Source: Haloglomus salinum (GTDB taxonomy: Archaea > Halobacteriota > Halobacteria > Halobacteriales > Haloarculaceae). From it: DNA of 64,000 bases. The stretch covers positions 2,604,001-2,668,000 of the forward strand of contig NZ_CP101153.1 of the NCBI RefSeq assembly GCF_024298825.1, given 5' to 3'. The translations under genes were made by a program, and so were the position numbers. The notes below the pieces were generated by a model. The model searched no databases. It saw only the letters and a list, made by a program, of their open reading frames with translations, and was not told the origin of the DNA. Shown here in pieces: positions 1 to 64,000 of the stretch. Each line of letters begins with the position of its first letter. Positions within the stretch are counted from its first letter, which is position 1.

Positions 1-2
1 TC

Positions 3-1118
3 GAACCCGAGGAGCGCCGGGAGATCGTCGGTGCAGCCATCAACCCGACCGCCCGGGAGTACCCAGAGGAGTTCATCCAGACCGGCGTCTCCGCCATCGA
101 CGGCATGAACACCCTCGTTCGTGGACAGAAGCTCCCCATCTTCTCGGCATCGGGGCTGCCCCACAACGACCTCGCACTGCAGGTCGCCCGCCAGGCGACC
201 GTCCCGGAGGACGTCGAGGAGGGTGACGACTCGGAGTTCGCCGTCATCTTCGGCGCGATGGGTATCACCCAGGAGGAGGCCAACGAGTTCATGGACGACT
301 TCGAGCGCACCGGTGCGCTGGAGCGGTCGGTCGTCTTCATGAACCTCGCGGACGACCCCGCCGTCGAGCGGACGGTCACGCCGCGGCTGGCCCTCACGAC
401 GGCCGAGTACCTCGCCTTCGAGAAGGGGTATCACGTGCTCGTCATCCTGACGGACATGACCAACTACTGTGAGGCGCTGCGCGAGATTGGCGCCGCCCGT
501 GAGGAGGTGCCCGGTCGCCGTGGCTACCCCGGCTACATGTACACCGACCTCGCGACGCTGTACGAGCGCGCCGGCCGCCTCGAGGGTGTCGAGGGCTCTG
601 TCACGCAGATTCCCATCCTCACGATGCCCGGCGACGACGACACCCACCCCATCCCGGACCTGACCGGCTACATCACCGAGGGGCAGATCTACGTCGACCG
701 TGACCTCCACAGTCAGGGTATCCAGCCCCCGATCGACGTGCTGCCCAGCCTCTCGCGACTGATGGACGACGGTATCGGCGAGGGCCTCACCCGTGAGGAC
801 CACGCCGACGTCTCCGACCAGATGTACGCCGCGTACGCCGAGGGTGAGGACCTGCGCGACCTCGTCAACATCGTCGGCCGCGAGGCCCTCTCCGAGCGGG
901 ACAACCTCTATCTGGACTTCGCGGACCGCTTCGAGGAGGAGTTCGTCCAGCAGGGCTTCCGTACGAATCGGGACATCGACGAGACGCTCGACCTGGGCTG
1001 GGAACTGCTCTCGATGTTCCCCAAGCCCGAACTCAACCGCATCGACGAGGAACTCATCGAGGAGTACTACCACGAAGACGTCGAGGCCGAGGACGCCGAA
1101 GAGGTCGCGGCCGACTGA
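3..1118 (+). CDS. atpB: V/A-type ATP synthase subunit B, 5' end outside window
   Basis: Regulatory, non-catalytic nucleotide-binding subunit of the archaeal A1Ao ATP synthase, alternating with subunit A in the A1 head. The reading frame is open from base 3, so about 371 C-terminal residues are present and roughly 100 are missing. Recognisable B-subunit stretches include [46 protein letters not shown] and [10 protein letters not shown]. An ATG at 105 lies inside the domain and is not the start. The C-terminus is acidic. In other haloarchaea atpB sits at the end of the atp operon close to atpD; here two genes separate them. Identification is firm. Confidence 0.96.
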
Positions 1119-1291
1119 CGCCGGTCTCACCGTTCTCCATCACCTTCTCCCTGTGCCGGCGCGGGCCGAATCCGGATGTGTCCGAGCGTTCAGCCAGCGA
1201 CAGGTTTCTTCTACCCGGCCATCGTGTGTCGTGAGTACATGACCGCGACGGGACGGGCGACGACGGGATGGGACGGGATGGGGTGGCTATC

Positions 1292-2713
1292 ATGACCGAG
1301 GAACCGCCGGACCGGGAGGTGCTCTTGGGGGCGGACAACAGCTGGCTCCGGATGGGCGACCGGACGAACCTGATGACCATCACGGGGATGCTCCACTTCG
1401 ACGACCCCGTCTCCTACGGGGCGGTCCGACAGCAGCTGAAGGAGCGACTCCTCCCGTTCAAGCGGTTCCGTCAGCGGGTCGTCAACGAGCACACGCCCTT
1501 CCGGCGGCCGACGTGGGAGGTCGACGAGCAGTTCGATATCGACTGTCACCTCCATCACGTCGCGCTGCCCGAGCCACAGGGCAAGGCCGAGTTCCAGTCG
1601 TTCGTGGGGGACCTGCTGAGCCAGCCAGTCGACCACGACAAGCCGCTGTGGCAGGGCTACCTTGTCGAGGGAGCCGGCGACGGCAACGCGCTGGTGATGC
1701 GTATCCACCACGCGCTGGGCGACGGCTTCGCAATGATGTACGTCCTGCTCGGGCTGGCGGACGACCCGAGCGAGATCAACCTCCCCATCCGGGGCGTCCC
1801 GTCCCCCCCGGACCACGCTGCCGACGAGGACGCCACGTCGCCGGGTAGCCCCTCGGCCTCGCCCTCGGCTACGGACGCCGACGCGGACGACGGACCGGGC
1901 GTGCTGGCGTCGCTCTCGAAGGCGCCGAGCCTCCTCGTTCGGGGCGCGCGCGCCACGAAGATCGGCACGGAGTCGATGTTCCTCCCGAAGGAGTCCGAGA
2001 CCGCGGTGACGGGCGAACTTGGTCTGAAGAAACGGGCCGCCTGGACCGCGCCGATCGATGTCGACCGGGCCAAACGCGTGGGCCGGGCGTTCGACGGTAC
2101 CATCAACGACGTCCTGCTCGCGACGACGACCGGGGCGCTTCGGCGCTACATGGAGGCACACGACGGGCACGTCGACCCGGACGCCGAGCACCGGACGGCC
2201 ATCCCGGTCAACCTGAAGCCGCTCGACCGGCGTGACGAACAGCTCGGCAACGCCTTCGGGCTGGGCTTCCTCCAGCTCCCGGTCGGTATCGACAGCGTGC
2301 AGGGCCGTATCGATGCCATCGGCGAGCGGACGGGGGCGCTCCGGCAGGGGACGCAGGCGTGGCTGATGTTGACGCTGCTGCGGACGGTGGGGAACCTGCC
2401 GATGCCGTTCCAGGACCTGGCGATGTGGCGGTTCCAGAACCGGGCGTCGTCGGTCATCACGAACGTGCCCGGCCCGACCGACACGTTCCACTTCGCCGGG
2501 GCCGAGGTGAGCGACATGATGTTCTGGGTACCGACCTCGCAGGGTGTCGGACTCGGCATCAGTATCTACAGCTACGACGGCGACGTCCGGGTCGGTATCG
2601 CCTCGGACGCCGGGCTCGTCGACGACCCGACGGAGTTGACCGAGGCCTTCACCGACGAGTTCGAGGCCATCGCCCAGCAGGTCGATATCGAACCGATTCC
2701 TGCGGACGACTGA
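1292..2713 (+). CDS. Wax ester synthase/DGAT-like acyltransferase (WS/DGAT)
   Basis: Predicted 473-residue O-acyltransferase of the WS/DGAT superfamily, which transfers acyl-CoA to alcohols or diacylglycerol. The condensation-type active site HHALGDG (family HHxxxDG) is at about residues 139-145. Further family features are LTIITGMLHF-like N-terminal strands (seen as NLMTITGMLHFDD), PVDHDKPLWQGYLVEG before the active site and SVITNVPGP near residue 400. I chose the ATG at 1292 (MTEEPPDREVLLG) over the in-frame ATG at 1268 because the family alignment begins near there; the longer start is possible. The middle (residues about 175-205) is a low-complexity Ser/Asp/Ala linker. The substrate in an archaeon with ether lipids is unknown. 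Confidence 0.85.
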   Translation: MTEEPPDREVLLGADNSWLRMGDRTNLMTITGMLHFDDPVSYGAVRQQLKERLLPFKRFRQRVVNEHTPFRRPTWEVDEQFDIDCHLHHVALPEPQGKAEFQSFVGDLLSQPVDHDKPLWQGYLVEGAGDGNALVMRIHHALGDGFAMMYVLLGLADDPSEINLPIRGVPSPPDHAADEDATSPGSPSASPSATDADADDGPGVLASLSKAPSLLVRGARATKIGTESMFLPKESETAVTGELGLKKRAAWTAPIDVDRAKRVGRAFDGTINDVLLATTTGALRRYMEAHDGHVDPDAEHRTAIPVNLKPLDRRDEQLGNAFGLGFLQLPVGIDSVQGRIDAIGERTGALRQGTQAWLMLTLLRTVGNLPMPFQDLAMWRFQNRASSVITNVPGPTDTFHFAGAEVSDMMFWVPTSQGVGLGISIYSYDGDVRVGIASDAGLVDDPTELTEAFTDEFEAIAQQVDIEPIPADD

Positions 2714-2775
2714 ACGGGCCGTCACCCGCACCATAGCCTTGATATCATCCGGTCCGATATCGCAGGTAGTCTCGA

Positions 2776-3417
2776 ATGCGTGAACTCTCCGACCTCGCCG
2801 GCGTTCCGCCCGCGGTCTCCGGAGCGTCGGCAGTGCTGGTTCGCGCACCGGGCCTCCACGACGACCGGGAGAACGCGTGCGCGACGCTCTCGCTGGCGGG
2901 GGGCCCGACCGGTGTCGTCGCCGTCACCTACCGGGGGACGGCCGCCGAGTGGCTCGAACGGCTGCGGGGCCACCGTAACTCCCCGGAGGCGGTCCAGGTT
3001 GTGACCGTCGGGGACGCCCTCGGCACACCCGAGTCGTCCGGCGCGTCCGGAGCGGTCGTCCGCCGGGTCGAGAACCCGGACGACCTCACGGGGCTGGAGA
3101 TCACCGTGGGAGAGGCCATCGCGGCGCTTCCGGACAGGCCGTCGACGCTCTGTTTCGACTCGCTGACGGCGTTGTTACAGTACGCGGAGGTCGAGGAAGC
3201 GTACCGGTTACTCCACCCACTCGTCGAGCGGCTCCACGCCGCGGGCGCCGTGGGGCACTTCCACGTCGACCCGGTCGCGCTGGAGGATCAGGACCTCACC
3301 GCGCTGACCGGCCTCTTCGACGCCGTCGTCGAACTCGGTGACGGTATCGTCGAGGTCCGAACGTCCACCGGTGTCGGCCCCGACGATGGGGTTGGGGACG
3401 GCGGTGACGACGGCTGA
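2776..3417 (+). CDS. KaiC/RecA-like haloarchaeal protein (DUF7504-type)
   Basis: 213 residues of a haloarchaeal family related to the KaiC/RecA P-loop fold, often annotated as HTR-like protein or DUF7504; that family name is from memory. The N-terminal half has a degenerate nucleotide-binding segment (no GxxxxGKS/T), followed by a beta-strand region with [39 protein letters not shown] (Walker-B-like strand ending in D) and a final [13 protein letters not shown] strand pair. Loss of the P-loop lysine suggests it does not hydrolyse ATP. It lies 62 bp after the acyltransferase and 55 bp before atpD on the same strand. Function unknown. Confidence 0.6.
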
Positions 3418-3433
3418 GGCGCGCGCCACCCTT

Positions 3434-3447
3434 CGTAAAGCGTTAAG
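3434..3447 (+). promoter_or_regulatory. Probable atpD core promoter
   Basis: AT-rich box CGTAAAGCGTTAAG is centred about 32 bp before the atpD ATG, the spacing expected for an archaeal TATA box with a leaderless transcript. Position only; no transcript data. Confidence 0.45.
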
Positions 3448-3472
3448 CCGCTTCGCCCGGAACGACCCGATA

Positions 3473-4168
3473 ATGGCCAAGGACGTCAAGCCGACGCGGA
3501 AGAACCTCATGGCTATCGAGGAGCGCATCGAGCTCTCCGAGCGGGGCCACGACACCCTCGAGAAGAAGCGTGACGGCCTCATCATGGAGTTCATGGACAT
3601 CCTCGACCAGGCCCAGGACGTCCGCGAGCAGATGGACGACCGCTACGAGCGGGCTCAGCGTGCCATCAACATGGCGCGCGCGATGGAGGGTGATGTCTCC
3701 GTGCGCGGTGCCGCGGCCGCGCTCAAGGAGCACCCAGAGATCACGACCCAGTCGAAGAACATCATGGGCGTGGTCGTCCCCCAGATCGAGTCCTCGAAGG
3801 TCAAGAAGTCCCTCGACGAGCGTGGCTACGGTGTCGTCGGGACCTCTGCGCGCATCGACGAGGCCGCCGAGGCGTACGAGGAACTGCTGGAGATCATCAT
3901 CCTCGCCGCCGAGGTGGAGACGGCGATGAAGAAGATGCTCACGGAGATCGAGACGACCAAACGCCGTGTCAACGCCCTGGAGTTCACGCTCCTGCCGCAG
4001 CTCTACGAGAACCAGGAGTACATCGAGCAGAAGCTCGAGGAGCAAGAGCGCGAGGAGATCTTCCGGATGAAGAAGATCAAGGCCAAGAAGGAAGAAGAGG
4101 AGTCCGTCGCCCGCGCCGAGGAGGAGGCCGAATCCGAGGCCGAGGAACCGGTTTCCGCCGACGACTGA
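3473..4168 (+). CDS. atpD: V/A-type ATP synthase subunit D
   Basis: 231-residue central-stalk subunit D, the rotor shaft that couples A1 catalysis to the membrane ring. It has the N-terminal [31 protein letters not shown] signature region (positions 6-36), a long helical hairpin, and [17 protein letters not shown]-type C-terminal coiled coil (seen as [14 protein letters not shown]), then a charged E/K tail ending in SADD. The frame stays open upstream to 3338, but the ATG at 3473 (MAKDVKPT) is the family start and has a promoter box about 32 bp before it. It follows a KaiC-like gene with which it may not share a transcript. Confidence 0.96.
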
Positions 4169-4230
4169 CCGCCCCCCCTGGACGTCCGGCTACCCACACT
4201 GGTTTTTACCCCTGCCCGTGAAGGGTGGGT

Positions 4231-4641
4231 ATGCGCTGCCCCGTCTGTAACGCGGCCGTCGTGACGTTCGACGTGCCCGAGGAGTACCGTGGCCACCTCC
4301 CGGCCGAGACCGAACACGCCGGCCTCTGCTCGCGCTGTCTCCGGCTCCACCCCGCCGACGAGGGTGGTGGTGACTTCGAACAGCTGGGCGAGGAGTTCCC
4401 CCAGGACCCCGACGTGGCCGTGCCGATGGCCATCGCCATCGGCCTGCTGGATTCGCTCGCGCTCAACCGCCGGGATATCGAGGAGCTGCTGGATGTCGTC
4501 ATCGACGCCGGCGTCGACCCCATCATGACCGTCGACCGGCTCCAGACCCAGGGCTCGACGGATCCGGCGGTCGACCTGAACCGGCGGATGGAGCAGCTCC
4601 AGCAGCTCATCAACGCGGGCAGCGAGGAGGAAGCGGCGTAG
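4231..4641 (+). CDS. Small zinc-finger-like protein (DUF6276-type)
   Basis: 136 residues. The N-terminus MRCPVCNAAVVTFDV and then GLCSRCLRLHP provide two CxxC pairs (residues about 3-6 and 32-35), a probable zinc ribbon. The rest is helical, with AVPMAIAIGLLDSLALNRRDIEELLDVVIDAGVDPIMTVDRL and an amphipathic end. I recall this as haloarchaeal DUF6276; function unknown. The ATG at 4231 is preferred over a GTG two codons earlier. Its neighbours are atpD upstream and a terminator-like hairpin downstream. Confidence 0.75.
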   Translation: MRCPVCNAAVVTFDVPEEYRGHLPAETEHAGLCSRCLRLHPADEGGGDFEQLGEEFPQDPDVAVPMAIAIGLLDSLALNRRDIEELLDVVIDAGVDPIMTVDRLQTQGSTDPAVDLNRRMEQLQQLINAGSEEEAA

Positions 4642-4703
4642 CGACGCAGGCCTCTCCAGAGACAGTTACTGCATACCGCGCGACCGCAGGGAGCGCGGTT
4701 TCT

Positions 4704-4735
4704 CCGCTCCGAGCGTAGCGAGGAGCGGCTTTTTT
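4704..4735 (+). terminator. Hairpin plus T-run after the atpD-side genes
   Basis: Stem CCGCTCC (4704-4710) pairs with GGAGCGG (4722-4728) around an 11-nt loop, followed by six T residues. Archaeal termination usually needs only the T-run, so the hairpin may be incidental, but the site lies between convergent genes where termination is expected. Confidence 0.55.
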
Positions 4736-4743
4736 GGTGCAGA

Positions 4744-4795
4744 TTTTTTCGGTGAGCGGTTCCGCGCCTGCGGCGCGGAACCCGAACCGAAAAAA
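4744..4795. terminator. Large symmetric hairpin between convergent genes
   Basis: TTTTTTCGGT (4744-4753) and ACCGAAAAAA (4786-4795) form the outer arms, with GGTTCCGCGCC and GGCGCGGAACC (4758-4768 and 4772-4782) as the inner stem. On the minus strand it follows glnA closely and ends in a T-run, so it could stop glnA transcripts as well as read-through from the other side. Confidence 0.5.
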
Positions 4796-4801
4796 GGTGC
4801 G

Positions 4802-6166
4802 TTAGAAGGTCTCGAGGTACCGGTCGAGCTCCCACTCGGAGACGTCGACGAGGTAGTCCTGGAACTCCTCGTTCTTGGCCTCGACGAACTTCTCGCCGAT
4901 GTGCGGGCCGAGCGCGTCGAGGATGGTCTCGTCCGCTTCGAGCTCGTCGATGGCCTCGCCGAGGTTGGTCGGCAGCGTCTCGATGCCGTACTCCTCGCGC
5001 TTGGCCTCGTCGAAGTCGTAGATGTTCTCGCGGACGGGGTCGTCGCACTCCAGGCCGCGCTCGATGCCGTCGAGACCGGCGTGGATGAGCACGGCGAACG
5101 CGAGGTAGGGGTTACACGACGGGTCGGGGAAGCGGGCCTCGATGCGGCTGGCTGCCGGGACGCGCGCGGCGGGCTTGCGGATGAGCGCCGAGCGGTTCCG
5201 GTCGGACCACGCCACGTAGACGGGTGCCTCGTAGCCGGGGACGAGTCGCTTGTAGCTGTTCACCGTCGGGTTCGTGACCGCGGCGAGCGCGGGCGCGTGC
5301 TCGAGGATACCGGCGGTGAACTGCTTGGCCGTCTCGCTCAGATTGAACTCGTCGTCCTCGTCGTGGAACGCGTTCTCGCCGTCCTGGAACAGCGAGAAGT
5401 GGGTGTGCATGCCGGAGCCGTTGATGCGCGGGATGGGCTTGGGCATGAACGTCGCGTGGAGGTCGTGCTGGGCCGCGATGGCGCGGACGACCGTCCGGAA
5501 GGTGCCGACGTTGTCGGCCGTGGTGAGCGCGTCGTCGTACTCGAAGTTGATCTCGTGCTGGCCCTGGGCCACCTCGTGGTGGGAGGCCTCGATGTCGAAG
5601 CCCATGTCCTCCAGCCCGTAGATGATGTCACGGCGGACATCGGAGGCGAGGTCCTTCGGCGCGAGGTCGAAGTAGCCGCCGGCGTCGTTGGTCTTCGTCG
5701 TCGCGCGACCGTTCTCGTCCTCCTCGAACAGGAAGAACTCCGGCTCGGGCGCGGCGTTGACCGTGTACCCGAGGTCGTCGGCGCGCTCCAGGGCCTGCTT
5801 GAGGACGTAGCGCGGGTCGCCCTCGAACGGCTCGCCCGTCGAGGTGTTGATGACGTCACAGATGAGGCGTGCCGAGGCGTGCTCCTCGGTGTTCCGCCAC
5901 GGGAGTACCGCGAACGTCTCGGGGTCGGGCTTGAGCCGCATGTCCGACTCCTGGATGCGGACGAACCCCTCGATGGAGGAGCCGTCGAAGTAGATGCCCT
6001 CGGTGAACGCCTTCTCGGCCTGGTCGGCCGGGACGGACACGTTCTTGACCGTTCCCAGGATGTCCGTGAACTGGAGCCGGAGGAAGTCGACGTTCTTCTC
6101 CTCGATCTCCTCGACCACCTGTTCCGCCTCCGCAGAGAGGTTATCGTTCGTCATTTTCGTCGTCAC
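4802..6166 (-). CDS. glnA: Glutamine synthetase type I
   Basis: 454-residue GS-I that makes glutamine from glutamate, ammonia and ATP in the cytoplasm. It shows the beta-grasp N-terminus with [12 protein letters not shown], the catalytic-domain motifs [68 protein letters not shown] (ATP and glutamate sites) and [18 protein letters not shown]. Length fits the GS-I alpha type, and no adenylylation-loop signature is evident. A TATA-like box about 25 bp before the ATG suggests a leaderless mRNA. It diverges from lrp, an arrangement common in haloarchaea in which the Lrp protein is reported to influence glnA. Confidence 0.97.
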
Positions 6167-6187
6167 CGGGTTCCAACACTCCCTTGG

Positions 6188-6195
6188 ATAAAATA
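6188..6195 (-). promoter_or_regulatory. glnA TATA box
   Basis: Read on the minus strand the sequence is TATTTTAT, centred about 25 bp upstream of the glnA ATG. This spacing places the transcription start at or next to the start codon. Confidence 0.6.
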
Positions 6196-6365
6196 CTGGC
6201 GCTCTGGGCGAGTTTCTCTCCGCCGAACTAGAGGCAATACCTGCTATTATTGGATGAATGAACAGATATGGTTCGGTACTGCTCGGATAACTGCCCGAAG
6301 TTCAACGCCCGGGTCGCTCCCGCCGTTCGGGGTGTGCGTCAGGTGTTTGCGCGAAAAAGTGGGTG

Positions 6366-6381
6366 TTCATAAAGTTCTAAA
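6366..6381 (+). promoter_or_regulatory. lrp core promoter
   Basis: TTCATAAAGTTCTAAA lies about 29 bp before the lrp ATG, fitting a leaderless transcript. The 238-bp glnA-lrp spacer also holds an AT-rich patch near 6240-6262 that could host regulator sites, but I see no clear symmetrical operator. Confidence 0.5.
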
Positions 6382-6404
6382 TCCCCTCTCCCGATAGGGA
6401 ACGT

Positions 6405-6860
6405 ATGACCTACGAGAACCTGGACCGCCGCCTCATCAACGCCCTGCTCAACGACGGGCGCGCATCGCTCCGCAGCCTCGCCGAGGACCTCGATGTCTCC
6501 GTCACGACCGTCTCGAACCACCTCTCCGACCTCGAGGAGCAGGGTATCATCCGCGGCTACACGCCCGTCGTCGACTACGGCGAACTCGGGTACGACGTCA
6601 CCGCCATCATCCAGCTCAAGGTCGAGGGGGACGCCCTCCCCGACATCACCGATCGACTCCAGGAGCACCGGCAGATGGTCTCGGTGTACGAGGTGACCGG
6701 CGACCACGACATCGTCGCCATCGGGAAGTTCACCGACACGGACCACATGAACGAGGGCATCAAGGAGCTGCTCATCGACCCGGACATCAAGGAGTCCAAC
6801 ACCAGTGTCGTGCTCAACACGGTCATCGAGCACGAGCAGTTCGATCTGGATTTCGAGTAA
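6405..6860 (+). CDS. lrp: Lrp/AsnC-family transcription regulator
   Basis: 151 residues. Residues about 4-50 form the AsnC-type helix-turn-helix ([44 protein letters not shown]), and residues about 65-150 the RAM ligand-binding and oligomerisation domain (beta strand [13 protein letters not shown], then [19 protein letters not shown]). Such proteins form octamers that sense amino acids, often glutamine in this context. Divergent from glnA, so control of glutamine synthesis is the likely role. The symbol reflects family and context, not proven orthology. Confidence 0.9.
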
Positions 6861-7028
6861 CGCGAACGCTCCCGTCGTTCGGATGGGTCCCCGGCGTCGC
6901 CAGCGTCCCCAGCGGTTCGTCCCCGGCAGGACAGCCGGACAGCTGGCGCGCGCTGTGGCCGATGAATCGCACACCTTCGGCGCGCGGCACCGTCGAAACC
7001 GCTCAGCGACAGCGCTCGGAGGTCGGGG

Positions 7029-7964
7029 TCAGATGCTCTTCCGCACGACATCTCCAACCAGCGGCAACACCAGAACGCTGGCGGTGATGACCGCGCTGGC
7101 GGCGAACGCGACGGTGGGACCGGGCTCGACCGCGTAGAGGTAGAAGAACGGTCCCCCGAGCACCGGGAGTCCGACGGCCGTGAGGACGAGGCCGGACCGG
7201 AGGCTCGTGGGCGCCCGGAGTGCGTCCTCGCCGACCGCCCCCCACGAGATGCGTGCCCCGAGCGTGGCCCCGAGCGCGGTCAGGTGCGTGGCGTCGAAGT
7301 TCGCGACAGCGCCGGCGAGCGCCACCAGCGCGGCCAACGAGAAGACACGTCCCGGGTTCCGGTCACCGCCGACCCGGAGCAGGATGGTGAGCGCGGCGCC
7401 ACCGATAGCCCAGCCCGCGAGCACGTCCACGAGGTAGTGGACGCCGAGCCCGACGCGCGAGAGGCCCACCAGCAGCACGACCGCCGCCCCGCCCGCGAGC
7501 CGCGTCCGGCGGTCGGTCTCCAGTGTGAGCGCGGCGCCGCCCCAGACGAGGGCCGCACCGAGCGCGTGCCCGGAGGGGAAACCGGTCCCGTCGGCCGTCG
7601 CCGCGTCGACGTAGAACGCCCGCAGGGCGCCGGGGAGCCGGTCGGCACCGACGGCCACGCCCGCGCCGGGCGGGCGCGGGAGTGCGAAGTAGCCCTTGAG
7701 CGTCGTCGAGAGCGCAAGCGCGGTCAGCGCACAGCCGAGCAGGAAGGCGGCGTGCCGGCGGTCGCTGCCGGCGACGGTGTCACCGACCCAGTAGGCGGTC
7801 GCGAGCGTGAGGAAGTAGAACCAGACGTCGCCGAGCTGGGTCAGGGCGGCGAAGCCGACCAGCAGCGCGAGGGGGAGGCCGGTGAACAGTGATTCGAGCC
7901 CGACACCGCGGGTCGTGAGCACGACGGCGACCCGGCGGAGCGCGTCGTGGCCGGATGCGGACAT
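7029..7964 (-). CDS. PAP2-family membrane phosphatase
   Basis: 311-residue integral membrane lipid-phosphate phosphatase. The three catalytic blocks are present: K90 with RP at 97-98 (LKGYFALPRP), GFPSGH at 128-133, and SRVGLGVHYLVD at 169-180, giving the catalytic His176 and Asp180. Eight or so hydrophobic segments surround them. Possible substrates are isoprenoid pyrophosphates (lipid-carrier recycling) or phosphatidate-type lipids; sequence alone does not decide. It is 4 bp downstream of the larger BrkB gene, so the two are probably cotranscribed. Confidence 0.9.
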   Translation of the reverse strand: MSASGHDALRRVAVVLTTRGVGLESLFTGLPLALLVGFAALTQLGDVWFYFLTLATAYWVGDTVAGSDRRHAAFLLGCALTALALSTTLKGYFALPRPPGAGVAVGADRLPGALRAFYVDAATADGTGFPSGHALGAALVWGGAALTLETDRRTRLAGGAAVVLLVGLSRVGLGVHYLVDVLAGWAIGGAALTILLRVGGDRNPGRVFSLAALVALAGAVANFDATHLTALGATLGARISWGAVGEDALRAPTSLRSGLVLTAVGLPVLGGPFFYLYAVEPGPTVAFAASAVITASVLVLPLVGDVVRKSI

Positions 7965-7968
7965 CCGG

Positions 7969-9237
7969 TCAGGAGCGGAACTCGTCGATACGGTCCTTCA
8001 TCCTCCCGGGTGCGCGGGCGGCGCCGACGCCGGCACCGACCAGCAGCATCAGGGTGTAGAGCCCGAGCGTCGAGAGCCAGATGACGAACATGGCGAGGAC
8101 GGCGGCGATGTCCCCGAGGAGATAGAACGCACCCAGCGTCATCGCGGTCCCGTACAGCAGGACGAGGTAGGGGCCCCAGCCGCGGGCCTTCCCCTTGCGG
8201 ACCTGTCCGCGGACGTAGTGTTTGAGTTCGTCCGTGATCTCCTCGCGGTGGACGGTCCGGTCGTCGATGCGCTCCTCGAAGTCCGCGAGGTCCTCGCGGA
8301 GCCCCTCGACCGCTCGCCGGAGTTCCTCGTCGTCCAGTTCCTCGGTGTCGATGTCCAGATTCAGCTCGGTATCTCGTTCGGTCATGTCTGAGTCCCGCTT
8401 CTCGCTGTCGATGCTCTCCATCTCGGTCTCGATGTCGTCCTCCGCCAGCCGTCCCGCGTTGGCCGCGTTCAGGGCCACACCGACGAGGAGGATGAGGGCG
8501 CCGAAGTAGAGGAACGTCACTAGAAGGAGTGCAGCCCCGAGGACACCGTAGGCGCTGGTACCGGCGCCCGCGGCGTAGACCCGGAAGCCTGTCTGGAGCG
8601 CGGTCCAGCCGACGGCCGCGAAGAGGGCGCCGGGGAGCGCCTCTCGCGGGGTCACGTTCTGGGCGGGGAGGAAGTAGTAGAGCGGGAAGAAGGCCGCCGC
8701 CAGCCCCACGACGAGCAGGAGCGTGCCGATGACGTTCGCGAGGTCGATGCCCAGCGCAGGGATGTCGACCTGTGCGATGAGAAAGCCCAGAAGGACCGTC
8801 GCGGCGATGCCGAGGCCGACCGCGACCAGCGTGATGAACGCGTCTCGGACCTGCTCGATGATGCCCTCCGGGAGCGGTGCCCCGTACACCGTCGAGAAGG
8901 CGACATCCATGCCCCGGAACAGCTTCAGTCCGGACCACAGCAACACCGCCAGGCCGACGAGGGTGGCGCCCCCCTGTCCGGCGGCGGAAGTGAGTGCACC
9001 TCGGACGGCATCCCCGGCCTGGTCGCCGAAGGCGGTGGCGGCCCGGTCTGCGAGCCCGGCGGCGAGCTGTTCGCCGCCGAACACGCTCGCAGTGACGATG
9101 GCCAGCAACAACAGCGGGATCAGCGAGATGAACGCGTAGTAGGAGAGACTGGCCGCGATGAACGTGATCTGGTCCGACCGGACCGCCCGGACGGTCGTCC
9201 GGGTCACGTCTGCCAGTCGCGACGCCCGCTGGTTCAT
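7969..9237 (-). CDS. YihY/BrkB-family membrane protein (long form)
   Basis: 422 residues. Residues 1-270 carry the BrkB/YihY fold: ITFIAASLSYYAFISLIPLLLLAIV, then WSGLKLFRGMDVAFSTVYG, LGFLIAQVDIPALGI, FPLYYFLPAQNVTPREALPGALFAAVGWTALQTGF and AYGVLGAALLLVTFLYFGALILLVGVALNA. Residues about 275-360 are an acidic coiled-coil-like region (ELDDEELRRAVEGLREDLADFEERI), followed by two extra membrane spans, an extension not found in the neighbour paralogue. Function of the family is unsettled; the old RNase BN assignment is not supported. Paralogue of the next gene upstream. Confidence 0.88.
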   Translation of the reverse strand: MNQRASRLADVTRTTVRAVRSDQITFIAASLSYYAFISLIPLLLLAIVTASVFGGEQLAAGLADRAATAFGDQAGDAVRGALTSAAGQGGATLVGLAVLLWSGLKLFRGMDVAFSTVYGAPLPEGIIEQVRDAFITLVAVGLGIAATVLLGFLIAQVDIPALGIDLANVIGTLLLVVGLAAAFFPLYYFLPAQNVTPREALPGALFAAVGWTALQTGFRVYAAGAGTSAYGVLGAALLLVTFLYFGALILLVGVALNAANAGRLAEDDIETEMESIDSEKRDSDMTERDTELNLDIDTEELDDEELRRAVEGLREDLADFEERIDDRTVHREEITDELKHYVRGQVRKGKARGWGPYLVLLYGTAMTLGAFYLLGDIAAVLAMFVIWLSTLGLYTLMLLVGAGVGAARAPGRMKDRIDEFRS

Positions 9238-9344
9238 GGGCCGGCGTTCGGCAGACGGTCACATAAAACGGGTGGAACCGGCGGCTGGTGTCGGAGCGGG
9301 TTCCGTCGGGCGGTCACCGGGGAGTGTGGCCCTGGCACGGCCGG

Positions 9345-10205
9345 TCAGCCGTACTCGGGGAACAGGTCGTCCTCGCCCTCGACCGTGACCCGCTCGGCCA
9401 TGACGGCGTTGAGGGTCGCTCCGACCAGCAGCAGGAGGCTCCCGCCGTAGAGCCACGTCAGGATGAGCAACACGGCGCCGAACGCCCCCGCACTGGAGAC
9501 GGCCACGCCGGATGCCCCGCTGATGTCGGCGAGTACCGACTGGAAGCCGGCCTGGAACAGCGTCCACGTTGCCGCGGTGAACAGCGTCCCCGGCAGGACC
9601 TCCGTCGGCTCCGGGTCGACGTTGGGGAACAGGTAGTACATCGGGAAGAAGACGACCGCGAGACCCACGAACAGCGCCAGCGGTTCGAGGATGGTGCCGA
9701 TGGGCGTCGTCGCGCTCACGACGAACCCGACGACGACCATCAGCCCGGCGCCGAGGGTGACGGTCGTGAAGACGACGGCTGCATCGACCAGCGCCTCGGG
9801 CAACGAGTCACGCTCGTCGGCGCCGTACACCTCCTCGAACGCGGCGTCGAGCCCCCGGAACGTCCGGAGCGCTCCCCACAGGACGACGGGAAGGCCCACG
9901 AGCGTCACCTGTACGCCCGTGGCCTTCTCGGTGAGTATCCGGTAGAGCAGCTCGTCGACCCGGGGACCGAACAGAGCGGTCACCTCGCCGATGATGATCA
10001 GTGCGAGGTCCGTCCCGCCCAGGAACGAGGCGGCGATGACCACCACCACCGCGAGCGGGAGCAGCGAGACGGCCACGAAGTAGGCGACGGCTGCCGCCAG
10101 GAAGGTGACACGTGCCGTGCGCGCCCGCTCAACCACCTTCCGGGTGATGTCGACGGCGTCGGTGGCGTGTTCGCGGGCAGCGGCAGAGAGGTCGCTGGTT
10201 GCCAC
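9345..10205 (-). CDS. YihY/BrkB-family membrane protein (short form)
   Basis: 286-residue paralogue of the neighbouring gene, with the same order of motifs: VTFLAAAVAYFVAVSLLPLAVVVVIA, LWGALRTFRGLDAAFEEVYG, FFPMYYLFPNVDPEPTEVLPGTLFTAATWTLFQAGFQ and GAVLLILTWLYGGSLLLLVGATLNAVMA. It lacks the C-terminal coiled-coil and extra spans. About six transmembrane helices are predicted. The 107-bp gap to the long form allows a separate promoter. No function can be assigned from sequence. Confidence 0.88.
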   Translation of the reverse strand: MATSDLSAAAREHATDAVDITRKVVERARTARVTFLAAAVAYFVAVSLLPLAVVVVIAASFLGGTDLALIIIGEVTALFGPRVDELLYRILTEKATGVQVTLVGLPVVLWGALRTFRGLDAAFEEVYGADERDSLPEALVDAAVVFTTVTLGAGLMVVVGFVVSATTPIGTILEPLALFVGLAVVFFPMYYLFPNVDPEPTEVLPGTLFTAATWTLFQAGFQSVLADISGASGVAVSSAGAFGAVLLILTWLYGGSLLLLVGATLNAVMAERVTVEGEDDLFPEYG

Positions 10206-10277
10206 TGCGCCCGGGTTCGACCCTGCCGTACAAAGGTTCCGTGACCGCGGGTCCGTCGCAGCCGGACGCCCGTCCGC

Positions 10278-11402
10278 TCAGGCGAACAGGGCGGCCATCT
10301 CGGCCACGTCGGCGTCCGTCTTGAACGTCGTCCCGCCGTAGTGGGTCCGCGAGGCCTCGAAGCCGGCCTCGTGGAGTTCGTCGATGAACTCGTCCATCCC
10401 GATGGCCGGGGCGCTCCAGTTCCCGAACAGCCGGTGCTGGTCGTAGTGGGTCGGCTCGTCGAGCTCGACGTCGAGTCGGTCGAGCGTCCGCCCGACGGCG
10501 CGGGACGCACCCATCTCGTCCTCGTCGACGTGCGTGCGGACGCGCGCGAGGAAGCCGTCCTCCTGGGTCCGTCCCAGCCAGAGCGGGCCGGCCGGTTTGG
10601 TCGGGCGCTCGCAGTCCGGACACTCCGCCACGGGGTCGTGGACGAGTCCCCGCCGAGACGTCCGCCAGAAGCAGTCTGGGCACCAGTCCACGTAGCCCAG
10701 TTCCTCCAGCAGGCTGTCTGCCGCCTGTGCGCCCGAGGTGAGTTCGAGGTACGTCCGGGCGTAGTGGGGCGCCGAGTGCGAGAGGATGGGTTCGGCCGCC
10801 ATGTCGTAGCGTGCGGCCGTTCGCACGAGTGCCGACAGCAGGATGCGCAGCCCCATCTCGGCGTGGAAGTCCGTGTTCCGCGGGACGGCGCCGTACGACC
10901 GGACCCCCGACTGGAAGTGGGCACCACAGAGCGGCGCCGTATCGGTGGCCGTCACACAGCAGAGCGTGCGGGCCGACCGGAAGGCGGCGTCGGCGAACGG
11001 GATGGGCGTCCCGAACGGGTCCAGGTCGACCACGTCGAAGCGGTCCTCGTGCATCAGCGCGTTCGCGTCCCGGTGGACCGCTTCGCCGTCGAGGTCGTTG
11101 CGCGCGAAGTTCTCGCGGGCCAGGGCGACGGCCTCGGGGTCCACGTCACAGCACGTCGCCTCGAACCCCGCGGCGGCCGCGCGAACGCCGCGGATGCCCG
11201 AGGCGGCGGTCGCGTCCAGATACGAGCGCGGCGGCGGCCCGTCGACGCCCTCCTCCTCGGCCCGTTCGCGGTAGGCCCGCAGCGCAGCGACCGTCAGGTC
11301 CCGGTTCAGCTCCTGCTCCGGGTTGTAGAAGACCGCATCGCCCGCGCCCTGCTCGGGCTGTTCGGGCACCTCGACCGTGATTCTCCCCTCCGAGACGTTC
11401 AT
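10278..11402 (-). CDS. trm1: tRNA (guanine26-N2)-dimethyltransferase
   Basis: 374-residue Trm1, which makes N2,N2-dimethylguanosine at position 26 of tRNA. Seen: [19 protein letters not shown] near the N-terminus, SAM-binding [16 protein letters not shown], the catalytic [15 protein letters not shown] motif, [13 protein letters not shown], and a C-terminal zinc site with CPDCFWRTS and CPDCERP. The frame is open 25 codons further upstream, but [12 protein letters not shown] at 11402 matches the family start. The last gene of the minus-strand run; upstream lies the large repeat-bearing gap. Confidence 0.95.
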
Positions 11403-11575
11403 CGACCGGATGGAGTGGAGGCGGGGACTAAGGGGCTCCGTTCGTGGGTCGTATCGTTTCCGCCCGAAGAATCGCATCTTCTGATATTGTGGGCGTATTC
11501 TGGAATCTACGCTTCAGATTACGTCTATATGTGCGTGCTTATAGATATGATCTCCGTGCTCTGGTCGATTCCATC

Positions 11576-11694
11576 GAAAGCCCCCGCTCGCTCGGGGGTC
11601 CGCGACTCGTTGCGCTCCTCGGGCGCCTGCGACGCCCTGCGGTGCTTACTTCGCCGGGGACCCGCCGAGCGAGCGGCCCCTTTCAGTCCCGCCC
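11576..11694 (-). repeat. 120-bp dispersed element, copy 1 (head-to-head)
   Basis: Read on the minus strand it starts GGGCGGGACTGAAAGGGGCC and ends CGAGCGAGCGGGGGCTTTC. The first 22 bases are a perfect reverse complement of the start of copy 2 at 11963, and the last 19 match the end of copy 2 with one mismatch. Internal blocks such as CCGAGGAGCGCAACGAGTCGCGG-like (shortened here to CGAGTCGCGG) also align. The two ends contain CTGAAAG and CTTTC, so the element can fold back on itself. It is 119 bp. Nature unknown: repeat, MITE remnant or structured RNA. Confidence 0.75.
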
Positions 11695-11962
11695 CGTTCC
11701 TGTATCACCGAGCGTTCGCGCGTGGTGATTCCAGCAGAGCGCTAGCGTCCCCATACCTCCCCGCGCGAGCGCCGACTGGCTGCGAACACGCTCGCTCGCG
11801 CTCGCGGTTCGCTTCGGGTGGCGCTCGCGCGCTTCCTCGTCCCGGAACCGATTATATCGAGCAACCGCCAGCTGGCCGGGAGCGCGTGGTCGAGGCGCTC
11901 GCGCCGAGGCCCGTGCGACCTGGGGAAGGGCAGGGCCATCGCGAGCCGACACAAGCCACATA

Positions 11963-12082
11963 GGGCGGGACTGAAAGGGGCCGCCCGCCTCGACTCGGCC
12001 CCGACGACGCAAGGACCACAGGCCGAACGAAGTGAGGCCGAGGACCGCAGCGAGTCGCGGCCGGTCGAGCGGGCGGGGGCTT
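11963..12082 (+). repeat. 120-bp dispersed element, copy 2 (head-to-head)
   Basis: Plus-strand copy of the element at 11576-11694, 120 bp long. It begins GGGCGGGACTGAAAGGGGCC, has the internal block GACCGCAGCGAGTCGCGG, and ends CGAGCGGGCGGGGGCTTTC. The copies point away from each other with 268 bp between them. The centre of the element has diverged while both ends and the CGAGTCGCGG block are kept, a pattern expected for a structured element. It ends 107 bp before the dUTPase start. Confidence 0.75.
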
Positions 12083-12188
12083 TCAGCTGGTTCTCATCGT
12101 GGCTGTCGGTTCCGTCGTGAAGTCACCCTACTACCACCCATCCGCCAGAACCCGAATCCCTAAGCCCACACGACGAGCGCTCCCCGCC

Positions 12189-12713
12189 ATGTTCCGCAGC
12201 GGCGCGTTCGTCGCCGAGCACATCACACCGACCAGCGAGGAGCAGGTACAGCCCAACGGCGTGGACCTCACGCTGGAGGCGGTCTTCCGCCAGAAGGGGC
12301 CCGGTCGCATCACCACGGACGGGAAGTCCGTCGGGCCGCGCTACAAGCAGGTGAACGAGCCAATCGGCGACGCGCTAGAGGGCGAGGCGGGCTACGAACA
12401 CGCGGGCCAGGACGGACCCGACCGCGAGGGCTACCGGCTCACGCCCGGCAACTACGTCGTCCGGTACGCCGAGGTCATCTCCATCCCGGAGGGCCACGTC
12501 GGCTTCCTCTACCCGCGCTCGTCGCTCCTGCGCAACTCCTGTATGCTGAACACGGCGGTCTGGGACGCCGGCTACGAGGGCAAAGGCGAGGGACTCCTGC
12601 AGGTCGGCCACGACATCGACATCGAGACCGGCGCCCGGGTTGCCCAACTCGTGCTCGCCGAGGCCGAACACACCGGCGCGTACGACGGCGACTATCAGGG
12701 CGAGAACGTCTGA
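12189..12713 (+). CDS. dut: dUTPase/dCTP deaminase family protein
   Basis: 174 residues, probably deoxyuridine triphosphatase (dUTP to dUMP), keeping uracil out of DNA. Trimeric dUTPase/Dcd fold motifs are visible: PNGVDLTLE (residues about 21-29), FLYPRSSLLRNSCML with the catalytic Ser/Arg loop, then NTAVWDAGYEGKGEGLLQV, and RVAQLVLAEAE. The start MFRSGAFVAEHI was chosen over an upstream in-frame ATG at 12099 because the extra 30 residues are basic low-complexity sequence absent from the family. Dcd-type deaminase activity cannot be excluded, since Dcd and Dut share this fold. Confidence 0.85.
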   Translation: MFRSGAFVAEHITPTSEEQVQPNGVDLTLEAVFRQKGPGRITTDGKSVGPRYKQVNEPIGDALEGEAGYEHAGQDGPDREGYRLTPGNYVVRYAEVISIPEGHVGFLYPRSSLLRNSCMLNTAVWDAGYEGKGEGLLQVGHDIDIETGARVAQLVLAEAEHTGAYDGDYQGENV

Positions 12714-12863
12714 ACGCACGATGTCGCCGGTCGCGTCGCCCGGCGACTGGGCCTGAGCTCGGGATGCCGGACGTTCTCCCCGCCGGTGCTGATTCGCTAT
12801 CCCGTTGCTGGTTGGACACTCTCTGGCGTGCGTGACAATGTAAAACAAACTGACTGAATATCT

Positions 12864-12871
12864 GTTATATG
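12864..12871 (+). promoter_or_regulatory. Likely TATA box for the subtilase gene
   Basis: GTTATATG sits in an AT-rich stretch about 75 bp before the chosen ATG, implying a leader of roughly 45-50 nt. The purine-rich GGGATGGAAGCGGT just before the ATG could act as a ribosome-binding region. Confidence 0.35.
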
Positions 12872-12942
12872 TGGTTGTATGTCCGTAACCTTTGGACGAA
12901 TCTGTCTCAATCTGTTTACCTTGTTCACGGGATGGAAGCGGT

Positions 12943-15306
12943 ATGGACGCAAACCGACGGACCGTGCTGAAGGGTGCGGGTGCCGCTGCGGGTGGTGCCC
13001 TGTTCTCGACCACTGGGGCGGCCGCCGACACCGTGCGTGCGGCTCTCGGGGACGGTATCGATGCGGAGGATGACGACCTCCAGGGGGCACTGGTCGTGTT
13101 CGAGCCGGGTGCCAGCTACGACGTTCTCGACCGGTTCGACCTCCCCGACGGGACCTACGAGATGGACGCCCTCGACATCGTCTACACGCGGGCGACCGGG
13201 ACGGCGCTTCGTGCCATCGCCGGTCTCGACCGGGTACAGTACGTCGAGGCGAACCGCCGTATCGACTACCACAACGGTGACGCGCAGGTCGCCACGACGG
13301 CCGGTGAGGCCCAGGAGCGTTTCGACCTGGGCTACACGGGGGACGGCGTACACGTCGCGGTCATCGACAGCGGGGTCGACGCCTACCACCCCGACCTCCA
13401 GGACCGCCTGCGACATAACTACCAGTTCCAGGACCCGCTGAGCACGGACACGGCCTGGACGGACGTCGGCCCCGCCGACACGGACGACATCGGCCACGGT
13501 ACCCACTGCTCCGGGTCGGTCGTCGGCGAGGGGAACCGGAACCTCGAACACGAGGGGATGGCGCCCGACGCCGACCTGACGGTCTACTCCACGGGTGCGG
13601 GCCTGTTCATCCTCAACGCGGTCGCCGCGTACAACCACATCCTCGACACGCTCACGGCGCCCGTCGAGGACGGCGGCCTCGGCGAGGAGCTCCACATCAC
13701 GTCGAACTCCTACGGCTCCGCCGGCGGCAACGATTTCAACCCCGCCGGCGGTCAGGAGCGCGCGACGTGGCGGGCGTTCGACGCCGGCATCACGGTCGTC
13801 TCCTCGGCCGGCAACAGCGGCCCGAGCACGAACACGCTGGGCGGCGCGAAGACCGCGCCCCACATCCTCTGTATCGCCGCCAGTCACGACGGCCAGGGCG
13901 AGGGCATCGACGCGACGACGAAGCCGACGAGCTTCTCCTCGCGCGGTCGGACGGCGAACCACGGCCAGCAGAACCCCGAGAGCGAGGGCGCCCGCTGGAA
14001 CGAGTTCCCGAACGGCGAGGGCGGCTTCACCGGTGAGGACCGCCGGGACGCGCTGGCAAACGTCAACGAGTTCAACCGCGAGAGCAGCTCCGCCGAGGCG
14101 TTCGCCGACGAGAAGCAGCCCGACTCGCTCTCGTTCACGGCCGGTCCCGGGGCCGACGCCAGTGTCGCCGCCGACGGCGCGAAGGTCGGCTCGCCGACGT
14201 ACGTGGAGTACACGCCGAAGAACGATGGCGTCGGCTCCATCGAGGCGACCATCTCCTGGAACCCGCCGGGACAGGACCTCGACATCAACCTCCGGAAGGG
14301 GGGCGAGGATGGCCCGGTCGAGAGCTCCGCGGCCTCGCTGAACAACCCCGAGGTACTCTCCGCGCAGGTCGACCCCGACGCGACGTACGTCTTCGAGATC
14401 ATCCCGTACGCCGCCGTGCAGGCGACCGGGACCATCGATCTCATCGAGCGCAAGCAGTCCGCGGACCCGCCGACCGGTCCGTACGGCGTCTACCGGCCGA
14501 GCGTCATCGCACCCGGTAGCGCCGTCGTCTCGACGATGGGCGCCTCCGCGCTGAAAGCGCTGGAGGCCAGCTACGGCGCGACGCCCGCCGACACCGGCGT
14601 CTTCTACTCGGCGCTCTCGGGCACGTCGATGTCGTGTCCGGTCACCGCCGGGGTGACTGCACAGGTCATGGAGGCCTACTACCGGAACAACGGCGGCGAG
14701 TATCCCGACCCCGAGGAGGTTATCCGGCTCATCGAGGGCGGTGCCAACCCCAACGCCGAGGCGGCGTACACGCCGTACAACGCCGGTGCAGGACTGGTCG
14801 ATGCCGTCCGGACCATCGAGACGTTCGCCGAGCCGGGCAACGTCCCGACGTACGAACAGATCAATCTCGCGCCGCTCGGTGACGAGCCGGTCACGCTCTC
14901 GGCGACCGGGTCCCGCCAGGACGACGGGCAGGTGTTCACAGCCGGCGGGACGAACCAGGTCACCGTCACCATCGACATACTCAGTCACGACGTGGAGGCC
15001 GCCCGCGAGCAACTGCCCGACGGCTGGACGGTCGTCGGCACGAACGAGGGCGTGACGAAGGAGAGCGATACGGAGGTCTCCTTCGACACGGGGATGGTGA
15101 ACGAGGCGACCACGAAGGGGGAGTCGGCGGAGTTCTCCTTCTTCGTCGAGGCGCCGAGCGACCCGGCGGCGAGCAACCAGTACTCCCTCGGGCCGACGGA
15201 GGTCAGGAAGAACAGCGGTGTGGACAACGCCGACACGTTCGTCCCAGTCTCCGGGACCTCCAGCACGGAGTACGTCGCCGCCGTTGGAACTGGGTCGCCG
15301 CTCTGA
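12943..15306 (+). CDS. Tat-exported subtilisin-like protease (S8) with inserted domain
   Basis: 787-residue halolysin-like protease. The N-terminus NRRTVLKGAGAAAGGALF is a twin-arginine signal, followed by an inhibitor_I9-like propeptide (residues about 45-110). Catalytic residues are Asp142 (VAVIDSGVD), His185 (GHGTHCSG) and Ser562 (SGTSMSCP), with the oxyanion Asn291 (SSAGNSG). Between Asn291 and Ser562 an extra domain of about 180 residues (roughly 323-508) is inserted, with a PPC-like beta-sandwich pattern (GSIEATISWNPPGQDLDINL, VDPDATYVFEIIPY). Residues after 640 form another beta-rich C-terminal domain. The ATG at 12943 gives a clean Tat signal; the frame upstream to 12892 adds non-signal sequence. 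Confidence 0.92.
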   Translation: MDANRRTVLKGAGAAAGGALFSTTGAAADTVRAALGDGIDAEDDDLQGALVVFEPGASYDVLDRFDLPDGTYEMDALDIVYTRATGTALRAIAGLDRVQYVEANRRIDYHNGDAQVATTAGEAQERFDLGYTGDGVHVAVIDSGVDAYHPDLQDRLRHNYQFQDPLSTDTAWTDVGPADTDDIGHGTHCSGSVVGEGNRNLEHEGMAPDADLTVYSTGAGLFILNAVAAYNHILDTLTAPVEDGGLGEELHITSNSYGSAGGNDFNPAGGQERATWRAFDAGITVVSSAGNSGPSTNTLGGAKTAPHILCIAASHDGQGEGIDATTKPTSFSSRGRTANHGQQNPESEGARWNEFPNGEGGFTGEDRRDALANVNEFNRESSSAEAFADEKQPDSLSFTAGPGADASVAADGAKVGSPTYVEYTPKNDGVGSIEATISWNPPGQDLDINLRKGGEDGPVESSAASLNNPEVLSAQVDPDATYVFEIIPYAAVQATGTIDLIERKQSADPPTGPYGVYRPSVIAPGSAVVSTMGASALKALEASYGATPADTGVFYSALSGTSMSCPVTAGVTAQVMEAYYRNNGGEYPDPEEVIRLIEGGANPNAEAAYTPYNAGAGLVDAVRTIETFAEPGNVPTYEQINLAPLGDEPVTLSATGSRQDDGQVFTAGGTNQVTVTIDILSHDVEAAREQLPDGWTVVGTNEGVTKESDTEVSFDTGMVNEATTKGESAEFSFFVEAPSDPAASNQYSLGPTEVRKNSGVDNADTFVPVSGTSSTEYVAAVGTGSPL

Positions 15307-15483
15307 CCGGCCCGCTCGCCCCACGACCCGCGAGCGTTGCGTGCCGGTGCTGTCCGGGAGCAATCGTCACGATGCTCCAGTTCGATGTCTCGCCCCCGCC
15401 CCACCGACTTGCTGTTCGGGCGGTCCCATCGCCGACAGGTGTCCGGTTCCGGTCCAGTCCGTCGTCGGTTCCGCCGAGATGCG

Positions 15484-15491
15484 TATAAATA
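15484..15491 (+). promoter_or_regulatory. TATA box for the Ser/Asp-rich HTH protein
   Basis: TATAAATA inside GCGTATAAATAACATAAAC is a strong archaeal box. Its start site would fall near 15515, leaving a leader of about 65 nt before the ATG at 15579. Confidence 0.5.
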
Positions 15492-15578
15492 ACATAAACA
15501 CCCGTACATGCGCACCCAAACACCTATCCTGCTCTGTCGGGTATCGGTGACAACTGCCAGCGGTATCCCGGTGGTGCA

Positions 15579-17195
15579 ATGAACTACGCACGTACACGAC
15601 GTGGACTGGTGGTCCTCGTCACCCTCCTGCTCGGGCTGTCGCTCGTGGCGCCGGCCGCCGTAGCCGTCGGGCCCCACGATGACGGTGGGGGCGGTTTCGG
15701 CGATGGGCTGTCGTCGGATTCCGATGCCGAATCCGGCGATAGCTTGTTCTCGGACTCCGACTCGGATTCTGGTTCGGGGTCCGACTCCGATTCGAGTGGT
15801 GATACGACGACCAGTGGCGGCGACTCCTCCTCGGACACGTCTTCCTCCGACACGCCCTCGTCGGATTCGGACTCCTCTGATTCGTTCGGCTCGGATGATG
15901 ATACCGACTCGTCGGACTCCTCTGATTCGTTCGGCTCGGATGACGATACCGACTCGTCGGACTCCTCTGACTCGTTCGGCTCGGATGATGATACCAACAG
16001 GGAGATACTCCCCAGCGAGGGCGACGACTCGCTGCTCCGGCAGTCACTGCCGTCGCTGGTCTCCGACTCGACGACGGCATCTCTCGACAGCGAGACGGTC
16101 AGCGAGACCGACCTCGTCAACGTGGATGCGACCTCGTCCACGAGCGGTACCGGCTACCAAATCGAACTCGTCGAGTTGACCGCCAGCGACGACCCGATTC
16201 TCCGGCTGACCGCTACCGGCGGGACGACCGACGGGGTTGCGACGACCCTCACGACGGTCTCCGACGCCCTGAGCGACACCGGTGACCGGCTCACCGCGGG
16301 CACGAGCGGGCCCACCGATGCGACGGCCGACACCGCTCGGGTGGCATCGCCCCGGTCCCGTGACCCGGTCGTCCCGGCCGCCGACGCCCCGGCCGCCGTC
16401 GAGCCACAAGCTGCGGACGCGGACGGGAGCGGCGATACGGGGGCGATGCGACAGAACGCCGTCGGGGTCGAGGCGCCCATCTCGCCCGAAGACGCTCCCG
16501 GCGGCCCAGCCGGAGCCGGCGCGATGGTCGGCCTCCTCGGAGCCGCTGCGGCCGCGGCCACCCGCCAGTCGGGTGCACTCTCGGGCATGACGGGGAGCCT
16601 CGAGACGACCGCCCGCACGACCGCGGCGGCGATGCCCGGCTCCAGCTACCTGGACCGCCTCGTCCGGATGCTGGCGCCGTTCCGCTACTCCCGGTACGAC
16701 GACTCGGACCCGCTCGAACACGACGCCCGCGAGGCGATGTTCGAGGTCGTCGAGGACTCGCCGGGGACGTACCTCTCGGAGATCGCCGACCGGGCCGACA
16801 TCCCGCTGTCGACGGCCCGCCACCACATCCGTGTGCTGGAGCGCGAGGACCTCGTCAGCGGGGCGAAGGTTCGCGGCAAGCGCCGGTTCTATCCCGCCCA
16901 CACGGAGGGCGTCGAGCTGGCCGCGGCGATGAACGACGACTCCACCGCGGCGGTCATCGACGCGCTCGCCCGGCTGGGCGCGGCCTCGGTCAGCGACCTG
17001 GCCGACGAACTCGGGAAGGACCCCAGCACGGTCACCCATCACGTCCAGCGGCTGGAGGAGGACGAGGTGGTCGTGCGCGAGCGCGACGGCCGCGCCGTCA
17101 TGAACAAGCTGACCGCCGCCGCCCGGACGATGCTGGAGCCCGAGGAGCCCCCCGCCGAGCGCCCGGCCGCGGGCGAGGCGATGGCCTCGGACTGA
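15579..17195 (+). CDS. Exported Ser/Asp-rich protein fused to two winged helices
   Basis: 538 residues in three parts. Residues 1-30 are a Sec signal peptide or anchor (RGLVVLVTLLLGLSLVAPAAVAV). Residues about 35-150 are almost only Ser, Asp, Gly and Thr, including a tandem 15-residue repeat with core SDSFGSDDDT. Residues about 305-325 (GAGAMVGLLGAAAAAA) may span the membrane. The C-terminus has two winged-helix domains: residues about 385-440 (YLSEIADRADIPLSTARHHIRVLEREDLV) and 460-505 (SVSDLADELGKDPSTVTHHVQRLEEDEVVV). This order suggests an outside sensor or spacer and inside DNA-binding modules. Target genes are unknown. Similar membrane-bound HTH proteins exist in haloarchaea. Confidence 0.75.
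   Translation: MNYARTRRGLVVLVTLLLGLSLVAPAAVAVGPHDDGGGGFGDGLSSDSDAESGDSLFSDSDSDSGSGSDSDSSGDTTTSGGDSSSDTSSSDTPSSDSDSSDSFGSDDDTDSSDSSDSFGSDDDTDSSDSSDSFGSDDDTNREILPSEGDDSLLRQSLPSLVSDSTTASLDSETVSETDLVNVDATSSTSGTGYQIELVELTASDDPILRLTATGGTTDGVATTLTTVSDALSDTGDRLTAGTSGPTDATADTARVASPRSRDPVVPAADAPAAVEPQAADADGSGDTGAMRQNAVGVEAPISPEDAPGGPAGAGAMVGLLGAAAAAATRQSGALSGMTGSLETTARTTAAAMPGSSYLDRLVRMLAPFRYSRYDDSDPLEHDAREAMFEVVEDSPGTYLSEIADRADIPLSTARHHIRVLEREDLVSGAKVRGKRRFYPAHTEGVELAAAMNDDSTAAVIDALARLGAASVSDLADELGKDPSTVTHHVQRLEEDEVVVRERDGRAVMNKLTAAARTMLEPEEPPAERPAAGEAMASD
15873..15995 (+). repeat. 45-bp tandem repeat encoding Ser/Asp units
   Basis: About 2.7 copies of a 45-bp unit (15 codons) within the preceding gene, coding for SDSFGSDDDT plus DSSDS. 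Copies differ at a few synonymous positions (gat/gac), so they are nearly fresh duplications. Copy number is likely to vary between strains. Confidence 0.8.
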
Positions 17196-17220
17196 CCCCC
17201 CGCGCCCCCCGATTCGCTTC

Positions 17221-18531
17221 CTACTCCTCGAGGCTGCTCCCTGCTTCCGTCAACAACGCGATATCCGTCGCCTCGAAAGCCCGGCCACGCTCGAACAGCG
17301 CCCGCACCGGGCCGGTCGTCTCCGGGCGGAACTCGACGGTGTAGCCCTGCATCCAGTTCTCCCCACGGAGCCGCCCGGTCTCCGTGTCACGGTCGGTCAC
17401 CTCGATGGAGTGTGGCGTTCCCTCCACCTCGAACCCGAGACGGTCCCCCTCGACCACGTAGCGCAGCGGCGTCCGGGCGGTGTCCAGCTTCCGGGCGGTG
17501 GTCGGGCGGAGGTCCAGTGTCCCGGTTCGTTCTGCACCCTCGTAGGTTCCGGTCCAGCCGTCGCTGCTGCGGCGGAGTTCCAGCGTGTAGCCGACCGGCT
17601 CGTTCCGGAGGGTGATGACGCCTTTCAGCGAGTCGACGGCCTCCACGGTTCCGCGGAACCGGCCGCCCCGGACGGTGACGTCCGGGTCGTTGACACGGAC
17701 CCAGCGCCCGAGTGCGCGCTCGCCGGTCACCAGAACGGCCGCCAGCGCGCTCGCGTCGGGTGCGGGGTCCGCCACCGGTGTGGCCGACTCGTAGACGGAT
17801 TCCCTGACCGCACGCCGGGCGGCCCGCCGGACGCCCTCGTTCAGGTCCGTCCGGGCGACCTGTGCCAGCACCGACCGCGAGCCAGCCCCAGAATCGAGCC
17901 GGTCAGCCGCGCCCAGCGCGAGGCAGGCGGCCCGGCGGACGGGGATGGACTCGTCGCTCAGCAGGTCGACCAGTCGCTCGTGTCGCGTTCCGTCCGCGTG
18001 CGGGACGAGGGCACAGAGGCGTGCGGCGTGCTTGCGGACCGGCGGGTGCTCGTCCGTGAGGAGGTCGGTCAGCCGGGCCGCCGGGACGACCGTCGGGTGG
18101 CGGGTGGCGAGCCACTCCAGCGCCCACGCGACGCTGTGGCGGACGCTCTCGGACTCGTCGTCGAGCCGGTTTCGAAGCGTGGCCGCCGTCGAGTGGTGGG
18201 CCGCCGGGTCCCGGACGATGACCTCCGCGATGGGGCGGGCGACGTTCGCGCGGACGCTGGCCACGGGGTCGTCCAGACCCTCCAGAAGGTCGTCCAGCAG
18301 CGGCTCGATAACGGTCGGGTCGTGGGTGCCGACCTCGAAACAGATACGTGCGGCCGCCGTTCGGATGCGGTCGTCGCGGTCGGTCAGCGCACCGACGATC
18401 CGGTCGAGGGCTGGGGCCACGAGTCCCGGGTTCCCGGTCGTCGTCTCGACCAGCCGGGACGCCGCCTCCCGGCGTTGCTCGACGGTCTCGCCCTCGAGCA
18501 GCGCCGTGACACGGTCGTTCGGCACTCCCAT
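17221..18531 (-). CDS. HEAT-repeat protein with C-terminal beta domain
   Basis: 436 residues. Residues 1-260 contain about six HEAT-like helical pairs, for example DDRIRTAAARICFEVGTHDPTVIEPLLDDLLEGLDDPVASVRANVARPIAEV, SVRHSVAWALEWLATRHP and HPPVRKHAARLCALVPHADG, forming a protein-binding solenoid. Residues about 270-430 are beta-rich (WVRVNDPDVTVRGGRFRGTVEAV, GYTLELRRSSDGWTGTYEGAERTGTLDLR) with no family I recognise. No signal peptide or membrane segment, so cytoplasmic. The gene ends 26 bp after the convergent HTH gene. Partner unknown. Confidence 0.7.
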   Translation of the reverse strand: MGVPNDRVTALLEGETVEQRREAASRLVETTTGNPGLVAPALDRIVGALTDRDDRIRTAAARICFEVGTHDPTVIEPLLDDLLEGLDDPVASVRANVARPIAEVIVRDPAAHHSTAATLRNRLDDESESVRHSVAWALEWLATRHPTVVPAARLTDLLTDEHPPVRKHAARLCALVPHADGTRHERLVDLLSDESIPVRRAACLALGAADRLDSGAGSRSVLAQVARTDLNEGVRRAARRAVRESVYESATPVADPAPDASALAAVLVTGERALGRWVRVNDPDVTVRGGRFRGTVEAVDSLKGVITLRNEPVGYTLELRRSSDGWTGTYEGAERTGTLDLRPTTARKLDTARTPLRYVVEGDRLGFEVEGTPHSIEVTDRDTETGRLRGENWMQGYTVEFRPETTGPVRALFERGRAFEATDIALLTEAGSSLEE

Positions 18532-18598
18532 TCACCCCCGATACGGGGGGCCCCGAAGTGTAACTGTCGGTGGGACGGTGTGGCGTGGCACGGGCGGG

Positions 18599-19729
18599 TC
18601 ACTCCCACGCCGGGCCGCCCGGTTCGATTTCGTCGGCGCGCTCGCGGAGCCACGCGCGCTGTGCGCGGACCCGTGGCGGCGGGTCGGCGTACGAGTGGTC
18701 GAACAGGTCCGCGACCGCGGGCGGCGCGGTCGCCTCGGCGGTCGCGACGGCCTCGTCGGCCTCGTGCTCGGCCCGGTCGTGGGCCGACTCGACGAACGCC
18801 TCGTCCGCGATGTCCCGCTCGCGGGCGAACTCGGTGAGTCGCTCCAGCGGGTCGTGCGTGCGCCACTCGGCCACCGCCGCGCGGTCCTCGTAGCGCGAGG
18901 GGTCGTCGCTGGTCGTGTGCGGGCCGTGCCGGTGGACGAGCGACTCGACCAGCATCGGTTCGCCGTCGCGCACGCTCGCGAGCGCCTCCGCGACGACCTC
19001 GTGGACCGCCAGCGGGTCCGTCCCGTCGACCTGCCGGCCCGCGAAGCCGTACGCCTCGGCCCGTTTCGCGATGCTGTCGGCGGCGGTCTGGCGTTCGCGC
19101 GGCGTCGAGATGGCCCAGCCGTTGTTCTCACAGAGGAACAGCACCGGGGCGCCGAACACGCCCGCGACGTTCATCGCCTCGTGGGTGTCGCCCTCGGAGG
19201 TGGCGCCGTCGCCCAGGTACGCGACGACCGCCTCGTCGGTCGGGCCGTCGGTGGGGTCCACGAGGCCGGCGGCCACTGCCCCGTCGCGCGTCCGGTCGTC
19301 TCGCGGTGGGTCCGGTGCGACGGCGTTCCGGTAGTCGATGGCCATCCCGAAGCCGACGGCGTGGGGTAACTGCGTGGCGATGGGAACCGCCTGCGGGAAG
19401 AGCCGAACCTCGTGGTCGGAGACGAACTCCGGGTAGCCGCGCCGGAACAGGAGGACGTCGCTCATCGGAACCCCGCGGGCGAGCGCCATCGCGTTCGTCC
19501 GGTAGGTCGGGAACAGCCAGTCCTCGCCGCGCATGGCGTGGGCGGCCGCCACCTGCGACCCCTCCTGCCCCCGGTAGGGCGGGTAGCCGGACATCCAGCC
19601 CCGGCGCTGGAGCGAGAGCGCCCGCTCGTCGAAGACGCGGGCACGGATGACGTCGCGGAGGAGGGCACGCACGTCGTCGGCGTCGAGCGAGGTGTCCGCG
19701 AGCGACCGCTCCCCGATGACGCGGTACAT
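18599..19729 (-). CDS. Thiamine-diphosphate 2-oxoacid dehydrogenase E1 alpha subunit
   Basis: 376 residues, similar to PdhA/BkdA alpha subunits that decarboxylate pyruvate or branched-chain 2-oxoacids. The TPP motif runs from GDGATSEGDTHEAMNVAGVF (about residue 173) to ENNGW (about 201). Other marks are YPPYRGQEGSQVAAAHAM, WLFPTYRTNAMALARG and the phosphorylation-loop-like HGPHTTSDDPSRYED. Residues about 136-166 are a charged insertion not usual in the family. No E1 beta, E2 or E3 gene is adjacent, so its partner must lie elsewhere. The ATG at 19729 (MYRVIGERS) was preferred over an ATG two codons earlier. Confidence 0.88.
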   Translation of the reverse strand: MYRVIGERSLADTSLDADDVRALLRDVIRARVFDERALSLQRRGWMSGYPPYRGQEGSQVAAAHAMRGEDWLFPTYRTNAMALARGVPMSDVLLFRRGYPEFVSDHEVRLFPQAVPIATQLPHAVGFGMAIDYRNAVAPDPPRDDRTRDGAVAAGLVDPTDGPTDEAVVAYLGDGATSEGDTHEAMNVAGVFGAPVLFLCENNGWAISTPRERQTAADSIAKRAEAYGFAGRQVDGTDPLAVHEVVAEALASVRDGEPMLVESLVHRHGPHTTSDDPSRYEDRAAVAEWRTHDPLERLTEFARERDIADEAFVESAHDRAEHEADEAVATAEATAPPAVADLFDHSYADPPPRVRAQRAWLRERADEIEPGGPAWE

Positions 19730-19795
19730 GCACACCCCCTGTCGGGGGACGTGGTTAGCCGTTGTGGTGGGTACTGTTTTCTCCCAACTGACGAA

Positions 19796-19806
19796 TCAAA
19801 TATAAA
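19796..19806 (-). promoter_or_regulatory. AT-rich core promoter between E1 alpha and pibD
   Basis: AAATATAAAATTC (plus) reads as TTTATATTT on the minus strand, about 70 bp upstream of the E1 alpha start. It is the only clear TATA-like box in the 234-bp divergent spacer and could in principle serve either direction. Confidence 0.4.
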
Positions 19807-19963
19807 ATTCTGGAAACTCCATCTCAATGTGCCCATCTGGCTCTGAAATGGTGGTTCTGTTAGCGTACATTCACGATGTACTGGAAACGACAGCGCCGCT
19901 GTCCGGCCTCGGGGTTCGAAGAAGCCGGCAGCCTTAATCCGGTGCCGGAGCCACCGTCGGGCA

Positions 19964-21034
19964 GTGTTCGGGTCCGATATCGCCCAGCTGGTGCCGCCAC
20001 GGACCGCTTACGGGACGGTGGCGGACCTGCTCCGGCTGCTGCTCGTGCCGGCGTTCGGCTACGCCGCCTACCGCGACATCCGGACCCGGCGGGTCGACGG
20101 GCGCCTGTGGGCCCCGCTCGTCGTCATCGGCGTCGTGGCGCTGTTGCTCGACTTCTCGCGCGTCGGGCTGACCTCGTTCTCCGGGGAGCGGCTGCTGTTC
20201 CGCACCGGTCTGTCGCTCGGGCTGGTCGGGGCGCTGGGCTACCTGTTCTGGCGGCTGGGCGCGTTCGGCGGCGCGGACGCGAAGGCCATCATGACGCTCT
20301 CGCTGTGTTTCCCGGCGTATCCCGACTACGCGCTCCCGCTCGGGTTCGGCACCATCCCCGACCACCGCGCGACGCTGGGCGTGTTCTCGCTCACCATCCT
20401 CACGAACACGGTGCTGGCGGGGCTGGCCTATCCGCTCGTGCTGGCCGCCGGGAACGCCGTTCAGGGCCGGTTCGCGCTTCCGATGTTCATCGGCCGACCC
20501 GTCAGCGTTGGCACGCTCGGGGAGACGTACGGCCGGCTGCTGGAGACGCCCGACGGCTTCGACCGCGGCGGGCTGGACCTCGATACGCTCCGGATGTACC
20601 TCCGCTGGCGCGGGACGACGCTGTCGGCGGTCCGGAACGACCCGGGGACGTTCCGCGACCCCGACTCGGTTCCGGCGCCCGACGCGCGTGGCGACCCGAC
20701 CAGCGGCTCCGTCGCGGAGGGCGAGGCGGTGACCGATGGGGGACAACCGGCCGACGCCCCGCCCGTCCCTCGCGTGCCGACGACGGACGAGCCCACCAAG
20801 CCGGCCGTCCGCCGGGTCGACGAGTGGGGTGCGGCGACGTTCCTCGACGACGTGGGCTACGCCTACGGCGCGACGGCGGTCGACATCCGCGAGGCGCTCG
20901 ACCTCCTCTCGGACGCCGAGTGCGAGCGGGTGTGGGTGTCGCCGGGCATCCCGTTCGTCGTCCCCATGTTCGGGGGGCTGCTCGTCTCGCTCGTCGTCGG
21001 GGACGTGCTGTTCCTGCTGCTCGGGCTGGGGTGA
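19964..21034 (+). CDS. pibD: Prepilin/preflagellin peptidase (A24 family)
   Basis: 356-residue aspartic membrane peptidase that cleaves class III signal peptides of archaellins and type IV pilins. The catalytic aspartates are Asp38 (YAAYRDIRTRR) and Asp105 in the GxGD-type motif FGGADAKAIM. About six transmembrane helices occur in residues 15-150 and the last 30. A large polar insert (residues about 195-300, FIGRPVSVG to the FLDDVGYAYGATAVDIREAL region) lies before the final helix, a common haloarchaeal feature. The start is GTG at 19964. Its likely substrates include the pilin encoded at about 33.9 kb. Confidence 0.9.
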   Translation: MFGSDIAQLVPPRTAYGTVADLLRLLLVPAFGYAAYRDIRTRRVDGRLWAPLVVIGVVALLLDFSRVGLTSFSGERLLFRTGLSLGLVGALGYLFWRLGAFGGADAKAIMTLSLCFPAYPDYALPLGFGTIPDHRATLGVFSLTILTNTVLAGLAYPLVLAAGNAVQGRFALPMFIGRPVSVGTLGETYGRLLETPDGFDRGGLDLDTLRMYLRWRGTTLSAVRNDPGTFRDPDSVPAPDARGDPTSGSVAEGEAVTDGGQPADAPPVPRVPTTDEPTKPAVRRVDEWGAATFLDDVGYAYGATAVDIREALDLLSDAECERVWVSPGIPFVVPMFGGLLVSLVVGDVLFLLLGLG

Positions 21035-21112
21035 GCCGAGGCGCTCGCCTCTGGTCGACCCTGCCCCGCGCCCACGAAAAGACCTATCCTCGGGACGGGC
21101 CTCGCTCCGGGC

Positions 21113-21535
21113 ATGAGCGAGACCGAGTCCGTGGCGACCGACCTCGCCGTCGACCTGGATTTCGGCGACGACGGGCTGGTCCCCGCCGTCGCCCAGGACG
21201 CCGAGAGCGGCGCGGTGCTGATGCTGGCCTATGTCGACGAGGAGGCCCTGGCCGCCACCCGCGAGACGGGCTACGCCCACTACCACTCCCGGTCGCGCGA
21301 CGAACTCTGGAAGAAGGGCGGCTCCAGCGGCCACGTCCAGCGTGTGCGCGAGGTCCGGGTGGACTGCGACGGTGACGCCCTCCTCTACCGCGTCGAACAG
21401 GAGGGCGGCGCCTGCCACACCGGCTTCGAGAGCTGTTTCTACCGGACCCTCGACGGCGAACAGGTCGGCGAGCGTGTCTTCGACCCGGACAGTGTGTACG
21501 ACGAGACCGACGACGACGGGGACGACGAGGACTGA
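21113..21535 (+). CDS. hisI: Phosphoribosyl-AMP cyclohydrolase
   Basis: 140 residues. Catalyses the third step of histidine synthesis, opening the adenine ring of PR-AMP. Motifs: [50 protein letters not shown] (substrate loop), [14 protein letters not shown] (metal-binding Asp residues) and [14 protein letters not shown] (metal Cys). Stand-alone HisI, not fused to HisE. The stop overlaps the next start by one base (TGATG), so translation is coupled to the DUF7118-like gene. Confidence 0.96.
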
Positions 21536-22707
21536 TGGCCGACACGACGTCGAGAACGGCCGGTGACGGTGACGAGCGCGCCGAGTCCCTCATCGCGGAC
21601 CTCGACGCGGCCGACACGGAGTTCGAGCGCCTCCGCGAGCGTGTCGACGAGTACGGCGTCGACGCACTCGACCGCGTCGCGGGCGCGTGCGAGCAGGTCG
21701 ACCGGCTGTTCGAGCGCTACGAGGACCGTGCCACCGACTACGACGATTTCCAGGGGTACGTGGAGTTCCAGGACACGTTCGTCGAGTTCGTCGCTGACCT
21801 GCCCGAGGACCTGCCCGCCCGGGACGCGTTCGAGGCCGCCGACGAGACGTTCCAGCGCTCTCGCCTGAAGGAGAAGCACTTCGAACAGGCGCGCGAGGAC
21901 CTCCAGCCCGCCCGCGAACTGGCGCAGCTGTACCAGGACTGGCAGGACGTCCGCCAGCGCTACAGCGACGCCCGATACGCGGTCGCACAGCGACTGGAGA
22001 CCATCGAGACGCGCATCGCGGACCTCGAACAGACGCTCGAGTGGGGCGAGGCGGACCTGGGCGCGTCGGTCGAGCGCCTGCGCGACCCCATCGAGACGTA
22101 CGACGGCGCCGTCCGCGAGGCGTTCACCGACCTCCGGCGGGACGCACCGGCGCGGGAGACGCTCGACGTCCTCGCTGCGGCGGCCGACGAGCCGCTGTTG
22201 GACGCCCGTCGCCCGCCCAGCCGCCTGCTGGAGTACGTCCACGAGCACGAGGTGGGTGAGGAGTCGGTGACGAAACTGCTGGAGTACGCGGGTTACTCGA
22301 ACTCGAAACTGAGCCACTACGTCGACGACCCGGCGGCGTTCCAGCGGTGCGTGGCCGCCAACGAGACCTATCTCGACCGGCTCGACGCCGGGTCGCTGAC
22401 GGTGGGCTGGCCGCCGCCGGCCGCCGAGGAGCTGCGCTGGTGGGCCGACGCGGCCGAATCGGTCGTCCGCCGGTTCGCCCCGGAGGACGTGGTTGCGGCA
22501 CTTCGGGTGGTCCGGGAGCTGACCCACGACGCCGAGTACGGCCGCCTGCAGACGGCCGCCGTCGCGCGCGCTGAACTGGGCGAGCGCGAGCGCGAGCGCC
22601 TACGGAACGGCGCAGTGGAGGCCGACCTCGCCGCGGCGCGCGAGGCGCGGGACCTGCTCGTCAGCGCGCTGGACGAGCACCCGCCGCTGGAGGACCGCCG
22701 GACCTAG
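21535..22707 (+). CDS. Coiled-coil protein coupled to hisI (DUF7118-like)
   Basis: 390 residues, no signal peptide. Helical and strongly charged: an N-terminal coiled coil (residues about 20-110, FERLRERVDEYGVDALDRVAGACEQVDRLFERY), DFQGYVEFQDTFVEFVADLPEDLPARDAFEAAD, then further coiled coil to residue 190 and a C-terminal helical domain with YAGYSNSKLSHYVDDPAAFQRCVAANETYLDRLDAG. I recall this as haloarchaeal DUF7118, with moderate certainty. Translationally coupled to hisI but no histidine role is evident. The stop shares the tetranucleotide CTAG with the stop of the opposite gene. Confidence 0.7.
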   Translation: MADTTSRTAGDGDERAESLIADLDAADTEFERLRERVDEYGVDALDRVAGACEQVDRLFERYEDRATDYDDFQGYVEFQDTFVEFVADLPEDLPARDAFEAADETFQRSRLKEKHFEQAREDLQPARELAQLYQDWQDVRQRYSDARYAVAQRLETIETRIADLEQTLEWGEADLGASVERLRDPIETYDGAVREAFTDLRRDAPARETLDVLAAAADEPLLDARRPPSRLLEYVHEHEVGEESVTKLLEYAGYSNSKLSHYVDDPAAFQRCVAANETYLDRLDAGSLTVGWPPPAAEELRWWADAAESVVRRFAPEDVVAALRVVRELTHDAEYGRLQTAAVARAELGERERERLRNGAVEADLAAAREARDLLVSALDEHPPLEDRRT

Positions 22708-23222
22708 CTGTCGGTGGCAGTGTTGCTACCGCGAGCGGTCGGACTCGCCGTCCGCACGTCGGTCGGCGTCCGGTCGCCACGGGAGACGCTCAGGACGCGT
22801 GCGACGTTCCCTTCCCGGTAGAACAGTTCGGCGGTGTCGCCGAGCCGGACGCTGTTGAAATCACCGCGTGTGAGGCTCGCCTCGCCGCAGCCGCCCGCGC
22901 CTTCGGCGTCGGGCGCGCAGTCGTGCCGGACGAGGTAGTCGACGGCGGCGTACTGGCGGTTCAGCGCCTCGCCGAGTGGCTGGGAGACGATGAGTGGCCC
23001 GTCCTGCTGGAAGTCGTTCCGGTGGCCCCGGGCGATGGTCCGGGCCTCGTCGATGGCGTCGTAGGCGATGCGGCCGCGGCCGTTCTCGGTCTCGACGACG
23101 ATGGACTTCGCGCGGACCAGGCCCGTCTGTGTCACGCCGAGCGTGCTCAGGCAGCCGCTCAGAGCCGTCGTCGTGCCGAGTGCCGCCGCGCCGAGCGCCC
23201 GGAGCGCTGCCCGTCGTCGCAT
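22704..23222 (-). CDS. Tat-type lipoprotein of unknown function
   Basis: 172 residues. The N-terminus MRRRAALRALGAAALGTTTALSGCLS combines basic residues with a lipobox (LSGC, Cys24), so it is likely exported and lipid-anchored. The mature part is a small alpha/beta domain (SIVVETENGRGRIAYDAIDEARTIARG, PLGEALNRQYAAVDYLVRHDC, RLGDTAELFYREG) ending in a Thr/Ser-rich tail. Family not recognised. Convergent with the DUF7118-like gene, overlapping by the shared stop CTAG. Confidence 0.7.
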   Translation of the reverse strand: MRRRAALRALGAAALGTTTALSGCLSTLGVTQTGLVRAKSIVVETENGRGRIAYDAIDEARTIARGHRNDFQQDGPLIVSQPLGEALNRQYAAVDYLVRHDCAPDAEGAGGCGEASLTRGDFNSVRLGDTAELFYREGNVARVLSVSRGDRTPTDVRTASPTARGSNTATDS

Positions 23223-23289
23223 GGCCGTCGATTCGGGGGGCGGCGCAAGGAGGGTTCCGGTCGCGGCCGGGCTGTCGTGTTCTCCGGCC

Positions 23290-24363
23290 TCAGACGCTGC
23301 CGGTCACGTCCTCGTACGTGCCCGCCTCGTACTCGTCGTCGGGGACCACCACCACACTCCCGAAGCCCTCGCGGTCCTGCAGCATCTCGTGGGCGCGGTC
23401 GGTCTCGCTCATCGGCAGCACGTCGCGGACGTACGGCGTGAGCGTGCCGTCCCACACCAGCGAGAGGACGTCGTCCATCTCGCCAGGCGTGCCCATCGTC
23501 GAGCCCATGATGTCCAGCTGCTTCCAGAATATCTGGGTGATGTCCGTCTCCGGGTTCGGGCCGGTCGTCGCGCCGCAGGTGACGAGGCGCGCACCCTGCG
23601 TGCAGGCCGTGATGGAGTCCTGCCACGTCGCCGCGCCGATGTGGTCGACTACCACGTCCGCGCCGCGGCCGTCGGTGTCGCCCTTGATAGCGCTCACGAA
23701 GTCGTCCTCGTCGTAGTTGATGAGGTGGTCGGCGCCACACTCGGCGGCCAGTTCGAGTTTCGCGTCGCTGGACGCGGTGGCCCACACCTCGGCGCCGGCG
23801 TTGGCGGCGATCTGGACCGCGGCGTGGCCCACGCCGCCGGAGGCGCCGTGGACGAGGACGTTCTCGCCCTGCTGAACCTCGGCGCGCGTGGTGAGCATCC
23901 GCCACGCGGTCTGGAAGACGAGCGGCGCGGCCGCCGCCCGGACGAAGCTGACGTCGTCGGGGATGGGGACGAGGTTGTCCTCGTGCAGCGCCGACAGCTC
24001 CGAGTGGACGCCGGTCGTGTGCTCGCCGATGAGCATGAAGTTCTCACACAGCGAGTAGTCGCCGTCCCGGCAGAACTCGCACGTGCCACAGGAGGTGGCG
24101 GGCGCGACGGCCACGCGGTCGCCTGCCTCGAACCGGGTCACGTCCTCGCCAACCTCCTGGACGACGCCCGCGCCGTCGCTCCCGGGGATGTGTGGGAACT
24201 CGCCGGGGCTCGGCATCCCGCGCCGGGTCCAGACGTCGAGGTGGTTCAGGCCCCCCGCCTTCATCTCGACCAGACACTCGTCGCGGCCGACCTCGGGGTC
24301 CGGCAGCTCGTCGTACTGGATGACGTCGGTGTCGCCGTGCTCCTCGTAATAGACTGCCTTCAT
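23290..24363 (-). CDS. Zinc-type alcohol dehydrogenase/quinone oxidoreductase
   Basis: 357 residues of the medium-chain dehydrogenase family. Catalytic-domain motifs: GLNHLDVWTRRGMP, HIPGSDGAGVVQEVGEDV, and a structural zinc site CGTCEFCRDGDYSLCENF. The Rossmann fingerprint is VLVHGASGGVGHAAVQIA near residue 165. The catalytic zinc ligands of true ADHs are only partly kept, so quinone oxidoreductase or crotonyl-CoA-type activity is possible. I set the start at MKAVYYEEHG, the universal family start, 9 codons inside the longer frame. Confidence 0.88.
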   Translation of the reverse strand: MKAVYYEEHGDTDVIQYDELPDPEVGRDECLVEMKAGGLNHLDVWTRRGMPSPGEFPHIPGSDGAGVVQEVGEDVTRFEAGDRVAVAPATSCGTCEFCRDGDYSLCENFMLIGEHTTGVHSELSALHEDNLVPIPDDVSFVRAAAAPLVFQTAWRMLTTRAEVQQGENVLVHGASGGVGHAAVQIAANAGAEVWATASSDAKLELAAECGADHLINYDEDDFVSAIKGDTDGRGADVVVDHIGAATWQDSITACTQGARLVTCGATTGPNPETDITQIFWKQLDIMGSTMGTPGEMDDVLSLVWDGTLTPYVRDVLPMSETDRAHEMLQDREGFGSVVVVPDDEYEAGTYEDVTGSV

Positions 24364-24469
24364 AGACCGGACGTCGGAGGGCTCGGGCAAAACGGTAGCG
24401 GTGGCGGAAGCCGTCCGTCGGCGCCGCTCGACGCAAGACCCATATCCGCCTCGGGGCTATCGCCCACGA

Positions 24470-24874
24470 ATGCGGACCTCGTATCTGGGTGTGGCGGTCC
24501 TCCTCGTCGGCCTCGTCGCGATGGGCGCCGGCGCGGCCACCTACGTCGACGCCCAGAACTGCCGGACGGTCGCCGGCCTCTCGGTGACGCCCGTCGAGGA
24601 CCCGCCCGCGGACCTCACCCGCGTCGCGTACGCGAACCTCACGGACGACCAGCAGCGGGTGTTCGACCAGGTCCGGGGCGCCCGCCAGGCGCTCGTCCAG
24701 CGTGGCGTGTTCACCGAGGCACTGGTCGTCCCCTACGAGGGCACCGACTACGTGGTCGCGGTCAGCGAGGAGTCCTCGTGCGGTGACCCCGGCCGCGACG
24801 GCGTCCGGGTCCCGCTCCTCGGCGGTGCGGCGCTCCTGCTCGTCGGTGCCGGCGTGGCGAAGTACGGGAGCTGA
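24470..24874 (+). CDS. Small two-helix membrane protein
   Basis: 134 residues. An N-terminal helix (YLGVAVLLVGLVAMGAGAATYV) and a C-terminal helix (VPLLGGAALLLVGAGVA) flank an outside domain of about 80 residues with NLTDDQQRVFDQVRGARQALVQRGVFTEALVVPYEGTDYVVAVSEE and two Cys residues that could pair. Resembles a haloarchaeal family (DUF7979-like, from memory). The start is the ATG at 24470; upstream in-frame residues are basic linker. Confidence 0.65.
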   Translation: MRTSYLGVAVLLVGLVAMGAGAATYVDAQNCRTVAGLSVTPVEDPPADLTRVAYANLTDDQQRVFDQVRGARQALVQRGVFTEALVVPYEGTDYVVAVSEESSCGDPGRDGVRVPLLGGAALLLVGAGVAKYGS

Positions 24875-25003
24875 TGACGTACCAGCAGAATTCCTCGGGA
24901 ACATACTGACTTCGCTCGGAATCCGATGGATTCCGCAGAAATATCTCCGCTCGGCGCTTCCGGTCCCCGCACACTAACCTACCGCCGGGTCGAACGACGG
25001 GCC

Positions 25004-25714
25004 ATGACCGATGACGCCGATGCCGACCACGAACCCGACCACAGCCATGGCAGCCACGACGGACACGACCACGACGACCACGGGCACTCACACGACCACG
25101 ACGACCACGACGACCACGGGCACTCACACGACCACGACGACCACGACGACCACGGGCACTCACACGACCACGACGACCACCACGCCCACGACATCGAGGC
25201 CCTCTCTGTCGGCGTGGTCACCGTCTCCTCGTCGCGGAGCGTGAAGGACGACCCCGCGGGCGACGCCATCGTGGCGGCGTTCGAGGATGCGGGACACGAG
25301 GTCGCGGTCCGCGAACTCGTCAACGACGACCTCGATGGCATCCAGTCGACGGTCGACCGGCTGGTCGCGCGCGAGGACGTGAACACGGTCGTCACCACCG
25401 GTGGGACGGGGGTCACGCCGGACGACGTGACCATCGACGCCGTGCGGCCGGTCCTCCGGACGGAGTTGCCGGGGTTCGGGGAGCTGTTCCGGCGGCTCTC
25501 CTACGACGAGGTCGGGACGCGAGTTGTCGGAACGCGCGCGCTCGCGGGCATCGCGCGCGGCGTCCCCGTTTTCTGTATCCCCGGGAGCGAGAACGCCGCA
25601 CGGCTCGGGACCGAGGAGATAATCGTCCCAGAGGCGCCCCACCTGTCCGGGCTGGCCCGGCGCGACGAGGAAGACGACGAGGAGAACGGGGACGAGGACG
25701 ACGAGACGGCCTGA
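25004..25714 (+). CDS. moaB: MoaB/MogA-type molybdopterin protein with His-rich N-terminus
   Basis: 236 residues. Residues about 63-215 are the MogA/MoaB fold for molybdopterin adenylylation: SVGVVTVSSSRSVKDDPAGDAI, VNTVVTTGGTGVTPDDVTIDAVRPVL (ATP-binding TGGTG and D), LFRRLSYDEVGTRVVGTRALAGIARGVPVFCIPGS. Residues about 5-62 are extremely His/Asp-rich, built from a 12-residue repeat HGHSHDHDDHDD, a likely metal-binding tail for zinc, nickel or copper. The C-terminus is acidic. The ATG at 25004 is chosen; the frame upstream is unlike the family. Confidence 0.85.
   Translation: MTDDADADHEPDHSHGSHDGHDHDDHGHSHDHDDHDDHGHSHDHDDHDDHGHSHDHDDHHAHDIEALSVGVVTVSSSRSVKDDPAGDAIVAAFEDAGHEVAVRELVNDDLDGIQSTVDRLVAREDVNTVVTTGGTGVTPDDVTIDAVRPVLRTELPGFGELFRRLSYDEVGTRVVGTRALAGIARGVPVFCIPGSENAARLGTEEIIVPEAPHLSGLARRDEEDDEENGDEDDETA
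25082..25189 (+). repeat. 36-bp tandem repeat encoding His/Asp units
   Basis: Three copies of a 36-bp unit spaced exactly 36 bp apart (GGGCACTCACACG at 25082, 25118 and 25154), each coding HGHSHDHDDHDD, the last ending HHAHD. Nearly identical at the DNA level, so copy number may change by slippage. Confidence 0.85.
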
Positions 25715-25722
25715 GTCGGCCG

Positions 25723-26769
25723 TCAGATGTCGAGCGGGTCGTCACAGCGAACGACGGCCGGGTCACCGCCCGCGAGTTCCAGGCCGCCGCCGAACGCTGC
25801 CACGAGGTCGCGGTTCGTCCGCAGGTGGTCGGTGAGCCGGCGGGTCGTCAGGCGGCCGCCGGCCAGCGCCAGCACCACCGCGAGCTGGTCGGCCGTATGG
25901 CTGTCGACGGCCGGCCCCTCCTCGGCCGTCCCGCCCGCCCGCCGGAATCGGTCGAACGCGCCGACGGCATCGCCGGCCACCTCCTCCATCGGTTTGCCCT
26001 TCTCCCCGAGGCCCGTGAAGCCGGCCCGGCCGTCCGTGCCGTGGGCCACCACCGTCAGGACGGCGCCCGGGGAGTCGGTCTCGACGTACTCGGGGTGGGT
26101 TCCGACCGGGAGCGGGGTCAGGTCGCGGAGCGACTGGCGGGCCGCCCGGGCGCCCCGCTCGGCCACATCGGCATCCACGAGGGGCTCCGCCGCGACGGCG
26201 TGGACGTCGAGCCGCTCGGTCGGTCCGATGTCCCGGAGTTCGAGCGGCTGGAGGTCGGCGCTCCCGAGTCGGAAACTGGCCTCGCCGCCGCCGGCTGGGT
26301 AGAACCCGTGCCGCGAGACGGCTACGCGGGCATCGAGGCCGGCGCGGCGTGCGAGCGGGAGCTTCACCTGCCGGTAGTGGTCGGTCGTGGGGGCCCACTT
26401 CACGTCCGTGCCGCCGGTTGCACGCACGACGAGGTCCTCGCCCTCGTCGAGGGCAGCCGAGAGCGGTACGAGTGCATCGAACACCAGCAGCACACTCCCC
26501 GCCGTCCCGATATCCACCTCGTACTCCCCCGGGTGGACGGGTCCGGGCTCGAACGTCAGCGCCTCCGAGCCGTATTCTGCGTCCGTCACCTCGGCGTCGC
26601 AGGCGGCCGCGACGGCCTCGACCGCGGCGAGGTGCTGTGATTTGAGCCCCGGTTCCGGGCGGTCCCCTCGGATGCCGGTCATCTCGAATGCACGGCCGGT
26701 GACCGCCGAGAGTGCGAGCGCCGTCCGGAGGAGCTGACCGCCGCCAGCGCTCCCGTCGAGGTCGAGCAT
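25723..26769 (-). CDS. rtcA: RNA 3'-terminal phosphate cyclase
   Basis: 348 residues. Converts RNA 3'-phosphates to 2',3'-cyclic phosphates with ATP. Signatures: MLDLDGSAGGGQLLRTALALSAVTGRAFEM at the N-terminus, ETGLKSQHLAAVEA-type segment (PGLKSQHLAAVEAVA), GTAGSVLLVFDALVPL, the RtcA motif RHGFYPAGGGEA (family RGxYPxGGGxV, with His for one Gly-side residue) and SHTADQLAVVLALAGG containing the nucleotidylated His. The start is MLDLDGS at 26769; the longer frame would overlap the divergent gene. Confidence 0.93.
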   Translation of the reverse strand: MLDLDGSAGGGQLLRTALALSAVTGRAFEMTGIRGDRPEPGLKSQHLAAVEAVAAACDAEVTDAEYGSEALTFEPGPVHPGEYEVDIGTAGSVLLVFDALVPLSAALDEGEDLVVRATGGTDVKWAPTTDHYRQVKLPLARRAGLDARVAVSRHGFYPAGGGEASFRLGSADLQPLELRDIGPTERLDVHAVAAEPLVDADVAERGARAARQSLRDLTPLPVGTHPEYVETDSPGAVLTVVAHGTDGRAGFTGLGEKGKPMEEVAGDAVGAFDRFRRAGGTAEEGPAVDSHTADQLAVVLALAGGRLTTRRLTDHLRTNRDLVAAFGGGLELAGGDPAVVRCDDPLDI

Positions 26770-26873
26770 ACCGGCCGTGGGCGCCCGCCCGGCCTCAACC
26801 CTGCGGTGGCCCGTCACGGGCTCCCACGGGTCGCGGTCGGCAGGCACTCGTCGCTCCCGGTCGAAGACGGGGC

Positions 26874-27584
26874 ATGGACAAGCAGTCACTCCGCAAGCGG
26901 GTGTGGGACGCCCTCGAGGACGAGGGAGCGGCCCGGTTCCCGTTCCCGCCGCATGGTCGCATCCCCAATTTCGCGGGTGCCGACCGAGCGGCCGAGCGCC
27001 TCGCCGAGACCGACGCGTGGCGCACGGCCGAGACGGTGAAGGCGAACCCGGACGCCCCCCAGCTTCCGGTCCGCCGGGCCGCGCTCCGGGCGGGCAAGAC
27101 CGTCTACATGGCGGTCCCGCGGTTGCGTGACGAGCGGTGCTTCCTCGAACTCGACCCCGACGCGCTGGATGATTACGACGCAGCCACGACCGTCAGCGGC
27201 ATCGGCGAGCACGGCCGGCAGGTCCCCCCCGACGCGATGCCCGACATCGACCTCGTCGTCTCGGGGAGCGTCGCCGTCTCCGAGTCGGGCGCACGGGTCG
27301 GCAAGGGCGAGGGATTCAGCGACCTGGAGTGGGCCGTGCTACGGGAACTGGGGCTGGTGGACGATGGAACGCCCGTTGCGACGACTGTCCACGAGTTGCA
27401 GGTGCGCGAGGAGGACTGGGCGACCGACGCCCACGACGTGCCGCTGGACCTCGTCGTCACGCCCGAGCGGACGGTGGAGACGGGGAGCGTGGGGAAGCCG
27501 AGGGGTATCGACTGGTCGTTGCTCTCGGAGACAGATATCGATGAGATGCCCGTACTCGGGCGGTTCCGGGACGGTAGCGACTGA
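26874..27584 (+). CDS. 5-formyltetrahydrofolate cyclo-ligase
   Basis: 236 residues; converts 5-formyl-THF to 5,10-methenyl-THF using ATP. Seen: KQSLRKRVWDALEDEGAARFPFP near the start, ANPDAPQLPVRRAALRAGKTVYMAVPRL, PDIDLVVSGSVAVSESGARVGKGEGFSDLEWAVLRELGLVD with the conserved GKGxGxxD loop, and TTVHELQVREE plus PLDLVVTPERTV. Starts 104 bp from the divergent rtcA. The longer upstream frame is Arg/Pro-rich and rejected. Confidence 0.9.
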   Translation: MDKQSLRKRVWDALEDEGAARFPFPPHGRIPNFAGADRAAERLAETDAWRTAETVKANPDAPQLPVRRAALRAGKTVYMAVPRLRDERCFLELDPDALDDYDAATTVSGIGEHGRQVPPDAMPDIDLVVSGSVAVSESGARVGKGEGFSDLEWAVLRELGLVDDGTPVATTVHELQVREEDWATDAHDVPLDLVVTPERTVETGSVGKPRGIDWSLLSETDIDEMPVLGRFRDGSD

Positions 27585-27598
27585 TACCGGACGGGCGG

Positions 27599-28453
27599 CT
27601 ACTTCTCCCGGACGACGACGAACTCCGCGAGGTCGCGCAGGTAGTCGACCGCGCGGGAGTCCCGATGGGTCGCGGTGTCGAGCGCGGCGAGCGCGGCGTC
27701 GGATTCGTCCCGGGCGCGCTGGTTGGCCTGCGCGGGCGAGAGGTCGGTCACCTGGACGATGGAGGGGCGCTCCATCTCGGCGTCCTGCCCCGTGGGCTTG
27801 CCGAGTTCCTCGGGGTCGGCCGTCTCGTCCAGCACGTCGTCGCGGATCTGGAAGGCGACGCCGACCCGTTCGGCGTACTCGCCGAACGCCTCGACGCGGT
27901 AGGGGTCGGCGTCGGCTGCGACCGCGCCGAGTTCGGCGGCCGCGCGGAACAGCGCGCCCGTCTTCCGGCGTGCGAGGTCCATGTACTCCGCTTCGTCGCT
28001 CGGTATCGCGACGAGTTCGGTGGCCTCGCCCATCCCCAGCTCCACCATCGCCTCGGCCACTATCTGCATCGCGTGCTCGTCCGCGGAGAACAGGTCGAAG
28101 GCCTCGCCCAGCAGGCCGTCGGAGGCGATGATGGCCGGGCCGTGGCCGAACGCGACGTGGGCGGCGGTCTCCCCCCGGCGCAGGTCCGACTCGTCGATGA
28201 TGTCGTCGACGACGAGCGAGGCGTTGTGGACGAGTTCGACCCCGACGGCGAAGTCCACGGCGACCGAGTCCTCGGCCAGCGGGTCGCCGCCGGCGGCCTC
28301 GCAGGCGAGCATCGTCAGGGTGGGGCGGACACGCTTGCCCCCCGACAGCGAGACGTGCCGGACCTGGTCGGCCAGCGCCGACGGCTCCACCCCATCGAGG
28401 ACGGCCTCCAGCCGGTCCTCGACCAGGCTCCGCCGACGTTCCAGATACTCCAT
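27599..28453 (-). CDS. idsA: Short-chain/geranylgeranyl polyprenyl diphosphate synthase
   Basis: 284 residues of the trans-prenyltransferase family, providing C15-C20 diphosphates for archaeal ether lipids and quinones. The aspartate-rich motifs are DDIIDESDLRRG (first, residues about 82-93) and DDVLDETAD (second, about 210). GGKRVRPTLTMLA binds IPP. The MEYLERRRSLVEDRL start at 28453 fits; the 29-residue longer frame reads through the spacer. Chain length cannot be read with certainty: the residues before the first DDxxD are VELVHNASLVV. The gene is somewhat shorter than typical IdsA (about 350). Confidence 0.88.
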   Translation of the reverse strand: MEYLERRRSLVEDRLEAVLDGVEPSALADQVRHVSLSGGKRVRPTLTMLACEAAGGDPLAEDSVAVDFAVGVELVHNASLVVDDIIDESDLRRGETAAHVAFGHGPAIIASDGLLGEAFDLFSADEHAMQIVAEAMVELGMGEATELVAIPSDEAEYMDLARRKTGALFRAAAELGAVAADADPYRVEAFGEYAERVGVAFQIRDDVLDETADPEELGKPTGQDAEMERPSIVQVTDLSPAQANQRARDESDAALAALDTATHRDSRAVDYLRDLAEFVVVREK

Positions 28454-28629
28454 CACCAGAAGAGAGGCCCGGAGCCCGGAAGTACGTGACGGAGTCGGGC
28501 ACCCGCTCGGGTACCGCCTCCCGCTCCGCGGTCCAACCACGGGGGTCGTTTACCCGGAGCATCCCGGTACCTCGCCAGGCTACGTATCTAGTGTCAAGAC
28601 ACTCCCCCATCGCCCCCTTCCGTTCGGGT

Positions 28630-28953
28630 ATGTTCACGTTCCAGCCCATCGTGCTCGCGGCCGCCGTCACCGGCATCCTCGCCGCGGCGGTCTTCCTCTC
28701 GGTCGCGGTCGTCGCCTGGCTGCGCGGCGGCAGGTCGCGAGGCGCCGCTCGACGACTCGCACCGATGACGGTCATGCCCGCCGTCGCCGCGTTCTTCCTC
28801 TCGTCGCTCGTCATCGCCGGGACGCTCCCGGCCGCCGCGCCGCTTGCCGGTGTCATTCTCGTGACCGGCGGACTGGTCCCGCCCATGCGGTCGCTGTGGC
28901 GGACGCCCCCGGAGCCGCGGACCTCGCGGCGGACGGCCCACACTGCCGACTGA
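28630..28953 (+). CDS. Small membrane protein of unknown function
   Basis: 107 residues with two or three helices: PIVLAAAVTGILAAAVFLSVAVVAWL, MTVMPAVAAFFLSSLVIAGTLP and LAGVILVTGGLVP. The tail is basic (PPEPRTSRRTAHTAD). The ATG at 28630 places the first helix at the N-terminus. No family recognised. Confidence 0.6.
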   Translation: MFTFQPIVLAAAVTGILAAAVFLSVAVVAWLRGGRSRGAARRLAPMTVMPAVAAFFLSSLVIAGTLPAAAPLAGVILVTGGLVPPMRSLWRTPPEPRTSRRTAHTAD

Positions 28954-29099
28954 GGCGAGGCCGACGCCATCTGTTGCTGCGAGCAGTTCTCCTCGACACG
29001 CGGCCCCGATACGCGGGACCGCGGCCCGTGCGTGACCTTCCTGCCAGTGCCACCGCTAGTCGGGCGGCGAAAGAAAGGAACGAGTGGGACGGTGACCGG

Positions 29100-30068
29100 C
29101 TACAGGTTCGGCGCCTCGCCGCCGAACTCCTCGATGAGCTCGGGGACGACGTCGAACAGGTCGTCGACGATGCCGTAGTCGGCGAGGTCGTAGATGGGTG
29201 CGTTCGGGTCCGTGTTGATGGCGACGATGGTGTCGGCGCCCTTCATGCCGGCGACGTGCTGGACGGCGCCGGAGATGCCGATAGCGATGTAGACGTCCGG
29301 CGTGACGACCTTGCCGGACTGGCCGACCTGCCGGTTCTTCGGCAGCCAGCCGTTGTCCACGATGGGCCGGGACGAGGAGAGCGTCGCGCCGAGCGTCTCG
29401 GCGAGTTCCTCGACGAGGACGAGGTTCTCCTCCTCCTCGATACCACGGCCGATGGAGACGAGCACGTCGGCCTCGGTGATGTCGACGTCGCCGCCGCCGA
29501 CCTCCTCGAAGCCGGTGACCTCGGAGCCGATGGCGTCCTCGTCGATGTCGACATCGACGGCACCGACCTCGGCGTCGCCGTCACCCTCGGCCTGGGGCCA
29601 TTCGGCCGGCCGGACGGTGAGAGCGTACTGGTCGGCCTCGACGTCGTACGTCGTCTCGACCTTGCCACCGTACTGCTCGCGGGTGACCTCTGTCGTGTCG
29701 CCGCCGTCGAGCGCGATGGCGTCGGTCACGAGCGGGAGGTCGAGGTCGTCGGCCACGGCCGGGGCGTAGTCGAGCCCGTTGACCGTGTTCGGCATGAGCA
29801 GCACGTCCGCGCCGCTTGCCTCGTACAGCTGCGGGATGGCCTGCGCGTAGACGTCGTGGTTGAACTCCTCGCCGTGGTCGACGGTGTGGATAGCGTCGAC
29901 ACCGTCACGGTTCAGGTCGTCGGCGAACGAGTCCACGTCACCGGAGATAACACCGAGGTGGAGTTCGCCACCGAGTTCGTCCGCCAGCTCGCGCCCGGCG
30001 GTGATGACCTCGTAGGAGACGTCGCGGAGCTCGCCGCGCCGGTGCTCCGTAATCGCGAGGACCGTCAT
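29100..30068 (-). CDS. etfA: Electron transfer flavoprotein alpha subunit
   Basis: 322 residues. With EtfB it carries electrons from acyl-CoA or other dehydrogenases to the quinone pool. The C-terminal FAD domain shows [71 protein letters not shown], the classical ETF-alpha signature. The N-terminal domain (residues 1-190) has the expected Rossmann-like pattern and a Glu/Asp-rich linker. Overlaps etfB by 4 bp (ATGA), so they are cotranslated. Confidence 0.96.
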
Positions 30069-30859
30069 CCCTCGACCACCCCCTTATCACGGAGGAAGTC
30101 AGCCAGCTCGCCCGCGGTCTCCTCGGGCGAGCCCTCCCAGAGGGTGGCGTCGCTCTCGGACTCGGGCTCGTACATCGACGTGCGGGAGACGTCGGACTCC
30201 AGCGTCGACTCGTCGAGCCCCAGGTCGCCCAGCTCCTGGACGTCGAGGGGCTTCTGCTGGGCCTGGCGGATGCCGCGCAGACTCGCGTAGCGCGGCTCGT
30301 TGATACCGGACTGGATGGTGAGGACGGCGGGCGTCTGCACGTCTGTCAGCTCCTCGATGCCACCCTCCAGCTCGCGGTGGACGTGTGCCACGCCGCCCTC
30401 GATGTCGAGGTCGAGCGTATTGACGACGGCGGCCCACTCCATGTCCAGCTTGTTCGCCAGCGCGACACCGGTCGCGCCGTTGGAGTCGTCGGCTGCCTGG
30501 ACGCCGGAGAAGATGAGGTCGGGCTCTTCCTCCTCGGCGACCGCGGCCAGCAGCTCGGCCTTGGCCTCGACGGAGAGGTAGTCTGCGCCCGCAAGGGAAT
30601 CGTCCCAGACACGGATGGCCCGGTCCGCGCCTTTCGCGAGCGCCATCCGGATGGTCTCCTCGGACCGCTCGGGCCCGATGGTGACCGTCACCACTTCCAC
30701 GTCGTCGTTCTCCTCACTGGTCTGGACGGCCTCCTCTACGGCGTAGTCGTCCCACTCGTTGAGGTCGTACTCGAGGTAGCTCTCGTCGACGTCGAGTCCA
30801 GAGATCTGGAACTCGTCCTCGACCTCGGCCACCTCTTTCACGGTGACGAGTATCTTCAT
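30065..30859 (-). CDS. etfB: Electron transfer flavoprotein beta subunit
   Basis: 264 residues, the AMP-binding partner of EtfA. Motifs: MKILVTVKEVAEVEDEF, YDLNEWDDYAVEEAVQ, VTVTIGPERSEETIRMALAKGADRAIRV, PDLIFSGVQAADDSNGATGVALANKL, and the ETF-beta signature region VLTIQSGINEPRYASLRGIRQAQQKPL. A TATA-like box about 34 bp upstream suggests a short leader or leaderless mRNA. No FixCX genes are present in this window. Confidence 0.96.
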   Translation of the reverse strand: MKILVTVKEVAEVEDEFQISGLDVDESYLEYDLNEWDDYAVEEAVQTSEENDDVEVVTVTIGPERSEETIRMALAKGADRAIRVWDDSLAGADYLSVEAKAELLAAVAEEEEPDLIFSGVQAADDSNGATGVALANKLDMEWAAVVNTLDLDIEGGVAHVHRELEGGIEELTDVQTPAVLTIQSGINEPRYASLRGIRQAQQKPLDVQELGDLGLDESTLESDVSRTSMYEPESESDATLWEGSPEETAGELADFLRDKGVVEG

Positions 30860-30889
30860 GCTAGTCGTTACAACCCAGCAGTCGTTGGT

Positions 30890-30897
30890 GAATAAAC
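30890..30897 (-). promoter_or_regulatory. etfBA TATA box
   Basis: Minus-strand GTTTATTC, centred about 34 bp before the etfB ATG. It is the only AT-rich box in the spacer. Confidence 0.5.
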
Positions 30898-31004
30898 GTT
30901 TCCGAACGGCCCGAGCAGCGTCGCCGTTGGCCGGCGATATGAGGGCTGTTCAAGCTGATTCCGATCGCCACGCCCCACGGTGTCGGCAAGATTCGCCCGG
31001 GCTG

Positions 31005-32246
31005 TCACTCCTCGTCCAGTTCGGTCACGTCCTCACCGGGAAGGCTGATGAGGTTCTCCCGGCCGATACGGAGCTTGTCGATGCGGTCCGCCTCGTCCAT
31101 CGCGGACAGCAGCTGGGACACCTTCGCGTTCGACCAGCCCGTTTCGGAGACGATGTTGGCCTGTTTCATCCGCCCGCCGTTGCGTTCGAGCAACCGCTCG
31201 ACCCGCTCCTCGTCGCTGAGAAGCTCCGTGTCCGTCTCGGTGTCGTCCGGTGCCTCCGCGTCTTCAGCGGCGGCAGCACCGCCGCCGGCCGCTCCCGCTC
31301 CGTCCCCAGCACCTGTCTCGGTATCGCCGGCCGCGCCGCCATCGTTTCCACTCTCCGACCCCGCCGGTGCGGGGCTGTCGTCGTCACGCCGTCGCTGGAG
31401 CACGAGCAGCACGGCACCGACCAGAAGCAGCCCGCCGATTCCGCCGACGACGAGCAGCTCGGCGGGGAGCGGCGAGCCGGGTGTCGGCGTGGCTGTCGGC
31501 GTCGGCGAGCCGGGTGTCGGCGTGGCTGTCGGCGTCGGAGCCCCGTTGCGCTCGTAGGTCGCCGCCACGTCCCCGGGTTCGAAGGTCGCCGGGCCCTCCC
31601 ACCGGAGAACGCCGGCCCGCGGGGTGGTCGTCGCCGTGAAGACCCCGTATCCCCGTGGGGGACGGATCTCGAGCGTCTGTCCGGCCGCCAGCCCGGGGAG
31701 CCACGTCCCCTCGCTCGTGTTGAACGCGGAGCCGAACCGGAGTCGGTCGTCAGTCCCCCGTGCGAAGCCGGTCCAGGTGAAGTTCAACGTGAGGTGCCCG
31801 GCCGCGGTCCCGTTCTCCCGTTCGACGACTGTGGCGTTCCGCTCGACCGCCCGGATGGACATCGACCGGTTGACCGTCGCGTTGGCTTCGCGGTTGGCGC
31901 GCCGGAACGTCGTGACATCGAATCCGACATCCGCGTCACCGCGTTCGTATCGGCGCGCGAGGTCTTCGAAGGCGGCGCGGTCGCTCTCGTTCTCGAGGTC
32001 GAACGCCGTCACGACCGACCATCGTGCGTCCCCGTTCGGCTGGAGCTGTACGACGAGCGTGGTCCCGTCGCGGGGTGGCGTCTCCGACTGGACCGCGGCG
32101 ATATCGGCCGAATCGGTGTCCAGGACGGGGCTCGCAGGAGCCGGTGCTGTCGCCGTGGCCGGGGCGGTCGCAGCGACAACGACCATCGCGGCGAGGACGG
32201 CGAGGGCAAGCGTCGGCTGGAGGGCGGCACACGACCTCGCCCGCAT
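31005..32246 (-). CDS. Membrane-anchored regulator with C-terminal winged helix
   Basis: 413 residues. Signal peptide (LQPTLALAVLAAMVVVAATAPATA), an extracellular beta-rich domain (residues about 35-220, TTLVVQLQPNGDARWSVVTAFDLENESDRAAFEDLARRYERG; several NxS/T sites), a Thr-Pro linker with PTPTATPTPGS repeated twice, a transmembrane helix (LLVVGGIGGLLLVGAVLLVL, about 257-276), an acidic low-complexity stretch, then a winged helix (RVERLLERNGGRMKQANIVSETGWSNAKVSQLLSAM) inside. Matches haloarchaeal DUF7345/DUF7343-type proteins as I recall. Likely senses something at the cell surface. The ATG at 32246 starts a clean signal peptide. Confidence 0.8.
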   Translation of the reverse strand: MRARSCAALQPTLALAVLAAMVVVAATAPATATAPAPASPVLDTDSADIAAVQSETPPRDGTTLVVQLQPNGDARWSVVTAFDLENESDRAAFEDLARRYERGDADVGFDVTTFRRANREANATVNRSMSIRAVERNATVVERENGTAAGHLTLNFTWTGFARGTDDRLRFGSAFNTSEGTWLPGLAAGQTLEIRPPRGYGVFTATTTPRAGVLRWEGPATFEPGDVAATYERNGAPTPTATPTPGSPTPTATPTPGSPLPAELLVVGGIGGLLLVGAVLLVLQRRRDDDSPAPAGSESGNDGGAAGDTETGAGDGAGAAGGGAAAAEDAEAPDDTETDTELLSDEERVERLLERNGGRMKQANIVSETGWSNAKVSQLLSAMDEADRIDKLRIGRENLISLPGEDVTELDEE

Positions 32247-32270
32247 ACGGTGCGGGTGGCGGTGGAGTGG

Positions 32271-32284
32271 GGAAAACGCTTTCC
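32271..32284 (-). promoter_or_regulatory. Palindromic box before the membrane regulator
   Basis: GGAAAACGCTTTCC, an imperfect palindrome centred about 31 bp before the ATG, at TATA-box distance. Closely resembles the perfect palindrome TGGAAAGCGCTTTCCA before purL. Confidence 0.4.
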
Positions 32285-32424
32285 ATCGGGGAATGAAACG
32301 TCTCCGCGCCGGATGAAACGTCTCAGGCCTGCTGCACCCGTCTCGTGTCGCCGTTGTCGGTGCCGCGGGCTTCCCCTCGGACGCGACGGACGACTTTTTA
32401 CTCCCTGGGTCGGAGGGGTGTGAC

Positions 32425-33822
32425 ATGAGCGGTCCCCGTTCCCTCCACGCGCCTGCTATCGCGGCCACGCTGGTGCTCGCGGCCGCGCTGGTGCTCGCTC
32501 CCGTCGCGGGACTCCCCGCTGTCGGCGGGACCTCCGCCACTCCGTCCGTCCCGACCCCGGCGCCGGCCCCACCGTCGGATGCGCCTCAGACGGTCGCCGG
32601 TGGTGACTACGCCGACACGCGTGCTGCCGACGCGCGGCTGCCGGCAGCCCTCCGCGAGCCGGTCCGCTCCGAGCGGAACACGACCGCGTATCTGACGCTC
32701 GCGGCGGACCTGGAGACCCGCCAGTTCGGGACGGCCACGTTCGACGTGGGCGGTGCCGTCGCGACCGACGGCGGTTCGACGCACTCGACCTACGAGACGA
32801 CCTGGCTCCGGTCGTCGTTCACCGATGTCGGCGACAATCGAACGGAGCGCCAGCGCGTCGTCGAACGCAGTGCCGACCGGCTGGACGCCCGCATCACCGC
32901 CCTCGAGCGTCGCGAGAGCCGTGCACTCGAACGGTACAACAGCGATGCCATCTCCGCCCGGTCGTATCTGCGCGAGCTGGCCGCTATCGACCGGGCTGCA
33001 GGGTCACTCCGTGAGGCTGTCAACCTCCTGCACACGTACAGCTCGGCGGTCGGACAGCCGGTCTCCGAGCGCCGTATCGCGGCCCAGAAGGTCCGTCTGC
33101 TGTCGCTCGAAGGCCCCGTCCGTGCCCAGGTCGCGGCGTCCATGTACGGGGACCAGCCGCCGACGCGGGTCTACATCGAGACCTCCAGCCAGGGCGTCAT
33201 CCTCGCCACCATCGACCGCGGCCCCTTCACGCAGGAGTACCTCCGGGAGGCGTACGTCCCGTCGGCTCGCGACCCCGATGGAACCGACCGGTTCGGGCAG
33301 AGCGGTGAGAAACTCGAGGCCGCCAGGGACCAGGCTGCAGCACTCTACCCCTGGGCCTTCGAGAACCAGGGCGGCACCTCCATCGGGACGTTCACCGGCG
33401 AGCCGTTCCTCTACAAAGCCGGCGTCTACTCCGTCCGTGTCGGGCATCCCCACGGGACGAGCCGGACGTACGACCTCATCACGTTCCTCGACGGTGGGAC
33501 CCGGGATGTCTTCCGCGAGATCCAGTACAAGGACCTCTCCGCCGTGCCGACGGTGTTCGCCGACGAGAACACCTCCGACGGCGTCCGCCTCGCCGTCGAG
33601 CGGACCAGAACCGGCGGCCCGATGCGCGTGACGGTGACGAACGCAGCCACGGGGGAACCGATTCAGGCAACCGTCCTCGTCAACGGCGAGCGCGTTGGAA
33701 CGACCGACATCGAGGGGGAGCGCTGGGTCGTCGCCCCCGGACCGACCGCGACGGTCACCGTCGCCTCCGAGGGGGCGAACGTCTCGACGACCGTCTTCAG
33801 CGACGGCGCGCCGACGGGCTGA
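32425..33822 (+). CDS. Secreted haloarchaeal protein with Ig-like end (DUF7094/7096-like)
   Basis: 465 residues. Signal peptide AIAATLVLAAALVLAPVAG, a Pro/Ala-rich linker, then a coiled-coil-rich region (residues about 140-200, RQRVVERSADRLDARITALERRESRALERYNSDAISARSYLRELAAIDRAAGSL) and a beta domain, ending in a carboxypeptidase-regulatory-like segment (PMRVTVTNAATGEPIQATVLVNGERVGTTDIEG). No C-terminal membrane anchor, so secreted or associated with the wall. Divergent from the membrane regulator, 178 bp away; the two may be functionally linked. Family number is from memory and uncertain. Confidence 0.65.
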   Translation: MSGPRSLHAPAIAATLVLAAALVLAPVAGLPAVGGTSATPSVPTPAPAPPSDAPQTVAGGDYADTRAADARLPAALREPVRSERNTTAYLTLAADLETRQFGTATFDVGGAVATDGGSTHSTYETTWLRSSFTDVGDNRTERQRVVERSADRLDARITALERRESRALERYNSDAISARSYLRELAAIDRAAGSLREAVNLLHTYSSAVGQPVSERRIAAQKVRLLSLEGPVRAQVAASMYGDQPPTRVYIETSSQGVILATIDRGPFTQEYLREAYVPSARDPDGTDRFGQSGEKLEAARDQAAALYPWAFENQGGTSIGTFTGEPFLYKAGVYSVRVGHPHGTSRTYDLITFLDGGTRDVFREIQYKDLSAVPTVFADENTSDGVRLAVERTRTGGPMRVTVTNAATGEPIQATVLVNGERVGTTDIEGERWVVAPGPTATVTVASEGANVSTTVFSDGAPTG

Positions 33823-33873
33823 GTCGGACACCCGCCCCGTAGCTTCTTGTCGGATGCCGGAACCAGACGTCCC

Positions 33874-34350
33874 GTGCCGCCGCGTCCCGACCGCGCCGTG
33901 TCACCCGTCCTCGGGTCCGTCCTGCTCGTGGCCGTCACCGTCAGCCTCGCCGCCGTCGTCGGGAGTGCCGTCCTGTCCGGGGCCGTCCCTGCGGAGCCAC
34001 CGCCACGTGCCACACTCGATTGCCGGGCCGACGCCGCCACGGACCGCGTGACCTGTGTCCACGGCGGCGGCGACCGCCTGGATGTGCGGGACCTCGATGT
34101 CCACATCACCGTGGACGGCGAGCCGCTGGCCTACCAGCCGCCGGTTCCGTTCTTCGCCGCGCGGGGGTTCCGCGCCGGCCCGACAGGGCCGTTCAACAGC
34201 GCTGCCGACCCCTACTGGTCCGCCGGCGAGTCCGCAGCCGTCCGGCTCGCAGGGACGAACCGACCCGGACTCACATCCGACGCCCGGGTGGGAGTCACGG
34301 TTACGGCCGGCGACCACGTGGTCGTGCGAGTACACACGACTGCGGGATGA
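33874..34350 (+). CDS. Archaeal type IV pilin-like protein
   Basis: 158 residues. The N-terminus RAVSPVLGSVLLVAVTVSLAAVVGSAVL is the haloarchaeal pilin (DUF1628-type) signature: a class III signal peptide cut by PibD followed by the hydrophobic assembly helix. The rest is a small beta domain with one Cys pair (LDCRADAATDRVTCVHGG). Start is ambiguous: GTG at 33874 gives a short leader typical of the family, TTG at 33847 a longer one. Genes for an assembly ATPase and platform protein are not nearby. It follows the secreted protein by 51 bp. Confidence 0.82.
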   Translation: MPPRPDRAVSPVLGSVLLVAVTVSLAAVVGSAVLSGAVPAEPPPRATLDCRADAATDRVTCVHGGGDRLDVRDLDVHITVDGEPLAYQPPVPFFAARGFRAGPTGPFNSAADPYWSAGESAAVRLAGTNRPGLTSDARVGVTVTAGDHVVVRVHTTAG

Positions 34351-34467
34351 TTCGAATATATCCATTTTATGCTCTCAATGTACGACCCTGTGATGTAGCA
34401 TCTTCAATTAACAAATTATTGGGTGGTGAAGGAAAGTTTTCGCCGATGAATGCCGGTTGTCGGGGCG

Positions 34468-35160
34468 TCAGTCGTCGGCCGACGCGTCGACGGGGTCGGT
34501 CTCGGCGTCGGTGGCGTCCTCGGTCACGTCCGTCTCGGCGCCACCGGGAACGTGGGCGAGGGTCGTGATGGCGATCTCGGGGTTGTAGTCGGGCCCCATC
34601 GTGACGTGGTGGAACTCCTCGTAGCCGGCCTCGGCGAACATCCGGTCGGCCTCGGCCTCGTCGTAGAACAGCATGATGGCGTCGGCGAGCTTCTGGAAGA
34701 CCGACGAGTTGGGGTAGTTCGGGCCGACGACCAGCACCGGGCCGCCCGGCTTCACGACGCGGCGGAACTCCTCCAGCGCGTCGACCGGGTTCGGCCAGTA
34801 CTCGATGCTCCCCGAGGACCAGAGCGCATCGAACGAGTCGTCCTTGAACGGGAGGCGTTCGGCGTCGCCGCGGTGGAACTTCACCTGGCCGCGCTTGCCG
34901 AACTTCGCGTAGGCCTTCTCGAGCTGGTGTTCCGACTGGTCGAGGCCGTAGACGTCCTCCGTGTACTCCAGCAGTCCCTCCGTGGCGAAGCCGGTGCCAC
35001 AGCCGACGTCCAGCACGCGGTCGCCCTCGTCGACGCCGAACAGCTCCAGCGCCTCGTTGCGCATCTCCTCGTTCCAGATGAACGGGTTGATCTCGTCGTA
35101 CACCTTCGAGAGGTACTTGTAGAAGAACCGCGCACGCGCCTTGTTCTCGAGGAGTCCCAT
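34468..35160 (-). CDS. SAM-dependent methyltransferase (quinone methyltransferase-like)
   Basis: 230 residues, class I methyltransferase. SAM motif I is VLDVGCGTGFATEGLL (residues about 48-63), then DVYGLDQSEHQLEKA, the post-I acid loop, FHRGDAERLPFKDDSFDALWSSGSIEYWPNP and VVKPGGPVLVVGPNYPNSSVFQKLADA. The region SSGSIEYWPNP with N-terminal ARFFYKYLSKVYDEINPFIWNEEMR resembles archaeal homologues of plant MPBQ/MSBQ methyltransferase (VTE3), so methylation of a menaquinone ring is plausible. The C-terminal 25 residues are acidic low-complexity. Confidence 0.78.
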   Translation of the reverse strand: MGLLENKARARFFYKYLSKVYDEINPFIWNEEMRNEALELFGVDEGDRVLDVGCGTGFATEGLLEYTEDVYGLDQSEHQLEKAYAKFGKRGQVKFHRGDAERLPFKDDSFDALWSSGSIEYWPNPVDALEEFRRVVKPGGPVLVVGPNYPNSSVFQKLADAIMLFYDEAEADRMFAEAGYEEFHHVTMGPDYNPEIAITTLAHVPGGAETDVTEDATDAETDPVDASADD

Positions 35161-35273
35161 TACCCTCGTGTTGGGTCCCAGCGGGCATAATTCCCCTGCT
35201 TCCGGGGCCGTGCCGGCTCCGACACGGTCGCCCGACCGCGGGAACTAACCCCGCGCCCTGCCACCACCGAGCC

Positions 35274-35894
35274 ATGAGCGAGGACGTGCTGGTCCCGGGC
35301 GGGCGCGACGTGCGTGGGACGCTCGACACGCCCGACGGCGAGGCGACGGCCTGCGTCGTCGCGTGTCCGCCGCATCCGCAGTACGGCGGCAAGCGCACCG
35401 ACGCGCGCCTGCGGGCGCTCTCGGACGCCCTGACGAGCCAGGGTGTCGCCTGTCTCCGGTTCGATTACGGCGACTGGGACGAGGGCCGGGGCGAGCGAAC
35501 CGACGTACAGCAGGCCTGTCGGTGGGCTCGCGACCGCTTCGGCGACGACCGTGTGGGGCTGTTCGGCTACTCCTTCGGCGGTGCCGTCGCGCTGCTCGCT
35601 GCTGCGGCCGACGCCGCCGACGGGCGGGACCTGCAGGCCGTCGTGGCACTCGCGCCGGGCGCCGGCATCACCGGCGGCGTGGAGCGCCCGGTCCCCGAGG
35701 CGCTGGGCGACATCGTCGCGCCCGTCCGCATCGTCTACGGGAGCCGGGACACGACCGCGAACTGGGAGCCGGTCGTCGAGCGCGCCCGCGAGCTGGGGCT
35801 CGGCCTCGTGGAGATGAGTGCCGACCACCACTTCGTCGGGCAGGCCGACAAGGCCGCGAGCCACGCCGCCGAGTTCCTGCTGGCCCGGCGCTGA
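35274..35894 (+). CDS. Alpha/beta hydrolase (dienelactone-hydrolase-like)
   Basis: 206 residues. Nucleophile elbow GYSFGG (Ser at about residue 101), acid on strand 7 in IVYGSRDTTANWEP, and catalytic His in MSADHHFVGQAD. The early strand has VVACPPHPQYGGKRTD (oxyanion loop), CLRFDYGDWDEGRGE. Similar to bacterial YfhR-like hydrolases and archaeal COG2945 members. No signal peptide. Substrate unknown. Confidence 0.82.
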   Translation: MSEDVLVPGGRDVRGTLDTPDGEATACVVACPPHPQYGGKRTDARLRALSDALTSQGVACLRFDYGDWDEGRGERTDVQQACRWARDRFGDDRVGLFGYSFGGAVALLAAAADAADGRDLQAVVALAPGAGITGGVERPVPEALGDIVAPVRIVYGSRDTTANWEPVVERARELGLGLVEMSADHHFVGQADKAASHAAEFLLARR

Positions 35895-36113
35895 GACGTC
35901 TCAGGTGCGACTGCCTGACAGACAGAACCGACCCGGGCACGACAGCGCCGGGTTCTGCCCGGACTAAACGGCCGAGTTCTGACCGTACCGGCCCGATTCG
36001 ACGACGTGGAGTGTCTCTTGGCCGTGATGGTCGGTTCCAGAGCGACCGGGTATCCGGCGGCGTCCGGCGAATCGTCGGGGGCCGTTCAGCATCCTTCATC
36101 GCCAAGATATCAC
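35895..36113. other. Spacer between hydrolase and the AT-rich gene
   Basis: About 220 bp without a credible gene. GC-rich at first, then AT-rich from 36105, where the promoter of the next gene lies. Contains weak direct words such as GCCGGGTTCTG and CGGCCGAGTTCTG (35948 and 35970), no clear hairpin. Confidence 0.5.
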
Positions 36114-36129
36114 AAAAAATATTATTTTT
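36114..36129 (+). promoter_or_regulatory. TATA-rich core promoter
   Basis: AAAAAATATTATTTTT, centred 26 bp before the ATG at 36147, fits a leaderless transcript and supports that start codon. Confidence 0.6.
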
Positions 36130-36146
36130 CGTCGGGTTCTCATCCC

Positions 36147-36497
36147 ATGGACTGGAATGGGGAGTACGCGAGGAGTACGATCATCCCGAACTACGGCCTC
36201 ACGTCGTCGTTCAACGTTTCCTCGTCGGGGAACATCGACTACGAGGTTATCGTCCGTTCGGGGGCGGGTGTCAGCGTGTACATCGTCGATGAGACCGAAC
36301 TCCAGAACTACCAGCAAGGGTACAATTTCGGTTCGTACACCAATGCGACACACAAGAACGTCACGAGGGTGGAAAACAGCTTCCCAGTCAACCCCGGGAA
36401 TTACGGTCTGATAATCGAGAACCCTACGATGAGTAACATCGTGGTCGACGTCGCGGCGGACATCCCGGGGATAACCGGCAGTATCCAGTTGTCTTAG
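36147..36497 (+). CDS. Small AT-richer gene of unknown function
   Basis: 116 residues, no signal peptide or membrane helix. Beta-rich and Asn/Tyr/Ser-rich (NYGLTSSFNVSSSGNIDYEVIVRSGAGVSVYIVDETELQNYQQGYNF, FPVNPGNYGLIIENPTMSNIVVDVAADI), unlike the acidic, Ala/Glu-rich neighbours. Pattern fits a short beta-sandwich, perhaps like GOLD/emp24 domains or a phage structural domain. Codons use more A/T in third positions than neighbours, a sign of possible transfer. The longer frame from 36006 includes a Cys/Leu-rich part that does not look coding. Function unknown. Confidence 0.6.
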   Translation: MDWNGEYARSTIIPNYGLTSSFNVSSSGNIDYEVIVRSGAGVSVYIVDETELQNYQQGYNFGSYTNATHKNVTRVENSFPVNPGNYGLIIENPTMSNIVVDVAADIPGITGSIQLS

Positions 36498-36670
36498 GTA
36501 CCGCCACCTCGACGACCGGGTACGCGGCCCGAGACGGGACTGCGGCTACCAGCTACCGTGCTCCACCCGTGTCCGTATCGTCTTCCGCGCCGCTGCGTTG
36601 TCGCACGAGGCACAGGCCGCACACGTCCGGAACCGACACCACTACCCTCCGACCGTCCCGACCGGCGGGT

Positions 36671-37339
36671 ATGACTCTTCGATACGTGACGACCAACCCC
36701 GGGAAGGTCCGGGAGGCCGAGGAGTATCTCGACGACGTGTCGGCCCTGGACTACGACTACGCCGAGGTGCAGGCCCCCGAACTGGGGCCCATCGCGGCCC
36801 ACGGTGCTCGCGAGGCGTATCGCCACGCCGGTGAGCCGGTCATCGTCGACGACGCCGGCCTGTTCGTGGAAGCGCTCGACGGGTTCCCGGGACCGTACTC
36901 CTCGTACGTCGAGGGAACGCTCGGCGTGGAGCTGACGGGCCGGGTCGCCCGCGAGGCCGTCGCCGACGGGGAGGTCGCCCGCGCGGCGTTCCGGTGCGTC
37001 ATCGGCTACTGCGACGGCGACGACTTCGCCGCGACGCCCGACCCCGTCGACCGTGGCGAGCGCCGTGGGCAGGACCTCGCGGCCGAGGACCGCGATACCG
37101 CGACCACGGACGCGCAGGTCGCCGGCGCCGACGGGAGCGTCGGCCTCCCCGTGAAGCTGTTCGAGGGCGCCGTTCCGGGCCGAATCGTCGAGCCACGCGG
37201 TGACGGCGGGTTCGGCTACGACCCTATCTTCGAGCACGATGGGACGACCTTCGCGGAGATGGACGCGACCGAGAAGAACGCCGTCTCGCACCGGGGGCGG
37301 GCGCTCGCGAAGTTCGCCGACTGGTTCGCCGGGCGGTAA
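36671..37339 (+). CDS. Non-canonical purine NTP pyrophosphatase (ITPase/Ham1)
   Basis: 222 residues; hydrolyses ITP/XTP to monophosphates. Motifs: LRYVTTNPGKVREAEEYL (nucleotide binding SxNxxK-like with T/N/K), VIVDDAGLFVEALDGFPGPYSSYV, then FRCVIGYCDGD, and GDGGFGYDPIFEHDGTTFAEMDATEKNAVSHRGRAL. An acidic insertion of about 40 residues (GDDFAATPDPVDRGERRGQDLAAEDRDTATTDAQV) sits in the loop. Start at ATG 36671 gives MTLRYVTTN. Confidence 0.92.
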   Translation: MTLRYVTTNPGKVREAEEYLDDVSALDYDYAEVQAPELGPIAAHGAREAYRHAGEPVIVDDAGLFVEALDGFPGPYSSYVEGTLGVELTGRVAREAVADGEVARAAFRCVIGYCDGDDFAATPDPVDRGERRGQDLAAEDRDTATTDAQVAGADGSVGLPVKLFEGAVPGRIVEPRGDGGFGYDPIFEHDGTTFAEMDATEKNAVSHRGRALAKFADWFAGR

Positions 37340-37373
37340 CTCCGGCCGTTGTCCCCGGGGACGATGGTCGCCC

Positions 37374-39143
37374 TCAGGTCAGCAACCGGGGTCCGAACAC
37401 CATCACCAGCAACCCGAGTATCATCACGATACTGACGGTCGTGGTGACGGCGGAGGTGAGCGCCCGGCCGTTCGAGACGGGGAGCCGTGAGACGACGGTC
37501 TCGGTCGTCGTCCGGAGGATGTGGCCGCCGTCGAGCGGATACGTGGGGACGCAGTTGAACTGACCGATGATGAGGTTGATCCACGCCGTCCAGAACAGCA
37601 GGTTGGCGAGGAAGAAGGCGACCCCGGCACCGAGCAGTCCGAGCGGACCGCTCACGGTGTAGAAGTTCGTGACCGGGCCGACGAAGCCGGCGAAGTTGTA
37701 GCCCACCTCCGGGAGGGTGAGCGACGCGAACGGGAGCACCAGCGTGAGGTAGGCCCGTTCGATGCCGCCGAGGTCACCGCCCCCGTCCCCGCCGAGCACC
37801 GTCAGGAAGGTGTCTGCGGGATAGACATCGACACCGAAATCGTCGAGGACGAACCCGGAGACGCCGCGCTGGACCCGCACGCCGAGCTGGGCGTCCGACC
37901 CGCTGCCGCCGAGGTCTACCTCGACGGTGCGGCGCTCGCCGTCGTAGCCGCCGACGTAGCCCGTCACGGAGACGGTGTCCCCGGGCTGGCGCGCGTCGAG
38001 GACGGCGCTGAGGTCGTCGAAGTCGACGGTCCGGTTGCCGTCGATGGCCGTGACGATGACGGTTTCGCCGCCCGAGAGGCCGGTCTGCCCAGCGAGCGCG
38101 CCGTCGGGCGCGACGAGGCTGTACGTCCCGATGGGGAGCCGCACCGAGCGGCTCCCACTCTCGTTCCGTACCGTCAGGTCCGCGACGTGGCGGGACTCGA
38201 CGGCGTCCTCGAAGTCACCGACCGTCGAGACGCGGCTCCCGTTGACGGCGGTGACGGTCTCGTTCACGGCGATTGGGGCGTCTCGGACCGCGACTGTCAC
38301 GAGCACCTCGCGCTGGACCGTGACCGTCTCGCCGCCCTCGAGTTCGACGGGAACGCTGTCCGCGCGCGACTCGGCGAGGGTGGCCTGCATCGCGTCGGCG
38401 TCCGCGACGGGCTCGCCGGCGACGCTCGTGATGACCGTCCCGCGGTCGATGCCGGCGTCCTGGGCGGGCGAGCCCTGGAGCGTGCCGCCGACGGGAACGC
38501 CGGCTGCGACGCTGATGCTGCCGGCGACGGGACCGAAGAGGAGGAGGAAGGCGACGACGGAGATCGCGAAGTTGTTGGTGACGCCGGCCGCGAACATCCG
38601 GGTCTGCCCGCCCCGGCTCGCCCGGTTCCGGGAGGCTTCGCTCGGCTCGACGAACGCGCCGATGGGGATGAACGCCAGCAGCGCCAGCCCCATCGACTCG
38701 ATGTCGATGTCCTCGACGCGGCAGAGGAGGCCGTGGCCGCCCTCGTGGACCACGAGGCCGATGAGGAGGCCGGTCAGGATCTCCGGCGCCACGGAGAGCG
38801 GGAGGAAGTCGTTGACACCGGGGATGGCGAGGACGTTCTGTGGCTCGTTCAGTGCCGTCGGCGTCGGGTTCTGGATGGCAGAGACGGCCGCGAACGCGAC
38901 GAGGGCGAACGAGCCGACCATCACGACGAGCGCGATACCGACCCCGAGGTTGCCCCACGCCCGCCAGAACCGTTTGGGCTGTGCCAGCCAGTTCAGGAAC
39001 GCCTTGCCGCGCTGGGTGTGGATTGTCGTGATGGGTCCGGACACCCGGACGGCCCTGGGGAGCCGGCCCTGCGCCTTCAGGCCCATCGCGACGAGGGTGT
39101 AGAGGACGATGCCTCCACCCACTAGCCACAGCGTGCTTACCAT
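37374..39143 (-). CDS. Site-2-type membrane metalloprotease with two PDZ domains
   Basis: 589 residues, M50 family. Zinc-binding HEGGH at residues 133-137 (VVHEGGHGLL), and the third ligand region NCVPTYPLDGGHIL near 545-558 in a transmembrane helix. Two PDZ domains lie between them: residues about 195-285 (GGTLQGSPAQDAGIDRGTVITSVAGEPVADADAMQATL) and 285-400 (RGxVRDA-type strand, TVTAVNGSRVSTVGDFEDAV, DGALAGQTGLSGGETVIVTAIDG). Cuts membrane proteins in regulated proteolysis; membrane-anchored regulators are found in this window, but no link is shown. No preceding S1P-like gene. Confidence 0.9.
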   Translation of the reverse strand: MVSTLWLVGGGIVLYTLVAMGLKAQGRLPRAVRVSGPITTIHTQRGKAFLNWLAQPKRFWRAWGNLGVGIALVVMVGSFALVAFAAVSAIQNPTPTALNEPQNVLAIPGVNDFLPLSVAPEILTGLLIGLVVHEGGHGLLCRVEDIDIESMGLALLAFIPIGAFVEPSEASRNRASRGGQTRMFAAGVTNNFAISVVAFLLLFGPVAGSISVAAGVPVGGTLQGSPAQDAGIDRGTVITSVAGEPVADADAMQATLAESRADSVPVELEGGETVTVQREVLVTVAVRDAPIAVNETVTAVNGSRVSTVGDFEDAVESRHVADLTVRNESGSRSVRLPIGTYSLVAPDGALAGQTGLSGGETVIVTAIDGNRTVDFDDLSAVLDARQPGDTVSVTGYVGGYDGERRTVEVDLGGSGSDAQLGVRVQRGVSGFVLDDFGVDVYPADTFLTVLGGDGGGDLGGIERAYLTLVLPFASLTLPEVGYNFAGFVGPVTNFYTVSGPLGLLGAGVAFFLANLLFWTAWINLIIGQFNCVPTYPLDGGHILRTTTETVVSRLPVSNGRALTSAVTTTVSIVMILGLLVMVFGPRLLT

Positions 39144-39208
39144 TGTCTCCGGGGAGGGTCCTGTGGCTCAAATGGATTCGGGTTGCGGGATTCGGGCACG
39201 GTCCCGGG

Positions 39209-41074
39209 TCAGGCCAGGAAGAAGATGAGACCACTGATGGCCGTCACCGCGAGGATGAACACGGCTGCGAGCGCCCCGCCCATCGATATCATCGCGTTGG
39301 CGTGGGAGGCCAGCGTCTCGGTGCGGTCGTTGCCGAAGACGGTCACCTCGGCACGCTCGGTCGCCATCCCGGCCTCGACGGGGGCGATATCGTCGATGGC
39401 TTCGCGGGTGACGGCCTCGACGGCCTCGACGAGCGGGGCGGCCTCGATGGCGGTGCCGACCTGATTGACCGCCTCGACCGTGTTGACGATGTGCGTGTCC
39501 GTCGTGAGCGCCTCGACATCGCCGATATCGAGTTCGGAGAGGAGGTGCTCGACCAGTCGGTCCCGGAGCCCCGGCTCCATGTTGTTCCCGTCGATGAGCA
39601 CGTACGCCGTGCGCTGGTCGTCGACCTCGGTGACGGCGACGCGGATACCGAGTGGACCGATGCCGTCCTGTGGGTTCCAGTCGGTCCGGTCCCACGCGAC
39701 GCCCAGCGAGAGGGGATGGCGCTCGGCGGCCGCGAGGGTCTCGCCCAGCTGGCCGGCCGCCTGTATCATGTCGAACGAGCGCTTCGATCCCGGTGTGATG
39801 TGCCCGAGGTCGTCGCCCTCCAGTCCGTTGTTGCAGTTGTGAGCGTCCGCCAGCAGGACGTCATCGAGTCCCCCCGAACGGGCCTCGGCCTGTGCGGAGA
39901 GCCCGACCGCGTACTCCACGTCGTCGGCGAAGGCGGGCGCGTAGGTGGCTGTCATGAACGCGTCCTTGCCGAACGCCTGGCCGATGAGCGTCGCCTCGCC
40001 GTGGCTGGTCCGGTACGAGCGGGTCGCGTCGGCGGTGTAGTCGATGCGGTCGAACGCGCGGTCGGCGGCGTCGATGATGGTCTCGACCTCGCGTGCGGTG
40101 ACGAGGTTGAAGTCGTGGCCGGCGGTGGCGTGGGGCGGGAAGGCCAGTCCGTCGGCCTCCTGGGCCACGCGCTCGGGGAGGTTGCCGCCGCCGATCTCCC
40201 CCATCGGGCCGGGGTGAATCATCGGCAGGACGAACCGGGCCTTCTCGACGCCGCCGGGCTCGCGGAACGCGAGGACGGTGACGGGGACGACGGCCTCCTC
40301 CCCGAGCTGCTCGAAGAACTCCTCGAGTTCGTCTGTTCCCTCGGCGATGTGGCCGACGAATCCACGGAGGAAGTCCAGCACCGAGACGCCGAGCGAGTTG
40401 CGCCACGGGCGGTCGATGACCAGCAGGAAGGCGTAGACTGAGCCGACGTAGAGTACACAGGTGATAGCCAGCAGGACGAACGTCTCCGGGCCGACGACGG
40501 TGATCTCACTCGGTGCCTGGTCCGCGCGGTTGAGGAAGACCTGCGTCAGCGGCCCGCCGACCTCGAACAGGCGGATGGTCCCACTGTAGATGAACAGGAG
40601 GGCGGCGGCGGCGACCGTCTGGATGCTGGCCGGGACGATGGCGGCGGCCAGGGATTCGTGGGAGACGGCCATGATGACGAGTAGCCGGAGCGCGAAGATG
40701 CTGGCCAGCGCCGCCACGAGCGCGTCGAAGACGAACTGCTGTCCCAGCGGTGTCAGGACCGCGACGGCGCCGGCAGCCGTCAGGACGACGACGACGACGA
40801 GTTCGCAGGTGAGTGCCAGCAGCGAGGCCCGGTTGGGCGTGAGGTGGCCACCGAACAGCCGGTCGACGGGGGGCGTGACGAGTGACGCTACCACCGTCGG
40901 GACACCGATGTAGAAGATGCCCTCCCAGGCGTCCTCGAGGACGAACTGGGACTCGAAGGCGGCTACGCCCGCGAACGCGGCGATGAGGAGCGCGAAGGCG
41001 ATGCTGGAGTACCAGCTCGGCGCCCGGAAGATGAACCGCGACAGCGAGGCGAGGTCGCCCTGTGTGTTGCTCAT
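39209..41074 (-). CDS. DUF2070-family membrane protein
   Basis: 621 residues. The N-terminal third has seven or so transmembrane helices (AFALLIAAFAGVAAFESQF, LALTCELVVVVVLTAAGAVAV, ALASIFALRLLVIMAVSHESLAAAIVPAS). The C-terminal two-thirds is a soluble domain with conserved HPGPMGEIGGGNLPERVAQEADGLAFPPHATAGHDFN, SDHxN-like DAHNCNNGLEGDDLGHITPGSKRSFDMI, and closing helix ALAAVFILAVTAISGLIFFLA. Matches archaeal DUF2070. The HPGP and HATAGHD motifs look like a metal-dependent active site. Function unknown. Start MSNTQGDLA at 41074. Confidence 0.88.
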   Translation of the reverse strand: MSNTQGDLASLSRFIFRAPSWYSSIAFALLIAAFAGVAAFESQFVLEDAWEGIFYIGVPTVVASLVTPPVDRLFGGHLTPNRASLLALTCELVVVVVLTAAGAVAVLTPLGQQFVFDALVAALASIFALRLLVIMAVSHESLAAAIVPASIQTVAAAALLFIYSGTIRLFEVGGPLTQVFLNRADQAPSEITVVGPETFVLLAITCVLYVGSVYAFLLVIDRPWRNSLGVSVLDFLRGFVGHIAEGTDELEEFFEQLGEEAVVPVTVLAFREPGGVEKARFVLPMIHPGPMGEIGGGNLPERVAQEADGLAFPPHATAGHDFNLVTAREVETIIDAADRAFDRIDYTADATRSYRTSHGEATLIGQAFGKDAFMTATYAPAFADDVEYAVGLSAQAEARSGGLDDVLLADAHNCNNGLEGDDLGHITPGSKRSFDMIQAAGQLGETLAAAERHPLSLGVAWDRTDWNPQDGIGPLGIRVAVTEVDDQRTAYVLIDGNNMEPGLRDRLVEHLLSELDIGDVEALTTDTHIVNTVEAVNQVGTAIEAAPLVEAVEAVTREAIDDIAPVEAGMATERAEVTVFGNDRTETLASHANAMISMGGALAAVFILAVTAISGLIFFLA

Positions 41075-41177
41075 GGGGGGTTTGCCGGTGGGTGTTACGC
41101 TGAAATTCCCGCGCGCCGACATAAATCGGTCGCGCGCGTCCGACGGCTGACGGACGAGAACAGGCGTGTGTGTAGTG

Positions 41178-41732
41178 CTAACGCCTGTCGCAGAGCGTCC
41201 GGAAGTTCTCGAATACCTCTTCGCCCCGTTCGGTGTGGGCGACCTCGGGGTGCCACTGGACGCCGTAGAGGTCGCGCTCGGTGTCGCTCATCGCCTCGAC
41301 GCCGCAGACGTCGCTCTCCGCCGTGCGGGTGAAGCCGCCGGGGACGCGCTTGACCTCGTCGGCGTGGCTGGCCCACACCCGCGTCTCGGGGGCCAGCGAG
41401 CCGACGAGCGGGTCGTCCTCGTCGTCGATGCGGACGGTCACGTCGGCGTAGCCGCCGTAGTCACCGGCCCCGACCTCGCCGCCGAGTTCGTCGGCGATGA
41501 GTTGCATCCCCAGACAGATGCCGAACACCGGGATGTCGAGGTCGAGGTAGTCGGGTGCGCGACCGACGCGGTCCATGTCGGGGCCGCCCGAGAGCACGAT
41601 GCCGTCGGCGTCGACCTCGTCGGGCGGGGTCTCGTTGTCGACGATGTCCGTGTCGACACCGATGTCGCGGAGTGCCCGCTGCTCCAGATGGGTGAACTGT
41701 CCGTGGTTGTCCACCACGACGATACGGGTCAT
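41178..41732 (-). CDS. guaAA: GMP synthase glutaminase subunit (subunit A)
   Basis: 184-residue class I glutamine amidotransferase that feeds ammonia to the archaeal GMP synthase ATP-pyrophosphatase subunit (separate gene, not in this window). Triad: Cys73 (FGICLGMQL), His161 and Glu163 (VQWHPEVAHTE). Also LSGGPDMDRVG and WASHADEVKRVP. Archaeal GMP synthase is split, so this length is typical. Start ATG at 41732 gives MTRIVVVDNHGQFTHL; the longer frame is not family-like. Confidence 0.95.
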   Translation of the reverse strand: MTRIVVVDNHGQFTHLEQRALRDIGVDTDIVDNETPPDEVDADGIVLSGGPDMDRVGRAPDYLDLDIPVFGICLGMQLIADELGGEVGAGDYGGYADVTVRIDDEDDPLVGSLAPETRVWASHADEVKRVPGGFTRTAESDVCGVEAMSDTERDLYGVQWHPEVAHTERGEEVFENFRTLCDRR

Positions 41733-41835
41733 TACTGCCTGTTCTCTCGTGGACGGGTATAAGCCTCCTGAAACGGCGTACGTGCGAGAAACGGCTCGTT
41801 CAGGTTCGCTCCTGCGGGACCGCCGCTCCGAGAGG

Positions 41836-42270
41836 TCAGAGCACGGTCGGGTCGAACCGCTCGTTGCGGCCCACCCACTCCTCAACCTCACGTGACGCGC
41901 GCGTGTCGAGGTACACCTCCACCCCGTTGCCTGCGGGGTCGTCGAAGTAGAGGGCCTTCGAGATGCCGTGGTCGACCGGTGCCACCTCGACGCCGCGGTC
42001 GTGGAGCCGCTCGTAGGTCTCGCGCAGTGCGGTGCCGTCGGACACCTCCCACGCCGAGTGATAGAGACCGACGCCGGGGCCGGGTCCGGCAGCGCCCTCG
42101 CCGAGTCCCTGTAGCGCGAGGTCGTGGTGGTGTGCGCCGAACGAGAGGAAGGCGAAGTTGCCGTGCCGTTCGGCCACGTCGAGGCCGAGCACGTCGCGGT
42201 AGAACTCGATGGCCCGGTCCACGTCGCGGACCTTCAGGTGGACGTGGCCGAGGTGTGGGTCGCTGGTCAT
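41836..42270 (-). CDS. VOC-family (glyoxalase/dioxygenase-like) protein
   Basis: 144 residues of the vicinal-oxygen-chelate fold: two beta-alpha-beta-beta-beta modules, DPHLGHVHLKVRDVDRAIEFYRDVLGLDVAERHGNFAFLSFG and GLYHSAWEVSDGTALRETYERLHDRGVEVAPVDHGISKALYFDDPAGNGVEVYLDT. Metal ligands are probably His9 or 11, His50-range residues, and Glu in EVYLDTRA. Substrate unknown; catechol dioxygenase-like members fit as well as glyoxalase. Confidence 0.88.
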   Translation of the reverse strand: MTSDPHLGHVHLKVRDVDRAIEFYRDVLGLDVAERHGNFAFLSFGAHHHDLALQGLGEGAAGPGPGVGLYHSAWEVSDGTALRETYERLHDRGVEVAPVDHGISKALYFDDPAGNGVEVYLDTRASREVEEWVGRNERFDPTVL

Positions 42271-42318
42271 ACCTCACAGAGCGCGTCTGGCGACAAAAGT
42301 ACAGGAGCGACCCCGCTG

Positions 42319-42870
42319 TCAGCTGCTGTCGTCGGTGTCACCGGGGTCGAACCGCTCGGCGGCCGTCTCGAAGCCGGTCTCGGCCTGCTCGCGGGCGCGG
42401 CGTTCCTCCTTCGCGGCGATGGCCTCCGGGTCCGGCGCGGCGTCGTCGTCGACCCGGGCCCACGACTGGTGGACCTTCGCGTGACACCATCTACAGAGGT
42501 AGACGGTTATCTCGTGGGCCATGTCCGCTTCGGGCTCGCCACGGTACGAGAGGTGGTGCTCCTCGAGCAGCGGCCGGGTGTCGCGCGCCTCCACGTTGGC
42601 CAGGCGGACCTCCTCCAGTCCGCACCGGATACACTCTCGCGAGCGCTGGCGCGCCCGGAAGTGCGGGCAGTCGGCCCAGTCCCACGCGCCATCAGGGTCG
42701 GCGGCCGGGCACCGGAGGTCGTCGGCCCGGCGCTCGGCGGCGAACTCCGGGTCGTGCTGGGCGTACTCGGCGGCGTACCGACACCGCCCGTCGTCGGTCA
42801 GGTGGTCGCAGCGCTCGACGTGTTCGTACGGGTCGTCCACGCCGACGGAAGTTCCTGACGGGGTCTTCAT
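42319..42870 (-). CDS. Cys/His-rich HNH-like protein (DUF7097-type)
   Basis: 183 residues with three Cys/His clusters: HVERCDHLTDDGRCRYA, ADDLRCPAADPDGAWDWADCPHF and RECIRCGLEEV, followed by LLEEHHLSYRGEPEADMAHEITVYLCRWCHAKVHQSWARV. The last part (EHHLSY ... CRWCHAKVH) resembles an HNH/endonuclease-VII zinc site, with C-C and H-H spacing. The C-terminus is charged coiled-coil (AAKEERRAREQAETGFETAAERFD). As I recall, haloarchaeal DUF7097. Nuclease activity is inferred, not shown. Start ATG at 42870; a longer ATG start at 42948 is possible. Confidence 0.7.
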   Translation of the reverse strand: MKTPSGTSVGVDDPYEHVERCDHLTDDGRCRYAAEYAQHDPEFAAERRADDLRCPAADPDGAWDWADCPHFRARQRSRECIRCGLEEVRLANVEARDTRPLLEEHHLSYRGEPEADMAHEITVYLCRWCHAKVHQSWARVDDDAAPDPEAIAAKEERRAREQAETGFETAAERFDPGDTDDSS

Positions 42871-43032
42871 CGTGTTCTGGTTCGGTGGGCGCTGGTCGTT
42901 TCTGGGGCGGTGTCGGGTTTCAATCTTCGTCCGCGGCTGTGTGGTCATGTGATTGCTGCTGTCGGTGACTGCAACGACGGCGGAGCTTCCTACGAAGCCC
43001 TCGCCCTTCGATTCCACCAGGGCCGCATGTTT
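42871..43032. other. Spacer upstream of repeat element
   Basis: Contains AT-richer promoter-like sequence for the HNH-like gene (TTCAATCTTCG near 42920) and the approach to the GTCAGTCG element. With the element and the 73 bp after it (43229-43301) this 431-bp gap holds no gene I can support. Confidence 0.5.
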
Positions 43033-43228
43033 GTCAGTCGGTAGCCGTGAGCCTCACGCCTCCCCAACCAACTGCGCTTCTCGCTCCCCGCGGTCGCTGT
43101 CTCCGAAAATCAGAGATTTTCGGGATGACGAGAGAGCGCCGCTCTCTCGAACCACGATGCTCGCCCCTCGCGCGTGTATAGGCGGCCGGCCTTCGGCACA
43201 GCCGCCAGCGCGCGCCCAGTTGACTGAC
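43033..43228 (-). repeat. GTCAGTCG-bounded element, copy A (foldable)
   Basis: 196 bp. On the minus strand it begins GTCAGTCA and ends CGACTGAC, so its ends pair. Just inside is a block CTGGGCGCGCGCTGGCGGC that matches copy B (60311-60459) at 26 of 28 bases with the ends, and near the other end GGTTGGGGAGGCGTGAGG aligns with GGTTGGGGATGCGTGAGG in copy B. In between this copy has two extra hairpins: CGAAAATC with GATTTTCG, and CGAGAGAGCG with CGCTCTCTCG. It lies 73 bp before the purL stop. Structured RNA or MITE-like element; unknown. Confidence 0.7.
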
Positions 43229-43301
43229 AGCCGTAGGCGTCGCCCCCAAATTAGTCGTGAATCGCCACTGTATTTCGAAAATTCAGGCTACTCTGCGATA
43301 A

Positions 43302-45491
43302 TCAGGCCAGTTCGCGGTCGATAACCGACCGCAGTTCGCGAATCTCCTCGACACCCACCGACACCGACTCACCGCCGGCAGCGACGGATAGCGACCCGTC
43401 GCTCGTACTCGCGCCGACCTCGTGGACGGGCGCGACGCCGTCGAACGCCTCGCGAACGGCCTCGGGGTCGGTCGTCTCGACGACGGCGCGGCCCACTCGC
43501 TCGTTGAACAGCAGGTGCGCCGCGTCCCCGTTACCGAGGTCGATGTCCGCACCGGCCGCGTCGGTCACCATCTCGGCCAGCGACACTGCCAGCCCGCCGT
43601 GGCTCACGTCGTGGACGGCGTGGGTGGCGTCGTGGTCGGCCACGCCCGCGAGCGCGCGGACGAACTCGGTGCCGTTCTCGGGTGGCGTGGGGAACACGTC
43701 GCTTCCGCCGTGCTGGGCGAGGTACTCCGAGCCGCCCAGCGGGACGGCCTCTCCGTCGAGCACGGGGTCACCGACCACGAGCACCGTCCCCTCGCCGGCG
43801 AATGCAGCGGGCGGGGCGTCGTAACCGGGCTTCGTGCCGACCATCGCCAGCGTCGGCGTCGGCGGGACCGGGCCCGCCTCGGAGTCGTTGTAGAGCGAGA
43901 CGTTGCCGCCGACGACCGGCACGTCGAGGCCGGCACACTCGTCGGCGAGGCCGTCGACGATGCCGCGGAAACCGCCGTACACGTCGGGCTTCTCCGGGTT
44001 GCCACCGTTGAGGCAGTCCACGGCCGCGAGCGGGTGCGCACCCTTCGCGGCGATGTTGGTGGCGTTCTCCAGGGCGACCGCACGGGCACCCTCGTAGGGT
44101 GCGGCGTCCGTCCAGTTGGGGTCCGCGCCGGCGGAGAGCGCGAGGCCGGTGCCGGGTGCGGCGTCGACGGGCGCCGACTCACGCACTGCAACGAGCGCCG
44201 CGTCGTCACCGGGCCGGAGCGCGGTACGGGTACCGACCTCGTGGTCGTACTGCCGGTAGACCCACTCCTTGGAGGCGGTGTTGGGCGAACCGACGACGGC
44301 CTCGAAGGCCGCGTCGAGGGCCGGGGACGGGAGGTCCGTCGCCGGCTGTTCGGGCTCGACGTGGTCGAGGTCGTTCATGGGCGCGCCGTCGGCGAGGAAC
44401 TCCGCGGGCGCGTCGACGACCGTCTCGCCCTCGAACGTGCAGACGTAGCGGTCCTCGGTCACCTCGCCGATGACCGAGCAGCCGAGGTCGTACTTCTCGG
44501 CGATGTCGCGCACGGCGTCGACCTCCTCGGGGCGGACCTCGTAGCACATCCGCTCCTGGGACTCGGCGAGGAGAATCTCCAGCGCGTTCATCTTCGGCTC
44601 GCGCTGGTGGACACGCTCGAGTTCGATCTCGGCCCCGAGGCCGCCCTTCGCGATCATCTCCGAGGACGCGCCGCCCAGCCCGGCCGCGCCGAGGTCGCGC
44701 GCCGCGCGCACGAGGTCGTTGTCGACGAGTTCCTCGTTGGCCTCGATGAGGAGCTTCTCCGTGTACGGGTCGCCCACCTGGACGGCGGGGCGGTCCTCCG
44801 TCTCGGCGTCCTCTGCGAGGTCCTCGGAGGCGAAGGAGGCGCCGCCGAGCCCGTCCCGGCCGGTTCCGTTCCCGACGAGGACGAGCTTGTTCCCGGTCTC
44901 CTGCACGGCGGCCGTGACCAGACGCTCCTCGTCCAGCAGGCCGACGCAGGCGACGTTGACGAGCGGGTTCCCCTCGTAGTGGTCGTGGAAGGCGACCGAG
45001 CCCGAGACCGTCGGGACACCGATGCAGTTGCCGTAGTGGGAGATGCCCTCGACGACACCCTCGAACAGGTAGCGCGAGTGCTCGCGGTCGAAGTCGCCGA
45101 AGTACAGCGAGTCGGCCAGCGCGATGGGGTAGGCGCCCATCGACATCGTGTCCCGGACGATGCCGCCGACGCCCGTCGCGGCGCCGTCGAACGGGTCGAC
45201 GTAGGAGGGGTGGTTGTGCGACTCGACGCCCATCGTGATGTAGGTGTCCGAGTAGCGGGTCTCCGCGTCGTCCTCGGTGCCGGGGACGGGGAGCGCCACG
45301 ACGGCGGCGTCGTCGCCCGGGCCGACGACGACCTGCGGGCCCTCGGAGTCGAACGCCGAGAGCAACGGCTGTGAGGAGCGGTAGGCGCAGTGCTCGCTCC
45401 AGAGGTTCTCGAAGAGCGCTTCCTCGGCTGGCGTAGGGTCCCGACCCAGCTCCTCGGTGACGAGTTCGCGGTCCGAGGGTGCAAGCGGCAT
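43302..45491 (-). CDS. purL: Phosphoribosylformylglycinamidine synthase subunit PurL
   Basis: 729 residues; uses ATP and ammonia to convert FGAR to FGAM in purine synthesis, with PurS and PurQ as partners (not in this window). Small-PurL signatures: [108 protein letters not shown] and the C-terminal [18 protein letters not shown] region. Start [10 protein letters not shown] at 45491 fits, with a palindrome about 30 bp upstream; an earlier ATG at 45530 would fall inside it. Confidence 0.95.
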
Positions 45492-45513
45492 ACCGGCGGG
45501 TCCGGCGTGCCCG

Positions 45514-45529
45514 TGGAAAGCGCTTTCCA
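45514..45529 (-). promoter_or_regulatory. Perfect 16-bp palindrome before purL
   Basis: TGGAAAGCGCTTTCCA, centred about 30 bp before the purL ATG, where a TATA box for a leaderless gene would be. Either an operator overlapping the promoter or an unusual core promoter. A similar box lies before the membrane regulator at 32271. Confidence 0.5.
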
Positions 45530-45639
45530 TCCCCGGGACGGTCGGCACGCCTCCCCACGCGGTTCGAACGTCCAGCCGTCGAGTCGTCGGTCTGTACCCG
45601 GGCGACCGATTTACCCCGCCGCAGTCCGTGTGTCCGGCC

Positions 45640-46668
45640 GTGTTCCGGGGGTTCGTGGTCGCCGTGCTGGTCGTTCTCGCCGGCTGCAGCGGCTTCGCCG
45701 GCGCCCCGTCGGGCGGCTCACCCACCGACACCCTCACGCCGGTGCCGGTTCCCGAGGCCGACCGGCAGACGCGCGCCCCGGCCGCACGCTCGACAGGCAC
45801 GGCCGACCGGCGACTCGTCCCCGGCGTGACGACCGAGCGCCTCGTCGACCCGTTCGCACTCGTCGACGCACACCTCGTCGGCATCACCGCTGCGTCCTAC
45901 CGCGCTCGACAGACGACGACCGTCCGCTACCCGAACGGGACGCTCCGGACCCGCGAGGTGACGACCGCACAGGTCGGCTCTGGCGCGGAGCGCTACCAGC
46001 TCTCGAACGAGGTGACTGGCCCCTCGGCCGCGAGCGTCCGGGCGCCGCCCGGCCGGTTCGATATCTGGACCGACGGGGACCGGTTCCTCTCGCGGTTCCG
46101 GCCACACGATGGCGCGCCCGAGTACGCGCGCATCGCCCCCGACCGCTATCTGGCCCAGCGGGAGTACTACAGCCCGCCGCCGAACCGTGGGGAGTTGCTG
46201 GCGCTGTTCTCGGCCTTCGAGATGCGTCCGGTCGAGCGCCGGTCGCGGCGTTCCTCCATGCCCACCGTAGCGCCCGGAACGCGCGATTCGCGCGGGGGAA
46301 CGGCCACGGCGAGCGGGACTCCCCGGCCGGTTCCGGTCCGCGGGACCCGGTCCACGCCGTCCGTGGACGGAACACTCGTCGGCTACCGGCTGGTCGACAC
46401 CGCGTTCACCGGTCCCTCCGCACTCGAGACGGTCGGGCCGGGGACCGACCCACGGAACGCGAGCCTCGCGGTCTTCGTCGACACGCGCGGGCGCATCCGC
46501 AGGTACGACCTCCAGTACACCGCTGTCGTCGCTGGCGAGCGGGTGCGGGTGACCAAGCAGGGCCGCTACGAGGTCGGCGGGGTCCGGGTCGGTCGGCCCG
46601 ACTGGTACGGCGCGGCGCTCGCGGCCACGAACGCGACGGTCACGCCGACGCCTCCCGGGCCACGGTGA
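45640..46668 (+). CDS. Lipoprotein of unknown function
   Basis: 342 residues. From the GTG at 45640 the protein starts with a short signal and lipobox ([13 protein letters not shown], Cys at about residue 16). Mature part: a disordered Thr/Pro stretch, then an LolA-like beta pattern ([85 protein letters not shown]) and a C-terminal repeat of the same motif ([54 protein letters not shown]). Similar to haloarchaeal DUF7537-type lipoproteins as I recall. GTG 45628 is an alternative start. Confidence 0.65.
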
Positions 46669-46770
46669 CCCACGGACCACGACCCGCCCACGGCCGACCG
46701 AGCGGGGTGACCGGGCGTGGACTGCCCGGACACCGGCGTGCTTTTGGCCCGGTCGCCCGAACGGTGGAGC

Positions 46771-47454
46771 GTGCTGTCGGTCGAGTTCCATTCCCACTCG
46801 TCGCTGTCGTACGACGGGCATGACCCGGTCGAGCTCCTCCTCGGCCAGGCCGAGGCCGTCGGACTGGACGCGCTCGCCGTGACCGACCACGACGAGATCG
46901 ATGCTTCCCTTCGCGCTGCGGACCTCGCGCCCGAGTACGACCTCGTGGGGATTCCCGGGATGGAGATCACCTCCGAGGCCGGTCACGTGCTCGGACTCGG
47001 CGTCGAGGAGGCCGTCCCGCCCGGGCTCTCCTACGACGAGACGCTCGACCGAATCCACGCCCAGGGCGGTATCGCGGTCGTGCCCCACCCCTTCCAGAAG
47101 TCCCGGCACGGGGTCGCCGCCCACATCACGCGTGGCCAGCTCTCGAGCGCGGACGCCATCGAGGTGTACAACTCCCGGCTCCTCACCGGCCGGTCGAACC
47201 GCCGGGCCGAGCGTTTCGCCCGGGAACACGGCCTCCCGATGACCGCCGGGAGCGACGCCCACATCAGCGAGATGGTCGGGCAGGCCGTCACCGAGGTCGA
47301 CACGACCCACGAGGACGTGACCAGCATCCTCGACGCGGTCCGCGAGGGCCGGACGACCGTTGTCGGCAAACGCACGCCCTGGCGCGTCAGCTTCCGGCAG
47401 TTCGGCGGCGGCATCCTCCGCCGGGCGAGACAGGCCATGCTGGCCCCGTTCTGA
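46771..47454 (+). CDS. PHP-domain metal-dependent phosphoesterase
   Basis: 227 residues. PHP motifs: EFHSHSSLSYDGHDP (His7, His9), LAVTDHDEID (H and D), GIPGMEITSEAGHVLGLG (E), VVPHPFQKSRHG (H) and MTAGSDAHISEMVGQ (D, H). Start GTG at 46771 gives MLSVEFHSHSS; the ORF could begin at 46717 but that stretch is not family-like. Related members act on nucleic-acid or oligoribonucleotide phosphates (YciV/RNase AM-like). Overlaps the next gene's ATG by one base (TGATG), so they are cotranslated. Confidence 0.88.
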   Translation: MLSVEFHSHSSLSYDGHDPVELLLGQAEAVGLDALAVTDHDEIDASLRAADLAPEYDLVGIPGMEITSEAGHVLGLGVEEAVPPGLSYDETLDRIHAQGGIAVVPHPFQKSRHGVAAHITRGQLSSADAIEVYNSRLLTGRSNRRAERFAREHGLPMTAGSDAHISEMVGQAVTEVDTTHEDVTSILDAVREGRTTVVGKRTPWRVSFRQFGGGILRRARQAMLAPF

Positions 47455-48605
47455 TGCTGCCCGACTCGTCGTCGATGCAGGGCTTCGACGCCGACCTCGT
47501 GGCGCGAGCGCTCCGCGAGGATGACCCGCTCCCCGGTACCCACGGGTTCGCGGGGACGCTCCCCGATGGACGTCCCGTCCGGGACGTACTCGGCCGCTAT
47601 CCGCTGTTCACCGAGCGTGACGACCACGAGGTGGCCAGCGCCGACCCGGCGGCTCTCGACACGCCGGTCCGGCTCCCCGCGGGCACGGTCCGCTCGGCCG
47701 ACGGCGACGAGCGGGGCTGGTCGCTTCCCGACCCACCCCCGACTCCCGACGGCCGCCGGGCCGTGCGGGATGTTCGGGACGCCATCGCCGAGAGCGTCGC
47801 CGCCGTGCCGTCGGGCCGGGACGACCTCGCGGTCGCGTTCTCCGGCGGCGTCGACTCGGCCGTCGTGGCCGCGGGGTTCCCGCGGGCGCCACTCTACGTC
47901 GCGGGCGTCCCGGGGAGTCCGGATATCGAGGCCGCACGGGAAGCCGCTCGCCTCTGTGACCGTGCGGACGACCTCACCGTCGTCGAACTCGACCACGCCG
48001 CCATCCGCGACCACGCCGTCTCCGTCGCCCGCGCGACCGGGCGGACGAACGCCATGGACGTGGCCATCGCGGTGCCGCTGGTCGCGGTCGCGCGTCGCGC
48101 ATGCGAGGATGGGTACGGACGACTGGCCGTGGGGCAGGGTGCCGACGAACTGTTCGGCGGCTACGACAAGGTCGCACGGGCTCCGGAGGACCCGCGTCTC
48201 TCGGCAGGTACCGTCCGAGATGCAGTCCGCGAGGTCGTCACCGGGTTGCCCGACCAGCTGGAGCGGGATGTCCTCGCGCTACGGGCGGCGGGCGCCGAAC
48301 CTGTCGCACCGCTACTCCACGACGCGGTGGTCCGTGCCGCCCTCGGATTGCCCGAGCGACTGCTGGTGAGCGAGCGTGGCGAGCGGAAGGTCGCCCTCCG
48401 GCGGGCGGCGCGTTCGCTCGTCCCCGACCGCGTCGCGTTCCGCGGGAAGCGAGCGGCCCAGTACGGGAGCCGGGTTGCCCGTGAACTCGACCGGCTGGCC
48501 CGCGAGGCCGGGTTCGAACGCTCCGAGGGGGCACACGTGGCACGGTTCGTCGGTGACCGGGCCGGTAGTGTCCCGGATATCCGTCGCCCGTCGCGTTCGG
48601 ATTGA
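47454..48605 (+). CDS. Asparagine-synthase-like ATP pyrophosphatase with degenerate glutaminase
   Basis: 383 residues. Residues about 120-350 form an AsnB-type ATP-PPase domain: SGGVDSAVVAA (PP-loop, 130-140), GRTNAMDVAIAVPLVAVAR, GQGADELFGGYDKV. The N-terminal 110 residues (GTLPDGRPVRDVLGRYPLFTERD) keep traces of the Ntn-glutaminase fold of AsnB but lack the catalytic Cys2 and are too short, so free ammonia or another nucleophile is expected. Coupled to a PHP phosphatase. Could amidate or adenylate a special substrate. Start at 47454 or ATG 47475. Confidence 0.75.
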   Translation: MLPDSSSMQGFDADLVARALREDDPLPGTHGFAGTLPDGRPVRDVLGRYPLFTERDDHEVASADPAALDTPVRLPAGTVRSADGDERGWSLPDPPPTPDGRRAVRDVRDAIAESVAAVPSGRDDLAVAFSGGVDSAVVAAGFPRAPLYVAGVPGSPDIEAAREAARLCDRADDLTVVELDHAAIRDHAVSVARATGRTNAMDVAIAVPLVAVARRACEDGYGRLAVGQGADELFGGYDKVARAPEDPRLSAGTVRDAVREVVTGLPDQLERDVLALRAAGAEPVAPLLHDAVVRAALGLPERLLVSERGERKVALRRAARSLVPDRVAFRGKRAAQYGSRVARELDRLAREAGFERSEGAHVARFVGDRAGSVPDIRRPSRSD

Positions 48606-48934
48606 GGCGTCGCGCGGGGGTCCGTGGCCGCCTGTCTGCCGCATGTTCGACACCCGGCAGACGACCGTCGTTCGATAGTCATCCATCCGGCGAGCATCGG
48701 GGTAAATGCTTTCCGGCCGAATCCGGGGCCCACAGCGCGTGTGAAGCGGTGTCGCGACTCATGTTTGACCAGAAAGCATTTATTATACCCGCGGCTTGTT
48801 CTGGCCGTACCCCTACCCATGGTGACAGCACGGAGTACCCCGCTCGGGTCTGTGCACGAGGCGAACGGCGCCGGCGTGCCCCGGGTTGCGGTGGAAACTG
48901 TTGTTGCCGATTGCGGTTGCGAGAAATACCAAAC
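48606..48934. other. S-layer gene upstream region and mRNA leader
   Basis: 329 bp without a gene. A strong TATA box at 48779-48787 would start a transcript near 48811, giving a leader of about 125 nt with AACTGTTGTTGCC near its end. A long leader on an S-layer mRNA is also described for Halobacterium csg. No clear repeat. Confidence 0.55.
48779..48787 (+). promoter_or_regulatory. S-layer gene TATA box
   Basis: TTTATTATA in AAAGCATTTATTATACCC. Starts a leader of about 125 nt before the ATG at 48935; high expression is expected for an S-layer gene. Confidence 0.6.
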
Positions 48935-51900
48935 ATGACAGGAACACACGAGAAACTCCGCGGCATCACCCTTGCCGTCCTGATGGTCGTGTCCGTCTTC
49001 GCGGGCACGATTGCGCTCTCAGGATCGGCGGTTGCCCTTCAGAGTGGCAACTTCGACAACGGGAATGCCAATGCGGAGCAGACGAGCGAGCTGATTGCAC
49101 AGGCAACTTGGGAGTCCACTGATAACAATGGCTTCCAGGAGTATCAGGTTGACTTCAGCGGTGCCAGTGGCTTCGACGGCGACTTCGGTCGCGTCGACGA
49201 CGCTGAGGTCGAAATCGTCGTCTACGACGCGACGGTCGCCCCTGGCAACATCAAGGCTACGTCCGCTGACGATGGCGGTACGTACGACCCTGCTGGAGCC
49301 ACCGACCTCGACGAGGCCACGGTCAGTGGTCTCTCGAACGAGGGCGACACCATCAAGGTCGGCCTCCCGAGTGCGTACAACAACCTCGACGCGGACGACA
49401 TCATCGAACTGCGTATCGCGGATAACCAGTTCCAGAACCCGTCCACGCAGGGTACGTACGAGGGCACAATCGACCTCGACCCCCAGAGCAGCAGCGCCTT
49501 CGACGAGGTGACGGCTGATCTGGACGTTGACGAGGAGACCGACTCGGTCAGCGGTGACGATGAAGCCGCCGCGCCCGGCACTGGCGCTGACGATGTCTGG
49601 GACGACCAGGCGACTCGGTACCAGGGTCAGGACCTCTTCTTCGCAGTGACTTCCAGCTACGAAGAGGGTCAGAGCAGCCCCGAGGGCGGCTCTATCGACT
49701 ACCAGCTCCGGTCGGTCAGCGGCTTCGACTCGACCACCGGTGGCTACGACTCCAGTTCGCTCGAGCGTGACATCACGCTCGATACGGACGGTCCCAGTGC
49801 CCCGGACGGCTCCGGCATCAGCTCGGGCGACTACTCCGCCTCGACGCTGATCGACACGTCGGACCTGGAGGGCAACTACGTCATCACCGACGGTCAGGGC
49901 AACTACGTCGAGACCGAAGGAACGGCCGGCATCGTGGACGCGAACGCTGACTTCATCACCCAGACCGAAGCGTCGAGCAGCGGCGCCGGTGAGGGTGACC
50001 AATCCACCGAGATCGTCGTCCAGACGCTCGACACGGAGTTCGACGAGGACTCCGTCGCATCCGGTGACACCGTCGACATCGACTTCGACTCGCCGGTCCG
50101 CTCCGGCTACCAGGTTGAGGTCGAGGCAGACGGCCTCGATCAGGACGACCTGTTCCGCATCTTCGACGGCAGCGGTGTGGCCGACCTCGAGCCCGACAGT
50201 GACTCCACTGACGGGACCGAGTCCGTCCGCGACGAGAACATCACGTTCACCGTCACGGACACCGACTTCACGGCCGAGGCTGACTTCTCGGAGATCGACA
50301 CCGGTGACTACGACTTCACGTTCAACGTCACCGACTCGTCCGCTCAGGACACGGCCTCCATCACGGTCAACGAGGAGGACGACATCGACGCCACATTCGC
50401 TCGCAACGCCATCGTGCAGCAGCGCGGTGACGTCGTGGGCGTCAGCGTCGCACTCGAGGAGACCGACACGGTCACCGTCGTGTTCGGTAACAGCTCGGAC
50501 GTCAACTTCGAGCAGAAGGTCCGCATCCGTGACGACGACGACAACGACCGCGTCAACTTCAGCTTCAACACCTACCTCGCTGGTGGTGTCGCTGACCAGG
50601 ACGCATCGGCTGCGTTCAACACCGAGGATGACCTCATCGTCGGTGCCACGATCGCCGACGGTGTGCCGGACGACGAGCCGCTCGAGGCCGGCGACTACGA
50701 CCTCTCGGCTCGCGTCGACACTGACGGCGACAGCTCCACGCCGCCCGTGGAGCAGGACCTTTCGGTCCTGACGCTCGAAGAGCGCAGCACCGACAGCGCG
50801 GCGGTCTACTCCGCCCCGACCGGTGCTGCTGGCAGCTACGACGACGCTGAGGACCTGCGCAGCGATATCGTGCAGTCCGACGCTGTCGCGCAGAACGACC
50901 TCGTCGTTCTGCAGGCGAACGTCTCCGGCGTCTTCGGCTACCCCAACGACGCTGGTGACGACTACCTCGGTAACGAGGACTCCGCCCCGTTCGGTGACTA
51001 CCTCAAGCAGGGCGACGAGAGCGACGAGCTCTCGTACACTGCTAGCGAGCTGAGCCGCCTCGGTGTGTCCCTCGCGCTGCAGGAAGAGGGCCCCAACGCC
51101 GACGCGGACAGTCTGAACATCGGCGGTGCGACCGTCTACCCGGACCAGGATAACGACACGATGTACATCGTGTTCGACTCCCGGGAAATCAACCTCGAGG
51201 ACGGTGAGACGTACAACGCGTCGTTCGCCGTCCCGGAGGACAACTTCTACGTCGATGACGACGACTCCGGTGAGGACGAGGCGGAGGTCGTCTCCGACAC
51301 GTTCGAGTACGAAGAGCGCGAGCTCACCTTCGACACGAACGAGCAGGGCATCATCACGGTCGAGGCCGCGGAAGGTCAGACCATCACTGGAACGACCAAC
51401 CTCGCTCCGAACACCGAGATCACCGTCCGTGCCCGTGCCAGCGGTGAGGGTGCGTTCCTGAAGACGGCCGATGTCGATGTCCTGGCGGACGGTACGTTCA
51501 ACGCGACGCTCGACTTCTCGGACGTCCCGTCGAACACTAGCTTCACCGCGACCGTCCCGGGCCAGGGTCTCGAGGACAACGCCGAGACGCCCGGCCAGGT
51601 TGGTTCGGCCCAGGTCGGCGCTGCGACGTTCAGCAACCAGACCTTCACGGGTCAGGCGACGAGCGTCAACGTCGAGAGCGTCACCGTCTCCGAGGGTGGC
51701 TTCGTGACGATCCACGACTCCACGCTCGTCTCTGACGGTGCCGTCTTCGACTCCGTCCGTGGCACCTCCGAGTACCTCGAGGAAGGTACGACCGAGAACG
51801 TCACGGTCGAGCTCGACTCGCCGATCGCTCCGTCCGGGTCCGGCACGTACTACGCGATGCCGCACCTGGACTCCGACGGTGACGAGACCTACGACTTCGT

Positions 51901-52528
51901 CACGAGTGAGGGCGCCGACGACGGCCCCTACGTGGACGGCGAGGGTAACCCCGTCACCGACGCCGCGACCATCACGGTCGAGCGCGTCGCTACGGTCACC
52001 CTCAACGACCAGACCACCAGCGGTGACAACGTGCTCGTCGAGAGCGCGCGTCTCCCCGACGGTGGCTTCGTGACCATCCACGACGCCACGGTGTCCGACG
52101 ATCCGTTCGGCTCCGTGCGTGGCACGTCCGCCTACCTCGACAGCGGGACCAGCGCCGACATCAACGTCAGCCTGGACACCCCGGTCGAGGAGAGCGGGCA
52201 GTTCTTCGCCATGCCGCACCGTGACACGGACGGCGACGAGACGTACGACTTCGTCTCGTCCAACGGCGACGACGACGGTCCGTACCTGAACGCGGACGGT
52301 CAGATCGTCCTCGACAGCGGGCAGATCTCGCTCGCTGGCGAGATGACTCCGACGCCGACCGAGGCCGACGAGCCGACTCCGACGCCGACCGAGGCAGACG
52401 AGCCGACGCCGACCGATGGTGAGGAGACGACGACCACGAGCAGCGACGGTCAGCCCGGCTTCGGCCTGGCTGTCTCGCTGATCGCGCTCGTCGGTGCCGC
52501 CCTCATCGCGCTCCGCCGTCGCGACTAA
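48935..52528 (+). CDS. csg: S-layer-type surface glycoprotein, PGF-CTERM anchored
   Basis: 1197 residues. Sec signal THEKLRGITLAVLMVVSVFAGTIALSGSAVA resembles haloarchaeal S-layer leaders. The mature body is acidic beta-sandwich repeats. Two homologous DUF7282-like modules fill residues about 910-1130 (GGFVTIHDSTLV ... GTSEYLEEGT and GGFVTIHDATVS ... GTSAYLDSGT). N-glycosylation sites are frequent. The C-terminus has a Thr/Pro/Glu linker, two repeats of TPTPTEADEP, then GQPGFGLAVS followed by a helix and RRRD, the PGF-CTERM signal cut by archaeosortase A and replaced by lipid. Third-position T is more frequent than in neighbours, consistent with high expression. The true start is ATG 48935; frame continues upstream without meaning. 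Confidence 0.9.
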   Translation: MTGTHEKLRGITLAVLMVVSVFAGTIALSGSAVALQSGNFDNGNANAEQTSELIAQATWESTDNNGFQEYQVDFSGASGFDGDFGRVDDAEVEIVVYDATVAPGNIKATSADDGGTYDPAGATDLDEATVSGLSNEGDTIKVGLPSAYNNLDADDIIELRIADNQFQNPSTQGTYEGTIDLDPQSSSAFDEVTADLDVDEETDSVSGDDEAAAPGTGADDVWDDQATRYQGQDLFFAVTSSYEEGQSSPEGGSIDYQLRSVSGFDSTTGGYDSSSLERDITLDTDGPSAPDGSGISSGDYSASTLIDTSDLEGNYVITDGQGNYVETEGTAGIVDANADFITQTEASSSGAGEGDQSTEIVVQTLDTEFDEDSVASGDTVDIDFDSPVRSGYQVEVEADGLDQDDLFRIFDGSGVADLEPDSDSTDGTESVRDENITFTVTDTDFTAEADFSEIDTGDYDFTFNVTDSSAQDTASITVNEEDDIDATFARNAIVQQRGDVVGVSVALEETDTVTVVFGNSSDVNFEQKVRIRDDDDNDRVNFSFNTYLAGGVADQDASAAFNTEDDLIVGATIADGVPDDEPLEAGDYDLSARVDTDGDSSTPPVEQDLSVLTLEERSTDSAAVYSAPTGAAGSYDDAEDLRSDIVQSDAVAQNDLVVLQANVSGVFGYPNDAGDDYLGNEDSAPFGDYLKQGDESDELSYTASELSRLGVSLALQEEGPNADADSLNIGGATVYPDQDNDTMYIVFDSREINLEDGETYNASFAVPEDNFYVDDDDSGEDEAEVVSDTFEYEERELTFDTNEQGIITVEAAEGQTITGTTNLAPNTEITVRARASGEGAFLKTADVDVLADGTFNATLDFSDVPSNTSFTATVPGQGLEDNAETPGQVGSAQVGAATFSNQTFTGQATSVNVESVTVSEGGFVTIHDSTLVSDGAVFDSVRGTSEYLEEGTTENVTVELDSPIAPSGSGTYYAMPHLDSDGDETYDFVTSEGADDGPYVDGEGNPVTDAATITVERVATVTLNDQTTSGDNVLVESARLPDGGFVTIHDATVSDDPFGSVRGTSAYLDSGTSADINVSLDTPVEESGQFFAMPHRDTDGDETYDFVSSNGDDDGPYLNADGQIVLDSGQISLAGEMTPTPTEADEPTPTPTEADEPTPTDGEETTTTSSDGQPGFGLAVSLIALVGAALIALRRRD

Positions 52529-52534
52529 CACACG

Positions 52535-52550
52535 GAACCCTCACGGGTTC
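52535..52550 (+). terminator. Hairpin just after the S-layer stop
   Basis: GAACCC and GGGTTC with a TCAC loop begin 7 bp after the stop, followed by a T-rich stretch (CATTCTTTCG near 52571). A likely transcript end of this strongly expressed gene. Confidence 0.5.
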
Positions 52551-52692
52551 TCGAACTGACTTCGCGGTTCCATTCTTTCGCGCGCCACACGACGACGGAG
52601 AGACATCTGTCTCCGTGCCCATGGTGCCGGTCCGGTCCCAGCGTCTGGGACCGAAGGGAGACGCCTAAGTCCATCCCACCCCGAACGCGGGT

Positions 52693-53550
52693 ATGGACCT
52701 CCCGTCCCGGTCGGAACTGTCCTTCCGACATTACCTCGCGGGGACGACCGCACTCACGGGGATTCTGATGCTGCTGGGCGTGTACACGGCAGCAGCGGGT
52801 GCCGGACTGACGTGTGCCCAGCGGTGGCCACTGTGTGACGGTGCGGTGTTCGGCCTGTTCCCGGCCGACTGGATGAGCTTCATCGAGTGGTTCCACCGGC
52901 TCGTCGCGATGGTGACGGGGTTCGTCATCCTCGGGGCCACCGGCCACGCGTGGCGGGCGGGGCTCTCGCGCCGCGTGCGTGGCGCACTGACCGTCGCGAC
53001 GGTCCTGCTGCCCGCACAGATCGTCCTGGGTGCCCTGACCGTCACGGAGTACGAGTGGGTCATCCTGACGGCGCACTTCTCGACGGCGACGGTCATCTAC
53101 GCCGGTGTGGCGCTGGCGACCGGGTGGACGTTCGCCGGGTCCGTCACGGCCGGGGCGGCCCGCCGGGCGACGCTGGCCGCGGCCGCGCTCCTGCCGGCTT
53201 TCCTCGTCCTCTCGCCCCGGCTCGTGTTCGTCTACGGGGCGACCGCACAGGTCGCGCTGTACGCCGTCGGGCTGGCGGCACTGGCAGCACTCTGCTGGGC
53301 TGCCGTCTGGAGCCGCGAGGCGGGGAGTGAACCGCGCATGACGCTGGCGACCAGCCTCGCAGCGGTCGTGCTCGGTGGGCTTCTGGTGCTGGGTCGGCAG
53401 GTGTTCGGCGCGAGTGCGCAACTGGTGATGACGGGCGGAACACTGCTGGCGTTCTACCTGTCCTTCGCCGCTGCCCACACCCGCCCGCCGGCCACCGGCC
53501 GCTCGCGTGAGCTGTCGGGAGCCGAGCGCGGCAGCCGGGGCGACGACTGA
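52693..53550 (+). CDS. ctaA: Heme A synthase-like protein (COX15/CtaA)
   Basis: 285 residues, about eight transmembrane helices. Converts heme O to heme A for cytochrome oxidase. Seen: GLTCAQRWPLCDG (conserved Cys pair loop), MSFIEWFHRLVAMVTGFVIL (His ligand), VLLPAQIVLGALTVTEYEWVILTAHFSTATVI (second His). The family N-terminal half is recognisable and the C-terminal half is more diverged, with few His residues, as in other archaeal versions. No ctaB is adjacent. Start ATG at 52693. Confidence 0.85.
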   Translation: MDLPSRSELSFRHYLAGTTALTGILMLLGVYTAAAGAGLTCAQRWPLCDGAVFGLFPADWMSFIEWFHRLVAMVTGFVILGATGHAWRAGLSRRVRGALTVATVLLPAQIVLGALTVTEYEWVILTAHFSTATVIYAGVALATGWTFAGSVTAGAARRATLAAAALLPAFLVLSPRLVFVYGATAQVALYAVGLAALAALCWAAVWSREAGSEPRMTLATSLAAVVLGGLLVLGRQVFGASAQLVMTGGTLLAFYLSFAAAHTRPPATGRSRELSGAERGSRGDD

Positions 53551-53620
53551 GTCACCGGCGTGTTGGGCGAGGGCCCGGACTGGCCGTAGTCTTATCCGCC
53601 CGCCGGTCGTGGCCACGGCC

Positions 53621-53899
53621 ATGGCAGACCTCCTGTCCGACGATGAGATCGACGCGCAGCTCCCCGACGGCTGGAGCCACGAGAGCGACCGGATCGAGCG
53701 GACCTACGAGTTCGACTCCTACCTCGAGGGTGTCGGCTTCGCCTCGGGCGCGGGCGGACTCGCCGAGGAGGCGTTCCACCATCCGACGCTGACCGTCGAG
53801 TGGCGCGAGGTGACCGTCGAGTTGACCAGCCACGAGGAGGGGGGCGTCACGACGAAGGACATCGACCTCGCCGAGCGGCTGAACGAACTCGCCGACTGA
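53621..53899 (+). CDS. Pterin-4a-carbinolamine dehydratase-like protein
   Basis: 92 residues. Fold pattern LLSDDEIDAQLPDGWSHESDRIERTYEFDSYLEGVGFASGAGGLAEEAFHHPTLTVEWREVTVELTSHEEGGVTTKDIDLAERLNEL: the family signature of HHP around FHHPTLTVEW and the final TxxDxxLA. Role in tetrahydropterin recycling or as a cofactor protein is inferred. Start ATG at 53621. Confidence 0.9.
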   Translation: MADLLSDDEIDAQLPDGWSHESDRIERTYEFDSYLEGVGFASGAGGLAEEAFHHPTLTVEWREVTVELTSHEEGGVTTKDIDLAERLNELAD

Positions 53900-53900
53900 G

Positions 53901-54302
53901 ATGGCCGACGAGCGGCGAGGAGGTCCGGGCGTCGGGGACGCGGCGTACGTCTTCCGTGTCACGTTCCGACTGGAGCCGGAAGAGGGCGTGACCGTCGCCC
54001 CCGAGACGTTCGAGACGACGCTAGAGCGACGGGCCGACCCGCCGGGTGAGGCGGGCTGGCTGTTCTTCCGCGACAACTGCTGGCGGGGTGAGGCGAACGA
54101 CGAGGCGCACCTGTGCGACCTGGCGAGCGAGGCACTCGGGGTCGAGGTGGTCTCGGTCGCCTTCCGCGAACTCCGGACCGACGAGGCGTATCTGTCGGCG
54201 CTGCGCGAGGCCATCGCGGCGGACCTCTCGCTCTTCCGTACCGACGATGTCGACGAGGTCCTGCACAAGTACCTCGGGTCCTCCATCCACGTCCGGGAGT
54301 AG
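53901..54302 (+). CDS. LWR-salt protein
   Basis: 133 residues of the haloarchaeal LWR-salt family: AAYVFRVTFRLEPEEGVTVAPETFETTLERRADPPGEAGWLFFRDNCWRGEANDEAHLCDLASEALGVEVVSVAFRELRTDEAYLSALREAIAADLSLFRTDDVDEVLHKYLGSSIHVRE pattern in short: the usual LWR tripeptide is CWR here (FFRDNCWRGE). Function unknown. It starts 1 bp after the pterin gene stop, so the two are cotranscribed. Confidence 0.85.
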   Translation: MADERRGGPGVGDAAYVFRVTFRLEPEEGVTVAPETFETTLERRADPPGEAGWLFFRDNCWRGEANDEAHLCDLASEALGVEVVSVAFRELRTDEAYLSALREAIAADLSLFRTDDVDEVLHKYLGSSIHVRE

Positions 54303-54406
54303 GGTGCTCGCGGCCGAACACGCCGAACGCGCCGACCGTGGCCGTCCCTGCCGGCCGATGCGTGGTCAGCAGATACTTGTCCATCGGCCGGCTACACTGT
54401 GTCCGG

Positions 54407-55078
54407 ATGAGTCACGCCGCGGACTACGACGTCTGGCTGTTCGACCTCGACGGGACGCTGGTGGATGTCGAGCCGTCGTACATCCACGAGACACTCGGCG
54501 AGGTCGGCGACCGGCTCGGCCACGAGTTCGGTCCCACCGAGGCCGAGGCCATCTGGCACGGGTTCGGCGCGGGCGCGAACGACGTGCTGGCCGAGCGTGG
54601 CGTCGATGTCGAGGCGTTCTGGGAGACGTTCCACGAGGTCGAGGACCCTATCGCCCGCGCCGAGGCCGCGTTCTGCTACGACGACGCCGAGTGGGTCGGT
54701 GCGCTCGACGAGCCGGTCGGGCTGGTGACCCACTGCCAGTCCTATCTCACCGAGCCCGTGCTGGACCGGCTGGACCTGCGCGACTGGTTCGACACGGTCG
54801 TCTGCTGTGACGCGGAGACGGGCTGGAAACCCGACGCCCGACCGGTCGAGCTGGCACTCGCCGACCTCGGCGTCGGACGGGACCCCTCCGGGCCGCTGGT
54901 CGGCGACAACCCCTCGGACGTGGGGGCGGCGTGGAACGCCGGGCTGGAGGGAGTCCACGTCGAGCGCCACGGCCACGAGCGGCGCGGCTGCTGTGTGCTG
55001 GGAGACCGGCGGCTCCGGAGCCTCGACGCACTCGCCCCCGGGACGGGCCGGGTACCCGACGCTACTTCCGGTGGGTGA
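54407..55078 (+). CDS. HAD-superfamily hydrolase
   Basis: 223 residues. Motif I DLDGTLVDVEPSY (nucleophile Asp about 12), motif II in VGLVTHCQSYLT, motif III with Lys in GWKPDARPVELALADLGVG, motif IV VGDNPSDVGAAWNAG. Cap domain of class I with an HAD-phosphoglycolate-like layout (EVGDRLGHEFGPTEAEAIWHGFG). Ends ERRGCCVLGDRRLRSLDALA. Start ATG 54407; upstream frame is not real. Its end overlaps the opposite gene by 17 bp. Confidence 0.9.
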   Translation: MSHAADYDVWLFDLDGTLVDVEPSYIHETLGEVGDRLGHEFGPTEAEAIWHGFGAGANDVLAERGVDVEAFWETFHEVEDPIARAEAAFCYDDAEWVGALDEPVGLVTHCQSYLTEPVLDRLDLRDWFDTVVCCDAETGWKPDARPVELALADLGVGRDPSGPLVGDNPSDVGAAWNAGLEGVHVERHGHERRGCCVLGDRRLRSLDALAPGTGRVPDATSGG

Positions 55079-55283
55079 ACAGGACCGGACTCCCCTCGTG
55101 GACCGTCGCGCAGATGTCCATCTGCCGGGAGAGGTTGAGGCGGGTGAACTCCTTCGAGACGATGAGGTCGTCGAACGGCTCGTCACAGGACGGGCACGCC
55201 AGCCCGACCGTGTTCTGGTAGATATCGACGGCGCCGGTCTCGCGGGGCGTACACGAGGAGACGATTTCGTCGAACTCGTCCAT
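55062..55283 (-). CDS. Small zinc-ribbon-like haloarchaeal protein (DUF7385-type)
   Basis: 73 residues. Cysteines: SSCTPRETGAVDIYQNTVGLACPSCDEPFDDLIV, with CPSC. Then SKEFTRLNLSRQMDICATVHEGSPVLFTHRK. Matches a short haloarchaeal family, DUF7385 by memory. Function unknown. Confidence 0.7.
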   Translation of the reverse strand: MDEFDEIVSSCTPRETGAVDIYQNTVGLACPSCDEPFDDLIVSKEFTRLNLSRQMDICATVHEGSPVLFTHRK

Positions 55284-55335
55284 ACCGACGGCTACGGCGC
55301 CGACTGCTTAAATTCGACCCATCCAGTCCCGCGGG

Positions 55336-55463
55336 TCACGCCCACGCTGACCCTCCCGACTCGTCCGAAGCCACGAACCCTGCCAGGACGGCGCCGATGC
55401 CGGCGCCGAGCGCGAGTGTGATGAGGTGGTTCCGAGAGGCACGAAGCGGTCTACGGCATCCAT
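55336..55463 (-). pseudogene. Possible frameshifted small membrane protein
   Basis: From ATG 55463 the frame reads MDAVDRF and then loses sense. One base different (a -1 or +2 shift near the 7th codon), the frame continues RASRNHLITLALGAGIGAVL and AGFVASDESGGSAWA, ending in TGA at 55336. That second part has one plausible helix and a real stop, and the frame is open upstream but has no start codon. So a broken gene, or a base error in the sequence. Confidence 0.35.
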
Positions 55464-55493
55464 GCCCCGTCTCCCCGCGGGAGTAGTCGAAGC

Positions 55494-55754
55494 TTAGTCG
55501 TCCAGGGCCGCCTCCATCGCGGCACCGATGGTCGCCTCGCCGGCGATGACACGCTCACCAGCGTCGGTCGTCGTGTATATCACCTCCTTGCTCACCGGCT
55601 CGAGGAGCCCCTGTTCGACCAGGCGTTCCACCCGTCGCTCCGCGTATCGGACGTGGATCCCCAGCCGGTTGGCCACGATAGGGACGTACTCGGGTGGGTT
55701 GTCCCCGAAGAACTCGAGGATGCGTTCGTCCGCCGGGTGGCTCTGCGGGGGCAT
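55494..55754 (-). CDS. Winged-helix regulator (PhiH1-repressor-like)
   Basis: 86 residues: DERILEFFGDNPPEYVPIVANRLGIHVRYAERRVERLVEQGLLEPVSKEVIYTTTDAGERVIAGEATI. A winged helix as in haloarchaeal phiH1-repressor-like proteins, with recognition helix VRYAERRVERLVEQG. No effector domain. Target unknown. Confidence 0.8.
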   Translation of the reverse strand: MPPQSHPADERILEFFGDNPPEYVPIVANRLGIHVRYAERRVERLVEQGLLEPVSKEVIYTTTDAGERVIAGEATIGAAMEAALDD

Positions 55755-55842
55755 AGCGCCGGTATATGGGTCGTGCTACCACTTAACAGTGTCGGGGGCG
55801 TGAGTCGGGATACCGAGTCTACCAGGAGATGACCCGTGTATC

Positions 55843-56658
55843 TCAGCAGAGATCCGCCGTCAGGTACGCACGGTTGCTCCCACTGACGTGGACGCCGACG
55901 CCGAGGAGTTCAGCGTTCTCGAACGTCAACTTACGCCGGTCGGAGTTCTCTGTGAACCACTTCTCGACTGCGTCGACGGCGACGTCTCGGTCGTTGCGGT
56001 TGACCTGTCCGCCGTATTCTCCCCCTGCAGACACCTTCTCAAGCGTTTCGAGTTGCTTCCCCTCACGAATCCTGGTCTCGTCATCGTTGAACACTTTGCA
56101 CCGGTCGTACATCCCGTTCCGACGGTAGCGGTCCGCGGTCGTGTACCCCCCTGCAGCGTGGGAGACGTAGCCCTGTTCGCTCATCCGGCGGCTGTGGTTC
56201 CCGGCCATCCTGGTCAGCACCTCGTCGGAGCGGAGCTTCTCCAGCCCGCGCTCGACGCGCCGGTCGTTGATCTCCTCGACGACCAGCAGCTGGATCTTCG
56301 TCTCGTTGAACGAGTCGGGGCGGATCGGGCCCGGTGTCGCCGTCGCGTCCGGCTCGGATGTCGCGGTCGGCGGCGGCGTTCCGGTCGATGTCGGCGGTGG
56401 TGTCGTGCCGGCGCTCCCCGGCTTCTCGGTCGCGGTTCCACCCCCATCGTCACTGTTACCGCCAGCGTCACCCGTATCTGTGGCCGCCGTGGCGGTGGCG
56501 GTCAGCGTGGGCGTCGGGGCTGCGCTGCCGTCCTCGCCGTCGCCGCCACTCTCGAGCAACGGCCCGCCGCCATCGAGATACACACCGATGGCGGCGCCCG
56601 CGCTCGTCGCTGTGACGACGATTCCCCCAAGCAGGAGCAGCGCGATCTTGTTCGCCAT
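55843..56658 (-). CDS. Membrane-anchored CAP/SCP-domain protein
   Basis: 271 residues. N-terminal helix KIALLLLGGIVVTATSAGAAIGVYL, a Thr/Pro/Gly-rich linker (residues about 45-115), and a CAP domain: IQLLVVEEINDRRVERGLEKLRSDEVLTRMAGNHSRRMSEQGYVSHAAGG, then DVAVDAVEKWFTENSDRRKLTFENAELLGVGVHVSGSNRAYLTADLC. The His of MSEQGYVSH and Glu are the CAP cavity residues. Surface exposed. Role unknown, in bacteria sometimes linked to spores or cell wall. Confidence 0.88.
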   Translation of the reverse strand: MANKIALLLLGGIVVTATSAGAAIGVYLDGGGPLLESGGDGEDGSAAPTPTLTATATAATDTGDAGGNSDDGGGTATEKPGSAGTTPPPTSTGTPPPTATSEPDATATPGPIRPDSFNETKIQLLVVEEINDRRVERGLEKLRSDEVLTRMAGNHSRRMSEQGYVSHAAGGYTTADRYRRNGMYDRCKVFNDDETRIREGKQLETLEKVSAGGEYGGQVNRNDRDVAVDAVEKWFTENSDRRKLTFENAELLGVGVHVSGSNRAYLTADLC

Positions 56659-56746
56659 GTCGTTGGTTCCCGCTAGCCCCCCGAGTTGATAACGCTGTCC
56701 CGGGGGCGTCGAAAGCCGTTAACGCCCCCCGCTCGAAGGGAATCAC

Positions 56747-57022
56747 GTGACGGCACCCGACCCGGACGACCCGCTCGGCGTACTGGACGACGAGGCCCCC
56801 GGGGACGAGTCCCGCCGCCGACTGGTCCGCCTGGCGACGGGGTTCCTCTTCCTCGTGCTGGCGGTCCTCTGGTTCCGGGGCCCGCTGGCCGACCTGTGGC
56901 CGCAGCTCTGGCCGCCCGGCGGGGCACGGTGGGCGACGCTCGTGCTCGTGGTCGGGCTGTCGCTCTTCCTGCCGATGATGGTCGGAGCCGCCCTCGCCGA
57001 CGTACTCTACCGGCGCCGATAG
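56747..57022 (+). CDS. Small two-helix membrane protein
   Basis: 91 residues starting with GTG. Helices LATGFLFLVLAVLWF and WATLVLVVGLSLFLPMMVGAALADVL, between them a Pro/Trp loop. No recognised family. Its end is 1 bp from the end of the convergent btuD. Confidence 0.6.
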   Translation: MTAPDPDDPLGVLDDEAPGDESRRRLVRLATGFLFLVLAVLWFRGPLADLWPQLWPPGGARWATLVLVVGLSLFLPMMVGAALADVLYRRR

Positions 57023-57023
57023 G

Positions 57024-57953
57024 CTAGTCGTCGTCCGCTTCCAGCGGCGTTCGCGACGGTTCGACCGCGTTCGTGGCGGCGTCTGTCAGCGCCGTCACGG
57101 TCGGTGTTCCGGTCGCGGCGTTCTCCGTGACGACCGTCTCGATGCCGTAGGCCGCCCGCAGCTGCTCGGCGTCGAGCACCGCGTCCGGCGGACCGACCGC
57201 CTGGATACTGCCGTCGGCGAGTAACGCGACGCGGTCGCAGAACCGGGCGGCGAGGTCGAGGTCGTGGATGGCGGCGACGGCGGTTCGCTCGGCTGGTGTG
57301 TCGGCTGTGGCATCCCGGTTCGTCGAGCCGTCGGCGGGTGCGTGGACGAGGTCGCTCACGAGCCCGAGGACACGGACCTGATGGTTGATGTCGAGACTGG
57401 CGGTCGGTTCGTCGAGCAGGAGCAGCGGCGCGGCCTGCGCAAGCGCCCGCGCGAGAACGACCCGCTGGCGCTCGCCGCCGCTCAGTGACCCGACCGAGCG
57501 GTCGGCGAACGTCGCCGTGTCGGTCCGGTCGAGCGCGCGCTGGACGACCGCCCGGTCGCTCTCACCCCTTTGCGAGAACCGCGAGCGGTGGGCTGTCCGG
57601 CCCATCGCCACGAGGTCGCGGACAGGGAAGTCGAAGCCGACGCTCGTCTCCTGGGGGACGGTCGCGACCCGGCGCGCGCGTTCGCGCACCGACAGGCTCG
57701 TGGCGTCCGTTCCGGCGATGCGAACCGTCCCCGAGTCGGGCGTGACGAGCCCGTTGACGGTCCGCAGGAGCGAGGTCTTGCCGGCGCCGTTCGGGCCGAC
57801 GAGTGCGAGGAACTCCCCGCGCCGGACCGAGAGCGAGACCCCGTCGAGGACGGTCCGGTCGCCGTACCGGACGCTCACGTCCTCCAGTTCGAGTGCGGGT
57901 GCATCCTCACTGCCGGCCACGTCGCCTTCCGTGTCGGGTCGATTCTCGCTCAC
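57024..57953 (-). CDS. btuD: ABC transporter ATPase for cobalamin/heme/iron chelate
   Basis: 309 residues. Walker [10 protein letters not shown] (about residue 54), Q-loop at PQETSVGF, signature [17 protein letters not shown], Walker [13 protein letters not shown] and H-loop AAIHDLD. Pairs with the FecCD permease upstream (4-bp overlap). C-terminal 60 residues are typical of haloarchaeal BtuD. Substrate could be vitamin B12, heme or siderophore. Confidence 0.92.
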
Positions 57954-59011
57954 AGCGAATGCACCTCGCGGTTGCGCAGCAGGTAGAGGAAGAACGGGGC
58001 GCCGAGCGCCGCGGTGACGATGCCGACCGGTACCTCCGCGGGTCCGGCGCGGGCGAGCGTGTCGGTGGCGACGAGGAAGCCCGCGCCGGCGAGCGCCGAG
58101 GTGGGGAGGAGGATGCGGTGGTCCGGGCCGACGAGGAGGCGCATCACGTGCGGGACGACGAGGCCGACGAAGCCGATGACGCCGGCTACGGCGACCGCGG
58201 CAGCCGTCAGGATGCTCGCGACGGCCAGCAGCACCCGCTTCGTGCGCTCGACCTCGACGCCCATCGTGTGCGCGTCGTCCTCGCCGACGAGCAGGACGTT
58301 CAGGTCGCGGGCGTACGCGAGCGTGACGAGGAACCCGAGCACGGCGACGGGCCAGATGGCGCCGACCTTCCCCCAGTTGGCCGCGTGGAGGTGGCCCATC
58401 AGCCAGTAGACGGCCCGCTCGAGCGAGTCACCGGCGAACAGCAGCGTGTAGGAGACGACCGCGCCGAGGAACGTCTGGACCGCGACCCCCGCCAGCAGCA
58501 GCGTCGCGACCGGCGTCCGGCCGCCCTCGCGGGCGATGAGGTAGACGGTGAAGCCCGCGAGCAGCGCCATCCCGAACGCCATCGCCTGCAGGTCCGGCAG
58601 CAGTGGGATGGCCGGCTGGAAGACGATGGCAGCGACGGCACCGACGGCGGCGCCCGTCGACACGCCGATGATGGAGGGGTCGGCCATCGGGTTGCGGAAG
58701 AACCCCTGCATCACGGTCCCGGCGGTGGCCAGTGCGAAGCCCACGGCCGCGCCCAGCGCGATACGCGGCAGCCGCAGTTTCGTCACGATGACCGCGTGCG
58801 ACTGCTCGACCGGGAAGGTGAACGGGTGGACCCACTGCACCAGCCCGGCGCCGACGGCCAGCGTGGGGAGCGCGACGTCGTTGAGGATGGCCTTCGCCAC
58901 CGCCAGCGGCGGGATGGCGACGGGGCCGATGGTGGCGCTGTAGACGGTCACGAGCGCCAGCGCAGCCGCTAGCCCCGCCGACCACGCGACCGTGCGCTGC
59001 CGCTCGTACAT
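57950..59011 (-). CDS. btuC: ABC transporter permease (FecCD/BtuC family)
   Basis: 353 residues, ten transmembrane helices. Family stretches: [65 protein letters not shown], and [74 protein letters not shown]. Start [10 protein letters not shown] at 59011. Shared divergent promoter with the binding protein. Confidence 0.93.
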
Positions 59012-59039
59012 CTCGTGCGCAAACGAGATTGGGATAGGT

Positions 59040-59047
59040 AAGTACTT
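59040..59047. promoter_or_regulatory. Shared palindromic TATA-like box AAGTACTT
   Basis: The 61-bp spacer between btuC and the binding protein has one palindromic AT box AAGTACTT. Its centre is about 30 bp from the plus ATG (59073) and 33 bp from the minus ATG (59011), so one box could drive leaderless transcription both ways. Confidence 0.5.
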
Positions 59048-59072
59048 GTTGCATAGTCGACTCCGGCCGTGC

Positions 59073-60248
59073 ATGCGCAGACTCACGACGCTGGCTGTGG
59101 CCGTGTTGCTGCTGACCGTCGCGCCCGGCGGGGCGCTGGCGGCGTCGGCCACTGGCCCGGAAGGGGCGCACGCATCGGTATCGAGCAGCGTGGGGACGGC
59201 CACCCAGCAGGACTGTTCGTTCCCCGTCTCGCGGGTCGACGCGACCGGGACGAACGTCACCGTCTCCGAGGACCCCGAGCGGGTGGTCGTGCTGGCCCCC
59301 AGCGCCGCACAGACGATGTGGGAGCTGAACGAGGACTCCAGCGTGGTCGGCCTGCCGACGGGGCCCACGACCGCGTACCTGGAGGGTTCGCAGAACCGGA
59401 CCGACGTGACCAATCAGGACGGCACTGTCAACCAGGAGCGGGTGGTCGGCCTGCAGCCGGACCTCGTGCTCGCGCCGAACATCGTCCCGAACGGGACGGT
59501 CTCGCAGCTCCGGAGCGCCGGCCTTACCGTCTACAAGGTCGATTTCGGCAAGTCGCTCGCGTCCATCACGACGAAGGTGTCGCTGTTCGGCCGCTTCACG
59601 GGCGCCTGTGACCGCGCGGCGACCGTCAACAGCGATTTCAATGCCTCGCTGGAGGATATCCGCGCGAACGCACCCGAGCAGCCCCCCCGCGTGGCCTACT
59701 TCTTCTACAACTTCACCACCGGTGAGGGGACGTTCATCCACGAGGCCATCGAGACGGCCGGCGGCGACAACATCGCCGCCAACGCCGGTGTGTCGGGGTA
59801 CAAGCCGCTGAACGACGAGATCGTCGCGGACCGGAACCCGCAGTGGGTCGTCCGGCCGGCCGGCTCGTCGCTGCCCTCGGGCCCGCCGTGGAACGGCACG
59901 GACGCCTACGTCCTCGGGCAGACGCTGACCGTGGACAACAACCTCATCAGCCAGCCGGGGCCGCGCGTGGTCCAGCCGATGCAGAACATGTCCGAGGCGT
60001 TCCAGAACACGGAGACGCTGGAGACGGACACCGGGTCCGCGACCGAAACCCCGACTGCGGTGCAGGACGACCCCGGTGAGACGCCCTCGGGCGACGCGGA
60101 GAACGTGACGATGCAGAACGCGGGCGGTGATGGGGAGCAGACGCCCGACGCCGAGACGAACTCCGGCGGTCAGCCCGGCTTCGGCGCCGTAACCGCGCTC
60201 GCCGCGGCCCTCATCGGGCTGCTGGCGCTCGCGCGGCGGACCGAGTAA
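59073..60248 (+). CDS. btuF: ABC substrate-binding protein with PGF-CTERM anchor
   Basis: 391 residues. Signal [23 protein letters not shown]. Periplasmic-binding fold of the helical-backbone type: [90 protein letters not shown]. The C-terminus ends [24 protein letters not shown], i.e. PGF-CTERM, so it is anchored by archaeosortase rather than by a lipobox. Probably binds cobalamin or a metal chelate for BtuCD. Confidence 0.9.
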
Positions 60249-60310
60249 CGACTGCCCGGATTCGCGTTTTCGTCCCCTTTCCGGCCCATTCTCCGCAAGC
60301 GCGCTCCCCC
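60249..60310. other. Spacer after btuF
   Basis: Short GC-rich spacer leading to the copy B element. The full gap to the regulator is 407 bp: this part, the element (60311-60459), and an AT-rich promoter region (60460-60655). Confidence 0.5.
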
Positions 60311-60459
60311 GTCAGTCGACCGGGCGCGCGCTGGCGGCTGTGCCGCAGGCCAGCCGCTTCTATACGTGCGAGGGCTGAAGCGCGCAGCGGAGAGCGGAGC
60401 GACCGCAGCGAGCACTGCAAGCGGTTGGGGATGCGTGAGGTCCTCACAACCCGACTGAC
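60311..60459 (+). repeat. GTCAGTCG-bounded element, copy B (foldable)
   Basis: 149 bp. Ends are perfect 8-bp inverted repeats GTCAGTCG/CGACTGAC. The 5' block CCGGGCGCGCGCTGGCGGC and the 3' block GGTTGGGGATGCGTGAGG match copy A at 43033-43228. A hairpin GTGAGG-TC-CTCAC lies near the 3' end inside GGTT/AACC; in copy A the same position gives CGTGAG/CTCACG inside GGT/ACC. A second stem CGGC-TGT-GCCG sits in the 5' half. Structured RNA candidate. Confidence 0.7.
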
Positions 60460-60562
60460 GAGCGAGGCGCGCGAGTCCAGAACGTGAGGGCTTCGTAGCT
60501 GTTCATGATGCCTGATGCAAATATCGGAACGGTGAGTGAATTCGGGAACTTATGTCTTGGAT

Positions 60563-60597
60563 AAGTATAAAATAGAACTGATATAATATTTATACTT
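60563..60597 (+). promoter_or_regulatory. 35-bp AT-rich inverted repeat before the XRE regulator
   Basis: AAGTATAAA (60563-60571) and TTTATACTT (60589-60597) with a 17-bp spacer. The repeat includes TATA-like boxes and is 59-93 bp before the ATG, so it may be an operator of the regulator on its own promoter. Confidence 0.5.
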
Positions 60598-60655
60598 GTC
60601 TCATAGCGACCGACCCGTTCAAAGCCCTCCGCCCGGAACTCCCGCCAACAAGCCG

Positions 60656-61372
60656 ATGCCCGACCACGATACCGACGCGCGCCGCCGCCTCGCCGAGCGG
60701 ATGGCCGGCGAGATAACACTCAGCGACGACCCCGGCGCGACGATGCGCAAGTGGCGGACCGAGTTCGACGTGAGCGGCACCGAACTCGCCGACGAACTCG
60801 GCGTCTCGCCCTCTGTGGTCTCGGACTACGAGGGCGGGCGCCGGGACTCGCCGGGCATCGGCATCGTCCGGCGGGTCGTGGAGGCGCTCCTCGCTATCGA
60901 CGAGGCACGCGGTGGCGGTCGCGTCCGCCAGCACGCCCGGGTCGTCGAGGCGGGCTTCGACCGCGACATCGTCCACGACCTGCGCGAGTATCCCGCACGG
61001 GTCCCTATCTCGCGGGTGTACGAGGCCGTCGGCGCGACGGAACTCGCGCCCGGCGACGACACGACCGTCGCGGGTCACACCGTCATCAACTCCATCCAGG
61101 CCATCACGCGGCTCTCCAGCGAGGAGTTCTACCGGCTGTACGGGCAGTCGACCAACCGCGTCCTCGTGTTCACGGAGGTCACGCGCGGGGAGTCGCCGCT
61201 CGTCGCGTTGCGCGTGGTGACGCCGACGCCATCTGCGGTGGTCCTGCACGGCATCACGCCCGAGGAGTGCTGGGAGCATGCGCCGAAGCTCGCGCGCGCG
61301 GACGGGTTCTCGCTGGCCGTCGCGGACGGCCCGCTGGAGGACCTGCTGGGCGGGCTGCGTGAGGTGGCGTAG
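60656..61372 (+). CDS. XRE-type transcription regulator
   Basis: 238 residues, a conserved archaeal regulator. HTH residues about 38-75: MRKWRTEFDVSGTELADELGVSPSVVSDYEGGRRDSPGIGIVRRVVEALL. The C-terminal domain (about 110-238) has EFYRLYGQSTNRVLVFTEVTRGESPLVALRVVTPTPSAVVLHGITPEECWEHAPKLARADGFSLAV, similar to COG1709 members. Start ATG at 60656. Confidence 0.85.
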   Translation: MPDHDTDARRRLAERMAGEITLSDDPGATMRKWRTEFDVSGTELADELGVSPSVVSDYEGGRRDSPGIGIVRRVVEALLAIDEARGGGRVRQHARVVEAGFDRDIVHDLREYPARVPISRVYEAVGATELAPGDDTTVAGHTVINSIQAITRLSSEEFYRLYGQSTNRVLVFTEVTRGESPLVALRVVTPTPSAVVLHGITPEECWEHAPKLARADGFSLAVADGPLEDLLGGLREVA

Positions 61373-61536
61373 AAGGTACCGCGGATTCAGCATTTTCGAG
61401 GTGGAGCCTCCGGCCTCAAGGAGCGACCAAAGGGAGCAAGTAGGTCGGGGAGGAAACCGACATGGTACGACGCAACCGACGTACTTCGCCCGGCTGACTC
61501 CCGAACGTATAGATGCCGTCGGACCCTCTCTGAAGT

Positions 61537-62784
61537 ATGGAAATGCGTCGAACCGCTGTCGTGAAACTCGCCGTTTCCGACGAGCAACGCGACGCACTCC
61601 ACCGAACCGCCGACCAATACCTGTACTGCGCGAACCGAACCGCCGACTACTGTTGGTCCGACGCCTCCGACACCGAGTGCAAGACCAACAAACGGCAGGT
61701 TCGTGACGCGCTCTACTCCGAACTTCGAGAGGAGACGGACCTACAGGCACAACTTGTCCAAGCCGCCATTCGGCGAGCCGTCGAAGCCGTCAAAAGCGGT
61801 GTCGAACGCTGGAAGAAGGGACAGCGCGTCTCCCAACCGACGTTCACCGCCGAAACGATGGACTACGACGCACGGAGCGCGACCTTCTACCGCAACAAGG
61901 TGTCGCTGGCAACCATCGAGGGCCGGGTCGAACCCTCGTTCGTCCTCCCGGCGGACAGCCCCACGCCCTACGAGCGGTACGTCCTCTCCGAGGACCACGA
62001 GTTCCGCGAGAGTACGGTTCGATACGACGCAGTAGACAACGAGTTCTACCTCCACATCTCGACTCGGCGGATAGACGGCGACGCAGAGGTTTCGGAAGAT
62101 ACCGGGCACCCCGACCAAACGGTCCTCGGTATCGACCTCGGCGTCAACAGTCTTGCCGTCTCCTCGACCGGGCGCTTCTGGCAAGGAGACGATTACGACC
62201 ACTGGTGCCGTGAGTTTGAGAAGCGACGCGGTGAGATGCAACAGCGCGGGACTCAATCCGCGCACAACGCCATACTTCGACTCGGCAAGCGCGAAGAAGC
62301 GTGGCGGAAACAGTACATCCACACCGTCGCTAACGAACTTGTCTCGGAAGCCGTCGAACACGACTGCGACGTTATCGTGTTCGAGGACTTGACCGACATT
62401 CGAGAGCGACTTCCGCACGCGAAGTGGCACCACGTGTGGGCGTTCCGACGCCTCGTCGAGTACGTCGCGTACAAAGCACCCGAGCGGGGCGTCACCGTCG
62501 AACAAGTTGAGCCGAACCACACGTCCCAACGCTGTTCTCGGACGGACTGTGGGTTCACTCATGAGAACAACCGCCACGGAGAACACTTTGAGTGCCAGAA
62601 GTGTGGGTATGAGGTGAACGCGGATTACAACGGCGCGAAGAACATCGGGCTACGGTACGCTCGAAAGCGGATACACAGACTCCGTTCCTCGCCTAAGTCG
62701 GGGAGCGGAGACGCAGAAGTAGACCTGCGTATAACTGGTGGAACGTTGAGCGGCGAGAGTCACCGGCCTATCGCCGGTGGCTGA
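61537..62784 (+). CDS. tnpB: RNA-guided endonuclease TnpB
   Basis: 415 residues, apparently intact. RuvC catalytic residues Asp200 (LGIDLGVN), Glu283 (VIVFEDLTDI) and Asp363 (NADYNGAKNIG). Zinc finger Cys333/338 (QRCSRTDC) and Cys353/356 (FECQKCGY). N-terminal helical region with CANRTADYCW and QAAIRRAVEAVKSGV. TnpB uses an omega RNA made from the element's right end to cut DNA. Start ATG 61537, or ATG 61543. Codon use is less GC-biased than neighbours, as usual for IS genes. Confidence 0.93.
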   Translation: MEMRRTAVVKLAVSDEQRDALHRTADQYLYCANRTADYCWSDASDTECKTNKRQVRDALYSELREETDLQAQLVQAAIRRAVEAVKSGVERWKKGQRVSQPTFTAETMDYDARSATFYRNKVSLATIEGRVEPSFVLPADSPTPYERYVLSEDHEFRESTVRYDAVDNEFYLHISTRRIDGDAEVSEDTGHPDQTVLGIDLGVNSLAVSSTGRFWQGDDYDHWCREFEKRRGEMQQRGTQSAHNAILRLGKREEAWRKQYIHTVANELVSEAVEHDCDVIVFEDLTDIRERLPHAKWHHVWAFRRLVEYVAYKAPERGVTVEQVEPNHTSQRCSRTDCGFTHENNRHGEHFECQKCGYEVNADYNGAKNIGLRYARKRIHRLRSSPKSGSGDAEVDLRITGGTLSGESHRPIAGG

Positions 62785-62789
62785 TTGCC

Positions 62790-62860
62790 GGGAGTCCACA
62801 TCAAAGCCCCACCCTCAACGAACCGAGGCGCGGAGCGCCGAGGGAGTAGGGTGGGGTAGT
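62790..62860 (+). ncRNA. Predicted omega RNA 3' scaffold of the TnpB element
   Basis: Right-end hairpin GCCCCACCCT/AGGGTGGGGT with an inner GC-rich arm is typical of omega RNA scaffolds. The guide would be the bases just after the right end, near 62861, i.e. the 3' end of hmgS. The 5' limit probably extends into tnpB. Predicted from structure and position only. Confidence 0.45.
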
Positions 62861-64000
62861 TTACACGTAGCGGTACTTGCGCTCGCCCATCCGGCCCCAG
62901 CCGTCGAAGACGAACTCGTCCTCGGGCGTGGTCAACTCGTCGACGTCGGTCTCCTTCTCGTGGTTGTGGGCGTCGTGGATGCGCTCGTACTCGTCGAACG
63001 TCAGCTCGTAGCGGTCGCGGAGCTGGTCCTTCACGCCGAGCGCGCGGATGTTCTCCTCCCACCCGGGCTGGATGACCTCGTGGTGGATCTCGGCCTGCGC
63101 GCCGCTGCCGTAGGAGCCGACGAGCAGGCGCTCGCCCGCGAGGTCCTCGCCTGCCTCGGCGGCCTCCAGCAGCCCCGACGCCCGCGCGACGTGGACGCTG
63201 CCGGTGTACCAGTTCCCGCAGTACCGCGACAGCTCCAGCGTCGGCTCGACGGTCTCGGCGTACCAGTCCTGGTACACCTCTGTCTCGGCGAGTGCGTCCG
63301 TGTACTCCTTGAGCGCGTCCTGGAACGCCTCGATGTCGTCGTACTCTTCCTGCCGGGGCTGTCGCCCGAGCTCCTCGGCGAGCTGGTCCTCGTACTCCGT
63401 GTCCCGGGCGACGTGCCGGAACCCGAGCAGCGCGGCCTTCCGGACCATCCCCGGGAACGGGGTGTGGAACGGCACCAGCGCGAAGTCGTCGGGGTGGGTG
63501 TCGCCCGCGACGGACTCGTAGTCCATCAGCGCCTCCCGCATCCGCGCCAGGTACACCTGCACGGACCGCTTCCCGTCGACGCTCGGGAACTGCTGGTTGG
63601 GCTTCAGGAAGTCCGTCTCGTCGGCGCTGCCGTACCCCTGGTGGGTAGACAGCTCGACGAGGTCCGGGTCCTCGGCGATGAGCATCGCCACCGCGCCGGC
63701 GCCCTGCGTCGCCTCACCGGGGTCGCCACGGGCGTACAGCGCCGTGTCCGTCGCGATGACCAGCGCCGCCCGGCCACGATTCCGCCCCGCCCGGATCCAG
63801 TTGTACGCGTCGTCCAGCGACTGCGTGCCCGAGATGCAGGCGAACTTCCGCTCGCCCTTGTTGGCGTGGTGGAAGTCCTCGTCGTACACCTGCTCCAGAC
63901 AGCCCGCGATGTACGTCGAGACGGGCTTCGAGTTGTCGAACGAGGACTCGGTCGCCACGTCGATGCGGCCGATGTCAGCGGGTGTGAGGTCGCGCCGCTC
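62861..64000 (-). CDS. hmgB: Hydroxymethylglutaryl-CoA synthase, N-terminus outside window
   Basis: 379 residues are visible, of about 445; the start lies beyond the window. Condenses acetyl-CoA and acetoacetyl-CoA in the mevalonate route to archaeal lipids. Seen: ATESSFDNSKPVSTYIAGCLEQVYDEDFHHANKGERKFACISGTQSLDDAYNWI (catalytic Cys likely in FACISG), ATDTALYARGDPGEATQGAGAVAMLI, PFHTPFPGMVRKAAL with the catalytic His region, and NWYTGSVHVARASGLLEAA and GSYGSGAQAEI. The internal GTG at 63958 is not the true start. The TnpB element ends right at its stop codon. Confidence 0.95.
   Translation of the reverse strand, partial: ERRDLTPADIGRIDVATESSFDNSKPVSTYIAGCLEQVYDEDFHHANKGERKFACISGTQSLDDAYNWIRAGRNRGRAALVIATDTALYARGDPGEATQGAGAVAMLIAEDPDLVELSTHQGYGSADETDFLKPNQQFPSVDGKRSVQVYLARMREALMDYESVAGDTHPDDFALVPFHTPFPGMVRKAALLGFRHVARDTEYEDQLAEELGRQPRQEEYDDIEAFQDALKEYTDALAETEVYQDWYAETVEPTLELSRYCGNWYTGSVHVARASGLLEAAEAGEDLAGERLLVGSYGSGAQAEIHHEVIQPGWEENIRALGVKDQLRDRYELTFDEYERIHDAHNHEKETDVDELTTPEDEFVFDGWGRMGERKYRYV

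Follow-up and report, generated by a model that had tools for sequence, protein, structure and literature searches.

Results

Two complete units lie back to back at the locus

The window is a 64,000-nucleotide stretch of the Haloglomus salinum genome (contig NZ_CP101153.1, positions 2,604,001 to 2,668,000). The gap studied here is bordered on the left by a minus-strand gene that, named by eye, we take to be Trm1-like, and on the right by a plus-strand dCTP-deaminase/dUTPase-like gene (PF22769, PF00692). As far as these two flanking genes go, the gap is free of genes, as first described. It holds two complete units placed back to back, 24 bp apart, with the following parts.

11552-11575, minus strand: 3' flank of the minus-strand unit, GATGGAATCGACCAG..., listed among the other flanks
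11576-11690, minus strand: arm (3' hairpin domain) of the minus-strand unit, running GGGACTGAAAGGGGCC...GGGGGCTTTC, with exact ends
11691-11849, minus strand: structured 5' domain of the minus-strand unit, GGTTCC...GCGCGGGGAGGTATGGGG...CAGGAACGGGGC
11749-11766, minus strand: GCGCGGGGAGG block within this 5' domain
11850-11873, no strand: centre between the two 5' domains, delimited from sequence
11874-11966, plus strand: structured 5' domain of the plus-strand unit, GGCCGGGAGCGCG...CTGGGGAAGGGCAGGG, the latter at 11920-11935
11967-12084, plus strand: arm (3' hairpin domain) of the plus-strand unit, closing with ...GGGGGCTTTC
12085-12108, plus strand: 3' flank of the plus-strand unit, similar to AACAGG.ttC.GTCGtcgC.Gt, the family consensus derived by profiling 38 downstream flanks

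The two arms are copies of one ~115-nt hairpin and match a covariance model (R1, built from 26 copies) with 120.5 bits (E 3.0e-18) for the minus-strand arm and 116.6 bits (E 1.6e-17) for the plus-strand arm. The initial annotation had placed two elements of about 120 bp here; both are present as described, except that the plus-strand arm ends at 12084 and not at 12082. The perfect 22-bp common start that it reported is borne out by the alignment, in which 22 identical bases (GGGCGGGACTGAAAGGGGCCGC) sit inside a 26-nt block of 96% identity and are followed by diverged middles; at the opposite end lies a 47-nt block of 85% identity. Constant length, also proposed at the time, applies to the window pair and fails for the family, whose copies, chosen by exact ends, measure 59-177 nt because hairpins are gained or lost in the stem and the apical loop. 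Some arms carry inserted hairpins of 50-110 nt. Loci L015 and L037 (right arm) carry the same ~110-bp hairpin-rich insertion within the 3' strand of the arm. No TATA box is conserved at the element centre in Haloglomus, and the centre of the window pair showed no conserved promoter.

The arm is a covarying rod with near-invariant loops

Twenty-six arms were aligned by sequence alone. In the 34 proposed pairs, 96.0% of 878 cells were paired and 19 pairs had changes on both sides; the structure was set by hand with the same 26 sequences in view, and its independent support is a second arm set from other genera. The covariation score was 0.396, compared with a maximum of 0.066 when the partner was slid by 1-3 columns, and none of 500 shuffles reached the observed values, so that covariation exceeded both kinds of control, as expected of a structured RNA. 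The second set, 101 arms from many genera, had the same loops and very different stems. The terminal stem, for example, appears across genera as GAAAG/CTTTC, CAAAG/CTTTG, CGAAG/CTTCG or GGAAG/CTTCC, and the internal loops GAYGYAAGCACYGCA and GAGGAGCGCAGCGAG are almost invariant. The outer part of the rod consists of the GAAAG/CTTTC stem, the internal loop GGG/GGG, some 17 covarying pairs and a second stem; in the inner part, the fixed loops GAYGYAA/GCAGCGA and GCA/GA flank a short stem, beyond which lies a variable apical hairpin. All three near-invariant internal loops (GGG/GGG, GAYGYAA/GCAGCGA and GCA/GA) are purine-rich. That the arm is a genuine, structurally constrained family is close to certain. 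A protein-coding origin was rejected on account of indels of many lengths together with the paired changes.

As sense RNA, both window arms form the rod, with z-scores of -3.37 (11576-11694) and -2.52 (11963-12082). The antisense strands gave -3.88 and -2.90; the complements fold as well, and folding energy therefore picks no strand. Mismatches at fixed register number 122 G.A/A.G against 3 T.C/C.T and 35 G.G against 4 C.C. The excess of G.T over A.C is weak overall (46:30, p 0.085); the outermost seven pairs give 26:10 (p 0.011). The evidence for the sense RNA strand is moderate.

Each arm follows a structured 5' domain

A conserved domain lies upstream of every arm, each unit having its own structured 5' domain. 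In type A elements, the minus-strand unit and 20 relatives have in common a ~158-nt domain that is closed by GGTTCC/GGAACC and carries a covarying GCGCGCnnGCGCC stem; RNAalifold energies over these 21 copies were -53.1 in the sense and -38.9 in the antisense direction. The plus-strand unit and 31 relatives have instead a common ~93-nt domain with CTGGGGAAGGGCAGGG (32 copies, -17.9 in sense and -10.7 in antisense). A kink-turn considered for the 5' hairpin was dropped after inspection by eye, as the three bases of the supposed "bulge" are paired in most copies.

Head-to-head pairs are the usual form in Haloglomus salinum

In the genome, of 4.19 Mb, the conserved 16-mer GGGACTGAAAGGGGCC occurs 34 times exactly and 8 times with one mismatch; the reversed 16-mer, used as a control, does not occur. 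When the best 150 first-look candidates were scored with R1, at least 100 arms were found at E 0.01 or better; the fetched loci contained 106 distinct arm matches at E 0.1, one being a locus-edge fragment and a few marginal. Near-identical copies occur at unrelated loci, with up to 94% identity over 469 bp. At L018, L029 and L043, the last ~20 arm bases and the 3' flank are tandemly repeated downstream of the arm (e.g., GAGCGGGCGGGGGCTTTCAACAGGATTC), and these ends look as if they had been re-inserted or had slipped.

Among 36 neighbouring arm pairs within 1.6 kb (the locus-edge fragment left out), 31 are head to head, 3 tail to tail and 2 in the same direction. Two classes of spacer length stand out, type B of 77-79 bp and type A of about 275 bp. 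The pair in the window had been put down to duplication in inverse orientation; it is not a local duplication, as head-to-head pairs with a fixed spacer are the usual form in this genome. The space between head-to-head arms is made up of the two structured 5' domains. At L033, facing arms lie 1.4 kb apart, at 2365557 (+) and 2367101 (-).

These arrangements bring to mind a REP/REPIN-like system, in which an HUH (Y1) transposase would read each arm, on its own strand, as a single-stranded DNA hairpin, and what moves would be the inverted pair. The arms are imperfect palindromes found on both strands, most neighbouring pairs face head to head, and the copies are numerous, intergenic and without context bias. 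The distribution of the transposase speaks against it. At E 1e-5, no Y1_Tnp (PF01797) match came from G025 (81 arms), G005 (33 arms) or G029 (54 arms; 81% complete), and the arm-free genomes G006, G031 and G035 do have it; the nearest Y1 gene in the window genome is about 13 kb from any arm, and Halorubrum copies are mostly single. An HUH/RAYT partner is thus not supported by Y1 distribution across arm-bearing and arm-free genomes, and we consider this reading quite unlikely.

The family is confined to one order of Halobacteria in the genomes searched

BLAST, covariance-model and loop-motif searches found the element widespread in its own genome and in other Halobacteria, as the initial annotation had suggested for other haloarchaea. 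Arms were present in 28 of 39 genomes searched (the window genome included), with 1-86 per genome. Of 295 genomes drawn from across the phylum, 50 were positive, all of them from the order of the window genome; about 60 genomes of this order were drawn, the 10 negatives being listed, and no arm was found among the genomes listed for the about 235 outside it. Some genomes of the order are without the family, which is therefore not essential. The loop motif matched at least 120 stretches in genome contigs; all 80 titles among the matches listed are Halobacteria, and none of these 80 is Haloquadratum. The window pair is one two-unit member of a structured-element family found across this order. 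Covariation and common borders, whose lack had been named beforehand as grounds for abandoning the proposal, were both found.

The congener G002 has 107 arm matches. At the locus orthologous to that in the window, it has lost the centre (corresponding to window positions about 11667-11983) and kept the outer halves of both arms. Several orthologous loci retain the element between Haloglomus species; orthology was accepted for BLAST-checked pairs only (six of the seven "others" had matching flanks, L154/L020 being without). A collinear matching of arms between G000 and G002 included wrong pairs and entered none of the counts. Gene contexts of arms differ between genomes. In G001 (L137, G001:C1:3494500-3507000), the Trm1-like and dUTPase-like genes are ~9 kb apart and mutually inverted, with an arm near the dUTPase-like gene; the rearrangement is possibly located at the element. 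In G018, each of the two arms (L061 and L075) sits directly upstream of a gene; the two genes are homologous and have an RPY(L/I)HVRPT motif in common, and one of the encoded proteins had no NCBIfam match.

The element is absent from Rfam and in that respect previously unlisted: the families of Rfam 15 gave no match in the window at the gathering cut-off, and permissive scans of window positions 11480-12185, one Halorubrum unit and 8 loci yielded only sub-threshold matches at chance level. A phage origin was also rejected. There was no match in the phage collection and no loop-motif match in viral contigs, and four viral 16-mer matches came down to one 17-bit fragment with the covariance model. 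Neither the sequence word GACTGAAAGGGG nor a description of the element was found in the openly accessible journal literature searched, PMC3119063, PMC2864571, PMC3733652 and PMC7002113 among it. Halobacteria are reported to have conserved intergenic sRNAs whose function is not known (PMC7002113), and these may include the element.

The element is dispersed and varies in presence between relatives

Halorubrum units are mostly single, unlike the head-to-head pairs of Haloglomus, and carry GCGGTGGCGCGYGCC...GCACGCGCGAGGGAGTC, a hairpin and GACGAGGCTGGGGAGGCGTGAGG on the 5' side of the arm. In a set of 43 arms, 35 had a recognisable domain start, and in 21 of these 35 units TTATAA, TTTATA or TATAAA occurs 5-30 nt upstream of the domain (13 of 2220 random 25-nt windows gave such words as background). 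In 21 of 42 cases, a similar word also follows the arm at a distance of 25-50 nt. Upstream of the unit, such words are an indirect sign of an RNA gene; being found on both sides, they may mark element ends as well as, or rather than, a promoter. Dispersed matches in the Halorubrum search have common unit borders (query about 695 to 980).

At one Halorubrum locus, a full-length match was present in 6 of 52 genomes, and the element was absent at all 7 inspected sites without one. All six orthologues with the element keep the TATA-like box. The replacement of stem blocks among them suggests that copies exchange sequence or that paired changes are fast. Between G002 and G000, presence differs at several sites, and one side often retains end remnants; L148 of G000 (2480-2620) has only a short palindrome of two element ends, and L143 of G002 has a ~500-bp element there. 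No target-site duplication was demonstrated at the G002/G000 or Halorubrum sites, where the element-free sites are too diverged to read. In G009, a member of another genus, three single-arm copies, 87-91% identical pairwise, lie between TIR-like ends resembling GTTCAGATAA...TTATCTGAAC, clear in two copies and with a degenerate right end in the third.

Two readings turn on these observations. The arm could be the DNA-only hairpin core of a MITE/SMR/PATE-type element that encodes no transposase, the terminal repeats and transposases differing from case to case. The TIR-like ends in G009, the TTATAAA-like words at both ends of Halorubrum copies and the presence/absence between relatives agree with this, as does SMR-A of Haloquadratum, which is reported to be about 110 bp long, to have inverted ends, to leave no target duplication and to reach 54 copies (PMC3119063). 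Yet the ends vary among genera, and a DNA passenger would have no need of loops that persist throughout the order; no duplication of a target site could be shown; and SMR-A families are reported to have no mutual sequence similarity (PMC3119063), whereas the arms have common invariant loops. We regard this reading as unlikely, if conceivable.

In the other reading, the element acts in cis, in mRNAs or close to promoters, as a terminator, riboswitch or topological insulator and is selected at each locus for its neighbouring genes. Many copies do lie between close neighbour genes, and several orthologous loci keep theirs between Haloglomus species. However, around 60 loci, with genes called from acidity and GC3 by a simple rule, 24 contexts were co-directed, 21 divergent and 15 convergent, compared with 72/39/39, and so showed no orientation bias; contexts also differ from genome to genome, and the Halorubrum locus described above is occupied in few genomes. 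A terminator or riboswitch of neighbouring genes was rejected on the unbiased gene orientation, and the cis-acting reading as a whole appears highly improbable.

Many plasmid arms lie upstream of an OB-fold protein gene

BLAST with the window element returned 21 plasmid records, all named ones haloarchaeal, and no phage; several arm-bearing plasmids are typed MPF_T. In 8 of 13 plasmid regions inspected, an arm lies about 500 nt upstream of a gene for an OB-fold DNA-binding protein and points away from it, and the remaining 5 are without this arrangement. With the OB-fold protein as the query, 18 of 30 fetched loci had an arm (16 at E below 1e-6), and all 18 arms are on the same side, pointing away, 434-605 nt from the start codon. 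The protein, ~298 amino acids long and common on haloarchaeal small replicons (97 of 195 genomes), resembles replication factor A/SSB in its C-terminal part, below curated cut-offs. The whole ~600-nt region from gene to arm is conserved, folds with -164 in the arm sense and -141 in the gene sense, and is mostly unannotated (L314-L343, L047-L049, L122, L125-L127 and L129). The region has the look of a large structured plasmid RNA with the arm at its end.

A dependence of the arm on the OB-fold gene was considered and rejected: G024 and G029 have many arms and no homologue at E 1e-30, and the protein is thus not required for chromosomal copies. A ribonucleoprotein system of Halobacteria can be imagined, in which an ornate ~600-nt plasmid RNA, divergent from the SSB/RPA-like OB-fold gene, ends in the arm, and the ~100 chromosomal arms per genome are non-autonomous satellites that borrow its RNA-binding machinery to multiply. 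We consider this very unlikely. If true, the satellites would be an RNA-recognised repeat, SINE/LINE-like in logic but in archaea.

Discussion

A multicopy structured RNA as the preferred reading

The window pair had first been read as an uncharacterised RNA or a non-autonomous mobile element, and the analysis supports this, with the possibility that both readings are true together. We think it somewhat probable that the family is a multicopy structured RNA that is transcribed, acts in trans through its fixed loops and has spread as a dispersed non-autonomous repeat. Judging from sequence, RNA is likely to be the working form of the arm; a mobile core that is DNA only, or a signal in single-strand DNA, would be the alternatives. 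The unit would consist, outward from the centre, of the 5' domain and the ~115-nt arm, a long putative rod whose helices may change freely as long as they stay paired, with near-invariant loops between them. The unit would be transcribed and its RNA folded into the rod, the fixed loops forming an active surface or one on which a protein or ligand docks. Action in trans is proposed because the copies sit by unrelated genes. As DNA, the units would behave as a non-autonomous repeat that disperses through the genome and whose stem blocks are swapped by recombination; in Haloglomus the usual unit of spread would be the head-to-head pair. Of this picture, the structure, its conservation, the dispersal and the differences in presence between relatives are observed, and transcription, action in trans, a binding partner and the way in which copies move are inferred.

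With up to about 100 copies per genome across an archaeal order, the family may rank among the largest unannotated structured-RNA families in Archaea. It offers a large natural data set of compensatory mutations and accounts for part of the long intergenic gaps of haloarchaea. The plasmid locus, with its structured region and OB-fold protein, is a concrete place to seek a binding partner. If the copies are RNA genes, annotation and the interpretation of RNA-seq would have to change, as would views of the spread of repeats in archaea.

Comparison with known systems

REPINs and BIMEs with their RAYT (TnpA-REP) are likewise intergenic, high-copy, imperfect palindromes in head-to-head pairs with a fixed spacer. 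Inverted pairs are the recurrent form in this genome (31 of 36) and Halorubrum has mostly singles; no HUH/Y1 transposase went with the arms across the genomes compared. REPINs and BIMEs are 20-40 bp long and have RAYT, whereas the arms measure ~115 nt, have invariant internal loops and their own 5' domains, are uncorrelated with Y1 transposases and are common to the whole order.

SMR-A/PATE elements of Haloquadratum walsbyi, as reported, resemble the arms in their ~110 bp, inverted ends, dozens of copies and lack of a protein, and also in that small hairpin elements are inserted into one another; PATEs are reported to descend from IS605 ends (PMC3119063). The two differ in that the SMR-A/PATE families reportedly have no common sequence or structure (PMC3119063), whereas the arms have one fold with fixed loops in many genera. 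MITEs are also short, non-coding and dispersed, and G009 has TIR-like ends, but the arm family conserves its core and not its ends, and no target duplication was seen.

In the F plasmid, Frpo/ssi are single-stranded promoters of the leading region next to ssb. Plasmid arms similarly lie upstream of an SSB/RPA-like OB-fold gene (18 of 30 loci); they differ in that the arm reads away from the gene and chromosomal copies are without it. GOLLD and ROOL, large ornate RNAs of phages and plasmids, are like the plasmid region in being plasmid-borne, ~600 nt long, conserved, structured and non-coding. The region described here has no Rfam match, is archaeal and, unlike GOLLD and ROOL, has a 3' arm that recurs as a chromosomal repeat.
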